From positions 1-64,000 of the forward strand of contig JAVHLK010000007.1 in assembly GCA_031082285.1 (NCBI GenBank): 64,000 nucleotides of DNA. The letters run 5' to 3'. This stretch comes from Desulfomonilaceae bacterium (GTDB lineage: Bacteria; Desulfobacterota; Desulfomonilia; Desulfomonilales; Desulfomonilaceae). The position numbers were made by a program, and so were the translations under genes. This document shows, piece after piece, positions 1-64,000 of this stretch. Positions within the stretch are counted from its first letter, which is position 1. Each line of letters begins with the position of its first letter. The notes under the pieces were generated by a model. It searched no databases, had not been told where the DNA came from, and saw only the letters and a program-made list of their open reading frames with translations.

Positions 1-161
1 ACCATCAGTACGAAAATGCGCCCCAACCACATGTGTAACGTCCGCAGTCCGTCATGAGCGCCGCGACGGCCGAGTGTTTCGAACATCAATGCCGTGTTCA
101 CGATTGCCAATAGGATAAGAGTTAACCCGCCAATTAAACTGATCCATGTTGGGACGTCCAT
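1..161 (-). CDS. N-terminal part of a small membrane protein (runs off the left edge)
   Basis: The gene reads leftward from ATG at 161 and is cut by the window edge; 53 codons are visible. A clear ribosome site (GGAGGAG, 7 bases before the ATG) supports the start. The protein opens with a hydrophobic helix (about residues 6-28, with WISLIGGLTLILLAIV), then a polar turn with LGRRGAHDGLRTLH and a second hydrophobic stretch starting WLGRIFVLM. The pattern suits a short multi-helix inner-membrane protein. No family can be named from this fragment. Confidence 0.6.
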   Translation of the reverse strand, partial: MDVPTWISLIGGLTLILLAIVNTALMFETLGRRGAHDGLRTLHMWLGRIFVLM

Positions 162-452
162 AAGGTTTCTCCTCCAATGAAGTTTTCGGTGCCGGCCCGC
201 GCGACGTGAAGGCAGATCTGATGGAACACGCAAGATGTTCTTCAAATCGGCTTCTTGAATCTCGCGATATTTTTCTCAATCAAAATGCATGCTCGGGACT
301 GTTTCCGGGCAATGCCGGCATGCACCGGGTGTTTGCACACTCACCCCCATTTCCGACCGTATCTTTCGTCTGAAACGGAATACATGGTACCTTTAACCTA
401 CTCTTAAGTCCGGAAGTTGTGGTGAGTTGGACACACATTGATTCTTCTCGAA

Positions 453-1319
453 TTACTCCACGGGCCGTTTGCCATAAGACGAGCAAGGATGTGCGTCGTC
501 CAAGAGGGCGCCGTCCAAAACTGCAGCAGACAAATCCGCATCGGTCAAGTTTGCGCCGGATAGAACTGCATCCGACAGATCGGCACCCGTAAGAACTGCA
601 CCGGACAAGTCTGCTCCGGTAAGATCGCACCTCGTCAGATCTGCTCCCGAGAGATCAGCCCCGGTAAGGTCGGCAAACGACAAATCCACACGGCTGAGTT
701 TCGCTCCTCGCAGCGTGGCCGCACTGAGAATGGCTCCCGAAAGATCCGCTTTGGAAAGATCTGCTCCGGACAAATCCGCCCTGGACAAATCAGTTGCCCC
801 CAGAGCGGCTAGTCGCATGTTTGCCCCGCACAGGGAAGCTCCGATCAGATCGGCAAGGGGGAGTATCGCCTTCGAGACATTGGCTCCCGACAGAAGCGCC
901 TGAGAAAGGTCAGCTTGAGATAGATTGGCCTTCGACAGATCGGCGCCGCAAAGTACTGCCTTTTCCAACCGAGCTCTGGTCAAATTGGCTTTGACCAACC
1001 TTGCCGCGGCTAGTCCGGCCCCAACGAGGAGGGCCTCCGTAAGAATTGTGCTCGATAAGTCTGCACGATCCAGCTTCGCGGTGGTCAATTCAGCTTTCTC
1101 CAAGTTCGCTCCCGAAAGGTTCGCATCATGAAGATCCGCCGAAGCGAGTTTCGCCTCGGAAAGAGCACAGAAAGACAAGTCCGCCTCCGCCAAATCCGCA
1201 AATGACAGATTGCATGCTGATTCAACTGCCGTTTCCATCAATTCTCTCAGCGATTCCGCCTCGCCACTGAATATGCACTTCCCTGTTGCCACACTATTGA
1301 TAACAATCCACTCCGGCAT
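453..1319 (-). CDS. Pentapeptide-repeat protein, copy A
   Basis: 288 aa. After about 40 non-repeat residues (GKCIFSGEAESLRELMETAV), almost the whole chain is A(D/N)LSx-type pentapeptide repeats, roughly 45 units, which in known structures fold into a right-handed quadrilateral beta-helix. No signal peptide or membrane segment is visible, so it is probably cytoplasmic. The ATG at 1319 has a good GGAGGAG site. It is a clear paralogue of the protein at 14502-15386: the N-terminal cap (xGxCIxSGEAxSL) and repeats both match. The two copies bracket the metal-resistance block in the same orientation. The molecular role is unknown; some family members bind DNA gyrase as DNA mimics, but nothing here shows that. 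Confidence 0.9.
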   Translation of the reverse strand: MPEWIVINSVATGKCIFSGEAESLRELMETAVESACNLSFADLAEADLSFCALSEAKLASADLHDANLSGANLEKAELTTAKLDRADLSSTILTEALLVGAGLAAARLVKANLTRARLEKAVLCGADLSKANLSQADLSQALLSGANVSKAILPLADLIGASLCGANMRLAALGATDLSRADLSGADLSKADLSGAILSAATLRGAKLSRVDLSFADLTGADLSGADLTRCDLTGADLSGAVLTGADLSDAVLSGANLTDADLSAAVLDGALLDDAHPCSSYGKRPVE

Positions 1320-1470
1320 AGTCTCTCCTCCGTGACCGGCGAGGAGTTTTGATACGATGTGTTGCGATCGCTCCCTTCTTGCAGCCTCACTCCTTCATTC
1401 CTTGTCGGTCCAGGATCAGCGGAGCGCCGTTTGCACAAATTATCATATTCTCCGTACATTCCCCGTGAAT

Positions 1471-2049
1471 TTAGTAATCTATTCCTTTTTGCGCTTCTAT
1501 CCCTTCCCGATAGGCGTGTTTCATTTCTTGAACGATTGAAACGGTGTGACCTTGCTCGATCACTCTTGGATGGGCGTCTCTGCCCGTGAGAATCAAATGC
1601 ACGAGGGGAGGCTTGTTTTCGATCAAATCCAGCACTTGGGAAAGATCCACGAGCTTGAGTTTTACCAAGTTGTTGATTTCATCGCAGATTAGGATATCGA
1701 ACTTCCCTGACAGCATTCTTTCTTTGGCAAGTCGTATGGCCTCCTGAGCTATGGACCGATGTTCGTTGTGAGGAACTTGGTTCCCACGGATTCCGTAGTA
1801 CCCTTTACCAATAATATGGTGCTCAACCTGCGGCTTGAGCATCCTGAGTCCGTCAGTCTCTCCTGAATAGAAGTCTCCCTTCATGAACTGTACGACACAT
1901 ACGCGCAGGCCGTGTCCTACGGCTCGCAATACCATTCCCATGGCCGATGTGGTCTTTCCCTTACCGCTACCCGTAATGACGACAACGAGTCCCACCTTCT
2001 CTTTCGGCTCGATTATCTGCTGATCGCATGTGTTCATTATTTTCACCAC
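1471..2049 (-). CDS. cobO: Cob(I)yrinic acid a,c-diamide adenosyltransferase (CobO/BtuR type)
   Basis: 192 aa, the usual size for this family. It carries the P-loop GSGKGKTTSAMG near residue 27, then RVCVVQFMKG, the Walker-B-like FDILICDEINN and LILTGRDAHP, all typical of CobA/CobO/BtuR corrinoid adenosyltransferases that form the cobalt-adenosyl bond of coenzyme B12. The start is probably GTG at 2049, with AAGGA six bases upstream; an ATG four codons later (2037) has no nearby ribosome site. It lies 89 bp after the CopA-type ATPase gene on the same strand and may be co-transcribed. No other cobalamin gene and no cobalamin riboswitch were seen nearby. Confidence 0.92.
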   Translation of the reverse strand: MVKIMNTCDQQIIEPKEKVGLVVVITGSGKGKTTSAMGMVLRAVGHGLRVCVVQFMKGDFYSGETDGLRMLKPQVEHHIIGKGYYGIRGNQVPHNEHRSIAQEAIRLAKERMLSGKFDILICDEINNLVKLKLVDLSQVLDLIENKPPLVHLILTGRDAHPRVIEQGHTVSIVQEMKHAYREGIEAQKGIDY

Positions 2050-2138
2050 ATGAATTCCTTACTCGTTCTCCGGTTCGTCGTACATCCAGGCCCGCTTCGG
2101 GCATTATTCGCAGGCTATGGCTCATGGTATTGTCTCGT

Positions 2139-4547
2139 TTAAAGCGAAAGACCACGTAGTCGCAACGAATTTCCGACAACCGATACCGAGCTGAAACTCA
2201 TTGCCGCGGCAGCAATCATCGGGCTCAGCAATACCCCAAGAAACGGGTATAACACTCCAGCTGCTATCGGCACTCCAAGCGAGTTGTATGCGAACGCGAA
2301 GAACAAATTCTGTTTGATGTTCTTCATCGTGGCTCGGCTCAGTTTTCGAGCCCTGACGATGCCTCCCAAGTCGCCCTTTACCAGCGTTACCCCTGCGCTC
2401 TCCATTGCGACGTCCGTACCGGTTCCCATTGCGATCCCGACCTGGGCCTGTGCAAGCGCCGGAGCGTCGTTTATCCCGTCGCCGGCCATGGCGACAATCC
2501 TTCCTTCATCCTGTAGCTTCTTCACGGCAGCCGCCTTCTGCTCCGGAAGTACTTCAGCCTTTACTTCATCAATGCCAAGTTTATTGGCTACTGCCTTTGC
2601 TGTGGCCTCGCTGTCTCCGGTCAACATGACGATCCGTATACCCTCGTTGTGAAGCTGTTCAATGGCCTTGGGCGTGGTATCCTTGATGGGGTCGGCAACT
2701 CCCAACAATCCGGCGGGTTCGCCGTCCACTCCGACGTACATGACGGTTCGGCCCTCCTGTCGCATGGATGTTGATTGCTCCATAAGCGACTGAACCTCAA
2801 TCCCCTGATCCTCCAACAACTTTCGATTTCCCAGTGTGACTTTGACACCGTCTACGGTGCCGGTTACGCCTTTACCGGTCAGCGACTCAAAGTCTTTCGC
2901 GTCCAGAAGCTTGACCTCTCTCTCCTCGGCTCCCTCCACAATCGCAGCTGCCAACGGATGTTCACTCCCACGTTCCAGACTCGCCGCCAATTGCAGCACC
3001 CTTCGGTCATCCACATCGTTCAACGTCTCGACCGATACAAGTTTGGGCTTCCCTTCCGTAAGCGTGCCGGTCTTGTCCACTACCAACGTGTTCACATCCC
3101 TCATGACCTCAATAGCTTCGGCATTCTTGAAAAGCACACCCAGCATGGCCCCTTTCCCTGTGGCAACCATGATCGACATGGGAGTGGCCAGACCAAGGGC
3201 GCACGGGCAGGCTATTATGAGGACTGCTACGGCATTGATGAGCGCATAGGCCATTCGAGGTTCCGGCCCTACGATGCTCCATATGATAAACGTCAGCAGC
3301 GCGGTAGCCACCACTGTGGGGACGAAGTATGCGGCCACAACGTCGGCCAGTTTCTGGATCGGAGCACGGCTGCGTTGGGCTTCCGATACCATTCGAACGA
3401 TTTGTGCCAACAGAGTTTCGGAGCCTACCCGCTCTGCCTTGATGATTAGGGAACCGGTACTGTTCACGGTAGCCCCGATCACTTTGTCATCAGGTCCTTT
3501 TTCTACGGGGATCGGCTCACCGGTAACCATGGATTCGTCCACCGAACTCGACCCTTCCAACACCGTCCCGTCAACAGGGACCTTTTCTCCTGGGCGGACT
3601 CGCAGGCGATCTCCAGGTTCGATGTTCTCCACGGGAACATCTTCCTCCGTTCCGTCGTCCCGGACAATTCTCGCCTGCTTAGGAGCCATCCCCAACAGGG
3701 ACTTGATCGCGGCACTGGTCTGACTTCGTGCCTTCAGTTCAAGTACCTGGCCGAGCAGGACTAGTGTGACAATAACCGCGGCCGCCTCGAAGTACACCTG
3801 GACAAGCCCCTCTTCCGACTGGAACGAAACCGGAAAGATATCGGGAATGAGGATGGCCACGACACTGTACCAATACGCGACACCAGTGCCCAGTCCGATG
3901 AGGGTGAACATGTTGAGACTGCGGTTGACGACAGATTGCCATGCACGTACGAAGAACGGCCACCCTCCCCACAGTACTACGGGTGTGGCGAGTACGAACT
4001 CAGCCCACTTCAAGGTCTCGGCAGATCCAAGCGATCTAAGCGGCTGTCCCGGAATCATATCACCCATAGCCAATACAAATACCGGGATAGTGAGAACAAG
4101 GCTGACCCAGAATCTGCGGCGCATATCAACGAGTTCAGCGCTTTCTGCCTCTTCCTCAGCTTCGGCAGTACGAGGTTCGAGCGCCATACCGCACTTGGGA
4201 CAGTTTCCGGGTCTGTCCTGAACTACTTCGGGGTGCATGGGACAGGTCCATTCGGTCTTAGCGGTGCTTTCAGTCACGTCCGCACGTTCCAACGCCATCC
4301 CGCATTTCGGACAGCTTCCCGGCTTCTCTTCTCGAATTTCCGGATGCATCGGACACGTGTAGTTCAAACCCGATGAGCCTTTGTGCTCCGAATGATCCGA
4401 TTCGCAATTCTCACAATGCTCGGGCGGGTGTTCATGTCGCTGAGTCATGGCTTTGCCATGAATCTCAGAATCTTTCCCGGCTTCACTCCCTTTACGGGAA
4501 ACACGCATTTGGTCGTCAATTTCGGTAGGTTCCGAATGGGTATTCAT
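2139..4547 (-). CDS. copA: Copper-type P1B ATPase with two N-terminal heavy-metal-binding zinc-ribbon-like domains
   Basis: 802 aa inner-membrane pump that uses ATP to export a metal ion, most likely Cu(I). Order: His/Glu-rich N-terminus (residues about 30-58), two CPMHPE...CPKCGMALE domains (about 62-87 and 100-125), membrane helices, TGE phosphatase loop (MVTGEP), ion-binding [12 protein letters not shown] in the sixth core helix, DKTGTLT phosphorylation site, SEHPLA nucleotide-domain motif and [10 protein letters not shown]. The usual ferredoxin-like HMA domain is replaced by the two CPMHPE domains. A GGAGGA site precedes the ATG at 4547. It lies in the metal block after the SHOCT gene. 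Copper over silver or another soft metal is inferred from the CPC motif and the Cus neighbours. Confidence 0.93.
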
Positions 4548-4753
4548 GATTAATCCTCCGTCTCACCAATAATCCGGATTTATGGCTTCCCTCGGCCCGG
4601 GAATTCACCGGACGATCGAGTGGTAAATTCGATCCGGTTCCACCTGGAGCACAGCATTTTGATTAGCAATTCAGCGGACGGTTTTTCACCTTTGAAACGA
4701 CCACACATCCGTGGTTTCCGTATCATCCCGGATCTCTTGCACTGCTCTGACGG

Positions 4754-5011
4754 TTACGACTCCAGATCCTTCTTTATGCTTTCATATTCCTCCTTGGTAA
4801 CTTCTCCTTTTGCATATCTCTGTTGGAGTATCTCCAAGGGTGTCTCGGAACTGCGGTGTTGGACCTCTGAACCACCACCCGCGCTCGTCCTCGATCTGTT
4901 TCCTGCGAGTAACCAGATCACGACTACTACCAACGCGACTATAAGTATTAAGCCGAATCCCGGAAACATGAATCCTCCCATACCATCCATCCATCCATGC
5001 TGCCATCCCAT
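4754..5011 (-). CDS. Small membrane protein with C-terminal SHOCT domain
   Basis: 85 aa. One transmembrane helix (about residues 14-36, FPGFGLILIVALVVVVIWLLAG) is preceded by a His/Trp/Met/Gly-rich tip (GWQHGWMDGMGGFM). The chain ends with a SHOCT motif (EILQQRYAKGEVTKEEYESI). Such short SHOCT proteins often sit beside metal-resistance genes; the domain is thought to mediate oligomerisation or membrane-associated contacts. AGGAG lies nine bases before the ATG. The Met/His-rich tip could contact metal, which is inference. Confidence 0.85.
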   Translation of the reverse strand: MGWQHGWMDGMGGFMFPGFGLILIVALVVVVIWLLAGNRSRTSAGGGSEVQHRSSETPLEILQQRYAKGEVTKEEYESIKKDLES

Positions 5012-5071
5012 GGTGACCGTCTCCTATCTCAAAAGTTTTTCCGCGATGCGCACAGACCGACAATCTCCTGT

Positions 5072-5257
5072 TTACCAATCCATGGCCAATTCCATGATCG
5101 GGTCGATACATGGTGTTGCACTACCGCGAATGTGTCCAAGAACAGTACATGCGATCTTGGTGCCGTCAATCCATTCAACAGGTTCCAGCCAATGGCACTG
5201 TCGGATTCTAAGACTCAAGGCCTTATTCCTGTCAGGACGCCGAGGTCCCGTCGGCAT
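5072..5257 (-). CDS. Possible small ORF, unrecognised
   Basis: A 61-codon reading frame fills most of the 359-bp gap between the SHOCT and Met-rich genes. An ATG at 5257 has GGAGG eight bases upstream, and the frame is open upstream to 5308. The product (ending CIDPIMELAMDW) has no signal peptide, membrane helix or known motif. It may be a real small protein or chance; nothing else was seen in this gap. Confidence 0.22.
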   Translation of the reverse strand: MPTGPRRPDRNKALSLRIRQCHWLEPVEWIDGTKIACTVLGHIRGSATPCIDPIMELAMDW

Positions 5258-5370
5258 GGAAGGTCCCTCCGTGCGGACCGCCCCGACGAGAAGGCGGGTG
5301 ATCCCCATGGCCTCCTACGTCGGGCTTGGCGGTCCCACGGCCAAAGGTCTCTTTGTCCCGACCTTTGCCT

Positions 5371-5901
5371 TTACTTACCCGTTTCCTCGGTTTCCTTTCC
5401 GTTCAATTCCTTCGCGCCTTCCTCGATATGCTTGTGTCCTTCCGTCACCTCGTGTTCGGCTTTGGCTGGGTCCTTCTTCTCTTTCATCATCTTCATGCCC
5501 TCGCGCATCTTCTTCGACCCTTCCATCATTTTCTTACAGGAGGCCTTCATAGCCTTCATCTTTTCCTTCATTGCTTCGTGTTTCTCGGCCATCTTGCCGC
5601 CCGTCTCGATCGCGGCCTCACCTTCTTTCATAATTCGTTCGGCCTCCTCCATCATCTTCTTTGCTTTTTCCGGGTCTTTGCCCTCCTTCATCATGGTCAT
5701 GGCTTCCCGCATCATTTTGCCGCCATCCGTAATCTTCTTGGCGGCCTCGAGCATGGAGGACTTGAGCACTTCCGCGGTCTGCTCAGGGACCTCCTTTGAC
5801 TCACTCCGGGCTGCTGCGTGTGATCCCGGAAACAGGATCAGCAGACACAGAATCGTCAAGCCGACAACCATGCCCTGCGTATTTATGCGCATAACGCTCA
5901 T
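5371..5901 (-). CDS. Exported Met/Lys/Glu-rich coiled-coil protein, putative periplasmic metal binder
   Basis: 176 aa from the ATG at 5901, which has AAGGAGG eight bases upstream; the frame is open for another ten codons. A signal peptide (residues about 1-30, ending GSHAAA) is followed by a highly charged helix with many MM, KM and EM pairs (KMMREAMTMMKEGKDPEKA, SCKKMMEGSKKMREGMKMM) in an 11-residue-like rhythm. This composition predicts a long amphipathic helix or coiled coil in the periplasm. Met-rich periplasmic helices in copper loci often bind Cu(I); that role here is inferred from composition and the place just downstream of cusA. No named family was recognised. Confidence 0.8.
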   Translation of the reverse strand: MSVMRINTQGMVVGLTILCLLILFPGSHAAARSESKEVPEQTAEVLKSSMLEAAKKITDGGKMMREAMTMMKEGKDPEKAKKMMEEAERIMKEGEAAIETGGKMAEKHEAMKEKMKAMKASCKKMMEGSKKMREGMKMMKEKKDPAKAEHEVTEGHKHIEEGAKELNGKETEETGK

Positions 5902-5947
5902 TTCTCTAGCCTCCTTCCGACGTCTTGTCATGTCCCGGTTCGGGACA

Positions 5948-8900
5948 TTACGTTGTCGATTCTCTCTTGAGCTGCATCTCCTTCATCAGGCAATACAGCG
6001 TCGGCACCACGAATACGGTCATGAGGGCAAGAGTCATGCCTCCAAAGGAAGGCAGCGCCATGGGCACCATCACGTCGGCTCCCCGGCCGGTTGACGTCAG
6101 AACCGGTATGAGTGCCAGGATGGTCGTGGCCGCGGTCATGAGCGCCGGTCGAATACGCTTCATCGCGGCTTCAACCGTTGCTTCCCTGATCTCTTGAACG
6201 GACTCGGGTTTTCGATGTGTGAATACCTGGTCCAGATACGTGCAGAAGATTACCCCATGGTCGGCCGCGATGCCGAATAGGGCAAGGAAGCCCACCCACA
6301 CCGCGACGCTGAGATTATAATTTCTGATCTGAAAAAGTTCTCGCATGCTCACCCCGAAGACGCTGAAGTCCATGAACCAAGGCTGAGCATAGAGCCAGAT
6401 CATGATGAATCCTCCGGACCACGCCACAAAGATGCCGGAGAAGACAATGACGGAGGTCGGTACCGACCGGAACTGGAAATAGAGGATCAACAAGATCAGT
6501 ACCAATGCGACGGGAACGACCACTCGCAGAGTCTCTTCAGACCTCACCTGATTCTCGTAGGAACCGGCGAACACGTACGAAAATCCTTTGGGCAGCTTCA
6601 AGTCCCCATCCGCGATTTTGTGTCTAAGATGCTCCGCCGCGTCTTGAACCACGTCCACCTCGGCCTTTTCGGCTTTCTTATCAAAGATCACGTAGCTTAC
6701 GAGAAAGGTGTCTTCACTCTTGATCACCATCGGCCCTCGTACGTAACGGATCTCCGCGACCTGTTTCAGAGGCACCTGCGCCCCTCCTTCTCCGGCCACC
6801 AGGATGTTCTCCAGGTCTTCCGGCGAGTCGCGCAGCTCGCGCAAGTAGCGAACTCTCACCGGGTAACGTTCCCGCCCTTCCACGGTAGTGGTAATCGGTC
6901 TGCCGCCGATCGCGATTTCGATCACGTCCTGGACGTCACGGATATTCACCCCGTACCGAGCGATCTTCTTCCTGTCGATCTTGATCTCGAGGTAAGGCTT
7001 CCCCACGACGCGGTCCGCCACCACGGAGGCCGGCTCGATGGACGGCACCTCCTTGAGAAACTGCTCGATCCGGAGCCCCACGCGTTCCAACTCTTCCAGG
7101 CTCGTTCCACGCAGTTTCAATCCCATCGGCGCGCGCATGCCGCTTTGCAGCATGACGATCCTCGCGGCAATGGGCTGAAGCTTCGGTGCTGAAGTTGTCC
7201 CCGGCAAATCCGCGGCTTTCAGTATTTCCTTCCAAATGTCGTCCGGGCTCTTTATGTGGGGTCGCCAATTGCGAATGGGCTTTCCGGTTTTTGGATCGAG
7301 TTCCCTCTTGCCCGTCTTGGGATCGGTCTTGTATTCGGGAAGATAATTGATGACCGTCTCGAACATGGATACCGGAGCAGGATCCAGGGCGCTTTCGACT
7401 CGTCCCAGTTTGCCCACGACGGATTCCACTTCCGGAATCTGGTTGATGTACATATTCTGTTGCTTCAGCATTTCGGAAGCCTGTGTGATGGAGGCGTGGG
7501 GCATAGTCGTCGGCATGAAGAGAAACGAGCCTTCGTCAAGCGCCGGCATGAACTCCTTTCCCAAGCCGGGGAATTTCCGGGACAACGCTTGCCAGATCCG
7601 GGTCTTCCGGATCGGATCGTCGGGCATGCCCATCGTCATCGGCGCATCGGTCTTCGTGGGAGGGTCGTGAACGTGTTGAGCGGTCACGACCCGCTTTCCT
7701 CCGTCCAACGCCCACTCCACGGCATTCGGAAAGAAACCGAAAACGCTGTTGAATCCCATCCAAACGGTGATTCCGAGCAACACGAACAGTACCGGTATCG
7801 TCAAGGAGAATATCTTGTGATCGAGGCAGAAGATCAGCACCGGGCGATATCCCCATTGAAACGTCTTCATAATCGCCAATAGGCCGAAAATCAGCACAAC
7901 CACAAAAACCAAGTTTCGTGCCGGCCCGACCTCAGGGCCAAGGGGCAACCAATGTTCCGTAAGAACAAACACCACTACCGCGACGGCTATTAGGTTTGCC
8001 AAGTTGGGCATTTGGTCGCGTTTGTTCTCAGGCAGCCGTAATACGAACACGTTATAGGCCCCGAGCATGATCAGAGCAGTACCGATCCACCATGAATAGG
8101 AGTAACCGATCCCGAGTCCGGCCATGATCGTGATGACGTGGAGAATCGTTCGCGTTCGAGGCTTGAGAGGCTTCCCCGTGAAGAAGGTGTGAGCAAGCGG
8201 CGGTATGATGACGAGCGCGACGATCAGCGCCGCGAGAAGCGCATAGGTCTTGGTGTACGCTACAGGTCCAAACAGTTTTCCCTCCGCTCCGGTGAGGGCG
8301 AATACGGGGAGGAAAGACACGACGGTCGTGGAAACCGCGGTGAGGACGGCCGGCCCAACCTCCGTGGTCGCACGGTGAATCACTTCGAGCTTGTTTTCCT
8401 CAGACGAAGCTTCCTTCAAATGCCTGAGGATGTTCTCGTAGAGTACGATGCCCATGTCCACCATGGTCCCAATGGCAATGGCGATGCCGGACAGGGCCAT
8501 GATGTTCGCATCTACTCCCGTGTGCTTCATTCCGATGAACGTCATGAGCACTGCCAGAGGCAACAGGCCCGATACCAGGGTTGAGCCGGCCAGATGATTT
8601 ACCATGACGATCACGACGATGATGGTGACGAGGATCTCTTCGGAAAGGGCTCTTTTCAAGGTATCGAGGGTTTCGTGGATGAGAGTGGTGCGGTCATAGA
8701 AAGGGACCACCTCGACTTGAGACACGCTTCCGTCGGGGAGTGTCTTGCTCGGCAAGCCCGGAGCAATCTCATCGATCTTTTTTTTCACGTTCTTGATTAC
8801 TTTGAGTGGATTCTCACCGTACCGGACTACTGCGACGCCTCCGACTACTTCAGCTCCCTCCTTATCGAGAGCACCGCGTCGGAGCGCGGGACCGAGATGC

Positions 8901-9775
8901 ACAACCGCGACATCCTTGATTGCGAGAGGCACGTTGTCTTTCACCTTTATTGGTGTCTCTTCGATGTCTTCCACCGATTGTATGAACCCGAGTCCGCGAA
9001 TGACGTATTCGGCCTTGTTCATCTCTATGGTTCGTGCGCCTACGTCAACGTTGGATTTCATCACGGCCTGCACGATTTCGGGGAGGGTAATCCTGTGGGC
9101 TCTCATGGCGTCGGGATCGATATCAATCTGGTACTCTCGCACGTACCCTCCCACGGAAGCCACTTCGCTCACACCCTCGGCCGCCTGCAGATAGTAACGC
9201 ACGTACCAGTCCTGGATCGTCCTAAGCTCATGAAGCGAAAAGCCGTCACCTTCGAGGGTATACCAAAAGATCTGCCCGAGAGCCGTCGCGTCCGGTCCAA
9301 GAGCGGGTTGGACACCTTCGGGCAAAGTTCCTGTCGGAAGCGAGTTGAGCTTTTCCAGGATTCGTGTACGAGACCAGTAGAAATCCACGTCATCGGTGAA
9401 GACCACGTATATCGTGGAGAACCCGAAGTACGAAAAACTCCTAATGGTCCTCACACCGGGGATGCCAAGAAGGGAAACGGTGAGCGGATAGGTGATCTGG
9501 TCCTCGACGTCCTGCGGAGATCGCCCGGGCCAATTCGTAAAAACGATCTGCTGGTTCTCTCCTATGTCCGGAATGGCGTCCACAGGCACCGGGTTTCTGG
9601 GCAGGAAGGACAGTTCCCAATCAAAAGGCGCGACCACCAGTCCATAGGTGACGATGCCCACGATGAATATTGCGACGAGAAGCTTCTGCTCCAGGAAGAA
9701 CCGAATTATCTTGGAAAAGAAGGAGTGCCCGTCGCCGGTGCTTCCGGTATGTTCAACTTCACTATCCTTGGACAT
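5948..9775 (-). CDS. cusA: CusA/CzcA-type heavy-metal RND efflux pump
   Basis: 1275 aa inner-membrane proton-driven pump of the HME-RND family that expels metal ions through a CusBA complex. Recognisable stretches are the N-terminal helix, DVEDQITYPLTVSLLGIPGV, the GIAIAIGTMVDMGIVLYENI helix-4 region, VLTAVSTTVVSFLPVF, and near the end GFLALFGIAADHGVIF and MVPMALPSFGGMTLAL. It is about 230 residues longer than the usual ~1045: an insertion near residues 510-690 adds hydrophobic helices and a Met-rich loop (DAPMTMGMPDDP) before the periplasmic EFMPALDEGSFLFMP region. AAGGAG lies six bases before the ATG. It starts 19 bp after cusB ends, so the two are almost surely one operon. Copper or silver export is inferred from the neighbours. 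Confidence 0.95.
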   Translation of the reverse strand: MSKDSEVEHTGSTGDGHSFFSKIIRFFLEQKLLVAIFIVGIVTYGLVVAPFDWELSFLPRNPVPVDAIPDIGENQQIVFTNWPGRSPQDVEDQITYPLTVSLLGIPGVRTIRSFSYFGFSTIYVVFTDDVDFYWSRTRILEKLNSLPTGTLPEGVQPALGPDATALGQIFWYTLEGDGFSLHELRTIQDWYVRYYLQAAEGVSEVASVGGYVREYQIDIDPDAMRAHRITLPEIVQAVMKSNVDVGARTIEMNKAEYVIRGLGFIQSVEDIEETPIKVKDNVPLAIKDVAVVHLGPALRRGALDKEGAEVVGGVAVVRYGENPLKVIKNVKKKIDEIAPGLPSKTLPDGSVSQVEVVPFYDRTTLIHETLDTLKRALSEEILVTIIVVIVMVNHLAGSTLVSGLLPLAVLMTFIGMKHTGVDANIMALSGIAIAIGTMVDMGIVLYENILRHLKEASSEENKLEVIHRATTEVGPAVLTAVSTTVVSFLPVFALTGAEGKLFGPVAYTKTYALLAALIVALVIIPPLAHTFFTGKPLKPRTRTILHVITIMAGLGIGYSYSWWIGTALIMLGAYNVFVLRLPENKRDQMPNLANLIAVAVVVFVLTEHWLPLGPEVGPARNLVFVVVLIFGLLAIMKTFQWGYRPVLIFCLDHKIFSLTIPVLFVLLGITVWMGFNSVFGFFPNAVEWALDGGKRVVTAQHVHDPPTKTDAPMTMGMPDDPIRKTRIWQALSRKFPGLGKEFMPALDEGSFLFMPTTMPHASITQASEMLKQQNMYINQIPEVESVVGKLGRVESALDPAPVSMFETVINYLPEYKTDPKTGKRELDPKTGKPIRNWRPHIKSPDDIWKEILKAADLPGTTSAPKLQPIAARIVMLQSGMRAPMGLKLRGTSLEELERVGLRIEQFLKEVPSIEPASVVADRVVGKPYLEIKIDRKKIARYGVNIRDVQDVIEIAIGGRPITTTVEGRERYPVRVRYLRELRDSPEDLENILVAGEGGAQVPLKQVAEIRYVRGPMVIKSEDTFLVSYVIFDKKAEKAEVDVVQDAAEHLRHKIADGDLKLPKGFSYVFAGSYENQVRSEETLRVVVPVALVLILLILYFQFRSVPTSVIVFSGIFVAWSGGFIMIWLYAQPWFMDFSVFGVSMRELFQIRNYNLSVAVWVGFLALFGIAADHGVIFCTYLDQVFTHRKPESVQEIREATVEAAMKRIRPALMTAATTILALIPVLTSTGRGADVMVPMALPSFGGMTLALMTVFVVPTLYCLMKEMQLKRESTT

Positions 9776-9794
9776 GGCAAGCTCCTTATTGTGC

Positions 9795-11258
9795 TCACTG
9801 GTGGCCCGAGTGATCGCCGGAGTCGGTCTTGACGGGAGCCTGCTCGATCGGCTTCCGGTCGGGAGCCTCGGTGCCGTGCCCCGCGTGTCCTATCTCCGCT
9901 CTCCCTCCTTCAGGGTTCATCATGCTCTTTGAACCGACTATTTGAGCAGCGCTGTCAATCTCGAAGTTACCCTCCGAAACGACATGCTCTCCCTCCTGTA
10001 ATCCATCGAATATCACGAACTTGTCGCCGGCCCTGGGACCGAGCACGACTTCACGGAGTTCGTACGTGGGCATGTCCCGGTTCGGAACCTCTACGTAGAC
10101 TATGGAACGCTTTCCGGTGTAGAGTACCGCGGATGCAGGAATCACCAACGCCGGCACAAGACCGTCATGCGGCGCGTATCCGTACTCTTCGGCAGGTCTG
10201 AGAGGCAGATCACTACTGGGGCAAATGCCGGGCTCATCGTAGACTTCGTCCGGGAAAAGCGGGCAGATGTACTTGCCGGCCCATTCGGATTTTATCACCC
10301 TGCCGCGTTCATCGACTTCCGACTCGATTACGGCCGTGGCGAACATGTGAGGTTTCAGTGCCAAGTCCGGATTGTCCGCCTCCACTCTCACCTTCACCGC
10401 TCGAGTCGCCATGTCCAGTACAGGATCTATGAAGGTAATCCGTCCCACGAATTGTCTGCCCGGGGTCGCGGGAGTGGTAAAGGTCACCTTCTGACCGTAT
10501 CGTATCCATGGAAGGTCGGTCTCGTAGGCGTCCAGTTTGACCCAAACCTTTGAGAGGTCCGAGATCTCGTACATGACCGTGCCCTCATTCACGAAATCCC
10601 CCAGGTTGACGTTCTTCTTCATGACAATGCCTTTGATGGGCGACCGGAGGGTGATGTACAGATCCGGCACCTGTTCCCGTTTGATTTTCGCAATCTGCTC
10701 CTCGGTGAGGCCGAACTGCTTGAGCTTCTCTTCCGCCCCCTTCACCACCGATTCGCCGAATTCCGGACTCCGTATGGTTTCAAACAGTTCTATTTGCGAT
10801 GTGATGAGCGTCCGACTCCACAGGGTTACCACCGGGTCCCCCTTGTTGACCGCCAGACCGGTGAAATCGACAAACACCTTGTCTATACGGCCGTCCACCC
10901 GAGATGTGAGGTTTACGACTCTCGTCTCATCGTGGAAGACCATCCCATTAAGCCTCAACTTGACGTAGGCTTTGTCCCGCTTGACCTCGTCCGTCGCCAC
11001 TCCCGCCAATCTCTTGGCGGTTTCAGACATGACGTGGAGAGCAGGGGCCTCCTCGGGGGAATCGCCGTCAGGGTGTGCTGAATGATCTACTCCTGCCGTC
11101 TGCTCCCGTGCATGTGCCTCCGACTCGTGGCGTTCGGTCGGGCCGGCGCGCATCAGCACAGAGTATCCTGCGGCGAAGACCGCAAGCACAAATATTGTGC
11201 ACGCAAGCCATACTATGGGCCTGACGGCTCCTCTGTGAGAGGCTCTTTCGCTCATCAT
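9795..11258 (-). CDS. cusB: CusB-type periplasmic adaptor of RND metal efflux
   Basis: 487 aa membrane-fusion protein linking CusA to an outer-membrane channel. An N-terminal membrane anchor (IVWLACTIFVLAVFAAGYSV) is followed by a His/Asp-rich stretch, the barrel-sandwich region (NGMVFHDETRVVNLTSRVDG), a coiled-coil hairpin (about residues 150-205), SPIKGIVMKKNVNLGDFV and beta-barrel domains. Near residue 325 is a degenerate metal-binding insert, YICPLFPDEVYDEPGICPSS, in which the usual CGM end is lost. The C-terminus is His-rich (GHAGHGTE, SGDHSGHQ). The ATG at 11258 fits GGAAGGAAAG; an ATG at 11273 is less likely because it would place that site inside the gene. Confidence 0.93.
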   Translation of the reverse strand: MMSERASHRGAVRPIVWLACTIFVLAVFAAGYSVLMRAGPTERHESEAHAREQTAGVDHSAHPDGDSPEEAPALHVMSETAKRLAGVATDEVKRDKAYVKLRLNGMVFHDETRVVNLTSRVDGRIDKVFVDFTGLAVNKGDPVVTLWSRTLITSQIELFETIRSPEFGESVVKGAEEKLKQFGLTEEQIAKIKREQVPDLYITLRSPIKGIVMKKNVNLGDFVNEGTVMYEISDLSKVWVKLDAYETDLPWIRYGQKVTFTTPATPGRQFVGRITFIDPVLDMATRAVKVRVEADNPDLALKPHMFATAVIESEVDERGRVIKSEWAGKYICPLFPDEVYDEPGICPSSDLPLRPAEEYGYAPHDGLVPALVIPASAVLYTGKRSIVYVEVPNRDMPTYELREVVLGPRAGDKFVIFDGLQEGEHVVSEGNFEIDSAAQIVGSKSMMNPEGGRAEIGHAGHGTEAPDRKPIEQAPVKTDSGDHSGHQ

Positions 11259-11391
11259 AATCTTTCCTTCCATGCCTTCGACGACCTGTGGTTATGTGAA
11301 TATCTATGATCGACCGGCGAATGGGCTCATGACGGGTAAGAGGCTTGTAGCCCCGCACTCGGAGAGTCCGTTTAGCCGCCATGGAAATGAT

Positions 11392-11799
11392 TCAGGAAAG
11401 AAGAGAACACTTAAAGATCGCGAGAGATTCTCCCGCAAGATTAAAGGGACGGACTCCCGCGGGTCGGGCACCGCGGGTACGCGTGGGGCCGACGTAGTGG
11501 AGGTTCCGAGAAGGCTGTGTGAGTGACGTACCGATATCTTCAGCGAACTTCAGGTGCCTTACAACGGTCACACGCTCAGCAGGATGCCCGACGGGGCATT
11601 GACCGAACATAGGGCACATGTGGTGGGCCGGACCGGCGATAATCCGACCCTCTCCGATAGGAGCGTAGGACATTGCATCGCGGCCCTCCCCGTCACAACA
11701 AGAGGGCTCACCACAACAGCATCGGTCCCCTCCGCTTCCAAGCAACGCGGAAACCAATAAAGCTAAGATCAACCCTGTTGTGGAACCCTGGAACGGCAT
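11392..11799 (-). CDS. Small exported Cys-rich protein in the copper block
   Basis: 135 aa from ATG 11799 (GGAG eight bases upstream; a TTG two codons earlier is weaker). An N-terminal hydrophobic helix (LILALLVSALLG) is followed at once by clustered cysteines (GDRCCCGEPSCCDG) and a later HHMCPMFGQCPVGH segment. Cys, His and Met density suggests soft-metal binding outside the cytoplasm. The C-terminal half is Arg/Pro-rich and without motif. It lies between the NosL-like and cusB genes. No family was recognised. A protein of similar size and layout, but little residue identity, is at 16085-16519. Confidence 0.68.
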   Translation of the reverse strand: MPFQGSTTGLILALLVSALLGSGGDRCCCGEPSCCDGEGRDAMSYAPIGEGRIIAGPAHHMCPMFGQCPVGHPAERVTVVRHLKFAEDIGTSLTQPSRNLHYVGPTRTRGARPAGVRPFNLAGESLAIFKCSLLS

Positions 11800-11867
11800 T
11801 TTCAATGCTCCATCGTCTACTTGTCACAAATTGCGGCCGTCGGCCGGAAAGTCAAGAGTGAGGACGC

Positions 11868-12443
11868 CTAATCGGTTTTTTCGCCGCTTGTTTCGGGTTG
11901 TGTCCTTTGAACCACTGACTGCAATTGGACGATCCACTTGCCGTTGTGCTCCGAGGCAAATTTTTCCGCGTCTCCCTTGTTGGTGAAGGGAATCATTTCG
12001 TATCCCATGCGGCCTTTCACATCACTCCCGAGAACCAGGAAAGCCCTTTCCACCTCGATCATCTTCTTGGTGACGAAATCGGTGACGTATTGATGCGTCA
12101 TGTCCGCCACATCCACCTCGAATCTTGAAGGAATCGAGTTATAGACGAACAGGCAGCGGGCGCCGTCAAAGCCGACCACCTTACCGTCCCGGAAAACCGT
12201 TGCGGCAACCCCGCCAAACCCCACCACACGGCCTTTCCTGTAGGTGATTGTGACCCCTTCTCCTTCCGGGCCGCCCACGGTCATCCCGCAGACGGGACAT
12301 GTCGCGACCAGGTCGACCTTAGTTCCGTCGGGGAGATCCAGCATTTCCGCAGCAATGGATGAAACGGGTACGGACGCCATTACCATCGTCAGCACTGCGA
12401 TCAACGCCGTACCTGCAGCGCCTTTTCTATTTGGGAACATCAT
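11868..12443 (-). CDS. NosL-like exported copper-binding protein
   Basis: 191 aa. A signal peptide (residues about 1-31, ending SSIAAE) precedes TCPVCGMTVGG, then GFDGARCLFVY, YVTDFVTKKMIEVERAFLVLG and FTNKGDAEKFASEHNGKW. These are the hallmarks of NosL (nitrous-oxide reductase accessory) proteins, which bind Cu(I) through Met and Cys ligands. No nosZ or other denitrification gene is present, so a copper-carrier role is inferred. Unlike typical NosL lipoproteins no lipobox Cys is seen; a signal peptidase I site fits better. AGAGAGGAG sits seven bases before the ATG at 12443. The start overlaps the kinase gene's end by 17 bases, which suggests translational coupling. Confidence 0.88.
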   Translation of the reverse strand: MMFPNRKGAAGTALIAVLTMVMASVPVSSIAAEMLDLPDGTKVDLVATCPVCGMTVGGPEGEGVTITYRKGRVVGFGGVAATVFRDGKVVGFDGARCLFVYNSIPSRFEVDVADMTHQYVTDFVTKKMIEVERAFLVLGSDVKGRMGYEMIPFTNKGDAEKFASEHNGKWIVQLQSVVQRTQPETSGEKTD

Positions 12444-14409
12444 TCTTCTGCTCCTCTCTGCGCGGTCTATCGCCCGCGTCACGCACGATTCTGAAACCCA
12501 CGGATGCAGAGGCCCTGTGAGGGTCTTGCTCAGGCCCGCGAATGAGCGTGGTTCCCAGCAACCATGTTCCTTCCAGGCCTCCGAGAATGGTGTACCGTGG
12601 GACCTCGTCTTTGTCCACAGCTCCCACCGGGCTCTTCAAACCCCATTCTCCGACGTTGGCGCGCAGACCTCTTAGACCGTACGCGTTAGGCGGAAACTTG
12701 TCGACACGGTGAGGAATTCGCGACGGCATCGACACATCGCCCGAAGGCACGTCCTCAACCTTGTCCAGGACCCCGTACACGTCGATCAGTCCGCTTATCT
12801 CTCGCTCCAGATCGGTCCGTTCCCCATACGACTTCACGCCCTTGCCTTCGTGGTCTCCAGGTGTCATCCCGATCGAAGAAGCGGCCGCATACCATTCCAA
12901 CTCGGTCGGAAGACGGTCTCCGTAGTATCGGGCATATTCCGACGCACCGTATGCCGTAACCCGGACCACGGGATGCGCTTCGTATCGAGTGTCCTTTACT
13001 GCAAATGCTCCGTCCTGAAATACGATCGGTTCGTAGCCTCCAAACACTTCTCCCAGGATGAGCCACGTGATTCCATTGTGCTCTACCAGATCCCCGTCCA
13101 CGGAGACGCGCTGCACCACGTGGTTCAGAAATTTCACGTACTGTGAGTTGGTGACTTCGGTCTCCCCCATGTAAAACGGGGCCTTGTGAAAGGATTCTCC
13201 CGCCTCCGCTCCGAACTGTCCGGGTAGGGTGAAATCTCCGCCCGGGACAAGCTTCAGAACAGACCCGTCCTGACCGTGGAGCGTGGAAGCAGATTCCGCT
13301 TCGGCCGATTCAAGTCTCTCCGGTTCCACTTTCCCCGGTTCACGAGAGGGATCGGCCAACGACTCGCTTGCCTTTTCCGTGTGCCGAATCATGTAGGCAT
13401 GGTGTATCAGATTGGAGGCCACGATCAACCCGATCACGCAGACTGCCACCGCGACCGCCGCGACTATATGTCTGGTCCCCGGCCTGGGAAGCGAAATCCC
13501 CATGAAATGGATCTTGGCTGGATCGAAATCCTCTAAGACCTTTTCCAATCTCTCTTTGAATACCTTCACCGAGGAGATTCGCAGCTCTTTGTCGTCCGCC
13601 GTGGATTCCTGGATTATGAGATCCAGCCTCTTGAGAAACGGCGTGTCCGGACAAGGGAGACAAACGCCCTTCAACGGACATGCGGTTTTCTTGTCCAACT
13701 TGCCCACCACCGCCTCGTAGAGAATCTTGCCCAGTGCGTACACATCACCCCTAACGTCCGTTTCCGCCAGATCCATGAACTGTTCCGGAGCCATGTACGT
13801 GATGGTCCCTTCGACGTGGTGACTCTTTGTCAGATTCGACCATCGAACGCCTCCGGCTATGCCGAAGTCCATGATCTTCGGGGTATTGTTTTCCAGGAGG
13901 ACGTTCTCGGGCTTGATGTCGCGATGAACAATGCCCAGGTCATGTATGGATTGAATCCCCTCGAGAACCGGCAGGAAGAATTCCGTTATCCAGACCGGCA
14001 GTTCTTGCTCGTTCGTGCAAAAACCCTCTGTAGGCATGGTGGCCCGAAGGCTCGGACCGTTGATGTATTCCATGACAAGATAGTGTACCGATTCTTCGAC
14101 GCCGGCCCTCGTCACGACCGCCTCGTCCTGATCGTACACTTGAACAATGTACGGATGGCGAATTTGAGCCATGGCGAGGGCTTCGCGATGAAAGCGTTGA
14201 AGCTCGGTTTCGATATAGTCCTCATCACCATCGAGATCGGCAAGGTATTCCTTGGAAATGATCTTGACCACCACTTCGCGGTCGAGTTTGGTCTGTCGAG
14301 CACGGTACACCTCACCCTTTCCTCCCGTGGCAATGTGCCCGAGGATCTCCCATCTGCCGTTCAGGACGACACCCTGTTCGAGAAAAGAATGGGTTCCCTG
14401 CTCGGTCAC
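12427..14409 (-). CDS. Ser/Thr protein kinase fused to an FGE/sulfatase-modifying-factor-like domain
   Basis: 660 aa from GTG 14409 (AAGGAG six bases upstream). Residues about 18-280 form a Hanks-type kinase: glycine loop GHIATGGKGEVYRA, VVVKII lysine, catalytic IVHRDIKPENVLLE, IMDFGIAGG and TYMAPEQF. A membrane helix (about 308-330, IVAAVAVAVCVIGLIVASNL) leads to a C-terminal domain of the formylglycine-generating-enzyme fold (GGDFTLPGQF, FYMGETEVTNSQYVKFLN, RLPTELEWYAAAS, GLRANVGEWG). The kinase should face the cytoplasm and the FGE-like domain the periplasm. In such fusions the FGE-like part may act as a ligand-sensing or binding module. It is the first gene of a run into NosL-like and Cus genes, so a link to metal stress signalling is plausible but inferred. 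Confidence 0.93.
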   Translation of the reverse strand: MTEQGTHSFLEQGVVLNGRWEILGHIATGGKGEVYRARQTKLDREVVVKIISKEYLADLDGDEDYIETELQRFHREALAMAQIRHPYIVQVYDQDEAVVTRAGVEESVHYLVMEYINGPSLRATMPTEGFCTNEQELPVWITEFFLPVLEGIQSIHDLGIVHRDIKPENVLLENNTPKIMDFGIAGGVRWSNLTKSHHVEGTITYMAPEQFMDLAETDVRGDVYALGKILYEAVVGKLDKKTACPLKGVCLPCPDTPFLKRLDLIIQESTADDKELRISSVKVFKERLEKVLEDFDPAKIHFMGISLPRPGTRHIVAAVAVAVCVIGLIVASNLIHHAYMIRHTEKASESLADPSREPGKVEPERLESAEAESASTLHGQDGSVLKLVPGGDFTLPGQFGAEAGESFHKAPFYMGETEVTNSQYVKFLNHVVQRVSVDGDLVEHNGITWLILGEVFGGYEPIVFQDGAFAVKDTRYEAHPVVRVTAYGASEYARYYGDRLPTELEWYAAASSIGMTPGDHEGKGVKSYGERTDLEREISGLIDVYGVLDKVEDVPSGDVSMPSRIPHRVDKFPPNAYGLRGLRANVGEWGLKSPVGAVDKDEVPRYTILGGLEGTWLLGTTLIRGPEQDPHRASASVGFRIVRDAGDRPRREEQKNDVPK

Positions 14410-14501
14410 CGAATGCTCCTTACCTTATATAGTTTACTACATAACTCGGGATTTCTCGCGAAAACATCCCAGCTCCCGTTTGATTTCCATTCCCTTCTGA
14501 A

Positions 14502-15386
14502 TCACCGATCCTTTTCCGATTCCTCCGCTGAACTCTTGGAAATCAAATTATCCCGCCGTGCGCCGTCCAGATTTGCCCCGGTAAGAACCGCGTCCGTCAG
14601 ATCCGCTCCGTAAAGATTTGCACCCGCCAGATTTGCACCCGTGAGATCCGCTCCCGCCAGGTTGACTCCCGTGAGATCGGTCTCTCTCAGATCCGCTCCG
14701 ATCAGTTCAGCCCCGGCTAAGTCGGCAAAGGACAAATCCGCCCCGATCAGGACCGCACCATTCAAGCTTGCCCCTGAGAGGATAGTACCGACAAGTTCGG
14801 CTCCCGAGAGATCAGCCCCGGACAATACGGCCCTCGTGAGATCTGCTGCGGACAATCCTGCCTTCACCAACTTCGCTCCTGACAAAAAAGCCCCGCGAAG
14901 ATCGGCAAAAGGAAGGAGCGCGGAGGTAAGATCCGCGCCGTGCAAACGACACTTGGACAGATCGACTTCGGGGAGATAGGAGCCGGAGAGGTCGGCACCG
15001 CAGAGGTTCGCACCGCAGAGGTTTCCGCCGCGATCGTCAAGTTTGCTGAAGTCTGCCTTGATCAGCTTGGCACCGGCAAGTTGCGCTCCCATGAGGGTTG
15101 CACGGGCCAAACATGCACCCGACAGGTTGGCCCGATTCATTGTAGCCACGGTCATGCGTGCCTCAGAAAGATCTGCGCCGGACAAATCCGCTTCGGACAA
15201 ATCCGCGGAACTGAGATTGGCTTTGGTCATCTGAGCACCGGACAGCTCGGCTCCTCTCAGGTCCGACAGGGTCAGATCCGTGCCCGAGCGTACGGCGGCC
15301 TCCACCAGATCTTTCAAGGAGTCCGCCTCACCGCTAATTATGCACTCACCACTTCCGACGCCTCTCAGAGCAAATCTCTCGGCCAT
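14502..15386 (-). CDS. Pentapeptide-repeat protein, copy B
   Basis: 294 aa, paralogue of the protein at 453-1319. It shares the N-terminal cap (GSGECIISGEADSLKDLVEA) and is then built of A(D/N)LSG-type repeats to near residue 280, ending in a charged tail (SKSSAEESEKDR). GGAGGAGGCC lies just before the ATG at 15386. One unit is disturbed near residue 110 (ADFSKLDDRGGNLCGANL). It has no signal peptide. Function is unknown; it sits upstream of the kinase-FGE gene and could head the metal block. Confidence 0.9.
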   Translation of the reverse strand: MAERFALRGVGSGECIISGEADSLKDLVEAAVRSGTDLTLSDLRGAELSGAQMTKANLSSADLSEADLSGADLSEARMTVATMNRANLSGACLARATLMGAQLAGAKLIKADFSKLDDRGGNLCGANLCGADLSGSYLPEVDLSKCRLHGADLTSALLPFADLRGAFLSGAKLVKAGLSAADLTRAVLSGADLSGAELVGTILSGASLNGAVLIGADLSFADLAGAELIGADLRETDLTGVNLAGADLTGANLAGANLYGADLTDAVLTGANLDGARRDNLISKSSAEESEKDR

Positions 15387-15469
15387 GGCCTCCTCCTCTC
15401 GGTCGCGAATTCAGTCCTGATGACGCACGCATGAGCAGTTGTCCGGGAACCATGATACCAAGATAATTG

Positions 15470-15526
15470 AACGGGCTTTCAAGCCTTCCGGGCGGTCCGT
15501 CGCCGGATTTTTCCTGAAAGCCCGTT
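15470..15526 (-). terminator. Long inverted repeat after the small exported-protein gene
   Basis: AACGGGCTTTC (15470-15480) and GAAAGCCCGTT (15516-15526) are perfect 11-base arms, enclosing an inner CCGG/CCGG pairing. It lies 22 bases past the stop of the gene at 15548-15826 and before the pentapeptide gene, so it can act as a transcript end or RNA-stabilising hairpin. No uridine run follows on the minus strand, so factor-independent termination is not certain. Confidence 0.45.
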
Positions 15527-15547
15527 ACCTTGCGTAGTGCGTCCGTT

Positions 15548-15826
15548 TCAGCATCTCTCGCCTAAACAAATCTTCAGCCCGTGTTTTCCGACAAAAGCCT
15601 TACAAGTTCTTAAGTCCATGTTTCCTGACGACGGTTCCCATTGTCTTGCTGCTGCAGTCATGTCTGCATCAAACTTTTTCCACATCTCTCTTTGTTGCTT
15701 GTTCCACTGATCCGCAGCCTTGTGTGCCCGCGCCTGTGCTCGCTGTGCGGCCCCGGCGCCGGCAAGGGCATTGGAGATCGGTGCGGCAAGAAAGATCAGA
15801 CTCAGTATGGTTGCCAATGCTTTCAT
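15548..15826 (-). CDS. Small exported protein, unrecognised
   Basis: 92 aa from ATG 15826 (AAGGAG seven bases upstream; the frame is open 11 codons further). A signal peptide (LATILSLIFLAAPISNALAG) is followed by a helix rich in Ala, Arg, Gln and Lys (QRAQARAHKAADQWNKQQ) and a C-terminal part with three cysteines (TCKAFVGKHGLKICLGERC). It is probably periplasmic. No family was recognised. Confidence 0.65.
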   Translation of the reverse strand: MKALATILSLIFLAAPISNALAGAGAAQRAQARAHKAADQWNKQQREMWKKFDADMTAAARQWEPSSGNMDLRTCKAFVGKHGLKICLGERC

Positions 15827-16084
15827 TTTCGCGCTCCTTGGTGCTATGAATTCGTCCAAGCAGTCTGACCGAAGAAACCTACCTGTTGGATATCCAGGCG
15901 CTTCTCGTGCCGAACCACGGACCCAATGGCGGCTCTTTTGAGAGTCGTATCAGTTGCTCGTCTGTGCCGCAGGCTCGAGACTCCCGGACGAGGACTTCGG
16001 AACGTTGATTCACTCAGCCCTTCGTGCACGAAACTACTTCAAACCTGAAAGGCCCGGACGGGAAAACGTATCTATCGTGGGATC

Positions 16085-16519
16085 TTAAATGAGGAGGATA
16101 ACGGAGCGGTTCGTGTCCGTCGAGGCAGGCGGATTAGCAAATGAAGCGGATTGCAGGGCAATGCCATGCACTCCTGTTGGCTTCGACGAGTCCGATGAGA
16201 GGGTTGCGGCCGGAGACCGCCCGGTCTTCCACCGGGACATTTCGTCCACGTACGTGGGGATACCTGGATTGGAAACAGAGCATGCGACGCCGCAGCACGT
16301 GCTTCCCTCGTCTCGACAAAAGCGCTCATGCGATTGCGCCCCGGAACGGCACATTTCGTGGTGCGTGTATCCCGAACAAGTTGGATGGACGTCATGTCGG
16401 ACAAGCTGCATCGAAATAGGCCCGCCGTGCGTGAGGCAAGTCCCGAAACCGCCCGCCACTAGGAATGCAAGGATCAACCCGAGAACAATTGTCCTGTGCG
16501 TAATTCGTAGCGGATTCAT
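16085..16519 (-). CDS. Small exported Cys/His-containing protein
   Basis: 144 aa from ATG 16519 (GGAG seven bases upstream). An N-terminal helix (RTIVLGLILAFLVAGGFG) acts as signal or anchor. The middle holds a cluster of Cys and His (HPTCSGYTHHEMC, HERFCRDEGSTCCGVACS). The C-terminal half is Ser/Thr/Pro-rich. The layout resembles the Cys-rich protein at 11392-11799, with poor residue identity. Metal binding is a guess from composition and position at the end of the metal block. Confidence 0.55.
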   Translation of the reverse strand: MNPLRITHRTIVLGLILAFLVAGGFGTCLTHGGPISMQLVRHDVHPTCSGYTHHEMCRSGAQSHERFCRDEGSTCCGVACSVSNPGIPTYVDEMSRWKTGRSPAATLSSDSSKPTGVHGIALQSASFANPPASTDTNRSVILLI

Positions 16520-16703
16520 GTCTTGACTCCAACTTCTCGAAGATGAGCGTGCGCTCAGGTCAGCGATTATGTACTTAAAAAGTAATTCTCGCCCGCGGAA
16601 AGGTCAAACCTGGGGACCCGATCATGCACTTCTCATTCTTACGAGTCCTGAACCGGTTCAATCGCATTGCTTAGGTGTATCCCTAATCCAACGCGCAGAA
16701 CGT

Positions 16704-17858
16704 TCAACTCCGGCATGGACTTTCAGCCTCACCCAACACGTATTCCAGAATTTCGCACACCCTGTCCTGCTCCTGATCCGTCATGTGAGCGTACAACGGA
16801 AGGGCCACACATTCCCGAGTTGCGGTCCACGTGTTCTTGAGATCGCCCACAAGCCGGTGAGGCCGGGAACGAAACGCGCCCTGGTCGTGAACCGGCTTGC
16901 CGAAGTAACGCTTGCACTCCACGTGATTCTTCTGAAGCACTTCCATGACGCGGTCCCTGTCCAGAGCAGCGTCTTCTCCTATGCGGATTGTGAAATAATT
17001 CCCACTGCTGGTTCTGTCGTCGGGGACTTCCTGAACACGGCAGCCCGGAAACCGCCCGATCCGTCTGGTATATCTGCGGATCAGTCGCAATCTCGAATCG
17101 ATGAGATTGTCCACGTTTCGCAGACCGAGGAGTCCCACGGACGCGTGCAATTCGCTCATTCTCGCGGACAGACCGTTGGAGGCCATCTCTTCGCCCCCGG
17201 GTCCCTTCCCGTAATCTCTCATGCTCCTGATCGCTTCGGCCGTGTCCTCATCGTTGGTGGTCACCAGACCTCCTTCCAGGGCCGTCACGACCTTACTGGG
17301 ACTCAAGGAAAAGACCTCACACAGGCCGAAACCGCCGGTCGGTTTTCCCTTGTACGTGGACCCGAGTCCCTGCGCGGAATCGAAGATCAACGGGACACGG
17401 TATTCTACGGAGATTTCCGTCAACCGGTCCATGTCGGGAGGCAAGCCGAAAATGTTTACGGGACAGATCGCCGCGGTTGCCGGGCCGATTGCCTTGCGAA
17501 CTTCCTCCGGGTCCATGGTGAGTGTCTCCGGCCGGCAGTCGACGTACACCGGAGTCAATCCGTTCCACGTGACGGCCCCCACCGTTGCCGCAAAGGTGAA
17601 CGACGGCACCACCACCTCCGCTCCCTCAGGGAACTTGCCGCACGCAAAGGCGAGGATAAGCCCGGAAGTGCAGCTGGAAACCGCCACGGCCTGTTTCGTC
17701 GAGGTGAACAGCGCGGCCGCGTCCTCGAGCTCGGCCACCACACGACCGTTCGTCACAATGCCCGACTCGTACGACTCGCGGAACACCTCGCAAATCTCCT
17801 CGAGGGTCGGCAGGCTTGGGCGCATCAAGGGAATGGTCGTATCGGAATCGTTTGTCAT
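16704..17858 (-). CDS. DegT/DnrJ/EryC1/StrS-family PLP aminotransferase
   Basis: 384 aa cytoplasmic enzyme that transfers an amino group to a nucleotide-linked keto-sugar. Family marks are SSCTSGLILAF (PLP phosphate pocket), VVVPSFTFAATVGAV, DSAQGLGSTYKG and the Schiff-base lysine K189 in SLSPSKVVTALEGG, followed by GLSARMSELHASVGL. ATG 17858 is the first start in the frame; no strong ribosome site stands out before it. The neighbouring dehydratase gene (18275-20287, same strand) makes keto-sugars of the kind this family uses, so the pair probably makes an amino-deoxy sugar for a surface glycan. The exact sugar cannot be told. Confidence 0.92.
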   Translation of the reverse strand: MTNDSDTTIPLMRPSLPTLEEICEVFRESYESGIVTNGRVVAELEDAAALFTSTKQAVAVSSCTSGLILAFACGKFPEGAEVVVPSFTFAATVGAVTWNGLTPVYVDCRPETLTMDPEEVRKAIGPATAAICPVNIFGLPPDMDRLTEISVEYRVPLIFDSAQGLGSTYKGKPTGGFGLCEVFSLSPSKVVTALEGGLVTTNDEDTAEAIRSMRDYGKGPGGEEMASNGLSARMSELHASVGLLGLRNVDNLIDSRLRLIRRYTRRIGRFPGCRVQEVPDDRTSSGNYFTIRIGEDAALDRDRVMEVLQKNHVECKRYFGKPVHDQGAFRSRPHRLVGDLKNTWTATRECVALPLYAHMTDQEQDRVCEILEYVLGEAESPCRS

Positions 17859-18274
17859 CTTCGTGTTCTCATTGGTCGGCTTCAGGGCCGATCGGACAAT
17901 TTGTTTGATGCCCCCTTACCACGGGTTGAAATCCCGCGTCCCGCGGGACTAGTCACGTTGAGCCCCTGCGGGGCACTGGTTGGTCAACATCTCGAATCGG
18001 TTGATCTATTACCGGCCAATTCACTCGGTGCCCAGCCAAAAGATATGGGTAATGCTCAGGGCAGAGCCTGGGAACGAGAAGGAAACTTCATGGCAAACTT
18101 CCCTGTTTTGGTAGCGCCGGCCTTCCCGCGTTCCGCAGGATATTCTTGGGATTGCCGCCATCGTCGCCCGGCTCCTCGCCGAGAGATCATCAGAGGCGCC
18201 GCCGCAGTGGCTCGGCCCGCTGCAATCGCGCAACTTTGAGACTATCCAACCGCGTCTACGCGACCGGGAATCGG
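17859..18274. other. Intergenic stretch with short palindromes and a dispersed repeat
   Basis: 416 bp without a supported gene. It holds the GC-rich palindromes CCCGCGTCCCGCGGG (about 17934-17948) and GCCCCTGCGGGGC (about 17964-17976), and at about 18066-18085 the sequence AGAGCCTGGGAACGAGAAG, the reverse complement of a stretch at 54233-54251. Confidence 0.6.
18066..18084 (-). repeat. Dispersed repeat copy 1
   Basis: AGAGCCTGGGAACGAGAAG is the reverse complement of the sequence beginning at 54233, which continues there as an imperfect palindrome. The copies are 36 kb apart in non-coding DNA, as expected for a small genome-wide repeat. Confidence 0.55.
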
Positions 18275-20287
18275 TCAGGTCTGTCCGCGTCCATTCCGTA
18301 CGGCGGGAATTGACGTGAGGTCCGCTCTCTCAGTCAATTCTTCGGCAACGTCCGAGAGGACCGAAGCGTCCGGTTGCGGCGTGTACTCGGGAACCAATTT
18401 TTTCAGAATTCGGCGCACTTCGAGGTTGTCCGTGCTCCCGTCCACCAGCTCGAGCGCACCGTCTATTTCCGCGACGATCTTGTCGGGATCGGTCACCGGC
18501 TGGTCGTACGCGGCAATCTTCTTGTGACCCGTCTCGAGCACGAACTCGCCGCTGGTATAGAGCTCTTCGAGCAGCTTCTCGCCCGGCCGCAACCCGATGA
18601 ACTCGATGGGTATGTCCTCGGGGTCTTTCCCCACGAGCTGGACCAGTTGTTGCACCATGTCATGGATCCTGATCGGTTCACCCATCTCCAGGACGAGAAT
18701 TTGTCCCGATTTTCCCAGAGCTGCGGCCTGCAATACCAGGGTTACCGCTTCGGGAATCGTCATGAAGTATCTGCGCATTTCCGGATGGGTGATCCGAACC
18801 GGCCCGCCCTTCGCGATCTGATCGAGAAACAGCGGCACGACGCTGCCCTCGGACGCAAGCACGTTGCCGAACCGTACCGACATGAACTTCGTCTCGCTCA
18901 TACGGCTGAATGCCTGGCCGTACAGCTCGCAAATCCTCTTGCTGGCACCCATGACGCTCCGAGGCTTCACCGCCTTGTCGGTCGATATCAGAACGAACGA
19001 AGACACGCCGAACTCATGGGAGACCCTCGTCAAGGTGCGCATTCCTCCTACATTGTTCTTGACACATTCGCCACTGTTCAGCTCCTGCATGGGTACATGC
19101 TTATGCGCCCCCGCATGGAACACAAGGTGAGGCCTGAAGCGCTCGAATTCCCGGCGAACTCTGATCTCGTCTCTGACGTCACAGAGAATGGGAACGATCT
19201 TCGTGCCGGACGCATCACCGACCATCTCGCTCAACTGCCTGTGTATGTGGAAAAGACTGTTTTCCGAGCGCTCGATCAAGATCACGCGTCTTGGATCGCG
19301 CTTCAAGATCTGGCGACTCAGTTCGCTCCCTATGCTGCCCCCCGCACCGGTGACAACCACGATTCGGTCACATATGAGACCCCGGACCTGGTCATCGTCA
19401 ATGTGGACCTCCTCTCTACCGAGTAAGTCCGTGATGTCTATGTCTCTCAATTGGCGAAGCTTTTCCGCTCCTTGAATGATCTCGTGAAGTGCCGGCAACG
19501 TCTTGACCGAAATGTTCAAGGTTTTCGTAATGTGATAGATCCGTTTCATTTGCGCGCTGTTGGCCGACGGAATGGCAATAATGGCCATGCGAACGGGATT
19601 CTCCTCAACATACGCGGACACGTCGTCAACGCCTCCCACAACCGGGATTCCGTGAATGGAAAGCCCTCTCTTGCCCTTGTCGTCGTCAAAAAACGCTCGG
19701 GCCCGAAGGCCGGATCGGGGGTTGCGGACAATTTCGCGGGCAATCATCTCGCCGGAATCGCCTGCGCCGATGATGACGGCCTGTCTTTCATTGGCTGATT
19801 CGCCTTTGCCTATAATCGCCCGGGTGGTCTCTCTCAGGAATCGTATGCCCACCCGGGCTCCGCCCACAAGCACAAGGGTCAGCAGGAAATCGATTAAGAT
19901 CACACCCTTAGGAACGATCAAGCTGTTCGAGCCGACGCGGACAACAACAAGCGCGCAGCTTCCGATCAAGCCGAACAATAGTAAGCGGGGGAGGTCGGCG
20001 AGGCCGACATATCGCCAATTGGTGGAATGCATCCCGAGGACGTAGAACAATGCGAGCTTGAATACCGCCATATACGGCAGAAGCAACAGACGTTCACGAT
20101 TGAAAAACGCCGGCACGTCGAAATCGAACCTGAACTCGTACGACAGCCAGAAGCCGGCCCCGCTCAGAAGAAAGACCGCGGCAAAAAGCAGGTGATTGAA
20201 ACGGATGTAGCGAGCAATTGAGGTGAGAATCGTTTCCGATCGCTTCAAGACCTGGTAGAGGCGGTGATTGACTCTTATGCGACTCAT
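18275..20287 (-). CDS. Membrane-bound CapD/FlaA1/PglF-type nucleotide-sugar 4,6-dehydratase
   Basis: 670 aa. The N-terminal ~150 residues hold about four membrane helices, followed by a Rossmann-like CoA-binding domain (AVIIGAGDSGEMIAREI) and the catalytic SDR domain from about residue 300: VVTGAGGSIGSELSRQI, GAHKHVPMQELNS and ISTDKAVKPRSVMGASKRICE. In that last motif Met stands where most SDR enzymes have the catalytic Tyr, a feature of the WbpM/PglF subgroup that converts UDP-GlcNAc to a 4-keto-6-deoxy sugar. The length matches that subgroup. ATG 20287 is the first start. It probably supplies the aminotransferase encoded next on the same strand. Confidence 0.93.
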   Translation of the reverse strand: MSRIRVNHRLYQVLKRSETILTSIARYIRFNHLLFAAVFLLSGAGFWLSYEFRFDFDVPAFFNRERLLLLPYMAVFKLALFYVLGMHSTNWRYVGLADLPRLLLFGLIGSCALVVVRVGSNSLIVPKGVILIDFLLTLVLVGGARVGIRFLRETTRAIIGKGESANERQAVIIGAGDSGEMIAREIVRNPRSGLRARAFFDDDKGKRGLSIHGIPVVGGVDDVSAYVEENPVRMAIIAIPSANSAQMKRIYHITKTLNISVKTLPALHEIIQGAEKLRQLRDIDITDLLGREEVHIDDDQVRGLICDRIVVVTGAGGSIGSELSRQILKRDPRRVILIERSENSLFHIHRQLSEMVGDASGTKIVPILCDVRDEIRVRREFERFRPHLVFHAGAHKHVPMQELNSGECVKNNVGGMRTLTRVSHEFGVSSFVLISTDKAVKPRSVMGASKRICELYGQAFSRMSETKFMSVRFGNVLASEGSVVPLFLDQIAKGGPVRITHPEMRRYFMTIPEAVTLVLQAAALGKSGQILVLEMGEPIRIHDMVQQLVQLVGKDPEDIPIEFIGLRPGEKLLEELYTSGEFVLETGHKKIAAYDQPVTDPDKIVAEIDGALELVDGSTDNLEVRRILKKLVPEYTPQPDASVLSDVAEELTERADLTSIPAVRNGRGQT

Positions 20288-21081
20288 ACGTCGGGGTCTC
20301 TCAAAAATGACAATTTGGTATGACGTGAACGTGAATCAAGTGCAAGACCGAGGGGCATCATAGCCGGATTCATCCACGCTTTCAATATCCATGATGCGGC
20401 ATCGGCGCGCGCATGATCGATCCGGACGCTTCGGGCCCCAGGAGACGGTCCCGCCACAGGTCGCACGCCGAAAAAAAAGCAACCACAAGTAATTCGTGGA
20501 GGCCCGTCGATCCGGGATCTCACGGCCGAACACGAACCGGTCGAAGATCGTCTCCAAGTCCTTTTCACCAAACCGCGTGCAGCAAGAATGCTCCGCGCAG
20601 AGGAGTTCGGTGCGCGTTTTTCGGTCAACCTCATCGGCAACCTAAATGCCCTTATGCCGGGGGGACTGATGATGCAATTTCTCGGGGCATCGTGCGGCTG
20701 TTCCTCGGCGCCGTCGCGTTCCACGCAGGACCGGGGTGCCGGACCCGGGGGTGCTGCGTATACGCCGGACCGGAAAGTGGTGACGTAGTCATGGAGTCCC
20801 TAGGGTTGATCCCGTGTGTGTATGTGACTGATCCTCTTGGTTGCGATGAGCGAGAGGCGGCCTGCGCGGATTGCGCACACGGGAGACATGGCCGCGGGCG
20901 GAATCCGCACACACCGCTTTGCCTAACTGTCTGAAACCATTTGCGCTCACCTCGGATGTGCGCGGTTATCGGACATCCTGCCCCAGGCGACCGCAACCCT
21001 CCCCCGTTCACATCGGCGATCCGTCCTGCTAACATACCGATATAGCATGGGTTTGTCAATGGGCTTACGATGAGGCGCGTT
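20288..21081. other. Gene-poor stretch with a possible degraded coding segment
   Basis: No convincing gene. On the minus strand, between about 20630 and 20400, one frame reads like protein (ELLCAEHSCCTRFGEKD then IFDRFVFGREIPDRRASTNY) but follows a stop codon with no start, and its continuation loses protein-like character. This looks like a decayed gene or a short unknown gene with a frameshift. The rest shows overlapping frames of no clear coding quality. Confidence 0.35.
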
Positions 21082-21097
21082 TGGCACGGTATCTGCA
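21082..21097 (+). promoter_or_regulatory. Sigma54-type promoter candidate
   Basis: TGGCACGGTATCTGCA matches the -24/-12 consensus TGGCAC-N5-TTGC: GG at 21083-21084 and GC at 21095-21096 are separated by exactly ten bases. It points to the small gene at 21264, with about 155 bp of leader. An enhancer-binding activator would be needed; none is encoded in the window. Confidence 0.55.
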
Positions 21098-21263
21098 TCA
21101 TCTGCTGAACGAGGGGTTGTTGCCTTACATACACAACACAGTTTCCGATCAGAGGGGATTCCGGGTCAGGAACCAACAGAAGAAAAGCCATCGTCTCGAC
21201 GGAGAACAGACACCCTTTGCAGAGGGGATTCCACCGGCATGAGATGGTACGGGAGAGGCTGCC

Positions 21264-21551
21264 ATGAGTATTGAACAGGGAATCGACGAACTCATCGACG
21301 CCGGGTGGAGAGTCCTGTACACCGATTTCGAGGACTCTGCGGTTCAGGACTGGAAGAGGAAGGCCGCTTTCTGTATGAACGTCTTGCGTGAGGAGGATCA
21401 ATCCGACGCGGAACATACGATACCGGCCCACGGGGGTTCGAGTTGGAATGGGGCCGCGCATCGGGAGAAGGGGATAAGAGCGTACTGCGAAAGGAGATGC
21501 GAAACGTCAATCATGGATCGTAAGGCACGGGATCCGATTTACACCGTGTAA
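21264..21551 (+). CDS. Small hypothetical protein
   Basis: 95 aa. ATG 21264 has GGGAGAGG about five bases upstream. The first 45 residues read like a soluble protein (EQGIDELIDAGWRVLYTDF, QDWKRKAAFCMNVL); the C-terminal half is polar and less protein-like, so the natural end may have been altered. No family was recognised. It follows the sigma54-like promoter. Confidence 0.45.
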   Translation: MSIEQGIDELIDAGWRVLYTDFEDSAVQDWKRKAAFCMNVLREEDQSDAEHTIPAHGGSSWNGAAHREKGIRAYCERRCETSIMDRKARDPIYTV

Positions 21552-21720
21552 AGGATACCGACTTCGCGGACCCGAGTCATGGGCATTTGCGGGAAAATCC
21601 TCCTAAGCAGACGAAGGGCTTTGGAGACATGAGACGGATGAATCGGGTGTGCGAATGAGGCTCGAGGCAATTGATTGAGAGAGCGAAGGCTGTTCAGCCC
21701 CAATTGAAAAGGAGGCAGGC

Positions 21721-22329
21721 ATGATACTCAAACGCATTCTTAACTGGGCCGTCCATATGGTACTGGGTAGTCTCGTTGCGGTCCCGGTTGTGCGGGCTGA
21801 ACAGCCGATAATACTACCTTTGATCCTGGTTGTGCCCCAAGCTGCGAGCGGGGCCGTTTCCGAGGGGGGGCCGAGGGTTCGGACCGCGGTGTACACGGTT
21901 CCGGACGTGGGCGCCAAATCGTATTCAACGGAACCCGACTTTTGTCCGGGGACGACACACGAGGGCATCCTGAAAAGCTTGATCAGGTCGGACGATCATG
22001 CCGCGCATCGTATTGAGCTTCATACTCTGAACCATGTTCGATCCGGGGCCGGCCCACACACGGAATTACACGTACCCGTGGTACTTAAGATCGTTCTCAA
22101 CGGAGGCATGGTACGGGATATCTCAATCTGCCGGCCGAGCGATCTCGATGGGATTCAAAACCAACGTGCCGCAACGCCGGGGGCCGTAATCCCTGCCGTG
22201 GATCTGGTAACCGGGGAGCCGACCGTAGTGAGGCCCGAGTACGTCACGGAGTATCGAAGCATTGCCGGTCCGGACCAAGATAATGATGTACGAATTGATA
22301 CGCTTCGAGTTTGTAATGAAATGAATTGA
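21721..22329 (+). CDS. Exported hypothetical protein
   Basis: 202 aa. AAGGAGG lies five bases before the ATG. A signal peptide (residues about 1-26, MVLGSLVAVPVVRA then EQ) predicts a periplasmic or surface location. The mature part has no recognised domain and two cysteines far apart plus one near the end. It lies in a gene-poor stretch, 170 bp after the small gene at 21264. Confidence 0.55.
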   Translation: MILKRILNWAVHMVLGSLVAVPVVRAEQPIILPLILVVPQAASGAVSEGGPRVRTAVYTVPDVGAKSYSTEPDFCPGTTHEGILKSLIRSDDHAAHRIELHTLNHVRSGAGPHTELHVPVVLKIVLNGGMVRDISICRPSDLDGIQNQRAATPGAVIPAVDLVTGEPTVVRPEYVTEYRSIAGPDQDNDVRIDTLRVCNEMN

Positions 22330-22550
22330 TACAGCAGATGACCCGGCGGCACCTGGGGTAATTAATGAATGCCAATTGAAAGGTGCCGCGGTTCTCGGAA
22401 ACGTCGGGGATGAACAAATAGTGCCGAGTCAAGAATTGCTTCCCGACCCCGACGTTTCGGAGACACAATTGCACTCATCCTCGATCGTACCCATGAGGCG
22501 ACCGAGCATTTCCGACCGGGGTCGCGATGGATCGATCCGAGGGAGCGTTC

Positions 22551-23195
22551 TTAATCGCTTTCCGTCAAGGCCTCACACTGAACACCACGGGGGGTCCTGA
22601 AAGGAAAAACTTCCCCAGGAGCGATCCCCGAACCGTCCGTCGACACCATGGATTCCGTGTAGCAGATACCCACCGACAAGGGGGATGGAAAGGGATACGT
22701 GTTCCAAGAGCCTGATTGACCATTACCGGAATCGGGACCGCACGGTTGAGGGAGCGCCGCCAGGTCCCCTCCTCCTACGACGGGGACTCTGTACACGTAG
22801 CGTTGATTCTCGCGCGGATGACTTCCCTTGAGGGCGCACGCGGTCATGATCCATCTGCTGTTGAACTGCTCCATTCTCACCAGCACGTGGCATTTGGCCG
22901 TGCCGCCACGCCATCCGTAGTAGGGCCCCACGAGGAATTTTACCGCGTCTTGATTGAAAAGCTGAGCAGCGAATTCTTCGTCGAACTTGTAGTCAAGATC
23001 CACAAGCTCCACCCCCAGTCTCTCCACGGATGCATGCAGCTTGGCAATGTCGGAGGACGCGGCTCTGTCGCAAGCTCCCCTCTTGTAGGAAATATAATAG
23101 GGAACGGCAACGGCCAGGATGATTCCGACAATCGCCGTTACGACCATGATTTCCACAAGGGTAAAACCCCTTTCATGTGACTCCTTTTGTCCCAT
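22551..23195 (-). CDS. Type IV pilin / pseudopilin-like protein
   Basis: 214 aa from ATG 23195 (GGAGG five bases upstream; an in-frame GTG at 23213 is less likely). A short leader ending in ERG is followed by FTLVEIMVVTAIVGIILAVAVPYY, the class III prepilin signal: cleavage after Gly, N-methylated Phe and Glu at +5. After the helix come charged residues and a globular Cys-containing head with no close match known to me. No secretin, ATPase or prepilin peptidase gene is nearby, so this is a lone pilin-like gene whose assembly system must lie elsewhere. Confidence 0.85.
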   Translation of the reverse strand: MGQKESHERGFTLVEIMVVTAIVGIILAVAVPYYISYKRGACDRAASSDIAKLHASVERLGVELVDLDYKFDEEFAAQLFNQDAVKFLVGPYYGWRGGTAKCHVLVRMEQFNSRWIMTACALKGSHPRENQRYVYRVPVVGGGDLAALPQPCGPDSGNGQSGSWNTYPFPSPLSVGICYTESMVSTDGSGIAPGEVFPFRTPRGVQCEALTESD

Positions 23196-23596
23196 GGCCG
23201 CCTCCGTGTCCACAGGCCGTCGTCCCTAAAGACTCACGCCGCAGTGTCAACCTGCCTGTCGAGCGCTCGTCGACTTCTTCTCGGCCCTCTTTTCGAGCTG
23301 CAATCTTGGCGAATATAACCCGTCGTGCGTGCGGATGTCAAATTCGGATTGCGTCGCCTGAGGCTACTGTTACCAAATACCGGTTACATAGCGGCCTTGG
23401 GAACGCATGGGGTGCATCAGGCGCTGAGAACGGGTTGATCGAGGAAAGGTGACGATTCAGTGTTGGGTAGACCTGTGGGGATCTCATGCATATGTCTCTG
23501 ATGACATATGTCGATCTTAGCATAACTTACCTTGACTTTTTCATCCTCAAATGCTCCGATTGTTGAGCAATTAATGCCCGAAGAGACACTTTTGTG
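23196..23596. other. Intergenic stretch between the pilin and fdhA genes
   Basis: No gene supported. It contains the 8-bp inverted repeat at 23489-23510; an fdhA promoter candidate lies just to the right. Confidence 0.6.
23489..23510. promoter_or_regulatory. Inverted repeat upstream of fdhA
   Basis: CATATGTC and GACATATG are perfect 8-base arms around a 6-base centre. It lies about 90 bp upstream of the fdhA promoter candidate and could be a protein-binding site. Confidence 0.35.
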
Positions 23597-23625
23597 TTGA
23601 CACGACGCACTGCCGGATCTACCCT
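23597..23625 (+). promoter_or_regulatory. Sigma70-type promoter candidate for fdhA
   Basis: TTGACA (23597-23602), a 17-bp spacer and TACCCT (23620-23625). The -35 is perfect and the -10 weak (3 of 6), as in activator-dependent promoters. The ATG lies 200 bp downstream. Confidence 0.4.
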
Positions 23626-23825
23626 AATGCCAAGGCAATGCAACGAGTGTTTTCCAATTCAATGACATCTTTGAATGCCAAGCGGAGTTCGTCCATTTCA
23701 TTGAGAAAGGGGGGTACGCGGTCGCATTGACGCGTGTCCGATCAAGACATGCCGTACGTTCGGCCGGACATCTGCACGGTATCCAAAGAGCGAAATCCCT
23801 TCCCCACAGAAAGGAGGCTGCACAG

Positions 23826-26800
23826 ATGAATGTGACACGCCGAGAGTTCCTTGCGATCTCGGGTGCCGTGGGTGCAGGATTGGCGTTATCGTCCCTGGGC
23901 ATCGATCTCGGCCCGGCAAAGGCGTATGCCGATGAGGTCCGGATCGATAAGGTCAAAAGCGCCAAGCAAAGCACGACAATCTGTCCGTACTGCGGCGTTG
24001 GATGCGGAATCATCTGCTACACGGACACCAAGGCCGGCAACATCATCAACACGGAGGGCGATCCGGATCATCCGATCAATGAAGGATCATTGTGCGCCAA
24101 GGGGTCTGCACTCTATCAGATCAGTTCCAATAATCCCGACCGTCTGAAAAAGGTGCTCTACCGCGCCCCCGGTTCGGACAAGTGGGAAGAGAAATCTTGG
24201 GATTGGGCTTTGGCCGAGATCGCGAAAAGAGTCAAGAAGACCCGAGACCAGTATTTCATCGAAAAGAACGGCAAAGGGCAAGAGGTCAACCGCGTCGAAG
24301 CCATTGCGCATATCGGAAGCGCGGCCCTGGACAATGAGGAATGCTGGCCCGTTCAAGCGATGATGCGGGCACTGGGGCTCGTATATGTCGAGCACCAGGC
24401 CCGGATATGACACAGCGCCACTGTTGCGGCTCTGGCAGAGTCGTTCGGACGAGGCGCGATGACCAATCATTGGATCGATCTCAAGAACAGTGATTGCATT
24501 CTGATTATGGGCAGCAATGCCGCCGCAAACCACCCCATTTCCATGAAATGGGTGACGAAGGCCAAAGAGAACGGAGGAAAGGTGATTTCCGTGGATCCCC
24601 GGTTCACCCAAACCTCCGCGATAGCCGACTTCTACACGGCTCTCCGCTCAGGGACGGACATCGCCTTCCTCGGCGGGATGATCAAGTACATCCTCGACAA
24701 CAAAAAGTACCACGAGGACTACGTGGTCAATTACACCAATGCGAGCTTCATCGTCGGGGACAAGTACGATTTTTCCGACGGACTGTTTTCCGGGTACGAC
24801 CCCAAGAAGAGGGCCTATGACAAATCCCTGTGGTCTTTCAAAGTAGACTCCAAGGGAATTCCCGAAAAAGACGCAAAGCTGGCGAATCCCCGCTCGGTGC
24901 TTCAGCTGCTCAAGAAGCATTACTCTCGGTACACTCCGGAAAAGGTCTCGGAGATAACCGGCACGCCGGTTGAAGATCTCAAGACCGCGTACGAGATGTA
25001 TGCATCAACGGGGACCAAGGACCGGGCCGGAACGATCATGTACGCAATGGGATGGACTCAGCACACGGTCGGCGTCCAGAACATTCGTGCAATGTCCATT
25101 ATCCAGCTGTTGTTGGGCAACATCGGGTTACCCGGCGGCGGTGTGAATGCTCTTCGAGGCGAATCAAACGTACAGGGGTCTACGGACCAGGCGATTCTGT
25201 TCCATATTTGGCCGGGATATCTGAAGGCCTCCGTTGCTTCATTGCCTACCCTGGACGAGTACAACAAGAAGTTCACACCCAAGGTTGCGGATCCTCTGGC
25301 CGCCAACTGGTGGCAGAACTATCCCAAGTATTCGGTGAGTCTGTTGAAGTCCTTCTTTGGGGACACTGCGACCAAAGAAAACGGATTCGGTTATTCGTGG
25401 CTGCCGAAGCTGGACGACGGTCAGAACTGTTCCTGGCTGAATCTCTTCGATTCCATGTACGACGGGAAAATCAAAGGGTTCTTTGCCTGGGGTCAGAATC
25501 CGGCATGCAGCGGAGCCAATTCCAACAAGGTCCGTAAGGCGCTTGGCAAGCTTGAATGGCTGGTCAACGTGAACATTTTCGACAACGAGACCGGTTCCTT
25601 CTGGAAGGGCCCCGGTGAAGATCCCAAGGCAATCAAAACGGAAGTCTTCATGCTTCCCTGCGCGGCGTCGGTGGAGAAGGAAGGGAGCATCATCAACAGC
25701 GGCCGGTGGAATCAGTGGCGTTACAAGGCGTGCGATCCTCCCGGCGATGCAAAACCGGACGGGGACATAATGATCGAGTTGATGCACGAGATCAAGGAGC
25801 TTTACAAGAAGGAAGGCGGAAAGTTCCCAACCCCGATCCTGAATCTGAAATGGGATTACGTAAACGACAAGGGTGAGTTCGACGCCCACAAGATGGCTAA
25901 AGAGTTGAACGGATATTTCCTCGCCGATGTGGAAGTCCAGGGACAGAAGTTCAAGAAGGGCGATCTGGTTCCGTCATTCGCTTTTCTGCAGGCCGACGGC
26001 ACCACATCTAGTGCGAACTGGCTCTACTGCAACAGCTACACCGGTAAGGGCAACATGATGGCTCGCAGGAACAAGCCCGATCCAACGGGTTTGGGGCTGT
26101 TTTCCGAGTGGGCGTGGTGTTGGCCGGTCAATCGGCGCGTTCTCTACAATCGCGCGTCGGTGGACCTCGACGGCAATCCGTGGAACCCCAAACGGCCGCT
26201 CATCAAGTGGGACGGCAAGGCATGGGTGGGCGACGTGCCCGACGGCGGATGGCCGCCCATGAGCGACAAGGAAAAGACGAAATATCCGTTCATCATGAAG
26301 CCGGAAGGCTTTGGGTACCTCTTCGGACCGGGCTTGAACGACGGACCGTTTCCCGAGCACTATGAACCCCTGGAATGTCCGGTACCCGAGAATGCAATGT
26401 CCAAGCAGTTCATCAACCCGACGGTCAAGATCTTCGGGGGCGAGATGGACAAGCACTTCACCTGCGATCCTCGTTACCCCATTGTAGGAACCACGTACCG
26501 GGTGACCGAGCATTGGCAGACGGGCATTATGACACGGTGGCAACCGTGGCTCATTGAAGCTCAGCCTCAGGTGTTCGTTGAAATGAGCGAAGAGCTGGCG
26601 AAGCTGCGCGGCATCACCAACGGAGAAATGGTGAAGGTTTCCTCCGCGCGAGGAGAAGTTCAATGCGTGGCCATGGTAACCACGCGCTTCCGCCCGTTCA
26701 AACTGGGCAAACTTACGGTTCATCAAGTGGGCGTACCGTGGTGCTTCGGCTGGGTGACGCCCAAGGAGGGCGGCGAAAGTGCCAATCTTCTGACGCCGAC

Positions 26801-26879
26801 CGTAGGCGATCCCAACACCATGATTCCGGAGAGCAAGGCCTTCATGGTCAATGTGGAAAAACTGAAGGGAGGTGCATAA
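23826..26879 (+). CDS. fdhA: Formate dehydrogenase catalytic subunit, selenoprotein (UGA at 24408-24410 read as Sec195)
   Basis: 1017 aa when the in-frame TGA is read as selenocysteine. Starting at ATG 23826 (AAAGGAGG upstream) are a twin-arginine signal (RREFLAISG), a 4Fe-4S site (C53, C56, C60, C90 in CPYCGVGCG...SLCAKG), and the molybdopterin fold. The frame meets TGA in HQARI-U-HSATVAALAESFG and continues RGAMTNHWIDLKNSD; this matches the FdnG/FdoG context, where Sec binds the Mo or W. A standard-code reading splits the gene in two. The enzyme oxidises formate to CO2 in the periplasm. The next gene is its iron-sulfur subunit; no cytochrome subunit follows, so it probably passes electrons to a soluble cytochrome c. 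Metal (Mo or W) cannot be told. Confidence 0.96.
24408..24438 (+). promoter_or_regulatory. UGA codon and bacterial SECIS-like hairpin in fdhA
   Basis: Ten bases after the TGA, CTGTTG (24421-24426) can pair with TGGCAG (24433-24438), with G-U wobbles, around the loop CGGCTC. The place and size fit bacterial SECIS elements, bound by SelB to deliver Sec-tRNA. Confidence 0.6.
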
Positions 26880-26880
26880 G

Positions 26881-27525
26881 ATGTCAGGATACTCCATACT
26901 TGTGGACACCTCCAAGTGCACGGCTTGCAGAGGTTGCCAGATCGCGTGCAAAGAATGGAACCAACTAGCCGGAACGGCCACGAAGAATACGGGCAGTTAC
27001 GAGAACCCGAAAGATCTTTCCTCAGACACGTACAAGATCGTACGGTTCGCGGAGGGACAAGGAGCCAACGGCAAGGCATTCTGGCATTTCTTTACCGAGC
27101 AGTGCAGGCACTGCCTGTCACCGGGTTGCATGGCGGAGGTTGAAGAGGACGAGATCGTCGTCGATGAGAAGACCGGCGCGGTCGTGTACACCCCCAAGAC
27201 CAAGGACCTGGACTTCAAGGCTACGCTGGAGGGATGTCCGTACGACATCCCCCGACAGGATGCCAAGACCAAAGTCTTGACAAAGTGTACGTTCTGCAAT
27301 GACAGGGTCGGCAACGGCATGCTTCCGGCATGCGTCAAAGCGTGCCCGACCGGCGCCATGACCTTTGGCAAGAGAGACGAGATCGTGGCCGCAGCCAAGA
27401 AGAGGGAAGCGGAACTCAAGAAAGACTTCCCCAAGGCCGTGGCACTTACACCGGATGACGTACGAGTGATTTACGTCCTCAAGGACGATCCGAAAACATA
27501 CTGGAAATACGCTGCCGGCAGATAG
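26881..27525 (+). CDS. fdhB: Formate dehydrogenase iron-sulfur (beta) subunit
   Basis: 214 aa ferredoxin-like electron-transfer subunit. Clusters: KCTACRGCQIACKEW near residue 12, EQCRHCLSPGC near 79, the EGCPYDIPR cysteine, and CTFCNDRVGNGMLPACVKACPTGAM, together room for about four 4Fe-4S centres. ATG 26881 follows fdhA's stop (TAA at 26877-26879) by one base, with GGGAGGTG as ribosome site inside fdhA; an in-frame GTG at 26872 is unlikely. It has no signal peptide and should be carried out by the Tat signal on FdhA. A terminator follows 21 bases after its stop. Confidence 0.95.
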   Translation: MSGYSILVDTSKCTACRGCQIACKEWNQLAGTATKNTGSYENPKDLSSDTYKIVRFAEGQGANGKAFWHFFTEQCRHCLSPGCMAEVEEDEIVVDEKTGAVVYTPKTKDLDFKATLEGCPYDIPRQDAKTKVLTKCTFCNDRVGNGMLPACVKACPTGAMTFGKRDEIVAAAKKREAELKKDFPKAVALTPDDVRVIYVLKDDPKTYWKYAAGR

Positions 27526-27546
27526 TCGGCCGTATCCCCGGACAGC

Positions 27547-27590
27547 ACCGCCCCATATGCGCTGGTTTCAGCGATGGGGCGGTTTCTTTT
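27547..27590 (+). terminator. Rho-independent terminator after fdhAB
   Basis: ACCGCCCCAT (27547-27556) pairs with ATGGGGCGGT (27574-27583), enclosing an inner CGCTG/CAGCG pairing, and is followed by TTCTTTT. It ends the fdhAB transcript and separates fdhE. Confidence 0.85.
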
Positions 27591-27660
27591 GTGGCAGGGC
27601 TGCGTCGATATCTGGTAAGATGAGGCGTCGAACCCCGCATGACTTATGGAGGAGGAGTGA

Positions 27661-28560
27661 ATGACCGAACCGACGACCCGGACACAAGCATACGAGCGCA
27701 TCGACGGATGCATTGGTGGGATGATGGAGCAAATTCCTCAACTGTCGAATATTTTCGACGCGTTCCGAGGAGTGCTGGCGGAAGGGGCGGCGGTGAAGGC
27801 CGCGCTCGCGGCGGTGGACTTCACGAACCTCGAAATTAACCCCGAACGCTATGCACAAGGGGTACCCTTGCTGACGAAGGACCGGTTCGCCGTGGAGGGG
27901 AAGTCGTTTCAGGACGCTGCGGGCCGACTTCTTCCTCTCATGGAAAAGAGCTTCCCCTCCATTCGGGATCAACTCAGGGTCGTCAACGAGATGATACACG
28001 AGTCGTCGATTCAATGCGAAGCATTGGCGATGGCCGTAATAAGCGGAAACGAAGAGGAAATTCGCAAGACGGTCGGCACTCGCGATGTGGATCCGGGGGC
28101 TCTTCGTTTCGCGGTCGGACTTATCATGAAGCCCTTCGCGGAAAATGCCGCCGAGTCTCTTCCCCCGCTCCCCGAAGGCATGGAATGGCACCAGGGGTAC
28201 TGTCCGGTGTGCGGATCATGGCCCGAGCTGAGTGTGCTCGAGGGTAAGGAAGGACGACGTTGGCTCCGGTGCTCGTTTTGCGGTCATGAATGGAGGTTCA
28301 TGAGGATTCAGTGTCCTTTCTGCGGGAACACCGATCAGGATAAACTTGAAGTGCTCTTTCAGGAAGGCCGCGATCATGAACGGGCCGAGCTGTGCCATGA
28401 ATGCCGCAAATACGTTGTGGCCGTCGACATGAGGGATCGCATCGAGGAAATCCCCCATGAGGTTGCTGCGTTGGGTATGGTCTACCTGGACATGCTGGTT
28501 CAGGAAAAAGGCTATTCCCCCGGCGCCAGGTGCCCATGGAACGTCATTGAACGGCAATGA
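27661..28560 (+). CDS. fdhE: Formate dehydrogenase accessory protein FdhE
   Basis: 299 aa. GGAGGAG lies before the ATG. The N-terminal half is helical; the C-terminal half has four Cys pairs typical of FdhE rubredoxin-like iron sites: YCPVCGSWPELS, RCSFCGHEW, QCPFCGN and CHECRKYV. FdhE is needed to produce active respiratory formate dehydrogenases and acts in the cytoplasm before Tat export. Its place after fdhAB fits, though the terminator suggests separate transcription. Confidence 0.93.
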   Translation: MTEPTTRTQAYERIDGCIGGMMEQIPQLSNIFDAFRGVLAEGAAVKAALAAVDFTNLEINPERYAQGVPLLTKDRFAVEGKSFQDAAGRLLPLMEKSFPSIRDQLRVVNEMIHESSIQCEALAMAVISGNEEEIRKTVGTRDVDPGALRFAVGLIMKPFAENAAESLPPLPEGMEWHQGYCPVCGSWPELSVLEGKEGRRWLRCSFCGHEWRFMRIQCPFCGNTDQDKLEVLFQEGRDHERAELCHECRKYVVAVDMRDRIEEIPHEVAALGMVYLDMLVQEKGYSPGARCPWNVIERQ

Positions 28561-28598
28561 CGGGTTGACGAACGCAATGAATTCTTTGGTTCGCCGAG

Positions 28599-29444
28599 TC
28601 AATGCCAGTACCGCTCTCGTATGTCCATAATACGTTTCACGGTGGCGATATCCGCTTCAAAAAGGTTCTCAGCCGGTCTGGGCAACGGCAACCGATGGCT
28701 CTCCGCGAAGGGCGTATTGAGAAGTTTCTGATTGTAGGCCATGACCATCAATGTCTCGAGATTGACCGCGTCGAGAATATTGTAGGCCAGGAGCGTCTCC
28801 AAGGCTCTGATGTTGTGATTATGTTGGAAATCTTGCCAGAGAAGCACGGCGAAGAATCCGTCAACACCGTCGAGTTCTTCTCTGTCGATTCCCAATTTTT
28901 TCTCGCATCCTTTCAGACCCCCACCATAGCCCAGGCTCTTCAGAACGAATCTCAAGTCTATATGGGCCTGGGGCATCCGTATTCCAAAATACCTCTCAAT
29001 GAAGGGAACATCGAAACACCGTCCGTTGAAGGTGACGATGACCCGATATCTTTGAATATCACGTCTGAAACTCTCCAGATTATGGCCCTTGACATAGTAT
29101 AGTATTGTTTCTCCGTCAAACGTGGCAATAGTGGTGATCGTGTTTTCCGATCCCGCCATACCCGTGGTTTCGATGTCCAGATAGACCGTGGAATCTCGAA
29201 ACTCCGGAAACATTCTCCACATCTCATTTGCCGGCAACCTGTCGGCAAAGTAATCGGAATCGCCGTGTTCCAGTCGCGTGATCGACTCGTACACCCGAGG
29301 CTTCAGGAGGTGATGGTTCTTCTTCGGCCATTCACCGGCAGGATGTCTCGTCACATCATTCCAGGATCGAATGCCGCATTTCCACAGGTTCGCTTCCGAC
29401 TTGGGACCTATCCCGGGAATGTGACAAAAGGTATTTCGCAGCAC
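28599..29444 (-). CDS. YprB-like RNase H-fold exonuclease domain protein
   Basis: 281 aa from GTG 29444 (GGAGAGGAG upstream). The N-terminus carries a helix-hairpin-helix-like segment (CHIPGIGPKSEANLWKCGI) for nucleic-acid contact. The rest is a DEDD exonuclease fold: VYLDIETTG (first acidic pair, near residue 95), VTFNGRCFDVPFIERYF, and NILDAVNLETL (last Asp). It is similar to the ribonuclease H-like YprB domain. The substrate is unknown. It converges with fdhE, with 38 bp between the stops. Confidence 0.85.
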   Translation of the reverse strand: MLRNTFCHIPGIGPKSEANLWKCGIRSWNDVTRHPAGEWPKKNHHLLKPRVYESITRLEHGDSDYFADRLPANEMWRMFPEFRDSTVYLDIETTGMAGSENTITTIATFDGETILYYVKGHNLESFRRDIQRYRVIVTFNGRCFDVPFIERYFGIRMPQAHIDLRFVLKSLGYGGGLKGCEKKLGIDREELDGVDGFFAVLLWQDFQHNHNIRALETLLAYNILDAVNLETLMVMAYNQKLLNTPFAESHRLPLPRPAENLFEADIATVKRIMDIRERYWH

Positions 29445-29498
29445 AATAACTCCTCTCCTGCTTCAGTTGCCGCATTGGTCGCACATTTCTTCCGCGTC

Positions 29499-29586
29499 GA
29501 GATTGCTTTCCCGCGTTCTGCGCGGGACTACGCTCCTCGCAAAGACATGGTAAAGGTTGTCATTGCGAGGAAAGCGAAGCAATCTC
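29499..29586. repeat. Inverted-repeat element with GAGATTGC / GCAATCTC ends
   Basis: GAGATTGCTTTC at 29499-29510 is mirrored by the GAAGCAATCTC end at 29576-29586, with CTCGCAA and TTGCGAGG further in. Elements with this core are common as dispersed repeats in deltaproteobacterial genomes (established observation). It lies between the nuclease and CYTH genes and may form a long hairpin. Confidence 0.6.
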
Positions 29587-29626
29587 AGCTCGCCGGAAGG
29601 GGCGACCGTACTTATGAAATGGCATA

Positions 29627-30427
29627 CTAAGGACGCCGCACAGGAACCGCTCGAAAATAGCGCTCGACGCGGTCATACGCATCCGGTTGGAGAGAACCGT
29701 CCTCGTTGATGAGTCCGCTGAGCGCATTATTTCGAATGAGCGCATCGATTGCCATTCCTGTGGCCAGCTTGCCGAATTTCCACTCACGAAGCATGGAACC
29801 AAATTTCTTCCGCAGTGCGTCTGCAATCGACGCGACTGCCGACCCGTGCTCTTGCAGCTTGGATTCGATTTCCACCTCATAATGGAGGATTGCACGTCCC
29901 GGAAGATCGTACCTTACTCGATCCACCGCGATCTCCGCTGCGACGACCGACGGGTCGCCCGATAGAACGTTCTTGACTCGTCTTTCGGTCACGCGGTCTT
30001 GGATCACGACCATTCCAAGCCCCGTCATGATCTCTGCCGGGTCCGCCCCTGAGATGTCCCGATCGTCAAAGTTCCGGAGGGGGATGTGAAGCATGTTCAT
30101 GACCCGCTCCAGCGACTCCCACGACCAGGCCAACTCCAATTCGGAACGCTCCATTGCACCGTCCGGGGTCTCTCGGCAAGGACCCTTGAGTGTGATCCAC
30201 CAAGTCGAATCCACCCGTCTCAGCCTCAACACCCAACCTCGACGTCCCAGCTCCGATGCTCGCACATCGAGATACCTGTCCTCCAGGACTCGGAGTCCCA
30301 CGCCGATCACTCGGAAGTTCGCAATGTCTTGGAGACCGTCGATCTCCCGCACCACCGAGCGCGGATTGTGGGAACAGATGAGCAGAGTCGTCTCAGCCTC
30401 CACGGGAATGTCCGATGGTTCCGTCAT
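29627..30427 (-). CDS. CYTH-domain protein (triphosphate tunnel metalloenzyme family)
   Basis: 266 aa from ATG 30427. Near the start, VEAETTLLI is a variant of the ExExK signature (last Lys changed). Then RYLDV, WVLRLRR, WWITLKGP, MERSELEL, VTERRV, AEIAVDRV and HYEVEIESK follow, the alternating charged strands that line the CYTH tunnel. Family members hydrolyse inorganic triphosphate or related substrates, or make cAMP (class IV). The altered first motif makes the catalytic role uncertain. It is on the same strand as ogt, 32 bp after it. Confidence 0.8.
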   Translation of the reverse strand: MTEPSDIPVEAETTLLICSHNPRSVVREIDGLQDIANFRVIGVGLRVLEDRYLDVRASELGRRGWVLRLRRVDSTWWITLKGPCRETPDGAMERSELELAWSWESLERVMNMLHIPLRNFDDRDISGADPAEIMTGLGMVVIQDRVTERRVKNVLSGDPSVVAAEIAVDRVRYDLPGRAILHYEVEIESKLQEHGSAVASIADALRKKFGSMLREWKFGKLATGMAIDALIRNNALSGLINEDGSLQPDAYDRVERYFRAVPVRRP

Positions 30428-30459
30428 ACGTGCCGGCCTTTCACCCGGTTGTCGCTACG

Positions 30460-30939
30460 TTACACGATAACTCCTTCCAGTTCGAGTAACTTCCTCTTAA
30501 TCCGGATTCCCGACCCGTATCCGCCGAGTCCTCCGTCGCTCCGAATCACCCTGTGGCAGGGGATCACAATGGGAATGGCGTTGCTCCTGTTCGCAGATCC
30601 AACGGCACGCGCGGCAAGGGGATTTCCCACTGCTTCCGCAACCTCGGCATATGACCGCGTCCGTCCATAGGGGATTCGAGAGAGTTCGTGCCACACGCGT
30701 CGTTGAAATGCGCTGCCCGATGCAGGATCCGGCGGGACGGAAAACAACCTCAGTTTCTTGAAAAAATAGAGGTCCAACTCGTGGACCAGTTGTTCTAAGA
30801 CATCATTCCGCACGGACGTTACAGGGGTCGTGGGACGTGGTATAAAGGATATGGATCGAACTCCTCTGTCGGAAACTCGGAGTTCCAGCGAGCCGACTAT
30901 CGGGGAGAAATAGTGATGTACGAAATCGGTTTGCTCCAT
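30460..30939 (-). CDS. ogt: Methylated-DNA-protein-cysteine methyltransferase
   Basis: 159 aa. AAGGAG lies before ATG 30939. The DNA-binding domain has FQRRVWHELSRIPYGRTRSYAEVA and the active site IPCHRVI with C128 as methyl acceptor, followed by GGLGGYGSGIRIKRKLLELEG. It directly repairs O6-alkylguanine by a suicide reaction. The length fits Ogt. It is divergent from the radical SAM gene. Confidence 0.95.
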   Translation of the reverse strand: MEQTDFVHHYFSPIVGSLELRVSDRGVRSISFIPRPTTPVTSVRNDVLEQLVHELDLYFFKKLRLFSVPPDPASGSAFQRRVWHELSRIPYGRTRSYAEVAEAVGNPLAARAVGSANRSNAIPIVIPCHRVIRSDGGLGGYGSGIRIKRKLLELEGVIV

Positions 30940-31013
30940 TTGCGTTCTCCTTGCATGAGATGGGAACTTCTACGAAAAGGCGATGCGAAGGGGCAAGCGC
31001 CGATCATCATGTG

Positions 31014-31991
31014 ATGACTGACCTGAAGAATCTTCACAATCCTTTCCGAACCACGGGCGTACGCACGTTCATCGGTGCGGGTGCGTACTTCGTGCATAGG
31101 GTACGAAAGCTGGGCTCGTTCTTAGTTCCGTTCCTAGCCTATCACATTTCCGGTCGTATTTCGCCGGTACTTGCCGGCTACAAGATCACTCATAAGTGCA
31201 ATCTCAGGTGCGAACATTGCCCCTACTGGCGCAGATCCGGACCGGAACAAGACTTCGAGGGCGTGATACTGACGCTCCGCCGGCTGAGCGATCTCGGTGT
31301 GAGAATCTTGATTCTCGAAGGAGGCGAACCTCTCCTCTGGCGGTCAGGCAATAGAGACCTGCGAGACGTTGTCAAGGCGGCCCGCAGGCTCTTTTCGAGC
31401 GTGTGCATTACAACAAACGGGACCTTGGGTTGGGCTAAGCTCGACGCGGATCGCGTCTGGGTCAGTCTGGACGGTCCGGGAGACATTCATGACGCGGTAC
31501 GGGGCGAACCAATCTTTGACAAGGTGATCAGGAACCTGGAACGTGAAGGTCGCGGTCGGGCGTTTGTCAGCACGACGATCAACACGAGAAACGTCGGAAG
31601 CATCCCGGATCTCATCGTGATGCTCAAGGGTCTTGCGGCCGGGATCACGATCCAGTTCCATTACCCGTATAACGGGCTTCCGGACGACCTGTTCGTCCCT
31701 CCCGGGAAGAGGGCATCTGTTTTGGACGAGCTTATCCGCCTGAAGAGTCGAGGCTATCCGGTGGCCAATTCCTTCAACAGTCTTAAGGAGTTAAAACAGA
31801 CTCCTTGGACTTGCGAAGACCGCCTGTTGGCAAACGTGGAACCCGACGGCACCATTCTTCACGGGTGCTACCTCAAGAATCGTGGACCTGCGGTGTGCTC
31901 TCTGTGCGGATTTTCGGCACACAATGAGATGTCGCTTGCGTTCAAGGGGCAATGGCAATCCATAGCCGTAGGCATGAAAACCTTCTTCTGA
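31014..31991 (+). CDS. Radical SAM protein
   Basis: 325 aa from ATG 31014 (start uncertain: ATG 30960 and TTG 30951 are in frame, none with a clear ribosome site). A hydrophobic stretch precedes the CNLRCEHC motif (CxxxCxxC) that binds the SAM-cleaving 4Fe-4S cluster. Further on are LILEGGEPLLW, ITTNGTL and WVSLDGPGDIHDAVRG, typical of the SPASM/MoaA-like group that includes peptide- and hopanoid-modifying enzymes. C-terminal cysteines (TWTCEDRL, LHGCYLKN, PAVCSLCG) may bind an extra cluster. The substrate is unknown. Confidence 0.88.
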   Translation: MTDLKNLHNPFRTTGVRTFIGAGAYFVHRVRKLGSFLVPFLAYHISGRISPVLAGYKITHKCNLRCEHCPYWRRSGPEQDFEGVILTLRRLSDLGVRILILEGGEPLLWRSGNRDLRDVVKAARRLFSSVCITTNGTLGWAKLDADRVWVSLDGPGDIHDAVRGEPIFDKVIRNLEREGRGRAFVSTTINTRNVGSIPDLIVMLKGLAAGITIQFHYPYNGLPDDLFVPPGKRASVLDELIRLKSRGYPVANSFNSLKELKQTPWTCEDRLLANVEPDGTILHGCYLKNRGPAVCSLCGFSAHNEMSLAFKGQWQSIAVGMKTFF

Positions 31992-32234
31992 GACGCGGCG
32001 GAGAATATTTCCGTCGCGCAGGGGCAACTCTCCGTACGCCCTCCCCTGGTATCCTATGGCGTCTCTCCGGTCGGTTACGTGAGCTGCATTCGACGAACAC
32101 CTATTGTGTCGGGCCATGGTTGGCCCTATAAGGAATTTGAATTGACCCAAGACCGATTCCCCGTAGCGGGACGGTCTTCCTTGGCCCCGTGGCGGCCGGA
32201 AGCATGGTCATCGTTCGAAAAAGGTCGGTTACCG

Positions 32235-32254
32235 TGCCGGAAACGTTTCCGGCA
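32235..32254. promoter_or_regulatory. Perfect 20-bp palindrome upstream of the transglutaminase-like gene
   Basis: TGCCGGAAACGTTTCCGGCA is a perfect palindrome that ends 26 bases before the ATG at 32281. A dimeric regulator site or RNA hairpin that affects the gene is plausible. No other copy was noticed in the window. Confidence 0.45.
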
Positions 32255-32280
32255 GCCTTCACAAAGCGACGGCATCCGGT

Positions 32281-33828
32281 ATGAATAAAGGTTTTCATTT
32301 CATTGTTCTCTTCTGTGCCTTGATCCTGACACAGAACTCATGCGTCTTTCGATCGGTGTCCCAAGACAAGCCGGAGCCGGTCACTTCCGTGGAGGGTTGC
32401 GGCACCATCGAGAAGCTGCCTTTCAAAGAAGCGTGGTACGGTACCTATTTTCAGGAAGACAAGGTGGGTTACAGCCACTTCAGGATAGAGCCTGCAGGGG
32501 AAAACTACTCGATCAACACCGATTCGGTGATGCGACTTGTCGCGCTCAAGAAGACCAACGAAATCTCGATGAAGGAACGGGTTACGGTTCGGCCGGACCT
32601 GACCATGGTGGGATTCGAATCCGCGGTCACGATGAACGGCAAGGACCTCAAGATGACCGGCACCGCCAAAGGCGAGGAATTTGTGGTTACCATCAACGTG
32701 GAAGGGGAGGAATTGACTCGCACATATCCGGTGGACGAAAGGCTCTTTCATTCCAGTGCAATCTCCTTGATGCCGGCGCTCAAGGGCATTGAAGAAGGGA
32801 AACGCTACGCATTCGAGGTCTTCAATGCCGAGAAACAGGGTTTGGAAAAGGTTGAACTCGAAATCCGGATGGTGAAGGGATCGCCGGGACCCAGTGGAGC
32901 CGTGTGGAGGGTAAAGAATCGGCTGGGAAGATCCCGGATCGATTCATGGCTGAACAGGAAAGGACTTACCGTCCTCGAGAAGGCGTTGGGCGGGTCTCTC
33001 ATTACCATGCTGGAGAACGAGGATACGGTTGCGGACTTCTTGAAAAAAAAAAGTGACGCGAAGGATCTGATTCTCGACTTCAGCCTCATACCCGTAACGC
33101 GCCGGATACCAAATCCTGAACGGGTTCGGTTTCTCAAAGTGAGAATCAGCGGCATCGAAGCGTCCCTCATACCACAGGATCGCCGCCAGACGGTAACCCT
33201 CGTCGAAGACGGGCAACCCGGAGCCGGCTTCACCGTATCCGTACGGTGTGAGGACCTGATGGAATTCGACACCAAGAAACGCCGTATCGTGAGGGAATCC
33301 TCTCATTCGTCATCACCGGTTGGAGCCGGGTCCGGGAGCGACCCGGTTCTGGAAAAGCATCTCGAGTCCACCCTGGCCATACAGTCGGATCATGAGGAAA
33401 TCGTCGATCAGGCACGGAAAATCGTCCGCCCCACTGATTCGCCCATGAAAAAAGTCTCTAAACTGGTCGCATGGATGGAGGAGAATATCGAGACCAAGAT
33501 GCAGGATTCTTTTACCGCTCTGTCGGTTTTGCGAAGCAGGGAAGGAGAATGCCAATCACACGCCGGACTCTACGCTGCGCTGGCGAGATCGCAAAGGATT
33601 CCCACCAGAGTGGTAACCGGCCTTGTCTACACCGAAAAGGTGGGTTTTCTGTACCATGCGTGGGCCGAGTCGTACATCGACGGATGGATCGCGGTGGACC
33701 CAACGCTGAACCAGGTTCCCGCGGACGCGACCCACATAAAGATCGCGGTGGACGAAACGGGTGACGAGGCACACACTCTTCTGGAGATGGTGGGTAAAGT
33801 AAAAATGGAAGTCATTGAGTTTAAGTGA
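32281..33828 (+). CDS. Transglutaminase-like lipoprotein
   Basis: 515 aa. The N-terminus (FHFIVLFCALILTQNSC) is a lipoprotein signal with a plausible lipobox Cys near residue 21. The first ~370 residues have no recognised domain. The C-terminal part is a transglutaminase-like (TGc) fold with C424 (REGECQSHAGLYAALAR), H459 (LYHAWAES) and D473 (AVDPTLNQ) in the triad order. Bacterial TGc proteins act as peptidases or amidases at the cell envelope; the substrate is unknown. A second TGc-like protein is at 40111-42519. Confidence 0.88.
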   Translation: MNKGFHFIVLFCALILTQNSCVFRSVSQDKPEPVTSVEGCGTIEKLPFKEAWYGTYFQEDKVGYSHFRIEPAGENYSINTDSVMRLVALKKTNEISMKERVTVRPDLTMVGFESAVTMNGKDLKMTGTAKGEEFVVTINVEGEELTRTYPVDERLFHSSAISLMPALKGIEEGKRYAFEVFNAEKQGLEKVELEIRMVKGSPGPSGAVWRVKNRLGRSRIDSWLNRKGLTVLEKALGGSLITMLENEDTVADFLKKKSDAKDLILDFSLIPVTRRIPNPERVRFLKVRISGIEASLIPQDRRQTVTLVEDGQPGAGFTVSVRCEDLMEFDTKKRRIVRESSHSSSPVGAGSGSDPVLEKHLESTLAIQSDHEEIVDQARKIVRPTDSPMKKVSKLVAWMEENIETKMQDSFTALSVLRSREGECQSHAGLYAALARSQRIPTRVVTGLVYTEKVGFLYHAWAESYIDGWIAVDPTLNQVPADATHIKIAVDETGDEAHTLLEMVGKVKMEVIEFK

Positions 33829-33869
33829 TCCGCCGAAAGGGGATTCGGTCGTAGTGCCCGATCCCCTGC

Positions 33870-33898
33870 TTGTAACAAGTGGAACTCCCGGATATAAT
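33870..33898 (+). promoter_or_regulatory. Sigma70-type promoter of the SelW-like gene
   Basis: TTGTAA (33870-33875), a 17-bp spacer and a perfect TATAAT (33893-33898), 52 bp before the ATG at 33950. Confidence 0.6.
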
Positions 33899-33949
33899 CA
33901 CTTTTCGAGGCTCGGGGCTCATTGGACCTTTCAAGGAGGAAATGAACCA

Positions 33950-34177
33950 ATGGATATCTGCAAGATCACGTACTGCGGGATGTGAAATTATAAACCAAAA
34001 GCAGCCGGTCTGGCTGATGAACTAAATGAGCGATTGGGGATTCACTCGGAACTGATCAGGTCGGGCGGAGGCGTCTTTGAAGTGGAATACGGCGGAAAGC
34101 TGGTGTTTTCCAAGAAAGAACAGGGTCGCTTTCCGGAACCGGGAGAAGTAGTCAAACTGATCGGAAAACTCGACTGA
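33950..34177 (+). CDS. SelW-like (Rdx family) selenoprotein with CxxU motif
   Basis: 75 aa with the in-frame TGA at 33983-33985 read as Sec12. It starts at ATG 33950 (AAGGAGG about ten bases upstream; an ATG at 33942 is out of frame). The product opens MDICKITYCGM-U-NYKPKAAGLADEL and goes on with GVFEVEYGGKLVFSKKEQGRFP, ending VVKLIGKLD. The beta-strand plus C-G-M-U redox motif, NYKPKA helix and the FP near the end are those of the Rdx/SelW family, thioredoxin-fold redox proteins. A standard-code reading sees only an 11-codon stub, so the gene is easily missed. A SECIS-like hairpin follows. Confidence 0.92.
33983..34016 (+). promoter_or_regulatory. UGA codon and bacterial SECIS hairpin in the SelW-like gene
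   Basis: CAGCC (34002-34006) pairs with GGCTG (34012-34016) around the loop GGTCT, 16 bases after the TGA. The apical GGTCTG matches the loop of the E. coli fdhF SECIS, and the spacing is also alike. Confidence 0.8.
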
Positions 34178-34236
34178 TCCTTGATCGAGGGAACCGAACG
34201 GTTCGTGTGATAGAGGGCTCCGGCGGTCGGAGCAGA

Positions 34237-35049
34237 ATGGGATTGACTATGGAGGACGAGGTTCCAAGGGCCCGGGCACCGATCATGGCGAGGCTGCTCC
34301 CGTCGCCGCTCTACACTATCAGAGGGGCACTGTTCATCTGGAATCACACGGTGCTGTGGAAGTATGCGGCCGCACCGCTGCTCGTCGGCACCGTCATTCT
34401 CGGAATTGCCTACATTCTGATATATTATTCCGTGACCGGTCTGGTCGGTTCGTATGCCGACGGAGCGTGGTACCTCAAGGTCCTTTACTACATCGTTTCG
34501 GTTATCGTGACGGTGCTGTTGCTGGTGATCGTGTTTTTTGTCTTCGCACGTGTCGCGTCAGCCATAGCCGCGCCCTTTAACGAGCTCATCTCCGAAAAAA
34601 CCGAGGAATTGGTTACGGGAACCTTCGATGAGACTCCGTTTTCATTCTTTGGGCTCATCAAGGATTCCGGACGATCCGTCGTTCATTCATTCAAAATATT
34701 GGGTATTTACGTGGCCCTTCTGGGAGGGGGACTTCCCATGATCCTTGTCCCGGGGGTGGGTGGTTTGCTCTATGCCGTCTTTGGAGCTTTGCTCTCGTCG
34801 TACATGTTCGCCTACGAGTACCTCGGATATCCCATGGACAGGAGGCGGCTTTCGTTCTCGGAAAAGAGACGTTTTTTGAGACGGCACTTCAGCAAGGCAA
34901 TGGGGTTTGGATTGGGAAATCTGGCCGTGGCTTCGATCCCCGGGATCAATCTGCTGTTTATACCGGCCGCAGTAGTCGGCGGAACTCTTCTGTTTCTCGA
35001 TGTCGGCTCGGCCGGCGCACGATCGGAACGATTACGAAAGGGTCTTTGA
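34237..35049 (+). CDS. EI24/CysZ-family membrane protein
   Basis: 270 aa from ATG 34237 (GGAG four bases upstream; ATG 34249 is an alternative). Hydrophobic segments at about residues 30-60, 85-115, 150-190 and 225-255 with SPLYTIRGALFIW, AAPFNELISEKTEEL and MFAYEYLGYPMDRRRLSF fit the EI24 (CysZ-like) family. CysZ imports sulfate; other members have unknown roles. No sulfate-assimilation gene is next to it. It overlaps closely with the next gene. Confidence 0.82.
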   Translation: MGLTMEDEVPRARAPIMARLLPSPLYTIRGALFIWNHTVLWKYAAAPLLVGTVILGIAYILIYYSVTGLVGSYADGAWYLKVLYYIVSVIVTVLLLVIVFFVFARVASAIAAPFNELISEKTEELVTGTFDETPFSFFGLIKDSGRSVVHSFKILGIYVALLGGGLPMILVPGVGGLLYAVFGALLSSYMFAYEYLGYPMDRRRLSFSEKRRFLRRHFSKAMGFGLGNLAVASIPGINLLFIPAAVVGGTLLFLDVGSAGARSERLRKGL

Positions 35050-35054
35050 CGAAT

Positions 35055-35546
35055 ATGGTGATACGGTGCTCGCATTGCAAGAGTATGATGAGGCTGGACG
35101 AAGCGGGGATTCCCGCGGGCGGCGGGGTCAAGGTACGCTGTCCCAAATGCAGGGAGTTGGACTACGTGGAGGATCCTTCCTTGTCCAAGAACCGCGCAAA
35201 GACGTCGCCCACGGCAAGCAAGGTCGGCCTTCAAACCTCCAAGAACCGAGAGCCTTCGTCCCGCCCGGCTCCCGGCACGGATGCTTCCCGGGAATCCGAA
35301 CCGTCGATTCCGGAAGACGCGTTTCAGGGGTTTCGTTTTCCCGCGGAACGGGAACAGAATTCATTCTCGGCAAGCCCAAGGAGCACGTGGGCGAGGGTCG
35401 TCATTTGGGTTGGCGTGTCATTGGCCGTGGTGGCCTTCTTCGCGCTTCTAGTGAACGTGATCCTTTCAGGACCGGCCGGAACCCGACCCTTTGTAGGAGG
35501 CGGGAATCAGTCCGGATCAGTCGACCGTCCGAACCCGGAACATTAG
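35055..35546 (+). CDS. Zinc-ribbon membrane protein (MJ0042-type motif)
   Basis: 163 aa from ATG 35055; a TTG at 35046 overlaps the previous stop and is possible. The N-terminus has two CxxC pairs (IRCSHCKSM ... VRCPKCREL) of a zinc-finger/MJ0042 motif, followed by a polar, Ser/Pro/Arg-rich linker, one membrane helix (VVIWVGVSLAVVAFFALLVN) and a short tail. It is a likely inner-membrane protein with a cytoplasmic zinc ribbon. Function is unknown. Confidence 0.8.
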   Translation: MVIRCSHCKSMMRLDEAGIPAGGGVKVRCPKCRELDYVEDPSLSKNRAKTSPTASKVGLQTSKNREPSSRPAPGTDASRESEPSIPEDAFQGFRFPAEREQNSFSASPRSTWARVVIWVGVSLAVVAFFALLVNVILSGPAGTRPFVGGGNQSGSVDRPNPEH

Positions 35547-35586
35547 CCGGCGTTCGGGGGACCTTCTTTTTATGAGGATGTGAACC

Positions 35587-36753
35587 GTGATCATAGATCG
35601 TGCAGCTCAGCAACAGAGAGAAAGAACGTTCCTGTCGCCATACGCATCGCTGTCGGAAAACACTCGAGGCCGCGTGTACGACGAGGAGGAGTGTCCCTAT
35701 CGAACCGCGTTTCAGCGTGACCGGGACAGAATTATTCACTCTAAAGCGTTCCGGAGGCTTGAGTACAAGACACAGGTCTTCGCGTACTACGAGGGTGATC
35801 ACTATAGAACGCGGTTGACCCACACCTTGGAAGTTGCCCAGATCGCTCGCAGCGTCGCCCAGTACTTGGGAGCAAACGAGGACCTGACTCAAGCGGTGGC
35901 GCTGGCACACGACTTGGGACACACCCCGTTCGGGCATGCAGGAGAACACGCACTGCATGACCTTATGCAGGCAAATGGGGGATTTGAACACAACACCCAA
36001 TCGTTGCGGGTAGTCGACCGTCTGGAAGAGCGGTACCCTGATTTTCCGGGCCTGAATCTCACGTACGAGACTCGCTCAGGGATTATTCGGCACGCCACCG
36101 TGTATGACAAGGCGCCACAAGACGTGCTCGACACGTTTCTCACCGAGGCTCAGCCGTCACTAGAGGCTCAGATCGTCAACCTGGCCGACGAAATCGCATA
36201 CAACTGCCACGATATAGAGGATGGATTGCGTTCCGGTTTCTTTGACGAGAACGATCTGTCGGACCTGGACATTTGGCGTGAGGTGACGCGCAGGATCCGG
36301 GAACGCCGGCCCGGCCTCGATCGAGACACGTTTCGGTATCAGGCGATCCGATCCCTAATCGACACCTTGATCAGAAACCTCGTCATCGCCACGGAAGATA
36401 GACTGCAGCGAGGCGGATTTGAGAGCTCCGAGCATATCGTGAATGCCGATACCCTTGTGGCCACGGCTTCACCCGAAATGCAGAAATGGAAGGAAGACCT
36501 CAATCACTTCCTTCACTCGAGATTCTACACCCACCACAAGATCATGAGGATGCAGTACAAAGCGTATCGGCTCCTCAAGGATCTCTTTGACGAGTACATC
36601 AAGAGACCGTCCCAGCTTCCACCCAGTGTGCAGAAGAGGATCAACAACGGAAAGGACGTTCCCGATCGGGTCATTTGCGATTACATAGCAGGCATGACCG
36701 ATCGTTTCGCCCTGGACGAACACAGGAAGGTATTTCTCCCGTACGAGTACTGA
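35587..36753 (+). CDS. dgt: dGTPase-like deoxynucleotide triphosphohydrolase
   Basis: 388 aa from GTG 35587. HD-domain metal ligands are clear: RLTHTLEVAQIAR (His), LAHDLGHTPFGHAGE (His-Asp) and DEIAYNCHDIEDG (Asp). N-terminal RGRVYDEEECPYRTAFQRDRDRI and the RRLEYKTQVF stretch are typical of dGTPase-like type 2 proteins, which cut dNTPs into nucleoside and triphosphate. The length agrees with type 2 (about 390 aa). It is a cytoplasmic enzyme that converges with mobA. Confidence 0.92.
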   Translation: MIIDRAAQQQRERTFLSPYASLSENTRGRVYDEEECPYRTAFQRDRDRIIHSKAFRRLEYKTQVFAYYEGDHYRTRLTHTLEVAQIARSVAQYLGANEDLTQAVALAHDLGHTPFGHAGEHALHDLMQANGGFEHNTQSLRVVDRLEERYPDFPGLNLTYETRSGIIRHATVYDKAPQDVLDTFLTEAQPSLEAQIVNLADEIAYNCHDIEDGLRSGFFDENDLSDLDIWREVTRRIRERRPGLDRDTFRYQAIRSLIDTLIRNLVIATEDRLQRGGFESSEHIVNADTLVATASPEMQKWKEDLNHFLHSRFYTHHKIMRMQYKAYRLLKDLFDEYIKRPSQLPPSVQKRINNGKDVPDRVICDYIAGMTDRFALDEHRKVFLPYEY

Positions 36754-36820
36754 ACACGGGATTTCTCAATTGCGGTTACATGCCTACGGCACAAGTGCGG
36801 CATTTGTATAGGTTTGAGTC

Positions 36821-37450
36821 CTATACCATTTCCCGGGCTCGCTCGAGGTCCCGCGGCGTATTGATGTTCATGACGAAGCGACAATCGGGATCGTAGGGAT
36901 AGAGGTCGGTCTCCGGGATTTCCTGCACGTCGACCAGGTGAAAGAAATCCAGGATTCTCAGGTCGCGACAGTTCATGTGGTCCTCAATGGGAACAAGACA
37001 CCTTCGGGAGTAGATCGCATGCATGGGCTGCAACTTGCTCTTCACTCGTGGAATCAAAATGTCGTGGTACTCGGTCTGCGCCAGCTTGATCATGTAGGAG
37101 ACGACGGCCTTGTTCAGGAACGGCATGTCGCACCCGACCAATAGTGCTCGATCCGACGAACACTTGTTGAGCCCGGTGTATAGGCCCCCCAGCGCGCCCC
37201 TTCCGGGAATGAGGTCTCGAAACATCGGCAGACCGAGAAATTCATACTCTTGCGGTGAGTTCGTAATGAGAAGCACTTCCGGCAGGATCTCCCTCAGAAC
37301 GATTGCCGCTCGTTCCACAATCGGCCTTCCCCCGACTTGAAGCAATGCCTTGTTTATTCCCCCCATTCGCCGCGACCCGCCTCCGGCCAGGATGATCCCC
37401 GAGATTGTCATCGGCTCCGCATCCGTGCCGGTTTCGAGTGTGTGAGTCAT
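36821..37450 (-). CDS. mobA: Molybdenum cofactor guanylyltransferase
   Basis: 209 aa from ATG 37450; ATG 37411 directly before ISGIILAGG is a fair alternative. ILAGGGSRRMGGINKALL is the nucleotide-binding start of MobA; LLVGCDMPFLN holds the metal-binding Asp and RFVMNINTPRDLERA the C-terminal motif. It joins GMP to molybdopterin to make the guanine dinucleotide cofactor used by enzymes such as the formate dehydrogenase in this window. No other cofactor gene is adjacent. Confidence 0.9.
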   Translation of the reverse strand: MTHTLETGTDAEPMTISGIILAGGGSRRMGGINKALLQVGGRPIVERAAIVLREILPEVLLITNSPQEYEFLGLPMFRDLIPGRGALGGLYTGLNKCSSDRALLVGCDMPFLNKAVVSYMIKLAQTEYHDILIPRVKSKLQPMHAIYSRRCLVPIEDHMNCRDLRILDFFHLVDVQEIPETDLYPYDPDCRFVMNINTPRDLERAREMV

Positions 37451-37723
37451 ATCGCCTTACGATTCAGTACGAAAGATCCGCCGATCGACCGCCGCGCATC
37501 GGCTGTGGGGGCCGACATGACCCGAACACGGCGTACGTGAGCAGTGTTCTTCCCTCCACAAAGCGGGGATCGGTGGGCTCATACGGAAGGCCCCTCTGTC
37601 CCTTCTGCAGAGGGGGAACGAGAGGACATCGCCCCATGGGGCAATCGGCCTGCAAAACCGCATTCAACAACGCGGCCGCGCGAGCTATGGGTTCCATTCG
37701 TACGGGTGTGTTACGAGTCCGGT

Positions 37724-38500
37724 TTATTGCTTTTCTTCAGAGGCCTGGTCTTGGTCGGACCGCTCCAACCTTTGTTCCGCAGCTTTTTCGGCAGCCGGTC
37801 TCACCTGCCTTGCCAAAGTCAGGGCCTTCCTCTGCAGGCGATTGTAGTTCTTTGTCAGTTCGGTGAGCTGTTTCTCATAGATGCCCAGGGTCCTTTGATA
37901 ATCCGTATAAAGGTCCGTGCAGGCACGTTCTCTCTGGAATCGGCTCAGTGCATTGAGCACCAAAGATCTCAGCAAGAGAAGCTTCCTGTAAATGGTCAAT
38001 TGCCGCAGGACGTTGTCGTCAATAGCTTCCAAGGACGAAAACTTGCTTCTGTCGCAAAGGTTCATGAGACGGAGCGCCAGCAAGTCGTATTTCTCGAGTG
38101 TCCGCTTGATGCTCCATATCTTCTCGTTAATGTCGACCAGTAACGAGCTGAATCGCTTGTATTCCTCCATCTCGGTTACCGGGCGCTCAAAGACCTTGAA
38201 TTCTATACGGTCCACCCACTCGGACTCGTCGAAACCGATATACCCGCCGGTCTTGACCCGGTACAGCGACCTGGGATTGAGGTCTCTGTCCCTGACAAGC
38301 TCGTCGATGGTCATGCTCCGTCTTTCGGGAGTCTTCAAGGTGACGACGAAGACTCCGTCCCTAATGGCTTCCCTGTCTTCTTCAAGGATGGGTAAGGCTT
38401 CCTGCTCTTGAGGCGGTTGCTGTGCTCCAACACTGCCGAATATGCACATGCAGAGCACAAAGCTCATGGTAGCCGCGAACAGGGCGGTTTTCGATTTCAT
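37724..38500 (-). CDS. Exported hypothetical protein
   Basis: 258 aa from the ATG at 38500 (GGGAGGAG upstream; a GTG at 38539 is less likely). A signal peptide (AATMSFVLCMCIFGSVGAQ) is followed by an N-terminal part with KTPERRSMTIDELVRDRDL and a helical C-terminal half (KRFSSLLVDINEKIWSIKR, then coiled-coil-like RTLGIYEKQLTELTKNYNRL), ending in a Glu/Gln/Lys tail. It is probably periplasmic. No family was recognised. A perfect consensus promoter sits upstream, suggesting strong constitutive expression. Confidence 0.72.
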   Translation of the reverse strand: MKSKTALFAATMSFVLCMCIFGSVGAQQPPQEQEALPILEEDREAIRDGVFVVTLKTPERRSMTIDELVRDRDLNPRSLYRVKTGGYIGFDESEWVDRIEFKVFERPVTEMEEYKRFSSLLVDINEKIWSIKRTLEKYDLLALRLMNLCDRSKFSSLEAIDDNVLRQLTIYRKLLLLRSLVLNALSRFQRERACTDLYTDYQRTLGIYEKQLTELTKNYNRLQRKALTLARQVRPAAEKAAEQRLERSDQDQASEEKQ

Positions 38501-38578
38501 GGCGTTTTCTCCTCCCGGGTCACAGCCGCGGGACCGCACTTCACTGGTTCAGTTTGATTATAGCCCGGATTATCCGTC

Positions 38579-38607
38579 ATTATAGCTAACTATCCGTACT
38601 TTGTCAA
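38579..38607 (-). promoter_or_regulatory. Perfect consensus sigma70 promoter
   Basis: On the minus strand TTGACA (38607-38602), a 17-base spacer and TATAAT (38584-38579), both perfect. The transcript starts about 70 bases before the ATG at 38500. The adjoining 38501-38818 interval holds no supported gene. Confidence 0.85.
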
Positions 38608-38818
38608 GTTTTTTGTAAATATTCAGCGGGAGCCCAATCATCGCGGTCTTGGCGAACACTCCAGGACGTGAAAGCCGGAGGGGCGGCAGCGCCTTTGCCT
38701 ATGCGGCCTTCCGTACGCGGATGAGCGCGGCAGGCTTCTCATCCATGTGTCCTCTTCCCACTGAACGATTTCGGTTTCCTCGAGACACGAGAAGAGCCGT
38801 CCGGTTCGGAGAACGCTC

Positions 38819-39874
38819 TTAACGAGATTGGCTAAGAACGTCCCACGGCACGCGAATGGAGTCTCCACGTTCTCTCAGTAGTCTCCACGCGCCGGCATTA
38901 CCGTTGATGTCGGCCAACGCTGCGGCGGAGTATCCCAATTCGGATGAGGAATCGATTTTGGCTCCTTTGGCCAGAAGCATACTCACGACCTCGGCGTGCC
39001 CGGAATAACTTGCGGCGAGTAGGGCGTTCCACTTGTCCATTCTCTCCACGTTGACTCGTGCTCCCGCGTTCAGGAGGAGCCTGACGGTTTCGGGGTCGCC
39101 GGCAGAACAGGCCGACATGAGGGCCGTCTCCCCATACGGGATCGCGGACCCAAGTTGGGAGAGGACAAAGGGGAAGCCTTTTCGTCGTAGATTGACGCGT
39201 GCTCCGTGATCCAGCAGCGCCTTCACTACTGCGGACCGACCACGAGAAGCCGCTTCCATGAGGGCGGTCCAATTCTGAACCGTGGCCGAGTCGGGGTCGG
39301 CTCCTTTATCCAACAGGTCCCGGACAACGCCCACGTTTCCACTGCCCGCCGCAGCCAGTAAGGCGTATCCGAGCGGCCTCAGATCGTAATGATTCTCGGC
39401 CAGAGGCGGATAACCGGCCCAGTACCCCTGCCTTCTGAGGCTAAGTCTGACCTTTACGGCCTGGTTGTAGTCGAACAGCGCGGGAAACGTTTCATTACTC
39501 GAACCCGCGTGTGAATCCGGGGGAAGGTCGATGGAAGCAAGCGGAAACGTTTGGTGGATCGCGTTGATTCCCGGACGCAGCTTTTCCAACGAGAAGCGAC
39601 TCGACGGAGCCATGGTCCACTGTCCCAGTGGTGCCAGAGAGCATTCTCCGACAAGTCTTATGGGAGTCGTGGTGCGTGCGTCGACAACGATCCAGGCGGA
39701 CCACATGAGTGTGTATCTGCCCTTGACGTAATCGTCCGGCTGGAGGTACAGGGCCTCCTCGGAGAGGCCGATTCTGAAGGGATCGACTCCCCCGACGACT
39801 TGTGCCCATGCAAAACCACCGAATAGGACAGAAAGGACGAGAACACCAACCAACGGCGCACGTTTTCTCATCAT
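38819..39874 (-). CDS. Exported ankyrin-repeat protein
   Basis: 351 aa. A signal peptide (LVGVLVLSVLFGGFAWAQ) is followed by about 130 residues of unrecognised N-terminal domain. About five ankyrin repeats run from residue 170 (GYALLAAAGSGNVGVVRDLL, NWTALMEAASRGRSAVVKAL, ETALMSACSAGDPETVRLLL, NALLAASYSGHAEVVSMLL) to near the end. Such repeats bind other proteins; here the location is periplasmic, and the partner is unknown. A promoter candidate lies 41 bp upstream. Confidence 0.88.
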   Translation of the reverse strand: MMRKRAPLVGVLVLSVLFGGFAWAQVVGGVDPFRIGLSEEALYLQPDDYVKGRYTLMWSAWIVVDARTTTPIRLVGECSLAPLGQWTMAPSSRFSLEKLRPGINAIHQTFPLASIDLPPDSHAGSSNETFPALFDYNQAVKVRLSLRRQGYWAGYPPLAENHYDLRPLGYALLAAAGSGNVGVVRDLLDKGADPDSATVQNWTALMEAASRGRSAVVKALLDHGARVNLRRKGFPFVLSQLGSAIPYGETALMSACSAGDPETVRLLLNAGARVNVERMDKWNALLAASYSGHAEVVSMLLAKGAKIDSSSELGYSAAALADINGNAGAWRLLRERGDSIRVPWDVLSQSR

Positions 39875-39914
39875 ATACCTCCCGAACCTTCAATGACACG
39901 GAAAATGCATCGTC

Positions 39915-39943
39915 ATACTACATGATACTACACTAAATTTCAA
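39915..39943 (-). promoter_or_regulatory. Sigma70-type promoter of the ankyrin gene
   Basis: Minus strand TTGAAA (39943-39938), a 17-base spacer and TAGTAT (39920-39915), just upstream of the ATG at 39874. Confidence 0.55.
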
Positions 39944-40036
39944 GAGGTTATGCGTTTGTACTTCAGATTTTTGAGCAAACGGATCACGCCAGGCTCCAAA
40001 TCAACGGCTTTCAGCGTGAAAAACGCGCATTCGGCA

Positions 40037-40068
40037 CAAAAAAAGAGAGGCGACCCAATCGTCGCCTC
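40037..40068 (-). terminator. Rho-independent terminator of the TPR/transglutaminase-like gene
   Basis: GAGGCGAC (40047-40054) and GTCGCCTC (40061-40068) are perfect 8-base arms with a 6-base loop; on the minus strand a run of T follows (A-tract at 40038-40044). It lies 43 bases past the stop at 40111. Confidence 0.85.
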
Positions 40069-40110
40069 CGGTACCAACAACACGGATTCTCTGCCGCTCT
40101 CGGAATCCTG

Positions 40111-42519
40111 CTAAAGCAGTTCACCCAGCTTGGAAGAGAGCTTCGACGCCAGGGCCGGCTGGGTGTCGAAGAAGTCGATGCGGACACGATTCAGTTCATC
40201 AATAATATCTTCGTAATCGAGTCTGCGGCCTTCGTCCAGTTCCTGGTTGACTTTCCGCGCCTCCATCATTACATCGGCCACTTCCATGGAATAAGCAAAC
40301 AGCGTTCTCTTCAACCAGTCACTGCACGGATGGCTCTTGACCAAGGTTTCAAGCCGTTTCAGACTCGACAACCAGAACTGCTTTTCTCTGGGCCACTCCC
40401 TGCTGATTTCCTCAGGGGTTGCTTCGTACTCGGACCGCGCGACGGCAACGTCACGATCCTTCTCGGTTTCAAAGGACGTCATCTGAGGGGCATCCGCCTC
40501 CAATTCGGCCCTTGACTTGCTCTCCGACTCAGGTCGTTTCTTCGCCGCCTTGTCCGCGGCTTTCTTGTCACCTTCTTCCGCTTCAGATGTTTTCGTGGTC
40601 TTAGCGCCCTTCTTTCCCTTGTCCTTCTTGTCCGCCTCGGCCTGCGCCTCGGCATCACTCTGCATATCCTGCTCCACTCCCTGCTGCATTGAGCGGCGGT
40701 TGTCTTCCTTAAGCTTTCTCAGCCTTTTCTGCATGGACGACTTCGGGCTCGCCATGGCCAGCTTTCTGTAGAGTTCGGCCATCCCTTCTATTGATCTCAA
40801 GAATTCGTTATTGAACGGATCAAATGCTCTTGCCTTGGAATAGGTACCCAGAGCCGTGTCAATAGCGGCGGTCATTTCCTCATGGAATTTTGGGTACTTG
40901 AGTGACATTTGCAGCATCGCCCGGTCAAGCTTTGGCAGGTCTCGGGCATGACGCCATTTGGTGATTTGGACCTCAATTTCAGAGGGATCGTAACCCGCGT
41001 CCCTTAGGACTGAATCTAATTCATTTCGATACTTGTTGATCATGAGATCGTGAAACTCGTGAGCGCCCACGTTGATGAACTGGTACGACACGAGGTCAAT
41101 GGGGCTGACCTCGCCCTCGAACTGTGCTTGAGTCTTGAGATCCGTCCCCCGCGCAACGACCTTTTCGTTGGGAACGTCAAACCCCGCCGGCATTTCCGCC
41201 GTCTCCTTCACAGGGTAGGTCGTCTCCACATTGATCCTGCTGCCGTCTTTGTCGTACATCACTGAATAGGCGTGGCCGGGACGAATGAATCCATTCACCT
41301 CGAGTCCGGCATCACGACCTATCAGCGTGTACAGGATGGCTCCACTCAGACAGAGGTACTTCTTGTTATTTATGGCGCCTTCCGCCGGTATTCCGTCCAC
41401 CATGTCGTACTTGACGATCAAATTTTCCCGCAACCATTTGAAGAGGGCTTCTCCGCGCTTCTTCGGATCCTTGATCCCGGCTACCGCGGCGACGGCCTCA
41501 TTCTTAATTCCATCCAGCTTTTTCAGCAGTGCTTGTCGCTCCTGAGGATCCGCAACCGAAGCTTCGATAAATACCTCATACAGGTTGAGATTCTCCTCCA
41601 GCAGTCGCATGTCCTCTTGGCTGCATACTCCGAAATTGAAGAACCCTTTCGGTAATGCATAGCGATCGTAATCCACGGTTTCCCCGACCAGGTTTCGCAT
41701 CGTGGACATGACCATGCGATACAGGTGCACGTTGATCAGCTTTTCCGCAGCACGTGCGGTGAGATCCGGACGAATCTCCCGAAGTTTGTCGGACTGACTT
41801 CTGAGCCACCGTATTACCTCCCGGAATGCCGCTTCCTCACTGAACGAGGTCGACCCGGCGACAAGTCTGGCAAACACGTACGGGACCCAGTAGACATTGC
41901 CTACCCCTTCCGCGGCCAAACCGGAATCTTTCCATACCCAAAACGTGGGAGCATCCGATAAAGTAATCGCCTCGTAGAGTTTCTTCAAAAGGTACGGGTC
42001 CCTACTCCAGGGCGAATTTCTTGAAAGGGCCGCGTCCGCGTAGGTGACCACGGCCGCGAAGTAGTTTGCGGTGTCAAGGAACTGCTGGCCTTCCAGGCAG
42101 ACGGCCTCGTAAGTGAGTCTGGTCCGAGACCCTGCGAGAGCCCGCATCATGTAGTCCGTACCTTCGGGAATGTAGCCCATCTGAAAATACGTCTGTGCAA
42201 GGGCAAGATATGCTTCCGGTCTGTGCGGCTGAGCCAATGCGGCTCGCAGGAAGTATTCTATGGCCTTTAGTTCGTACCCCTCCCCGCGATCGATCTCCAA
42301 CTCTCCCAACTTGACCAGCGCCAAGTAGTTGTCGGAGTTGATCTGGAGCACTTCCTTCAATTTTATTTCACGTTGATAAGGGCTTACGGATTGGAAAGCC
42401 TCGAGGAGAAGATTTCTGACCTGTAAGTCCGTGGGGTCGAAATGCTTCACCCGGTCGGCAAAGCCGATGCCGACGGTACAAAACACAATCAGCAAAGCGG
42501 AAGCGATTCTTCTCAACAT
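40111..42519 (-). CDS. Large exported TPR protein with a transglutaminase-like segment
   Basis: 802 aa from ATG 42519. The frame stays open to 42609, but a promoter candidate at 42559-42587 lies between, and the residues after 42519 form a signal peptide (IASALLIVFCTVGIGFA). TPR-like helical pairs run from about residue 40 to 130 (YLALVKLGELEIDRGEGYE, EAYLALAQTYFQMGYIPEG). A transglutaminase-like part near residues 375-450 has YLCLSGAILYTLIG (Cys), RPGHAYSVMY (His) and INVETTYP (acidic). A Lys/Glu-rich linker (about 635-690) with DKKDKGKKGAKTTKTSEAEE leads to a helical end. The role at the envelope is unknown. Confidence 0.82.
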   Translation of the reverse strand: MLRRIASALLIVFCTVGIGFADRVKHFDPTDLQVRNLLLEAFQSVSPYQREIKLKEVLQINSDNYLALVKLGELEIDRGEGYELKAIEYFLRAALAQPHRPEAYLALAQTYFQMGYIPEGTDYMMRALAGSRTRLTYEAVCLEGQQFLDTANYFAAVVTYADAALSRNSPWSRDPYLLKKLYEAITLSDAPTFWVWKDSGLAAEGVGNVYWVPYVFARLVAGSTSFSEEAAFREVIRWLRSQSDKLREIRPDLTARAAEKLINVHLYRMVMSTMRNLVGETVDYDRYALPKGFFNFGVCSQEDMRLLEENLNLYEVFIEASVADPQERQALLKKLDGIKNEAVAAVAGIKDPKKRGEALFKWLRENLIVKYDMVDGIPAEGAINNKKYLCLSGAILYTLIGRDAGLEVNGFIRPGHAYSVMYDKDGSRINVETTYPVKETAEMPAGFDVPNEKVVARGTDLKTQAQFEGEVSPIDLVSYQFINVGAHEFHDLMINKYRNELDSVLRDAGYDPSEIEVQITKWRHARDLPKLDRAMLQMSLKYPKFHEEMTAAIDTALGTYSKARAFDPFNNEFLRSIEGMAELYRKLAMASPKSSMQKRLRKLKEDNRRSMQQGVEQDMQSDAEAQAEADKKDKGKKGAKTTKTSEAEEGDKKAADKAAKKRPESESKSRAELEADAPQMTSFETEKDRDVAVARSEYEATPEEISREWPREKQFWLSSLKRLETLVKSHPCSDWLKRTLFAYSMEVADVMMEARKVNQELDEGRRLDYEDIIDELNRVRIDFFDTQPALASKLSSKLGELL

Positions 42520-42558
42520 GCTTCTTGCCCCTTTTTTCTGGATAGATTCCCTGTAGTT

Positions 42559-42587
42559 ACCATAGCAGAAAAGTGCACCCAGGTCAA
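42559..42587 (-). promoter_or_regulatory. Sigma70-type promoter of the TPR gene
   Basis: Minus strand TTGACC (42587-42582), a 17-base spacer and TATGGT (42564-42559). Transcription would begin near 42552, which supports the ATG at 42519 as start. Confidence 0.6.
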
Positions 42588-42723
42588 TGTAACTCTCCGA
42601 ATTATTCACGGTTTATGCCGACGCGCGCCCTACGAACAACGCGTTGCGGACCGGCGTGCGTCCATCAACCATCCGTGTGAAAGCCCTTTCCCGGGCGTTC
42701 GCGCCCCGCCGGCCCGAATTATG

Positions 42724-42752
42724 TTGCAAACACTTGTGTGCCCACTTAGAAT
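42724..42752 (+). promoter_or_regulatory. Sigma70-type promoter of the small gene at 42783
   Basis: TTGCAA (42724-42729), a 17-base spacer and TAGAAT (42747-42752), 30 bases before the GTG start. Confidence 0.55.
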
Positions 42753-42782
42753 AAAAATAGATGCTCTTGAAAGGAGCGAAAT

Positions 42783-43034
42783 GTGGAAGATCCGACCATA
42801 CTCGCCAGCGACCAAACCCTTGGGAACGTTTCGGTGTGCCCCGGCGGAGTGGTTCACATCAACCTGCCGCACTGCAGCCTGAAACTCTTACCCTCGGATT
42901 TCGTGAAGTTCTCCGATTTAATCTCCAAGGCTCGGATGAGGTTTGATCCTCCCGTTCGTGGCGACGGAAAACCCCGCCTCCAAGTCGTCGCCAATGATTC
43001 GCACGATAACTCCACCCCCGATACACACGAGTGA
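42783..43034 (+). CDS. Small cytoplasmic hypothetical protein
   Basis: 83 aa from GTG 42783 with AAAGGAG six bases upstream. The core (NVSVCPGGVVHINLPHCSL, then LLPSDFVKFSDLISKARMRF) reads as two beta strands followed by an amphipathic helix and looks like a folded protein; the C-terminus is polar. No family name is known to me. It precedes the histidine kinase by 225 bp on the same strand and has its own promoter. Confidence 0.62.
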   Translation: MEDPTILASDQTLGNVSVCPGGVVHINLPHCSLKLLPSDFVKFSDLISKARMRFDPPVRGDGKPRLQVVANDSHDNSTPDTHE

Positions 43035-43259
43035 ATCCACCGAATCGGATCATGACGGTCGCTGTCGCGTCGACGATGGGATGCGGCGACATTCTTGCTG
43101 AATCGGAGAATGCGCCCGGTCGCGTGGGCGGACGCGCCGGCCTGAGCCCCGGCTCTTAGCTCGGGGTATACCCGTCGCTCCAAGGCTCGGGAATAAGACC
43201 GAGGATCTCGGCAGTATCTCCGGGGACCACACCGCTAATGATCGATAGAGGAGTCCGGC

Positions 43260-44936
43260 ATGCAGGACGCGTACAAGTCAAGAGAACAACTTATCGACGA
43301 ACTGGTAAAGATGCGACGACGAGTGGCCGAACTGCACGCTGCGGAGTTCAACCTGCAGAGCGTCGCGGACGCACTGAGGCAATCTGAAACCATGTTCAGG
43401 AAGATTACCGAGAAATCCATCGTCGGCGTGTACCTCATCCAAGACGATCTGTTCAGATACGTGAATCCGAAAATGGCGGAGATCTGCGGATATACGGTGG
43501 AGCAATTAGTGGACAAAAGAGGTCCTGTGGACGTCGTAACGGAGGAGGACTGGCCGAGGGTGCGCGACAACTTGCGCAAGCGTATTGCGGGAGAGATGGA
43601 GTCCATACATTACTCGTTCAAAGGCAAGAAACCCGACGGACAGGTAGTTCACATGGAGGTCTACGGCTCCAGGATGGATTACCACAAACGTCCCGCGGTC
43701 ATCGGTACGATTCTCGACATGACGCAGCGCATTCGTGCGGAGCAGGAACTCGAGACTCAGCTTCGGCGATTTCAGGCCCTTCATCATCTCGCGGTGGCTA
43801 TGACCGCGGAACATACGCTCGAGGAAAACCTGGGGCTTCTGGTCGACAAGAGTCGAGAGTTGCTCGCGGCGGACGCTTCATTCATCGCAGTCTGTGACGA
43901 CAAGTCCGATGCCGTGCGCATTCGGGCTTGTTCGGGTATTGCCCATGACGAGATCGACGGTCCGCACGGAGAATTGTCGATCCCGGTAAGGAACCCCGGC
44001 GGTACGACCGCGTTCGACCACACACGGCAGGAGGAGCACGTGAGGGCGCGGGAAGGAACCGAAGAGGATCGATTTCCGGCAAGAAATTTTCACTCCGGTA
44101 TTTCCGCACCCGTCAGGATCAGAGACCGAGACCTCGGTGTACTTTACGTTTGCAGCCGCTCTGAAAGGTTTTTTTCTGAATCGGACAGAGATCTTCTGTT
44201 CCTCATGGGCAACATGGCGGCCCTGGAAATAACGCGCAAACAAGTGGAGGAGGCCCTGGCCCGGTCCGAAGAACAGCTCCGATCGCTCTCCCGGCAGCTC
44301 CTCAGGGCACAGGAGCACGAGAGGAAGCGCGTCGCCCGGGAACTCCACGACGGAATCGGTCAGTCGGTAACCGCCATGAAATTCAAGGTGGAGAGCGTGA
44401 TCCGAGAAGCATCCAAGAACGTTCCCCAGGAACACCTTGCTCCCTTGGAAGGGCTCCTGACCATGATTCAGGATGTGGTGGAAGACGTTGGCCGCATCGC
44501 AATGGATCTCCGTCCATCGATACTGGACGACCTTGGAGTCATGGCCACCATTACGTGGCTCTGCCGGGAATTCCAGAAGACGCACCCTCATATACGGGTC
44601 GTCACGGAACTTGAGGTGCAGGAGAGCGGAGTATCCGAGGATCAGAAGATCGTCATCTTCAGAATACTACAGGAAGCGCTGAACAATGTGGCCAAGCACA
44701 GCCGTGCGGATCTTGTCCGTGTCTCATTGTGCAACCATGACGGTACTACCGAGTTGACCGTCGAAGACTCCGGGGTCGGGTTCGATTGGGAGTCCGCTCA
44801 TCTCCCCGGCGAGAGCAGGCCGGGTTTCGGTTTGGTCAGTATGAAGGAGCGAACTCAGCTTTCCGGCGGTTCTCTGTCGGTTCGTACGAAACCGGGCGCC
44901 GGCACAACAATAACCGCGTCGTGGCCGTGCACGTGA
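43260..44936 (+). CDS. PAS-GAF sensor histidine kinase (NarX/DegS-like, HisKA_3)
   Basis: 558 aa, soluble, no membrane helix. GAGGAG lies before ATG 43260. Domains: short coiled start, PAS (about 45-155, SIVGVYLIQDDLFRYVNPKM), GAF (about 170-330), a dimerisation domain with the phosphorylated H363 in RKRVARELHDGIGQSVTAM, and a HATPase domain (about 450-556: ALNNVAKHS, DSGVGFDW, GFGLVSMKERTQLSGGSL). Such kinases sense small ligands or redox state in the cytoplasm and phosphorylate a NarL-type regulator. The matching regulator is probably the one at 46307-46963, which is near but on the other strand. Confidence 0.93.
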   Translation: MQDAYKSREQLIDELVKMRRRVAELHAAEFNLQSVADALRQSETMFRKITEKSIVGVYLIQDDLFRYVNPKMAEICGYTVEQLVDKRGPVDVVTEEDWPRVRDNLRKRIAGEMESIHYSFKGKKPDGQVVHMEVYGSRMDYHKRPAVIGTILDMTQRIRAEQELETQLRRFQALHHLAVAMTAEHTLEENLGLLVDKSRELLAADASFIAVCDDKSDAVRIRACSGIAHDEIDGPHGELSIPVRNPGGTTAFDHTRQEEHVRAREGTEEDRFPARNFHSGISAPVRIRDRDLGVLYVCSRSERFFSESDRDLLFLMGNMAALEITRKQVEEALARSEEQLRSLSRQLLRAQEHERKRVARELHDGIGQSVTAMKFKVESVIREASKNVPQEHLAPLEGLLTMIQDVVEDVGRIAMDLRPSILDDLGVMATITWLCREFQKTHPHIRVVTELEVQESGVSEDQKIVIFRILQEALNNVAKHSRADLVRVSLCNHDGTTELTVEDSGVGFDWESAHLPGESRPGFGLVSMKERTQLSGGSLSVRTKPGAGTTITASWPCT

Positions 44937-45231
44937 ACACGGCCGTGCCGGGGAACATCCTTCGTCCTCCCCATTCACCTCCCCGCGTCGAGGCATTGCT
45001 TTGCTGATCTGAGCGACCAGGCGGCATGTCTCTTCTGACCGTCAACTCATCGCAAATGCTTGGTGTTGGGTTCCTTTCGGGATTCGACATTTGACTCCCG
45101 CAAGGGAAGTGATCATTGTTTGAGAAGTACACTTGAAACAGCCTCCTGGACCGATGTGAGTACTGCCGAACTTGGAGGAACCAATTGAAAGACACTGTCG
45201 GTCGGGAGAAAATTGAGATGAGGTGTAAGAA

Positions 45232-46053
45232 ATGAGAACAAGAGTTAATGTAGCGTTATTGGGTTGTTTTCTCGTATTGCTGCTTGCAGTGGCCACAGCA
45301 CCGGCTATGGCAGATGAGAAGGTCGGCCCGAAGCTGGAGCACTCCGGGATAACCGGTCAAGATGCAGGGGAAAAGGCCGTTGAAGGCAAGACCGAGTTTT
45401 CCGGTGAGGCAAGAGAGGGAGTTCGGGAAGACAAGCCCGAGAAGCAACGCGAGATGAAATCCGGAATCAAAGGCAAAGTTGACGTCGAGGCTTCAACGGA
45501 TCCTGCCGCCAAGGTACGCTCCGAAGAAAAAGAGAAGATGAGGGGTGAGACCGGAATCGAACAGGAGACGAAGGGTGAGGCCGAGATGGAGCAAGAGTTG
45601 AAGCCGGAAGCCCGAAGCTCTTCTGAGGAAGCGGTCACGGGTCAGGCCGAAGGCGGCCGGGCCATAGTGGCCCGGATTGATCGGCCGGAAAACTGCCTCA
45701 GAGTACGCAGTGGTCCCGGCACTTCTTATGACATAATCGGCTGCGCTTCCAAGGGAGACACGTTGGTTCTGACCGGCACATTCAGTGAGGAGGGTCGGTG
45801 GGCTCAACTGGACAACAACGGTTGGGTATTCTTCGACCAACTTGAAACGGACGTTGCCCGTCCACAGGTGATGGCCTCGGAAGGAGCGTTCGATCAACCC
45901 GCGGCCGCCGGTGATAGGCCCCGCAAGGGATTCAACCGATTCCACGGGTACGGCGGCTACTACCATACACCGGGATATTGGTCGTACGGATGTCCCGGAT
46001 ACGGGTACTATTACGGGTATCCTCGCAGCAGCATGTATTGGTATCACTACTGA
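45232..46053 (+). CDS. Exported SH3b-domain protein with Gly/Tyr-rich C-terminus
   Basis: 273 aa. A signal peptide (LLGCFLVLLLAVATAPAMA) is followed by a long Glu/Lys-rich disordered region (about 25-135), a bacterial SH3-type domain (about 142-205: CLRVRSGPGTSYDIIGC, GRWAQLDNNGWVFFDQL) and a C-terminal stretch of Tyr, Gly, Pro and His (FHGYGGYYHTPGYWSYG, YYYGYP). SH3b domains often bind peptidoglycan. The Tyr-rich end resembles surface or envelope proteins. It lies between the sensor kinase and the response regulator, so it might be a target or signal partner; that is a guess. Confidence 0.82.
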   Translation: MRTRVNVALLGCFLVLLLAVATAPAMADEKVGPKLEHSGITGQDAGEKAVEGKTEFSGEAREGVREDKPEKQREMKSGIKGKVDVEASTDPAAKVRSEEKEKMRGETGIEQETKGEAEMEQELKPEARSSSEEAVTGQAEGGRAIVARIDRPENCLRVRSGPGTSYDIIGCASKGDTLVLTGTFSEEGRWAQLDNNGWVFFDQLETDVARPQVMASEGAFDQPAAAGDRPRKGFNRFHGYGGYYHTPGYWSYGCPGYGYYYGYPRSSMYWYHY

Positions 46054-46306
46054 TCTGCTGTGAGCCTGTCTTGGATCGGTAGGCCCACCGCGGTCCGGAT
46101 CGCACCGGCTCGGATCGCAGGGCCGCCCGATTCGTCTGCTGAACGCGGATTGAGCCGTCCATATCCCGGGATACCGTCATGGTTTACTAACCTATGGAAA
46201 GCGCCTTGATTTGCCATGAGTGTTTTGTCCGCGGCCCAGCAAGGCGCAGGGCGGCGAAACCATGGTCGCGCTCGGCATTCAGCCTTCCCCGGTGTGTGAC
46301 GAGTTG

Positions 46307-46963
46307 TCAGGTGGTTACAAGGCCTCTTTCCATCGCGTATGACGTCAGAGCTGCGGCGCTGTGGAGATCGAGTTTCTTCATGAGATTCGCGCGGTGAGTG
46401 GCTGCGGTTTTCACGCTGATACACAAGAGATTCGCTATCTCCTTGTTCTTGTATCCCTCTGCAATGAGTTTCAATACTTCTTGCTCTCGAGACGTGAGCG
46501 ACTCCCATGACGAACCGTATTGGGGCGTCTCCGTTCCTTTCAGGTATCCTTCAAGCACCACCTGAGAAACCGCGGGACTCAGGTACGGTTCCCCCCGTAG
46601 TACGGTCTGTATTGCCGAGACCAATTCGGTGTGGGTGACATACTTAAGCGCGTATCCGTCAACGCCTGCACGGAAAGTCGCCAGGATATATTCCTCGTTC
46701 TTGTGAACCGTGAGGACAAGAATCTTCGTGTGGGGGCACTGTCTCTTCAAGTGTCTAATGGCTTGGAGACCGTCCATCCGCGGCATCGACAAATCCATCA
46801 GTACGAGGTCCGGGGCAAGCCTCTCGACGCAGTCTATGGCCTCCCGACCGTCCGCGGCCTCGCCCACCACTTCGAAGCCGGGGTCCAGCGACAGGAGGGA
46901 CCTCAGGCCTTCCCGGATTATCGTGTGGTCTTCTGCGAGTACAATACGATGTTTCTTGGGCAT
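46307..46963 (-). CDS. NarL/FixJ-family response regulator
   Basis: 218 aa from ATG 46963 (MPKKHRIVLAED); a GTG 12 codons earlier (46999) is possible. The receiver domain has E11/D12, phosphorylated D57 (DLVLMDLSMP) and VLTVHKNEEYI with the Lys. A LuxR-type helix-turn-helix follows (LTSREQEVLKLIAEGYKNKEIANLL, ISVKTAATHRANLMKKL). It is a transcription regulator, probably paired with the kinase at 43260-44936. Target genes are unknown. Confidence 0.93.
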   Translation of the reverse strand: MPKKHRIVLAEDHTIIREGLRSLLSLDPGFEVVGEAADGREAIDCVERLAPDLVLMDLSMPRMDGLQAIRHLKRQCPHTKILVLTVHKNEEYILATFRAGVDGYALKYVTHTELVSAIQTVLRGEPYLSPAVSQVVLEGYLKGTETPQYGSSWESLTSREQEVLKLIAEGYKNKEIANLLCISVKTAATHRANLMKKLDLHSAAALTSYAMERGLVTT

Positions 46964-47483
46964 TTTCAGCTGTCGAATCAAGCTTTGTGTGCTTTGCACT
47001 CCGTTGTAAGAAGACCCATTGTCGGATCGCCGGCCGGTTCGTCGTTCTCGACGTATCGCGAAGAAATCCGCACAATCCTTCCTACATTCGAATACGGAAC
47101 AACAGTTTACCTTCTGATCGGCCGGAGATCAATCTTTGATGCACAATCTCAGAGTGCGGAGTCGATGAGGGATTGATCCGAGGGCGACCGGAGGTGAGGG
47201 AACCGGTCCCTACGGCCTAGTCCCGAAATACTGTCTTCCGGGAAGAAAAATACTGCATTGACCCGATTTACAGCATTGCTGCACACAGGTCATTATCTCG
47301 TGAACATATCGTACTACCCTGAAACTTTGATCTGTCCGGTGCACCAAGAGCCCGGACTCTCATCATATACGAAGCCACGGTGTCCACAACATTTGAACCA
47401 GGCTGACGCCGCCTTCACGGCAATCGAGCACTGCGGTCCTCCGGCACGGAGTCTTTCCGGCCCATCAGAAAAGGAGAAACGAG
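46964..47483. other. Intergenic stretch without a supported gene
   Basis: 520 bp before the transporter operon. No coding frame, terminator or clear promoter was recognised. GGAG-type ribosome signal for the next gene is at the right edge (AAAAGGAG). Confidence 0.6.
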
Positions 47484-48758
47484 ATGAAAAGGATTTTGGT
47501 TCTCTCGGTATTCGTCTTGCTTGCCTGTCAGAGCGTGGGGATGGTCCCTGCGTTCGGTGCTGACCCGATTATCATAGGCGTGCCCACGTCGCTGACGGCG
47601 CTCGAGGGACGGGAGTCGCTCAAAGCGGTCCAAATGGCCGTAGACGAAATCAACGCAGGAGGAGGAGTTAAGGTCGGAGACGCGAAGCGCCCCATCAAGC
47701 TCGAGACATTGGACCTGCGGGATTCCTCACCGGGTGTACCGGTATCTGAAGCACTGCTCGGTATTGAAAAGATCATCACGGACAAGAAGGTCAGCGCGCT
47801 GGTCGTGGGGCCGTTCAGATCCGAGGCTCTGTTGGCCGGCATGGATATCGTGGCAAAGTATAAGGTGCCGCTGTTGGGAACCATTGCAATGTCCCCGAAA
47901 TCGGAGGAAAAGATCAAGGAGAACCCCGACAAGTACAAATATTGCTTCAGGGTGTGCCTCAATGCCAAGTACCTCGTCGGGTATCTTGCCAAGACATTGG
48001 CCTCCATGAAGAAGGACTACGGGTGGGACAAGCTCTATGTGATGCATCAAGACGTATTGTGGGCGCGCATGACGGGAGAGATAACGTCCAAGGTCGCCGT
48101 GTCCAAGATGGGATGGCAGGAGGTAGGTTCCGAGGCCTTTCCCACCGGCGCTTCAGACTTTTCGGCGAGCCTTCAGAAGGCACGCACAAGAGGTGCGCAG
48201 GTAATCCTCACGATTTTTGACATGCCCCAGAGTGGTATCTTGCTGAAACAATGGCAAAGCATGAAGATCCCGGCCATGCTCGCCGGATTCATCTCCCCAA
48301 TGGCGGGGCCGGGCGCCTGGAAGACTTTTGACGGCAAGATCGCGGGACTGATCAACATGGATTTCGAGATCGGGAGCGCGATTCCCACCAGCAAGTATGC
48401 GCCCGCACAAGAATTCTACGATAAGTATATCAAGAAGTATGGGGTACCCATGGAGGCGGGGCACGGCCCGGCACCGTCCTACGATGCCGTGTACATCCTG
48501 GCGGAGGCCATCGAACGGGCGGGCACGTTGGACCCGGATAAACTCGTCGACGAAATCAAGAAGACGGATCGCCAAGGCGTCATCGGCAGGATCAAATTCG
48601 ACGAAGGACATCAGGTCGTGTACGGCGACGATCCGACCGAAACCGCGGCCGCGTGCGTGTGGCAGTGGACTGAGGACGGCAAGCGAGTCATCGTGTTCCC
48701 ACAACCGTTGGCCGAAGGCGAGATCCGGCTTCCCGACTGGGTAAAAGCCGCCAAGTAA
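47484..48758 (+). CDS. ABC transporter substrate-binding protein (branched-chain/aromatic acid type)
   Basis: 424 aa periplasmic binding protein of the LivK type. AAAAGGAG lies before the ATG. A signal peptide (VLSVFVLLACQSVGMVPAFGA) is followed by PIIIGVPTSLTALEGRESLKAVQMAVDEIN, GPFRSEALLAGMDIVAKYKVPLLG and HGPAPSYDAVYILAEAI, with the two-lobed periplasmic fold. It captures the substrate for the permease proteins encoded next. The ligand is not known; such proteins bind branched-chain amino acids, aromatic acids, amides or other small acids. Confidence 0.93.
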   Translation: MKRILVLSVFVLLACQSVGMVPAFGADPIIIGVPTSLTALEGRESLKAVQMAVDEINAGGGVKVGDAKRPIKLETLDLRDSSPGVPVSEALLGIEKIITDKKVSALVVGPFRSEALLAGMDIVAKYKVPLLGTIAMSPKSEEKIKENPDKYKYCFRVCLNAKYLVGYLAKTLASMKKDYGWDKLYVMHQDVLWARMTGEITSKVAVSKMGWQEVGSEAFPTGASDFSASLQKARTRGAQVILTIFDMPQSGILLKQWQSMKIPAMLAGFISPMAGPGAWKTFDGKIAGLINMDFEIGSAIPTSKYAPAQEFYDKYIKKYGVPMEAGHGPAPSYDAVYILAEAIERAGTLDPDKLVDEIKKTDRQGVIGRIKFDEGHQVVYGDDPTETAAACVWQWTEDGKRVIVFPQPLAEGEIRLPDWVKAAK

Positions 48759-48772
48759 CGTGAGGTACCCGG

Positions 48773-48796
48773 AAAGGGAGGGCTCTGCCTCCCTTT
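48773..48796 (+). terminator. Intercistronic hairpin between binding-protein and permease genes
   Basis: AAAGGGAGG (48773-48781) and CCTCCCTTT (48788-48796) are perfect arms with a 6-base loop, followed by CTGTTG rather than a T run. It may cause partial termination or protect the upstream mRNA, giving more binding protein than permease. Confidence 0.55.
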
Positions 48797-48880
48797 CTGT
48801 TGTGTGACGCAAGATCTTCCCCGTGCTCCGACCGGACGAGAGCCGGAATCGGCGTGCACGCAGACATGGGAGTGTCCCGG

Positions 48881-49753
48881 ATGCTTGAAGTTACCATTGT
48901 CTACGGATTCATCAACAGCGTGATATTGGCTCTCATAGCGCTCGGTTTCAGTCTGACCTTCGGCATAAGCGGGGTTGCCAACTTTGCGTACGGTTCAATG
49001 TATATCCTTTCGGGGTACGCAGTATGGATTCTCATGCACAAAGCAGGGATTCCCTTCGTCGCCGCGGCGCTGATCGCCGTGGTCCTTACGGCCGCTCTCG
49101 GTTCCTTACTGTATCGATTCGTCCTGCTGCGAGTGCGGGGCATGGAGATCTCCGAGGTCATCGTGACCTTCGGCACGGGTCTGGCCATCATCGAACTTTT
49201 CCGGTACCTGGGCTTCACGGGGTTCGAATACACACTTCCGGTCTTTACCGATGGTACGGTACTGATCGGCGGCGTGTACGTGGATCATCAGAGGCTCTGG
49301 ATAGTCGTCATCGGGGTGGCGCTTGCGGTCGGGCTCTATTTTTTCACCCACTACACCAAACTGGGCCTGGCCTTTCGAGGAATCGCACAGGACGAGAGGA
49401 CCGCTCTGAGCCTCGGCATCAATTCCGACCGGATCGCAGAGTTGAGCGTAGCCATGGGCGCGGGCCTCGCCGCGGTCGCGGCAATCACGATCCTTCCACG
49501 AGGAACGATCTCGGTGAACGACGGATATGACGTGCTGATCAATGCAATGGCCGTCTGCATAGTGGGCGGATTGGGAAGCACGGTCGGAGTGGTGGCGGCC
49601 GCATTCCTCATCGGGTACGCGCAGATGATTACCGACGCGTTTTCAGGGCCCCATTGGAAGATGATCGTGTCTTTGGTCGCAATACTGGTGATCCTCGTGA
49701 TCAAGCCTTCGGGACTGTTTGGGAAGCAGAAAGAGCTGGAGGAGAGGATCTAA
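48881..49753 (+). CDS. livH: ABC transporter permease LivH-like
   Basis: 290 aa from ATG 48881 (GGGAG eight bases upstream; the frame is open further). About eight membrane helices with VYGFINSVILALIALGFSLTFG at the start, RGIAQDERTALSLGINSDRIAELS (the cytoplasmic coupling loop) and AVCIVGGLGSTVGVVAAAFLIG near the end. It forms the membrane channel with the LivM-like partner. It follows the binding protein gene and shares its operon. Confidence 0.92.
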   Translation: MLEVTIVYGFINSVILALIALGFSLTFGISGVANFAYGSMYILSGYAVWILMHKAGIPFVAAALIAVVLTAALGSLLYRFVLLRVRGMEISEVIVTFGTGLAIIELFRYLGFTGFEYTLPVFTDGTVLIGGVYVDHQRLWIVVIGVALAVGLYFFTHYTKLGLAFRGIAQDERTALSLGINSDRIAELSVAMGAGLAAVAAITILPRGTISVNDGYDVLINAMAVCIVGGLGSTVGVVAAAFLIGYAQMITDAFSGPHWKMIVSLVAILVILVIKPSGLFGKQKELEERI

Positions 49754-49844
49754 CGGAAATCCGGTGTGTAACCGCCGAGGTTCGCATCGGCGGCCCGGTG
49801 CCCGGTGACACGAGTACGGATACCTCCCACGAAACGGAAGAGCA

Positions 49845-50852
49845 GTGAAAAAGAAACGTAAAGAGCGAATCGATCGTGGCATCAAGGCGAGGTCTGACGA
49901 CATCTTTGCTGTGACCTCATGGCGTGAAATGCTGTACGTCGCCCTTCCTCCGGCTATTCCCGTAGTCGGTCTGCTGGTCCTGCCGTTCATTCTGCCCACC
50001 TATTGGCAGAAGGTCCTTATCGCAACCGCGATCTTTGCGCTCCTTGCCATGAGTTGGGACTTTCTGGTATCGGCGGGCATGGTTTCCCTGGGCCAGGCGC
50101 TGTTCTTCGGAGTGGGGGCCTACACGTCCGGAGTCCTCGACCACTATGCCGGCCTGCCCATATGGTTGACCATTCCCCTGAGTACGGTGATCGGCGGCGC
50201 GCTGTGCACGGTCTTCTTGTTGCCCGTACTGCGATTGAGAGGCGTGTACTTTGCCATGGTCACCCTTGTCTTGCCCCTGATGCTCGAACGCATTATTGAA
50301 GCTACGGCCATCTTTGGGGGGACCGAGGGATTGACGGGCCTCAAGCCTTTTCCCAACCAGTGGATTGAAATGTATCTCGTCGGCGGGATGGTTCTGGTCG
50401 TGCTCTTCGGATTTCGCAGGCTCATGACAACGGACTACGGTCTCGTGTTCAAAGCCCTCCGGGACAACGACCGGGCGGTGATGAGCGCGGGACTGAACAT
50501 CTACTGGTACAAGGCTCAGGCCCTGTTCATCGCAGGCAGTCTCGGCGCGTTTTGCGGAGCCGCCATGACCCACGTGTACCTCTTCGTGGGCATGCCGGCA
50601 TTTGCCTTGGACTATTCAATCCTCCCCCTCGCGTCCGCGGTCGTGGGCGGGATGGGGACTTTTGCCGGTTCGCTCCTGGGAGCATTTATTCTCGTCCCAT
50701 TGTCCGAGGCCCTCAGGGGTATCGGCGGACTGCGCATCGTTCTTTATGCGGTAGCCCTGGTGGTGTTCGTCGTCGCCCTCCCGGAGGGGATATTCCACTA
50801 TGTGAAACGAAAGTACTTACAGTTCGAGAGATGGGTGCACGTCGACGAGTAA
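49845..50852 (+). CDS. livM: ABC transporter permease LivM-like
   Basis: 335 aa from GTG 49845. A Lys/Arg-rich N-terminus (KKKRKERIDRGIKARS) is followed by about nine membrane helices. SLGQALFFGVGAYTSG and KALRDNDRAVMSAGLNIYWYKAQALF (coupling loop) and LPLASAVVGGMGTFAGSLLGAF are LivM marks. It is the second channel subunit. Confidence 0.92.
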   Translation: MKKKRKERIDRGIKARSDDIFAVTSWREMLYVALPPAIPVVGLLVLPFILPTYWQKVLIATAIFALLAMSWDFLVSAGMVSLGQALFFGVGAYTSGVLDHYAGLPIWLTIPLSTVIGGALCTVFLLPVLRLRGVYFAMVTLVLPLMLERIIEATAIFGGTEGLTGLKPFPNQWIEMYLVGGMVLVVLFGFRRLMTTDYGLVFKALRDNDRAVMSAGLNIYWYKAQALFIAGSLGAFCGAAMTHVYLFVGMPAFALDYSILPLASAVVGGMGTFAGSLLGAFILVPLSEALRGIGGLRIVLYAVALVVFVVALPEGIFHYVKRKYLQFERWVHVDE

Positions 50853-50955
50853 TGCGGTACAATGCGCGTCAATTGACGGTGAACGGCGACGGTGCTCCCC
50901 CTGTGAACGCGGACCGCGGACCGGATGTCATCAACATATGAGAAAGGCCTCGCAG

Positions 50956-51732
50956 ATGGGTGCCAACGGACAAGGAAGAGACAGGGAACCGCTCCTGCGG
51001 GTGGAGAATCTGAGTAAGCGATTTGGCGGTGTCCAGGCGGTGGTCGGCGTCAATTTCGATCTGTACAAGGGCGAGCTTCTTGGACTCATCGGGCCCAACG
51101 GATCGGGAAAGACCACGCTGGTAAACTTGATTACGGGCTTTGTTAAGCCCGATCGCGGCTCCGTGGTCTATCGCGGCAAGCCCATCACCGGTTGGATGCC
51201 CAATCGCATAGCCCGATCGGGAATCGCGCGCACGTTCCAGATGGCTCGACCCTTCGGTGAATTGCCCGCATACAAGAATCTGATCATACCGCTCTTCTCT
51301 CCCCGTGTGAGGGAATTGCAGGGCGGCAAGTACGGCGATCGGGACGCGGTTGCAATCGACCTCCTTGAAGAAGTCGGCTTCGAGCGTGATTCTTCGGTCA
51401 CATACAAGGCCGCGGGCAGTTTGCCGCACGGATATCTGAAGCGACTGGAACTTGCCAAGTGCCTGGCCTTGCGTGCGGATCTGATCATTCTCGACGAACT
51501 GTTCTCGGGCTTGAGCATAGCCGAATTAGCGAGTATTCTGCCGATTATCGAGAAACTGATTGCCGGCGGCAAGACGATCCTCATGATCGAGCATCGCCTA
51601 CGAGAACTCTTTCGCATTGCAGACCGCGCGATTGTCCTGAATTTCGGACAGGTGATCGCGGACGGTAAGCCGGCGGAAGTGATGCAAAAGGACGAGGTGA
51701 GGCACGCATACCTCGGCACCGAGGACGACTGA
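50956..51732 (+). CDS. livG: ABC transporter ATPase LivG-like
   Basis: 258 aa from ATG 50956 (AAAGG eight bases upstream); ATG 50938 is in frame but has no ribosome site. Walker A GPNGSGKTTLVNL, signature GSLPHGYLKRLELAKCL (an atypical form of LSYGxQR), Walker B DLIILDELFSGL and switch-His IEHRLREL are visible. VENLSKRFGGVQAVVGVNFD is a typical LivG start. It drives import by the LivH/LivM channel. The D-E-L at Walker B in place of D-E-P is a variant. Confidence 0.92.
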   Translation: MGANGQGRDREPLLRVENLSKRFGGVQAVVGVNFDLYKGELLGLIGPNGSGKTTLVNLITGFVKPDRGSVVYRGKPITGWMPNRIARSGIARTFQMARPFGELPAYKNLIIPLFSPRVRELQGGKYGDRDAVAIDLLEEVGFERDSSVTYKAAGSLPHGYLKRLELAKCLALRADLIILDELFSGLSIAELASILPIIEKLIAGGKTILMIEHRLRELFRIADRAIVLNFGQVIADGKPAEVMQKDEVRHAYLGTEDD

Positions 51733-51761
51733 CGGGGAGGAGGCCCTGAGCGGGAAATACC

Positions 51762-52508
51762 ATGCTGGACATAAAAAACTTGATGGTCTTCTATGAGAAC
51801 GCTCTGGCGTTGAACGATTTCAGCATGAGCGTTGAAGCGGGCGGGATAGTCGCGGTCATCGGTTCCAACAGTGCAGGCAAGACCACGTTGATGAATACGG
51901 TCTCAGGCCTCATTATCGACACCCAGATCAAGGAACGGCGAAAGGGCGGCGAGAGAATCACTCTTTACGGCACCATTATTTTCAACGGCGAGGACGTCAC
52001 GACCATGGAGCCCAGCGAAAGAGTGAAACGAGGCATGGTCTTGTGCCGTGAGCGTCATCCCATCTTTCCCGAATCCGACCTTCTCGAGAACCTGAGGATC
52101 GCGGGCTACCTGCGCCGGCACGCCCAAGTCAAGACAAGCATAAACCACGTGTTCGAGCTCTTCCCCACGCTTGAACGGCTCAAGACCCGAAAGGCGGGGT
52201 TCCTGAGCGGAGGCGAGCAACAGATGCTGAGCATCGGAATGGCGCTGGTAGTCAAACCCGATCTGTTGCTCCTGGATGAACCGCTCCTTGGGCTGAGCCC
52301 TTTGATGCAGAAGACTCTGGTCGATGCCATCCGCACGATTAGAGAGGAATCGGGTCTGACCATTATCCTGACCGAACAGTTCGCGCGGCCCATACTTCCC
52401 ATGATCGATCATGGGTACATCATTGAAAACGGAATGCTGACCATGGACGGAAGCGGAGCCGAACTCATGGACAATGAGGAAGTGAAGTCGGCGTATTTCG
52501 GAGTCTGA
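51762..52508 (+). CDS. livF: ABC transporter ATPase LivF-like
   Basis: 248 aa. Walker A GSNSAGKTTLMN, signature FLSGGEQQMLSIGMAL and Walker B DLLLLDEPLLGLSP are complete. Near residue 50 there is a short insertion (IKERRKGGERITLYGTIIF) between the P-loop and the usual GEDVT loop compared with common LivF proteins. It pairs with LivG. GGGGAGG lies upstream of the ATG, and the stop codon abuts the ligase gene region. Confidence 0.93.
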   Translation: MLDIKNLMVFYENALALNDFSMSVEAGGIVAVIGSNSAGKTTLMNTVSGLIIDTQIKERRKGGERITLYGTIIFNGEDVTTMEPSERVKRGMVLCRERHPIFPESDLLENLRIAGYLRRHAQVKTSINHVFELFPTLERLKTRKAGFLSGGEQQMLSIGMALVVKPDLLLLDEPLLGLSPLMQKTLVDAIRTIREESGLTIILTEQFARPILPMIDHGYIIENGMLTMDGSGAELMDNEEVKSAYFGV

Positions 52509-52525
52509 TGAGGAGGATTGAAAGA

Positions 52526-54163
52526 ATGGCCGCGTGGGAACAACCGAACATATTCAAAGCGTTTGCCGACACTGCGTCCCGATCTCCGAGCAAGACCGCG
52601 ACGGCATTTCTGGGCACCGTCTACTCCTATACGGTGCTCAAGAATCTGGCGGAAGGTTTCGCAGCCGCGCTCGCAGCCAAAGGCATCGGTAAGGGGGATC
52701 GCATCATCCTCTACATTCCCAACTCCATCCAATTCGTTGTGTCATGGCTCGGCATACAACGTCTCGGGGGGGTGGTCGTACCCATCACTCCCATCTACAC
52801 TCCGGTCGATTTGGAGTACATCGCTTCGGACACGGAAGCCAAGGCGATTGTCTGTTCGGACCGGAACTATGGATACGTCAAACAGGTGGCGCCTCATACC
52901 GGGCTACGGAAGGCCGTCGTGACCAACATTGCCGATCTGCTTCCCTGGTGGAAGCGCGCATTCGGCCGGATTGCCGACAAGGTGCCGAGCGGAAAAGTTG
53001 AACGAGCGAAGAGCGTTTCGTTCCTGCGAGACATGATCTCGTCGTCCAATCCGCCGGCTCCGGACCCGCAGACGGGCCCGGAGGACGTCGCGGAAATTCT
53101 CTACACGGGAGGAACCACCAAGCATCCAAAGGGAGTGCCGATCACACACGGTCTGTTTCTCGTGTCTGCGTTCGAGCAGCTGGGAGTACGAGACCCCCTC
53201 TTTCCCAAGGACCGGGACGTCATCGTCGGGGGTGCTCCCCTGTTTCACATCTTGGGGCAAACCTGCAGTCTCTCCACCGTAGTGGTGGGCGGAGGCACGC
53301 TGCTGTTGCAGCCGCGGGTGAATCTGGACGCCATGTTGGACTCGATCCATAGGCTCCGGGCCACCTCGCTGATCGGCGTTCCCGCTCTCTACCGGATGAT
53401 CCTCGAACACGACCGGGTGGACCAATACGACGTCTCTTCACTCAAGTACTGCTTCAGCGCGGGGGACGTCTTACCGGTGGAAGTGGCCAATCGCTGGACC
53501 AGGCGCTTCAAGCTGAATGTGTATCAGGGCTATGGAGCCACCGAAACGTGCGGTGGAGTGGCCATGAGCCCGACGGACCGACCCAATCCCCCTCTCAGCA
53601 TGGGAATGAAGACCCCCAGCAAGGAGATCTTGATCGTCACGCCGGATACGGTGAAACCGACTGCACCGGGAGATCCCGGTGAACTGCTGGTTTCGTCGGA
53701 CAGGATGGTCCGGTCTTATCTCAATAAGCCCGACGAGACGGAGAAGGCCTTTGTGGAGATCGACGGTAGGTTGTGGTACCGAACCTCCGACATCGTGCGG
53801 CAGGACGAAGACGGGTTTCTCTTCTTCGTCGATCGCACGGTGGACACCATCAAACACAAGGGGTACCGGATTTCGGCATCGGAAATTGAGGCGGTCCTCC
53901 AAGAGCACCCGGCCGTCATCGAATCTTGTGTGGTGGGAATTCCCGACAAAAAGGTCGGCGAGCGAATCAAGGCCTTTGTCGTATTGAAGAAAGACGTGAA
54001 GGGAATCACGGGCTACGAACTCATCCGCTGGTGCCGGGACAAGCTTGTCGCGTACAAGATCCCCCAATATATTGAATTTCGGGACATGCTGCCCAAGTCT
54101 AAGGTGGGAAAACTCCTGAGAAGAGAAATACGTTCGGAAGAGAAAAAGCGCTTGGAGACCTAG
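52526..54163 (+). CDS. AMP-forming acyl-CoA synthetase/ligase
   Basis: 545 aa from ATG 52526 (AGGAGG nine bases upstream; ATG 52508 overlaps livF's stop but lacks a site). The ANL fold shows ILYTGGTTKHPKGVPITH (P-loop; K in place of the usual G), YQGYGATETCGG, LWYRTSDIVRQDEDGFLFF, VDRTVDTIKHKGYRISASEIE and the C-terminal catalytic Lys in PKSKVGKLLRREIR. It makes an acyl-AMP from a carboxylic acid, then the CoA thioester. Its place at the end of the transporter operon suggests that the imported acid is its substrate. Fatty, aromatic or other acid cannot be told. Confidence 0.92.
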   Translation: MAAWEQPNIFKAFADTASRSPSKTATAFLGTVYSYTVLKNLAEGFAAALAAKGIGKGDRIILYIPNSIQFVVSWLGIQRLGGVVVPITPIYTPVDLEYIASDTEAKAIVCSDRNYGYVKQVAPHTGLRKAVVTNIADLLPWWKRAFGRIADKVPSGKVERAKSVSFLRDMISSSNPPAPDPQTGPEDVAEILYTGGTTKHPKGVPITHGLFLVSAFEQLGVRDPLFPKDRDVIVGGAPLFHILGQTCSLSTVVVGGGTLLLQPRVNLDAMLDSIHRLRATSLIGVPALYRMILEHDRVDQYDVSSLKYCFSAGDVLPVEVANRWTRRFKLNVYQGYGATETCGGVAMSPTDRPNPPLSMGMKTPSKEILIVTPDTVKPTAPGDPGELLVSSDRMVRSYLNKPDETEKAFVEIDGRLWYRTSDIVRQDEDGFLFFVDRTVDTIKHKGYRISASEIEAVLQEHPAVIESCVVGIPDKKVGERIKAFVVLKKDVKGITGYELIRWCRDKLVAYKIPQYIEFRDMLPKSKVGKLLRREIRSEEKKRLET

Positions 54164-54232
54164 TACTCGATTTCTCGGGTGCGGTCGCCTTATTCCCCGC
54201 TTCCGGCCTTTGTCTGAAAGTCTGCTTCCTTC

Positions 54233-54263
54233 TCGTTCCCAGGCTCTGCCTGGGAATGCCTAT
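54233..54263 (+). repeat. Dispersed palindromic repeat copy 2
   Basis: Starts CTTCTCGTTCCCAGGCTCTG and goes on CCTGGGAATGCC: an imperfect palindrome (TTCCCAGG / CCTGGGAA). Its first 19 bases equal the reverse complement of 18066-18084. It lies between the acyl-CoA ligase and glycosyltransferase genes, in 54164-54432, which holds no other supported feature. Confidence 0.55.
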
Positions 54264-54432
54264 ACGCGGGGCTCTGCCCGGCCTGCGGCCCGGAGTTCGC
54301 GTGGACTTTCATGGTCAGTCGTGAATCGATCATCGCGGTTCGCCGCAAGGACAGCCGGATGTTCACCGACGCGCGGCCCTCGGATCAAGCAACCGGGAAG
54401 TAGGTCCGTACGGTCTTTGAGAGATGTAATAG

Positions 54433-55713
54433 TCAGTGTACCTCTTCCACGGCCGACGGCACGGGAGGTCCGTACACCTGAGAAGCCGGCGGGTCGAGAC
54501 GCTTGGGCTTGTAACGGCTCGCATCGTACGTGGTCCCCCTCCACTGCAGGGCGTCATTGCAGAGTATCTTCTTCACAATTACCGCAAAGACCCAGATGAT
54601 CATAAGATTTCCAATTGCGAGAAGTACTGAATACTTCGTGGAAACCCCCAATTGCCCGAAGTAGAAGTAGGGAACCACGATCATGCACGCGCCGCACATG
54701 ACGGGTAATGCGAACCAGGAGTCGGGCCACAATTCTCTGGCCTCGGGGATGTAGAGACAAAGAGCCAGAGCGAGGACGGGTACGCTCATAAGCAGGTGCA
54801 CGAGCAGGTATCGCAGCACGGTAGCCATTTCGTAGTTCATGGAAGCACTGAGTATTCTGGTCCAGCCGTTCACGATCTCCTTGAAATTGGTGTACATTCT
54901 TGTCCGGAGGACCTTGCGGCCGTTGGCAAAAACGAGCCCGAGGCCCGATGCCTTGACCCTCTTCCCGATCCCGATGTCCTCAACAGCCAAATCCTTCACG
55001 TCGTGGTGTCCGCCGATCTTTTCGTACGCATGGCGACTGATCATATAGAACATGCCGTTGGCCGAGGCCGTGTCGCACGTCGGGTCGTTTATCTTGCCCA
55101 AAGGAAAGAGAATACAGGACATCGCGGCAAACGTGGGTTGCAGGGCCTTCTCCCAGAACGTCTTGAGCACAAACTTGGGGCTCAAGGTAATCATACTTAC
55201 TCCGCGAGCCGACGCCGCGTGATAACAGTGAGTGAGGGTACTCTCGTGAAGGGAGCTGTCGGCGTCGAGGAATGCCAACCATTCCCCCGAAGCGACCTTG
55301 ACTCCTGCATCCAGGGCCCGACACTTGCCGGTCCAGCCTTCAGGGAGGTCATAAACGGAAACCACCCGTGCTTCCCGGTAACCCTCGCATACGGATTCAG
55401 CCACGCACAGGGTACGGTCTTCGGATCGATCGTCGATGCAAATCAACTCGAACCGAGGGTAGTCCTGATTCAGAACAGACTTCAGGCACTCCCCAATACT
55501 CGCTTCCTCATTGTGCGCAGGCACAATGACGGAAATCAACGGTGGGGCATCCGGCAATTCGACATCGTTTCCGGGATCGATGCGCGGATCTCTCCGGTAC
55601 GTCTGAACCAGCTCCCAACCCCGCATGAGCCAGAAGCGTATGACAAACAACAACAGGAAGCCGCCCGCCAACAGTGGTATGTGATCCAAGACGTCGTCCC
55701 CATTAGAGTCCAA
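54433..55713 (-). CDS. Membrane glycosyltransferase, family 2
   Basis: 426 aa. The start at 55713 is TTG without a clear ribosome site, so the true start may be a few codons inside. An N-terminal helix is followed by a GT-A domain: PLISVIVPAHNEEASIGECL, ELICIDDRSEDRT, WLAFLDADSSLHES (metal-binding DxD), then EDIGIGKRVK and NGWTRILSASM. Three or four C-terminal membrane helices follow. LQWRGTTYDA at the end is typical of polyprenyl- or carotenoid/hopanoid-linked transferases. It adds a sugar from a nucleotide donor to a lipid acceptor at the inner membrane. The product is unknown. Confidence 0.87.
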   Translation of the reverse strand: MDSNGDDVLDHIPLLAGGFLLLFVIRFWLMRGWELVQTYRRDPRIDPGNDVELPDAPPLISVIVPAHNEEASIGECLKSVLNQDYPRFELICIDDRSEDRTLCVAESVCEGYREARVVSVYDLPEGWTGKCRALDAGVKVASGEWLAFLDADSSLHESTLTHCYHAASARGVSMITLSPKFVLKTFWEKALQPTFAAMSCILFPLGKINDPTCDTASANGMFYMISRHAYEKIGGHHDVKDLAVEDIGIGKRVKASGLGLVFANGRKVLRTRMYTNFKEIVNGWTRILSASMNYEMATVLRYLLVHLLMSVPVLALALCLYIPEARELWPDSWFALPVMCGACMIVVPYFYFGQLGVSTKYSVLLAIGNLMIIWVFAVIVKKILCNDALQWRGTTYDASRYKPKRLDPPASQVYGPPVPSAVEEVH

Positions 55714-56112
55714 TGAGATTGGTGATGAATAACTCTCTTATAATATCAAGAATTGTGTCCCTATGCAAAAAATTGTGTCGGCGGGCCGACAATTGCGCTC
55801 AGCATTTTGCTGGACAACAACGGCAGCTCAATGGAATCTCTTCGGGTCGACATCTTCAGGCGGGTCCGTTGCGGCGACGCGGCGGGACCGATGGATTTTT
55901 CCGAACAAAATGAATTCCCGGCACGTCGGCACATAGTCACGAGATCGAGCGCGCACAGCTACCCTGAAGCCACGTAAAGGCGGTTAAGTCCCCCCGTACA
56001 GGTTTTCGCAGTTTCGCTGCCTTAGTCTCGATCTTTTGAGCGGGTGGGCCGCCGGTCATGTCGAGCGAAGTCCCACGATTAAAGTGCTTCGTGATTCACG
56101 AACTTCACCGAT
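55714..56112. other. Intergenic stretch without a supported gene
   Basis: 399 bp upstream of the glycosyltransferase and downstream of the outer-membrane protein gene. Only a short hairpin (TTCGTG/CACGAA, 56088-56102), 10 bases past the latter's stop, was noticed. Confidence 0.6.
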
Positions 56113-57813
56113 TTAAAACTCCCCGCTGAGAACCAATTCCATGCCCCATATGGGGTCGATGGACCGATCGGGATTGATGCCCCAATCCGCGGGATTGGTA
56201 CTTCCCAAGACTCCCGGCGGGTCGGCCCAACCGGCAACCCCCTTGTCCACGCACGCGAACTTGTACCAGGCGCCGGGCTGCCAATAGGCGAAGGTCGCAT
56301 TCACGATAAACCCTTCCAAGAGCTGCCAGACGAACCCCGCGTTGACCTCCCACCCGAGATCCGAATCGGGTATGGACGGCGCTCCGTTCGGCCCGAATCC
56401 AAATTCCACTCCGCCGCCGTACTCGCCCGCGGTGAACGGCTCGTCCGAGGGTACGTCGGGCCGTATAGCCCCCCACCCGAATCCGCTTTGGGACACTCGA
56501 TCCGCGCGGAAGAACGTGGCAAAGAGGTTCAGGTTTGCCGCTACGGAATAGTCGATCCGCACCCCGTAGATGGACGCGTCCTCCGCGTACCCGTTGCCGG
56601 TGGTGCTGTTCATGAAGTGACCGAGGCCGTAGCCGTACACCTGGAGATAACTGTACGGTCTGAACAGGCCGGTATTGGAGAAACTGTCCGAATCCAGAAT
56701 CCCGTTCCGGTCGATCTGCCTGCCGTTCCTTCGATCCCCGCCGGAAAACCACGCGTAAAGCAACGAGGTTCTCATTGGACCGGACAGAGCGGCTATCTCG
56801 GTCATCCAGCGCCAATGCTCGACGTAGGTGTCCCGGACATTTACCGCGGGACCGCCGCCGGCGTCTTTCCTTCGGTTTCTGTTCGTCTGCTGCAGCCACG
56901 TCACTTCCGCGTTGAAAAAGAGGGGACCCGGATAATACTTGATGTACGCGCCCCCGTAGGTCTCGTGCCGGTCACGGTACCCATATTCGGTCTGACGGTT
57001 CGCAGGAGTGTCGACAATGCCTTCGCCCCCGCGATGCCGATTATTGGCCACGAAAATCACACCCGTGTCCAACGCGGCGCAACGATACGTGATGTTGGGC
57101 GCGGTCGCATCCCAGAGACGCGTATTGTTCTTGTCGAAATCCGGATTGTAGTAGTCGCCGGAAGAGCCCCTCCTGGACGGATAGAAGGCCAGGCCGAATC
57201 GAAGCGGCCCGAACGGCGCGGTGATCGAGAAGGACTCCGAAGTGCGTGATTCGTCCCCGTTCCAACTCAGACCGGTTCCCCAGACGCTTGGCCTCTTGCC
57301 CAACGACAAGATTCCCCACGGCAGCTGCGCGCTCAGGTTCAGGTAGTTCCAGTACCCCGGCGACATGGCCTGTTGAATTCCCGGAAAACGGTCGTTGAGG
57401 TATTCCGACGCGACGAGATTGCCCGTGGCCGCGTCCGACGGAGGGTTCCACTCGCCGATGTAGTACTGACCCCGGATTCGCAAGGCCGGGTTCATCCTCA
57501 ACTCCATGTCGACCGTCATGTACTGTGTGTTCCACGAACCGTCCGTGCCTGAAACGATGCCGCCCCCCTGCTCACCCAGCCACGCGTTGAGCGGCGCGAA
57601 GGTTCCCGCCGGCGCGAGTGCGATGCCGCTGCCCGCATCAACGTCGTACCGTCCGAAGAAACCGTTTTGACCCAATTGCCCGATCGCCTCATATTCCCAT
57701 GAAAAAGCGCCTTCCATGGAGAACTCCCAAGCCGCGGCGACACCGGACCCGAAAACCAACCAAAGCGCGACCAGCATGACGAGTGCCGGGGACCGTTTCT
57801 TTCTTTCGAACAT
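56113..57813 (-). CDS. Outer-membrane beta-barrel protein, probably porin-like
   Basis: 566 aa. A signal peptide (VMLVALWLVFGSGVAAA) precedes alternating aromatic/polar strands through the full length, and the chain ends WGMELVLSGEF with a C-terminal Phe, the signal for BAM insertion. Length and Trp/Tyr/Gly-rich composition suit a 16-20 strand barrel. No family name was recognised. It is divergent from the DtxR-like regulator and Feo genes, with a promoter candidate overlapping a 20-bp palindrome, so control by metal is possible. Confidence 0.82.
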   Translation of the reverse strand: MFERKKRSPALVMLVALWLVFGSGVAAAWEFSMEGAFSWEYEAIGQLGQNGFFGRYDVDAGSGIALAPAGTFAPLNAWLGEQGGGIVSGTDGSWNTQYMTVDMELRMNPALRIRGQYYIGEWNPPSDAATGNLVASEYLNDRFPGIQQAMSPGYWNYLNLSAQLPWGILSLGKRPSVWGTGLSWNGDESRTSESFSITAPFGPLRFGLAFYPSRRGSSGDYYNPDFDKNNTRLWDATAPNITYRCAALDTGVIFVANNRHRGGEGIVDTPANRQTEYGYRDRHETYGGAYIKYYPGPLFFNAEVTWLQQTNRNRRKDAGGGPAVNVRDTYVEHWRWMTEIAALSGPMRTSLLYAWFSGGDRRNGRQIDRNGILDSDSFSNTGLFRPYSYLQVYGYGLGHFMNSTTGNGYAEDASIYGVRIDYSVAANLNLFATFFRADRVSQSGFGWGAIRPDVPSDEPFTAGEYGGGVEFGFGPNGAPSIPDSDLGWEVNAGFVWQLLEGFIVNATFAYWQPGAWYKFACVDKGVAGWADPPGVLGSTNPADWGINPDRSIDPIWGMELVLSGEF

Positions 57814-57929
57814 TCTCCTTCCTCCACATTCACGCCTGAGCGGCGGACGGGCCGCTGCGACGGGTCACAGGAGCCGTCGACCGCCGGCATTTATAAGATT
57901 GATCCAGCTATTAATAGGGATTTTGCCGG

Positions 57930-57959
57930 ATGCTACGTTTGGGTGAGCAAGTTTGTCAA
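57930..57959 (-). promoter_or_regulatory. Sigma70-type promoter of the outer-membrane protein gene
   Basis: Minus strand TTGACA (57959-57954, perfect), an 18-base spacer and TAGCAT (57935-57930). The -35 lies inside the palindrome at 57949-57968. Confidence 0.55.
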
Positions 57960-57968
57960 GACAAACTT
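57949..57968. promoter_or_regulatory. 20-bp inverted repeat over the -35 of the outer-membrane protein promoter
   Basis: AAGTTTGTCAAGACAAACTT: 9-base perfect arms with a 2-base centre. A bound regulator would block the -35 hexamer of the promoter at 57930-57959. Confidence 0.5.
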
Positions 57969-57984
57969 AAACAGTGGTAGCAAA

Positions 57985-58000
57985 GTTAGAAGCATCTAAC
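57985..58000. promoter_or_regulatory. Putative DtxR-like operator, site 1
   Basis: GTTAGA-AGCA-TCTAAC, a perfect 6-base inverted repeat with a 4-base centre. It lies about 50 bp upstream of the regulator's -35 hexamer and matches site 2 at 58079-58094. Confidence 0.6.
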
Positions 58001-58051
58001 ACCCACGAGGACCTCATTGGTGGGCATCTCCGGCGCGCTCAATAAAAAGAC

Positions 58052-58079
58052 TTGACAGACGGCGATAGGCCACTATAAG
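58052..58079 (+). promoter_or_regulatory. Sigma70-type promoter of the DtxR-like regulator and Feo genes
   Basis: TTGACA (58052-58057), a 16-base spacer and TATAAG (58074-58079). The start point would fall near 58086, inside operator site 2. The ATG of the regulator is at 58140. Confidence 0.65.
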
Positions 58080-58094
58080 GTAGACCGGTCTAAC
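58079..58094. promoter_or_regulatory. Putative DtxR-like operator, site 2
   Basis: GGTAGA-CCGG-TCTAAC, same design as site 1 (one mismatch in the left arm). It begins at the last base of the -10 and covers the expected start point, so binding would repress the promoter. Confidence 0.62.
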
Positions 58095-58139
58095 AAAAAG
58101 AGAGATATCTACATCAGGGTTTGCGCACTAGGAACCTCA

Positions 58140-58535
58140 ATGCAACACGCGAATGGCTTGACACCCAGCCGGCAATGCTACTTGGTCGAAATCCTGCTTC
58201 TGGAAGCCCGGCAAGGTCGTGCCCGGCAGAGCGAGATCGCGGCAAGGATCGGAGTGAACAGGCCCAGTGTGACCGCGGCGTTGCGGTCCTTAGCCGAAGG
58301 ATCCTTCATCCGGTACGAACCGTACGGCGACGTTGCCCTCACGGACATGGGACGACAGGCAGCCGAGAGGATTATGACTCGCCGCGGAATTATCCGAGAC
58401 TATCTTGTGAAATTTCTCGATATAGACGAAGGCGCTGCAGATGAGGCCGCATGTCGCATGCAACACGCATTGCCCGATATAGTCTTCGATCGGTTGTCTG
58501 CACGGTTGGGGAAACCAGAGAGAGACATCCGGTGA
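58140..58535 (+). CDS. DtxR/MntR-family metal-dependent transcription regulator
   Basis: 131 aa. AGGA lies seven bases before ATG 58140. An N-terminal winged helix-turn-helix (about 8-70: YLVEILLLEARQGRARQSEIAARI, NRPSVTAALRSLAEGSFI, and wing YEPYGDVALTDMGRQAA) is followed by a dimerisation and metal-binding half with RRGIIRDYLVKFLDID and ADEAACRMQHALPDIV (Cys/Met/His ligands as in the DtxR family). It lacks the SH3-like third domain, so MntR-like in size. Its place ahead of the Feo genes, and the paired operators, argue for Fe(II)-responsive control of iron uptake. Confidence 0.9.
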   Translation: MQHANGLTPSRQCYLVEILLLEARQGRARQSEIAARIGVNRPSVTAALRSLAEGSFIRYEPYGDVALTDMGRQAAERIMTRRGIIRDYLVKFLDIDEGAADEAACRMQHALPDIVFDRLSARLGKPERDIR

Positions 58536-58612
58536 GGATTGCATCCGACGGAATGACGTGCGAAGCACGACGAATTCTGAAATCCACACATACCGCATAA
58601 CGGAGGAGCAAA

Positions 58613-58909
58613 GTGAACGAAGAAGGACATAGAAATCGAATGGGAAGAACTGGTGAGGCCTTGAGGCTTTCTGATTTCTTGCAGGGCCAAAAGGGTCGGA
58701 TCGTGACGGTTCGAGGCGACGGTGAGTCTCGACGCCGAATGTGCGAAATGGGCTTTACCAGGGGTATGGAAGTGCAGGTGGTGAGAGCCGCTCCGCTCAA
58801 GGATCCGGTGGAATACCTTGTCAAGGGCTACCATGTGAGCCTCCGAAGGGAACAGGCTGCTCTCATCCTGATGGATCGGGCGGATTTGGAGGTACGAAAC
58901 AGTGAGTAA
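58613..58909 (+). CDS. feoA: FeoA-family protein
   Basis: 98 aa from GTG 58613 (GGAGGAG upstream). The SH3-like FeoA core begins at about residue 22: KGRIVTVRGDGESRRRMCEMGF, TRGMEVQVVRAAPLKDPVEYL, VKGYHVSLRREQAALIL. It is a small cytoplasmic partner that supports FeoB. Its end overlaps the GTG start of feoB by eight bases, so translation is coupled. Confidence 0.93.
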   Translation: MNEEGHRNRMGRTGEALRLSDFLQGQKGRIVTVRGDGESRRRMCEMGFTRGMEVQVVRAAPLKDPVEYLVKGYHVSLRREQAALILMDRADLEVRNSE

Positions 58910-60467
58910 GCCCATTACCATAGCTCTAGCCGGAAATCCCAATTCGGGCAAGACAACCATATTCAATGCGCTCACCGGAGCGCGGCAACACGTGGGAAAC
59001 TGGCCCGGGGTAACTGTCGAGAAGAAGGAAGGTTCTACCTCCCATAACGGCAGAGTGGTTCACGTAGTGGATCTTCCGGGAACATATTCGCTGACCGCGC
59101 TTTCCGAGGATGAGATCGTGGCCCGGAATTTCGTCATGAAGGGCGATCCGGACGTGGTCGTGGACGTGGTGGACTCGGCAAACCTCGAGAGGAACCTCTA
59201 TCTCGCGGTTCAATTAATGGAGATGGGCGTCAAGGTGGTGCTTGCTCTGAACATGATCGACGTAGCAAACGGCCGAGGAATGAAAATCGATCATGAGCGG
59301 TTGGCTCGGTTACTCCGTGTGCCCATTGTTACCACAAACGGCAAGAAGGAAAAGGGTATCAAGCAGCTTCTCGAGGTGGCGGTGCAGGAGGCCGACAAAC
59401 CTGCCGGCGATTACTCGGCCTCGCATGTGACGTATGGTCTTGAGGTGGAGGATGAACTCACCAAGATCGAGGAGAAGTTGGAGTCCGGCCCGACTCCCGA
59501 GGACCGCGTACCGACTCGATGGTTGGCCGTGAAACTTCTGGAAGGCGATGCCGAGGTGGAGAAACTCGTCGAGCAACGGTACGGTAACGACGGAGTGCTC
59601 GATCAGGCACGGAAAAGCCGATCCCATATCTCGGAAGTATTCGGCGACGGCGCGGATATCGCCGTGACCGATGGACGATACGGCTTCATTGCGGGCGCGG
59701 TGAAGGAGTCCGTGGTTGTTGACCGACTCGATCGGGTGTATCTGAGCGATAAGATCGACAACGTACTTACTCACCGACTCTTGGGGCCCGTCATTATGCT
59801 GCTCATCCTTTACGGCATCTACCAGTGCACCTTCGTGGGGAGCGAGCCTCTGGTCGGCTACTTCGAGGCCTTCTTCGCGCGGCTGAGCGGATTCGCGGCA
59901 GCGGCCATTCCTGAGGGTCTCATTCAGTCTCTGGTGGTCAGCGGTATGATTGACGGCGTGGGCGGCGTCATGGGTTTCGTGCCTCTGATTGCGTTCATGT
60001 TTTTCGCCATCGCAATACTTGAGGACACCGGGTACATGGCGCGTGTTGCCTTTATGTTGGATCGGGTTCTCAAGTCGTTCGGACTTCACGGTTCCTCGGT
60101 CCTGGCCCTGATGGTTTCAGGCGGGATCGCGGGCGGCTGCGCGGTCCCCGCAGTCATGGCTACCCGAACGTTGAGGGAGCCCAAGGAGCGGCTTGCGACC
60201 ATTCTCGTGGCGCCTCTCATGAATTGCGGCGCCAAGCTCCCCGTGTACGCGTTGCTCATCGCGGCATTCTTCCCCGGCGACAAGGCCTCAATGATGTTTG
60301 CGCTGACGCTCATCTCCTGGGGATTCGTGCTCGTCTCCGCGCGAGTTCTTCGTTCCACTCTGCTGGGGGGGCAGTCCGCGCCGTTCGTACTTGAGATGCC
60401 GCCCTATCGGGTGCCGACCGTCGCTCACGAGAGATCTTTTTCCATGCAAGCCGATCGAAGCCTGTAG
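58902..60467 (+). CDS. feoB: FeoB ferrous-iron transporter, C-terminally truncated
   Basis: 521 aa from GTG 58902, against about 700-800 for FeoB. The G domain is complete (G1 GNPNSGKTT, G2 GVTVEKKEG, G3 DLPGTYSL, G4 LNMID), followed by the FeoB helical domain and the first part of the membrane domain with GGCAVPAVMATR and LLGGQSAPFVLEMPPYRVPT. After PYRVPT the sequence turns to VAHERSFSMQADRSL and stops. Roughly 280 residues, including the second Gate motif, are missing, and no remnant was seen in 60468-60729. It is either a truncated non-functional gene or a regulatory or partner form of the full FeoB at 61483. Confidence 0.9.
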   Translation: MSKPITIALAGNPNSGKTTIFNALTGARQHVGNWPGVTVEKKEGSTSHNGRVVHVVDLPGTYSLTALSEDEIVARNFVMKGDPDVVVDVVDSANLERNLYLAVQLMEMGVKVVLALNMIDVANGRGMKIDHERLARLLRVPIVTTNGKKEKGIKQLLEVAVQEADKPAGDYSASHVTYGLEVEDELTKIEEKLESGPTPEDRVPTRWLAVKLLEGDAEVEKLVEQRYGNDGVLDQARKSRSHISEVFGDGADIAVTDGRYGFIAGAVKESVVVDRLDRVYLSDKIDNVLTHRLLGPVIMLLILYGIYQCTFVGSEPLVGYFEAFFARLSGFAAAAIPEGLIQSLVVSGMIDGVGGVMGFVPLIAFMFFAIAILEDTGYMARVAFMLDRVLKSFGLHGSSVLALMVSGGIAGGCAVPAVMATRTLREPKERLATILVAPLMNCGAKLPVYALLIAAFFPGDKASMMFALTLISWGFVLVSARVLRSTLLGGQSAPFVLEMPPYRVPTVAHERSFSMQADRSL

Positions 60468-60513
60468 GTGAGCCTATTGTGCCGATCAGAAAAAGCTTGA
60501 CAATGATCGAGCC

Positions 60514-60554
60514 CTCGAATAGAGTTCGAGCTGTCTATCAAAAAGAGACAGCTC
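60514..60554 (+). other. Two overlapping hairpins after the short feoB
   Basis: CTCGAA (60514-60519)/TTCGAG (60525-60530) and GAGCTGTCT (60528-60536)/AGACAGCTC (60546-60554) share three bases and exclude each other. No T run follows. They may end or stabilise the feoB mRNA. Confidence 0.35.
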
Positions 60555-60729
60555 AATCTGCCGCCGTTTCAAGAAGGTATGTGGCTCCGCAATCATGAAG
60601 CATGGAAAACACCGCATTGACAATGAGAAGCCGCGCCAATGTTTAGAGGTGGAAGAATCTATTTCCGGCGCGATGCCGGGAATATTGTGAAAGGACTGTA
60701 AGGGGCCTCAGGGCCCCGCGGAGGTTATC

Positions 60730-60948
60730 GTGTGGGATTTGGTCGTCGTGTGTGCAATCGTGTTTGGTGCTCTTGTGATACTGACGCTCCGGCTTGCAAA
60801 CCTTTTCCGAGCCGATCGTGGGGACGGCGCGTGTGGCTGCAGCGGCAATTGCGGGACCTGCGCGTGCAGTATCGGAGAAATCGACGGAGCCGCCGAGGGT
60901 TCCCAGGATACCGCCTCGAGGCCGAAGGCCCGCGTGAACAAAGCGTAA
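60730..60948 (+). CDS. FeoB-associated Cys-rich membrane protein
   Basis: 72 aa from GTG 60730 (GGAGG upstream). One N-terminal helix (WDLVVVCAIVFGALVILTL) is followed by CGCSGNCGTCACSIGE, five cysteines in tight spacing as in the FeoB-associated Cys-rich protein family. It is thought to assist iron transport at the inner face of FeoB. It lies between the short feoB and two feoA genes. Confidence 0.85.
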   Translation: MWDLVVVCAIVFGALVILTLRLANLFRADRGDGACGCSGNCGTCACSIGEIDGAAEGSQDTASRPKARVNKA

Positions 60949-60979
60949 GCATAATCTTCTGAGGGAAAAGGAGCCGACA

Positions 60980-61225
60980 ATGTATGAGGACGCGGTGAGG
61001 CCGCTGAACGAGCTAAAACCGGGGCAAAAGGCTTTCGTTGTGGCCCTGATGGGAGGTCGCAGCTTTCAGACACGTCTGATCGACATGGGCCTCAATGTGG
61101 GCAGCGCCGTGGAGCTTATTCGCACAGCCAACGTAAGGGGAGGGGGAGCTCTGGTGGCGGTTGGCGAAACGCGATTGGCCATCGGCAGCGGCATGGCCGG
61201 CAAGATACTGGTGGCCTCCGATTGA
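60980..61225 (+). CDS. feoA: FeoA-family protein (second copy)
   Basis: 81 aa. AAAAGGAG precedes the ATG. FeoA SH3-like core: ELKPGQKAFVVALMGGRSFQ, LIDMGLNVGSAVELI and GGGALVAVGETRLAIGSGMA. It differs in sequence from both other FeoA copies and is followed 36 bp later by the third. Confidence 0.9.
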   Translation: MYEDAVRPLNELKPGQKAFVVALMGGRSFQTRLIDMGLNVGSAVELIRTANVRGGGALVAVGETRLAIGSGMAGKILVASD

Positions 61226-61261
61226 GTCTAGGAGAAACGATCCAAGAGTATGGAGGACATT

Positions 61262-61486
61262 ATGACACTGGACGAATTGTTGCCCGGACAGGCATGTGTG
61301 GTGCGCGACGTTCACCTGGAAGGAGCCGTGCTTCAAAGACTCTTGGACATGGGTTTTGTCGAGGGCGCAAGGATCGAAGTCGTTCGCAACGCACCTCTGC
61401 TCGACCCGATTGACATTCGCATCCGCAACAATCTTATTGCCGTGAGGAGAAGCGAGGCCGGCGGTATCGAAGTGGAGCGGGTATGA
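61262..61486 (+). CDS. feoA: FeoA-family protein (third copy)
   Basis: 74 aa from ATG 61262 (GGAGG five bases upstream; ATG 61250 is in frame but poorly placed). Core: TLDELLPGQACVVRDVHLEG, LLDMGFVEGARIEVVRNAPL and IRIRNNLIAVRRSEA. It overlaps the start of the full-length feoB by four bases (ATGA), so it is the FeoA translated together with that FeoB. Confidence 0.92.
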   Translation: MTLDELLPGQACVVRDVHLEGAVLQRLLDMGFVEGARIEVVRNAPLLDPIDIRIRNNLIAVRRSEAGGIEVERV

Positions 61487-63912
61487 AACAACAGGCCCGC
61501 GAAGTAACCGTTGCCCTAGCCGGGCAGCCCAACAGCGGTAAGTCGACCGTATTCAATATGCTCACGGGAGCGCGGCAACACGTGGCCAACTATCCGGGGG
61601 TAACAGTTGAGAAAAAGTGGGGAAGTTTTGCTACAACGACGCTTCGGGTCCGGCTGGTCGATCTACCCGGTACGTATAGTCTGACATCCTATACGCAGGA
61701 AGAGCGCATAGCACGGGACTTCATCCTCACGGAAAAACCCGAGGCCTTGGTGGCGGTTGTCGACGCCTCCAATCTCGAACGAAGCCTTTACCTGGTTTTT
61801 CAGCTCCGGGAGATGGACATCCCGATAGTGCTGTGCCTGAACATGATGGATACCGCAAAATCCCGCGGCCTGGCGATCGATCTCGAGGTCCTGGAACACG
61901 AATTGGACATGCCGGTGGTGCCGACGGTCGGCAAGAAGGGGCTCGGTAAAAGAGAATTGGTACATGCGGTAGAGCGCGCCGTCGGGCAATCGCCGAGGGC
62001 GCGCCGATACATTCGATATGATGCGGAGCTTGAATCGTTTCTTGAACGTCTGGACGCTCGGCTTGAAGAATCCCGGGCTTCCGTGGACTCCCTTCCTCGT
62101 CGCTGGTTGACGGTCAAATTGATGGAAAACGACGAGGAAGCGCGCAAGAGGTTGGTCGGCCGCCATGAGGTTGCCCGGGAGGGCAACGTGGGAGATCTTG
62201 TCGAATACGTGGATTTTCTGCGAAGAGAGTACATTGAGAGCTTTAAAAGGTCGCCGGAGAAAAGTATCGCTGCCGGCAGATACCACGCTGCCGGCGAGAT
62301 AGTCGCCAGGGCGATCGAAGGTCGGGATTTCGATCGGCGGAGCGTGACCGACCGGATCGATTCCATCGTACTCCAACCGATCTTGGCGCCGATTATTCTC
62401 GCAGGCATACTGCTCACCTTTTACCAGGCTACCATGGTTTACGGGACCGTGTTGGCAGACCGTTTCTTCCCGGCATTGCAGGAGGGCAAGGAGATTATTG
62501 CCGGCCTGTTTGCCCCGACGCCGGATCTCATTCGAAGCGGTTTGTTGCAGGGCCTTGTTCTCGACGGGCTGGTGGGCGGCGTCATCGCGATCCTGTACTA
62601 CGTCCCCATATTTCTGATCCTGTTCGGATGCATTGCGATATTGGAAGACAGCGGGTACATGCCCCGGATGGCCTTCATCATGGACCGCATTTTGAGATCG
62701 TTCGGTCTTCACGGCCAATCCACGCTTCCGTTGATCCTCGGCGGCGTGGTTGTCGGCGGTTGCGCGGTACCCGGGGTCATGGCAACGCGGGCCATGAAAG
62801 ATGAGAAGGCGCGGCTCATCACCATTCTCATCATGCCGTTGATGAACTGCCTGGCCAAGATACCGTTCTACGTGCTTATCGTGGGCTTGTTTTTTTCGGC
62901 GTACCAGGGATTGGTGTTGTTCGGCATCTCCCTTTTCGGTTTTTTTGTGGCACTCCTAATTGCAAAGCTGTTCAGCAGCTATCTGGTGCGCGGGGAATCG
63001 GCGCCGTTCGTCATGGAACTCCCCGCTTACCACGTGCCCACAATTCGCGGGGTCCTCTCGCGGGCGGTCGAACGTGTATGGCTCTTCATAAGGAAGATCG
63101 TGACGATCGTGGCCGTTGTTATGGTTGGGGTCTGGTTTTTTGTTACCTTTCCGGGCATCGGATTCGAGCGCGAGATGCACTACGACGCGCGACTCGCCGA
63201 AGCCGAAAAAGACCTGTACGACACTATCGCACCGTCCAATCGCTATGCAAGGTATTTGAGCGGCGACTCGCTGGTCGATCTCATGCATTATCGGGACGGA
63301 CTCAACGAAGCGCAGCGGAATGCCGGTGAAGACGCACACGAATTGAAAGAGGTCGAGCGAACATTTTCCACGCGCAATCCCGCGTTCTTCGCGCTCGCCA
63401 ACAACGGCGTCACCGCGGACGGCATGATCGACCCCGCAGCACGAGAAGCGGCCTCGAAGCTGAAACGCTTCGAGCGTAAGGTGCGCGGGATCAAGAGGGA
63501 ACGGCGCAAAGAAATCATCGATGCAAGCTGGGCCGGCCGTGTCGGTCGCTCACTGGAACCGGTGAGTATGTGGGCCGGGTTCAATTGGCGCATCAATATC
63601 GCCATCATAAGCTCCTTCGCGGCGAAGGAAAGTCTCGTGGGTACGTTGGGCACCATATACAGCTTTGAAGAGGGCTCGCAAGCCGGTACGCTGGAGCAAT
63701 CGATCCGCAGAACGGAGTCCGGCTGGACCGTGTGGCACGGACTGGCCGTATTGGTTTTCGTTGCCCTTTTCCCTCCGTGCCTGGCAACCCTCATCATGAT
63801 CAGGCATGAGACGCAGAGTACGGGATGGATGATCTTCGCGACGATCTATCCGATCGTTACGGGCTTCATTCTTGCCTGTCTGGTTTTTCAACTGGGTCCC
63901 CTGCTCATCTAA
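61483..63912 (+). CDS. feoB: FeoB ferrous-iron transporter (full length)
   Basis: 809 aa inner-membrane Fe(II) transporter. G domain: GQPNSGKST, GVTVEKKWG, DLPGTYSLTS and NMMD. Membrane half: GGCAVPGVMATR, SSYLVRGESAPFVMELPAY and second gate region FNWRINIAIISSFAAKES. Compared with shorter FeoB proteins it has an extra charged coiled segment near residues 565-690 (about VERTFSTRNPAFFALANNG to RGIKRERRKEI). The C-terminus is hydrophobic (FATIYPIVTGFILACLVFQL). ATG 61483 overlaps the FeoA stop. It is probably the functional transporter of this locus. Confidence 0.95.
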   Translation: MKQQAREVTVALAGQPNSGKSTVFNMLTGARQHVANYPGVTVEKKWGSFATTTLRVRLVDLPGTYSLTSYTQEERIARDFILTEKPEALVAVVDASNLERSLYLVFQLREMDIPIVLCLNMMDTAKSRGLAIDLEVLEHELDMPVVPTVGKKGLGKRELVHAVERAVGQSPRARRYIRYDAELESFLERLDARLEESRASVDSLPRRWLTVKLMENDEEARKRLVGRHEVAREGNVGDLVEYVDFLRREYIESFKRSPEKSIAAGRYHAAGEIVARAIEGRDFDRRSVTDRIDSIVLQPILAPIILAGILLTFYQATMVYGTVLADRFFPALQEGKEIIAGLFAPTPDLIRSGLLQGLVLDGLVGGVIAILYYVPIFLILFGCIAILEDSGYMPRMAFIMDRILRSFGLHGQSTLPLILGGVVVGGCAVPGVMATRAMKDEKARLITILIMPLMNCLAKIPFYVLIVGLFFSAYQGLVLFGISLFGFFVALLIAKLFSSYLVRGESAPFVMELPAYHVPTIRGVLSRAVERVWLFIRKIVTIVAVVMVGVWFFVTFPGIGFEREMHYDARLAEAEKDLYDTIAPSNRYARYLSGDSLVDLMHYRDGLNEAQRNAGEDAHELKEVERTFSTRNPAFFALANNGVTADGMIDPAAREAASKLKRFERKVRGIKRERRKEIIDASWAGRVGRSLEPVSMWAGFNWRINIAIISSFAAKESLVGTLGTIYSFEEGSQAGTLEQSIRRTESGWTVWHGLAVLVFVALFPPCLATLIMIRHETQSTGWMIFATIYPIVTGFILACLVFQLGPLLI

Positions 63913-63942
63913 CCCATACGATCTCGCGGCGAGGAGTATTCC

Positions 63943-64000
63943 ATGTTGCAACGTTTTACCCTGATGGGCTCCCTCACGGCAATCATGCTCGTGTTTTCAA
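63943..64000 (+). CDS. N-terminus of an exported protein (runs off the right edge)
   Basis: 19 codons are visible from ATG 63943, with GAGGAG six bases upstream. The start, LQRFTLMGSLTAIMLVFS, is a signal-peptide-like helix. It follows feoB by 30 bp and may belong to the Feo operon. No identity can be given. Confidence 0.6.
   Translation, partial: MLQRFTLMGSLTAIMLVFS

Follow-up and report, generated by a model that had tools for sequence, protein, structure and literature searches.

A selenoprotein W-like gene with a predicted selenocysteine codon, missed by standard-code reading, in a Desulfomonile-related bacterium

Does an in-frame TGA at the twelfth codon of a short frame in a Desulfomonile-related bacterium end a meaningless stub, or is it read as selenocysteine (Sec) within a real gene? 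A sequence-only reading of the window (the whole stretch of DNA that was analysed, 64,000 nucleotides) had proposed the latter, describing a hidden gene in which readthrough of this TGA yields a 75-residue protein with the motif CGM-U-NYKPKA. Coordinates and translation agree with that description. The frame opens with an ATG at 33950 and runs as an 11-codon stub up to the TGA at 33983-33985; reading through it gives MDICKITYCGMUNYKPKAAGLADELNERLGIHSELIRSGGGVFEVEYGGKLVFSKKEQGRFPEPGEVVKLIGKLD (75 amino acids). The features of the frame are as follows.

33950-34177, + strand: selW-like selenoprotein gene, 75 amino acids, predicted Sec at codon 12, stop codon TGA at 34175-34177
33974-33985, + strand: CxxU redox motif (C9-G-M-U12), with no variation at C9 or position 12 across 15 genomes
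33983-33985, + strand: UGA, the putative selenocysteine codon, a TGA in 15/15 family genomes with a match

The standard listing of open reading frames holds nothing on the frame of 33950-34177, and it is in this sense only that the gene is hidden: a gene caller using the standard code misses it. Ten frames in the window combine a readthrough TGA with a redox motif, and by eye the selW-like frame alone among them has clear family features.

Comparison of the 75-residue product with protein families placed it in the Rdx/SelW family, as had been claimed. Three models scored above their cut-offs: Pfam Rdx (PF10262; 69.1 bits, cut-off 22.6), TIGR02174 (CXXU_selWTH; 61.3 bits, cut-off 34.2) and NF041051 (SelT/SelW/SelH family (seleno)protein; 100.3 bits, cut-off 88), with matches that span nearly the entire product. 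The last of these, SelTWH_Campy, has a curated cut-off and is named for Campylobacter relatives, whereas the host here is a relative of Desulfomonile. Solved Rdx/SelW structures were also found as homologues (best E 1e-7), and for 2ljk (C17orf37), 2fa8 (Atu0228) and 2npb (selenoprotein W) the homology covers most of the domain; sequence similarity is modest, and the redox motif occupies the same position in the window protein as in these proteins. By homology, the window protein is predicted to adopt a thioredoxin-like fold. Among the structure alignments printed (2ljk, 2fa8 and 3dex), a Cys stands at the Sec position and forms a CxxC in the same place. A planctomycete locus (L056) likewise has TGC, the Cys form, at the exact position of the UGA, so that the comparison with Cys-containing homologues that had been suggested does align the UGA with Cys.

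A single TGA standing where Cys homologues have Cys could also mark a pseudogene, that is, a Cys-containing SelW/Rdx gene in which TGC or TGT mutated to TGA. The relatives speak against this. We searched 18 genomes of the family, including the window's own, and found a match in 15 (14 of the 17 others). In each of the 15 the frame holds a single internal TGA, always at the same codon. In all 14 relatives the protein is 60-75% identical and stays conserved past the UGA. No family relative found ends at the UGA; homologues ending there were what the sequence-only reading had named as counting against a selenoprotein. Past the UGA the median dN/dS is 0.14 where it could be computed, synonymous changes being saturated in many pairs, and substitutions are concentrated at third codon positions. 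In a wider sample of 297 genomes from the phylum, 41 had a match; 38 of these contain an in-frame TGA, counted at any position along the frame, and one of them has a TAG as well. The remaining three have no stop and are presumably Cys forms. A TGA at the same position was also found on metagenome-assembled genome (MAG) contigs of Obscuribacterales and Chloroflexi. The identical TGA recurs in every family relative found and also in other phyla, the sequence after it is under purifying selection, and there is no further lesion; we consider a pseudogene most improbable, and we rejected this reading because the TGA and the intact coding sequence downstream are conserved across genomes.

The sequence-only reading had further pointed to a hairpin with a GGTCT loop at the right distance from the TGA, to be scored with a bacterial SECIS model.

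34002-34016, + strand: predicted bacterial SECIS hairpin, 5-bp stem CAGCC/GGCUG, loop GGUCU, 21 nt from UGA to loop

Published constraints for bacterial SECIS elements ask for an upper stem of 4-16 bp, a loop of 3-9 nt, a G in the first two loop positions, a distance of 16-37 nt from the UGA and a minimum free energy of at most -7.5 kcal/mol (PMC13188914). The hairpin lies within all of them (5 bp, GGUCU, 21 nt, -8.0 kcal/mol with dangling ends). It reaches -8.0 only with dangling ends and therefore passes on energy narrowly; strict scoring without flanking bases gave no SECIS call at the -7.5 limit. The same hairpin filter was passed by 118 of the 2152 TGAs in the window (5.5%), and the hairpin taken alone is weak evidence for a SECIS element. 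The case is built on conservation and not on the hairpin alone. This background rate would also suit a chance open frame without function, in which the 11-codon stub is meaningless. Strong family matches, conservation across phyla and conserved synteny make such a frame scarcely credible, and we rejected it because homology past the UGA was found.

Across the relatives, the SECIS helix is 96% paired, with compensatory changes, and its covariation score was reached by 0 to 1 of 500 shuffles; the structure fails when it is slid. Most informative is the pair formed by the wobble positions of two Ala codons, which occur as GCC/GCG (13), GCT/GCA (6) and GCA/GCT (1). These bases pair in 20 of 23 cases against 13.7 expected from codon-preserving shuffles (P about 1e-4, ignoring relatedness). 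As the changes are synonymous, selection on the protein does not explain the covariation. The local hairpin is short, and when the 58-nt region is folded in full its stability is nothing out of the ordinary (z -0.57). In several relatives the hairpin does not reach the -7.5 kcal/mol limit; a T-T mismatch interrupts the stem in L034, one of the 15 family members, and the outermost stem pair is broken in L026 and L029.

The absence of selA, selB and selC from the genome had been named as a second outcome that would weigh against selenocysteine. All three are present, as is selD. In the genome, selA scored 598 bits; selB scored 394 bits, with SelB-specific winged helices, a tRNA-Sec (selC) with anticodon TCA was found, and selD scored 366 bits and has an in-frame TGA of its own. 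The Sec-decoding trait is thus complete in this genome (selA, selB, selC and selD). These loci lie on contigs other than the window's, and within the window Rfam gave no match and a tRNA search found none. The selD gene (L018, G000:C177:29715-30635, - strand) has its TGA near the start (TSG-U-AAKMGPGDL), and a SelD with Sec near its start is a known form.

The conserved downstream protein requires readthrough, and readthrough would equally occur if general suppression or a changed genetic code made the UGA specify Trp or Cys. A TGA nevertheless terminates this same gene at 34175-34177, and the first UGA aligns with the redox Cys, as Sec does, and is followed by a SECIS-like hairpin, in a genome with the genes for Sec decoding and a selD that has a UGA of its own. 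We regard decoding as another amino acid as extremely unlikely, and rejected it on conservation. The locus is almost certainly a functional gene that encodes a bacterial protein of the selenoprotein W-like (Rdx) type, with the UGA read as Sec. From the sequence, SelB carrying Sec-tRNA would bind the hairpin just 3' of the UGA, and selenocysteine would be inserted at codon 12, completing the CxxU motif. The SelW-like protein is expected to be redox active: the selenol and the neighbouring Cys would probably form a small thiol/selenol redox site, which is probably reduced by glutathione or thioredoxin.

The promoter and the ribosome site claimed for this gene both precede the start codon, the ribosome site being a strong one.

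33870-33898, + strand: sigma-70-like promoter, TTGTAA-N17-TATAAT, 10/12 matches
33935-33940, + strand: Shine-Dalgarno sequence AGGAGG, about 10 nt 5' of the ATG

TATAAT occurs in the 120 nt upstream of the gene in 14 of the 15 family genomes (window included), compared with about 1 of 15 in shuffles (mean 1.0), and a GGAG-type site stands ahead of the start in nearly all relatives. The neighbours, at 32281-33828 and 34207-36753 of the window, encode a transglutaminase-domain protein and EI24/CysZ-like membrane, zinc ribbon and HD-domain dGTPase-like proteins. Their order (transglutaminase, selW, (EI24), zinc ribbon, dGTPase-like HD) is largely kept in relatives. That this conserved neighbourhood reflects a functional link, which would pair the SelW-like protein with a specific partner within this family, seems unlikely.

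Bacterial CxxU SelW-like selenoproteins, those of Deltaproteobacteria included, have been known since 2005/2006, and the window gene therefore joins a known family. In a Sargasso Sea survey SelW-like proteins topped the selenoprotein families by abundance (Zhang and Gladyshev 2005; PMC1088965). They were subsequently described in Geobacter and Desulfotalea, and Cys forms were reported to be very few or absent in organisms that use Sec (Zhang et al. 2006; PMC1794560), and a 2026 review lists them with PF10262 and CxxU (PMC13188914). The window gene shares with these bacterial SELENOW-like genes the PF10262 domain, the CxxU motif, a UGA followed by a bacterial SECIS, a presence among Deltaproteobacteria (Geobacter and Desulfotalea, for example) and a predominance of Sec over Cys forms; it differs in species and family only, and we saw no mechanistic novelty. 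In the literature collection searched, Desulfomonile together with selenoprotein gave no match. In Epsilonproteobacteria, SelW genes were reported to be completely missed in annotation (PMC4607533), and here too a real gene was missed by standard-code reading. It leaves the understanding of selenoproteins unchanged; what it contributes is a well-supported SelW in the Sec form, whose SECIS visibly covaries at synonymous sites.

Loci L048-L053 are Sec-form SelW genes in Obscuribacterales or Cyanobacteria-labelled MAGs, most of them with strong SECIS-like hairpins. Most of their genomes have selA and selB above cut-off; that of L050 has neither and is perhaps incomplete. The homologues L048-L050 and L052-L054 carry a C-terminal extension of about 30-40 amino acids, absent from the window protein, with the shared motif EAQ..A......PSF.EW or similar. 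Elsewhere in the window, at about 60690-60948 on the + strand, lies a small membrane protein with a Cys-rich tail (GACGCSGNCGTCACS). It probably starts after an upstream TGA, and we take it to resemble FeoB-associated Cys-rich proteins.

Follow-up and report, generated by a model that had tools for sequence, protein, structure and literature searches.

Candidate single-dimer DtxR-type operators at the ferrous-iron uptake genes of a Desulfomonilaceae bacterium

Two 16-bp palindromes, here called operators 1 and 2, are located in the 326 bp that separate a minus-strand porin-like gene from a plus-strand DtxR-family gene, and are most likely docking sites for a DtxR-family iron-sensing repressor of ferrous-iron uptake genes. 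Here, "the window" means the whole 64-kb stretch of DNA analyzed. In the reading that we prefer, with a probability of roughly 0.7, these palindromes are single-dimer DtxR-type operators, and the product of the adjacent gene, when loaded with metal, would repress both its own dtxR-feo operon and a second feo operon downstream. That operators of the DtxR type control ferrous-iron uptake appears well supported by the comparison with related genomes, and we infer from sequence the binding itself, the direction of the effect (repression), the identity of the metal, and the DtxR paralogue that would act. Table 1 lists the features of the region, where feoA-feoB and, farther on, feoA-feoA-feoB lie downstream of the dtxR-family gene.

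Table 1. Positions of the genes, predicted promoters, and candidate operators in the window.
Feature	Position	Strand	Basis or remark
Divergent porin-like outer-membrane protein	56113-57813	-	No Pfam match; named from features and family
Porin predicted promoter, TTGACA-N18-TAGCAT	57930-57959	-	Sole scanner-detected promoter of the gap
20-bp perfect palindrome AAGTTTGTCAAGACAAACTT	57949-57968	.	Weak operator-like core GTTTGTCAAGACAAAC at 57951-57966; covers porin -35 box
Operator 1, GTTAGAAGCATCTAAC	57985-58000	.	Single-dimer DtxR-type site with a perfect TTAGA-N4-TCTAA; ranked first by the matrix
dtxR-feoA-feoB promoter, TTGACA (58052-58057), TATAAG (58074-58079), spacer 16	58052-58079	+	Sequence; TTGACA spacing in related loci
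Operator 2, GGTAGACCGGTCTAAC	58079-58094	.	Over -10/start of dtxR-feo promoter; sequence, matrix, promoter-plus-operator search
DtxR-family regulator, 131 aa, two domains, remodelled metal site	58140-58535	+	Pfam; predicted structure
feoA, first operon	58613-58909	+	Pfam search
feoB, first operon, 521 aa, C-terminal third missing relative to ~800-aa relatives	58902-60467	+	Homology
Second feo operon promoter, TTGACA (60497-60502), TAGAGT (60520-60525)	60497-60525	+	Promoter-plus-operator search
Operator 3, GTTCGAGCTGTCTATC	60524-60539	.	Before second feo operon; geometry as operator 2
Small protein resembling FeoB-associated Cys-rich membrane protein	60730-60948	+	Below Pfam cut-off
feoA, second operon	60980-61225	+	Pfam search
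feoA, second operon	61250-61486	+	Pfam search
feoB, second operon, 809 aa	61483-63912	+	Pfam search

Geometry and rarity of the palindromes

A preliminary description of this DNA had reported operators 1 and 2 as 16-mers with shared arms and spacing, and both are present exactly where it placed them; the distance that it gave between their centers, 94 bp, is likewise correct and corresponds to 8.95 turns at 10.5 bp per turn. The arms of operator 1 are perfect; in operator 2, a single pair is broken (G versus A at the second base), and the inner TAGACCGGTCTA is perfect. A pattern search of the whole genome (5,615,179 bases) with GKTAGAN4TCTAMC returned these two sites as the only exact matches. 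A first-order Markov model fitted to the window predicts 0.0018 occurrences of GKTAGAN4TCTAAC per 64 kb and 0.16 on one strand of the genome; it puts the chance of two such sites within 110 bp in the window at ca. 6e-9. Words of this length are short, and many of the phylum-wide matches described below fall inside genes; nevertheless, given the rarity of the pair and the strong enrichment at orthologous genes, a chance origin has a negligible probability and was rejected.

The core TTAGA-N4-TCTAA is equivalent to TTAG-N6-CTAA, the arms of a single-dimer site, which operator 1 matches exactly, whereas operator 2 (TAG-N6-CTAA) has one arm base changed. In the structure of IdeR with DNA, one dimer occupies repeats 1 and 3 of TTAGGTTAGSCTAACCTAA, and a half site of the IdeR box accommodates a single dimer (PMC8464063). 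Since the spacing of each palindrome equals that between IdeR repeats 1 and 3 and a half site can be bound, each resembles a single-dimer DtxR-type site. The 19-bp DtxR/IdeR operator of Corynebacterium, Mycobacterium, and Saccharopolyspora thus shares with the window sites the TTAG/CTAA half sites and the one-dimer spacing. In contrast to it, the window sites have the arms for one dimer only, with A/T where the fifth arm base of the IdeR box is G/C, and the second arm pair at a 5-bp offset, which would complete the 19-bp box, is absent from operators 1 and 2. A Fur box was rejected because the sites are unlike WTGAAAATNATTTTCAW, and an RNA element was rejected as well, there being no Rfam match between positions 57000 and 64000.

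Candidate operators at the feo promoters

The preliminary description had also claimed that operator 2 covers the start point of the regulator's promoter. This holds: the site begins at 58079 and spans the expected start at ca. 58086, a position inferred from sequence. Operator 3, which had been missed before, has the same relation to the second feo operon. A TTGACA lies 27 bp upstream of both operators, the tail CAAAAAGAGA is common to both, and the GTTCGA arm of operator 3 is the common form in Desulfomonilaceae. A third feo operon (feoAB, on contig 66) carries GTTTGACAAGTCTAAC as its site; given that homology detects three feoB genes in the genome, all of its feo operons are covered. When the genome was searched for TTGACA followed by 14 to 28 bases and a relaxed operator, four places were found, namely, the three feo operons and a DUF2325 gene, a count that is descriptive rather than an independent test, as the relaxed pattern was picked after the three feo sites were known. 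The reversed-pattern control gave no match in the whole genome. The fourth place (G000:C286:23424-23460, L304:1501-1537), which precedes the DUF2325 gene, may be an extra regulon member. In most related loci, the TTGACA starts 21 to 32 bp before the operator, and therefore the operator covers the -10 box or the start point.

In order to rank all positions of the 64 kb, we used a matrix of 46 operator sites, none of them from the window and one from the contig-66 feo operon of the source genome. The four highest ranks went, in descending order, to operator 1, operator 2, GTTTGTCAAGACAAAC, and operator 3. Operator 2 scored 13.2, compared with 12.6 to 12.8 for the best shuffled sites, and both GTTTGTCAAGACAAAC and operator 3 scored within or near the range of shuffled sequence. 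The assignment of operators 2 and 3 rests on their placement on promoters.

On this basis, operator 2 would be bound by a DtxR-family dimer in its metal-loaded state, and the adjacent gene is the most likely source of that dimer. The bound dimer would block RNA polymerase at the -10 box and start of its own dtxR-feoA-feoB promoter, and it would bind operator 3 at the same position of the second feo operon promoter. A fall in intracellular ferrous iron would release the dimer, and Feo uptake would rise. Operator 1 would most likely tighten local control or extend it to the porin.

Recurrence in related genomes

The search for the palindrome covered 60 relatives as well as 297 genomes of Thermodesulfobacteriota. 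Among the 76 sites examined with their surroundings, 9 directly precede a dtxR-family gene, in nine other genomes (L055, L074, L108, L109, L119, L131, L143, L148, and L150), where ca. 0.002 would be expected by chance, as estimated from the number of dtxR homologues. Others precede feoA or feoB (L076, L120, L143, and L019), homologues of the window's porin (L073 and, with GGTAGA, L072), or TonB-dependent receptors (L062 and L124); many of the remaining sites, located inside genes, are probably chance matches. Along similar lines, TTAG-N6-CTAA was present within 250 bp upstream of 22 of the 80 dtxR relatives in named genomes (0.45 expected from mononucleotide-shuffled sequence), the carriers including Dehalococcoidia, Clostridia, Spirochaetes, and archaea. 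Within Desulfomonilaceae outside the source genome, feo is preceded by a site with no more than two mismatches at 16 of 19 feoB1-type loci, usually GTTYGA-N4-NCTAAC.

Enrichment of the motif near iron genes was the check that the preliminary description had proposed for itself, and it gave strong enrichment at feo and dtxR genes. This enrichment, together with the placement of operator 2, supports the claim of a DtxR-like operator on the regulator's own promoter, and the palindrome recurs before dtxR-family and feo genes in many Thermodesulfobacteriota, much more often than chance would give. The further claim, autoregulation by the adjacent dtxR gene, is likely; that gene lies behind operator 2, as in autoregulated relatives.

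A regulator with an altered metal site

The regulator combines an N-terminal winged helix-turn-helix domain (Fe_dep_repress) and a metal-binding and dimerization domain (Fe_dep_repr_C), both above the Pfam cut-offs. It has no FeoA domain and no SH3-like domain, which sets it outside the three-domain IdeR/DtxR subgroup. The predicted structure (mean pLDDT of 90) has its best matches among MntR proteins and also matches IdeR. Thus, the protein resembles MntR of B. subtilis and B. halodurans and DR2539, the top structural matches, in its two domains, size, and fold; in contrast to theirs, its gene sits with feo and has no manganese-transport context. The first contig scan found no close relatives, and the best matches of the genome search were 35 to 46% identical.

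At the metal-ligand positions, the residues in relatives are, in order, Asp, Glu, His, Cys, Glu, and His, and those of the window protein are Cys13, Val16, Arg82, Cys105, Gln108, and His109. Substitutions of Asp/Met by Cys13, Glu by Val16, His by Arg82, and Glu by Gln108 remove four of the six usual residues. Compared with MntR, the protein has Cys13 for Asp8, Val16 for Glu11, Arg82 for His77, Cys105 for Glu99, and Gln108 for Glu102. The conserved set of primary and ancillary ligands is therefore incomplete; it retains the Cys that corresponds to Cys102 of DtxR, along with the His that comes next. These positions are unlike those of all compared relatives, of which one set was chosen partly by the usual ligand residues, although homology-based matches show these usual residues too. 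In IdeR, a preference for iron comes with sulfur ligands at the positions of Met10 and Cys102 (PMC10317159). By analogy, iron is the likeliest metal to be sensed by the window regulator, which has sulfur ligands at both positions; with the ancillary histidine and Glu105 gone, however, the sensed metal is less certain.

Two further DtxR-domain proteins are encoded in the genome, a canonical one among them on contig 33 (C33). A different division of labor has an appreciable probability, although below that of our preferred reading: the operators could be bound mainly by the C33 protein, the window protein being a degenerate copy that responds to metal differently or no longer at all and is perhaps constitutive or nonfunctional. 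The C33 protein retains the usual metal ligands that the window protein has largely lost, and its family has GTTYGA-N4-NCTAAC operators before feo, the form shared by operator 3 and the contig-66 feo site. However, the fold of the window protein is intact and confidently predicted, and its gene stands directly behind operator 2. Moreover, its recognition helix (NRPSVT) reads Pro-Ser-Val where regulators with GTTAGA operators have Pro-Thr/Ser-Val; motif-less relatives mostly have SSSVT or MSSVS, and C33 has MSSVS. Somewhat less probable still, and in our opinion rather unlikely, is that the window protein is a rebuilt sensor with a single soft-metal site, responding to a signal different from that of the canonical paralogue and competing with it for the same operators at feo promoters. 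As a side observation, a DtxR C-terminal domain within an open frame of ca. 500 to 620 codons (L040, G000:C240:33063-33266) recurs in several Desulfomonilaceae genomes.

Operator 1, the divergent porin, and looping

Operator 1 is located between the divergent dtxR-feo and porin promoters, on the upstream side of the porin -35 box, and has no recognizable core promoter under it in either direction. Its role may be that of an auxiliary site for dtxR-feo, or it may bring the porin under the same control. We give somewhat less than even odds to the view that operator 1 belongs to the porin altogether, so that there would be two operators for two promoters and no duplicated operator. Porin homologues in genomes G008 and G007 do carry operators on TTGACA promoters (GGTAGA being the form in G007), and in the window, a weak operator-like palindrome spans the porin -35 box. 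Against this, operator 1 is off the porin core promoter, and the closest porin homologues, including a 57%-identical paralogue, lack the site, for which reason we do not regard porin homologues as general regulon members. The G007 operator (L072:1994-2009) lies between the porin homologue and what appears by eye to be a CbiM-like cobalt/nickel transporter cluster, hinting at another metal. The palindrome AAGTTTGTCAAGACAAACTT, whose core had been overlooked in the preliminary description, is unique in the genome and is suggestive only, either of a weak operator or of a site for another regulator. No terminator was found between the divergent genes.

The preliminary description had further suggested looping, and a 94-bp repression loop held by the regulator on operators 1 and 2 would fit two strong sites spaced by about nine helical turns. 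We consider it very unlikely, as a near-integral helical spacing has a ca. 30% chance anyway, a DtxR-type dimer spends both of its DNA-binding domains on one site, and the window regulator has, by sequence and model, no extra domain for the formation of tetramers. The comparison with related loci also argues against it: a second site is found in only 2 of 80 dtxR upstream regions, 15 bp away in both, and no phased pair is conserved, the one comparable case being a weak pair 130 bp apart (L282). Upstream of dtxR or feoA in L195, L202, and L295, there are overlapping pairs of operator-like sites offset by 15 bp, unlike the 94 bp of the window.

The first feoB

Family homologues of the first feoB have ca. 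740 to 890 amino acids, and the match ends at residue 507. We found no C-terminal remnant in the downstream 0.5 kb, and the gene is therefore truncated and not simply frameshifted; the shortening is either a genuine loss or an assembly fault.

Relation to known systems and significance

PgMntR of P. gingivalis is a DtxR-family regulator with FeoA domains (PMC4805248). The window regulator is similar in its family and its tie to FeoA, and many of its relatives carry a fused FeoA domain; in contrast to PgMntR, it lacks one, and the feoA genes are separate. In delta-proteobacteria, Fur boxes have been described before feoAB and porins (Rodionov 2004, PMC545781). The targets are thus the same as in the window, whereas the regulator family and the motif are different. 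In the open-licence literature, we found no description of this operator in Thermodesulfobacteriota nor of a FeoR/DtxR feo regulon.

From the sequence comparison, the operators can solidly be read as a new instance of an established type of switch, the DtxR-type control of ferrous-iron uptake. The analysis provides a testable consensus for such control in Thermodesulfobacteriota, RTTAGA-N4-TCTAAY, with GTTYGA-N4-NCTAAY common in Desulfomonilaceae, and a DtxR-type operator consensus adds to the Fur boxes that the earlier comparative study described in this phylum (PMC545781). It also brings up, as a subject for study, a DtxR protein whose metal site is altered. If the site has indeed been rebuilt, it would consist of two cysteines, a histidine, and a glutamine, with the ancillary site lost, and its signal could be, for instance, Fe(II) only, another soft metal, or the thiol redox state. 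Finally, to judge from the recurrence of the motif, DtxR relatives in distant bacteria and in some archaea seem to make use of single-dimer sites.
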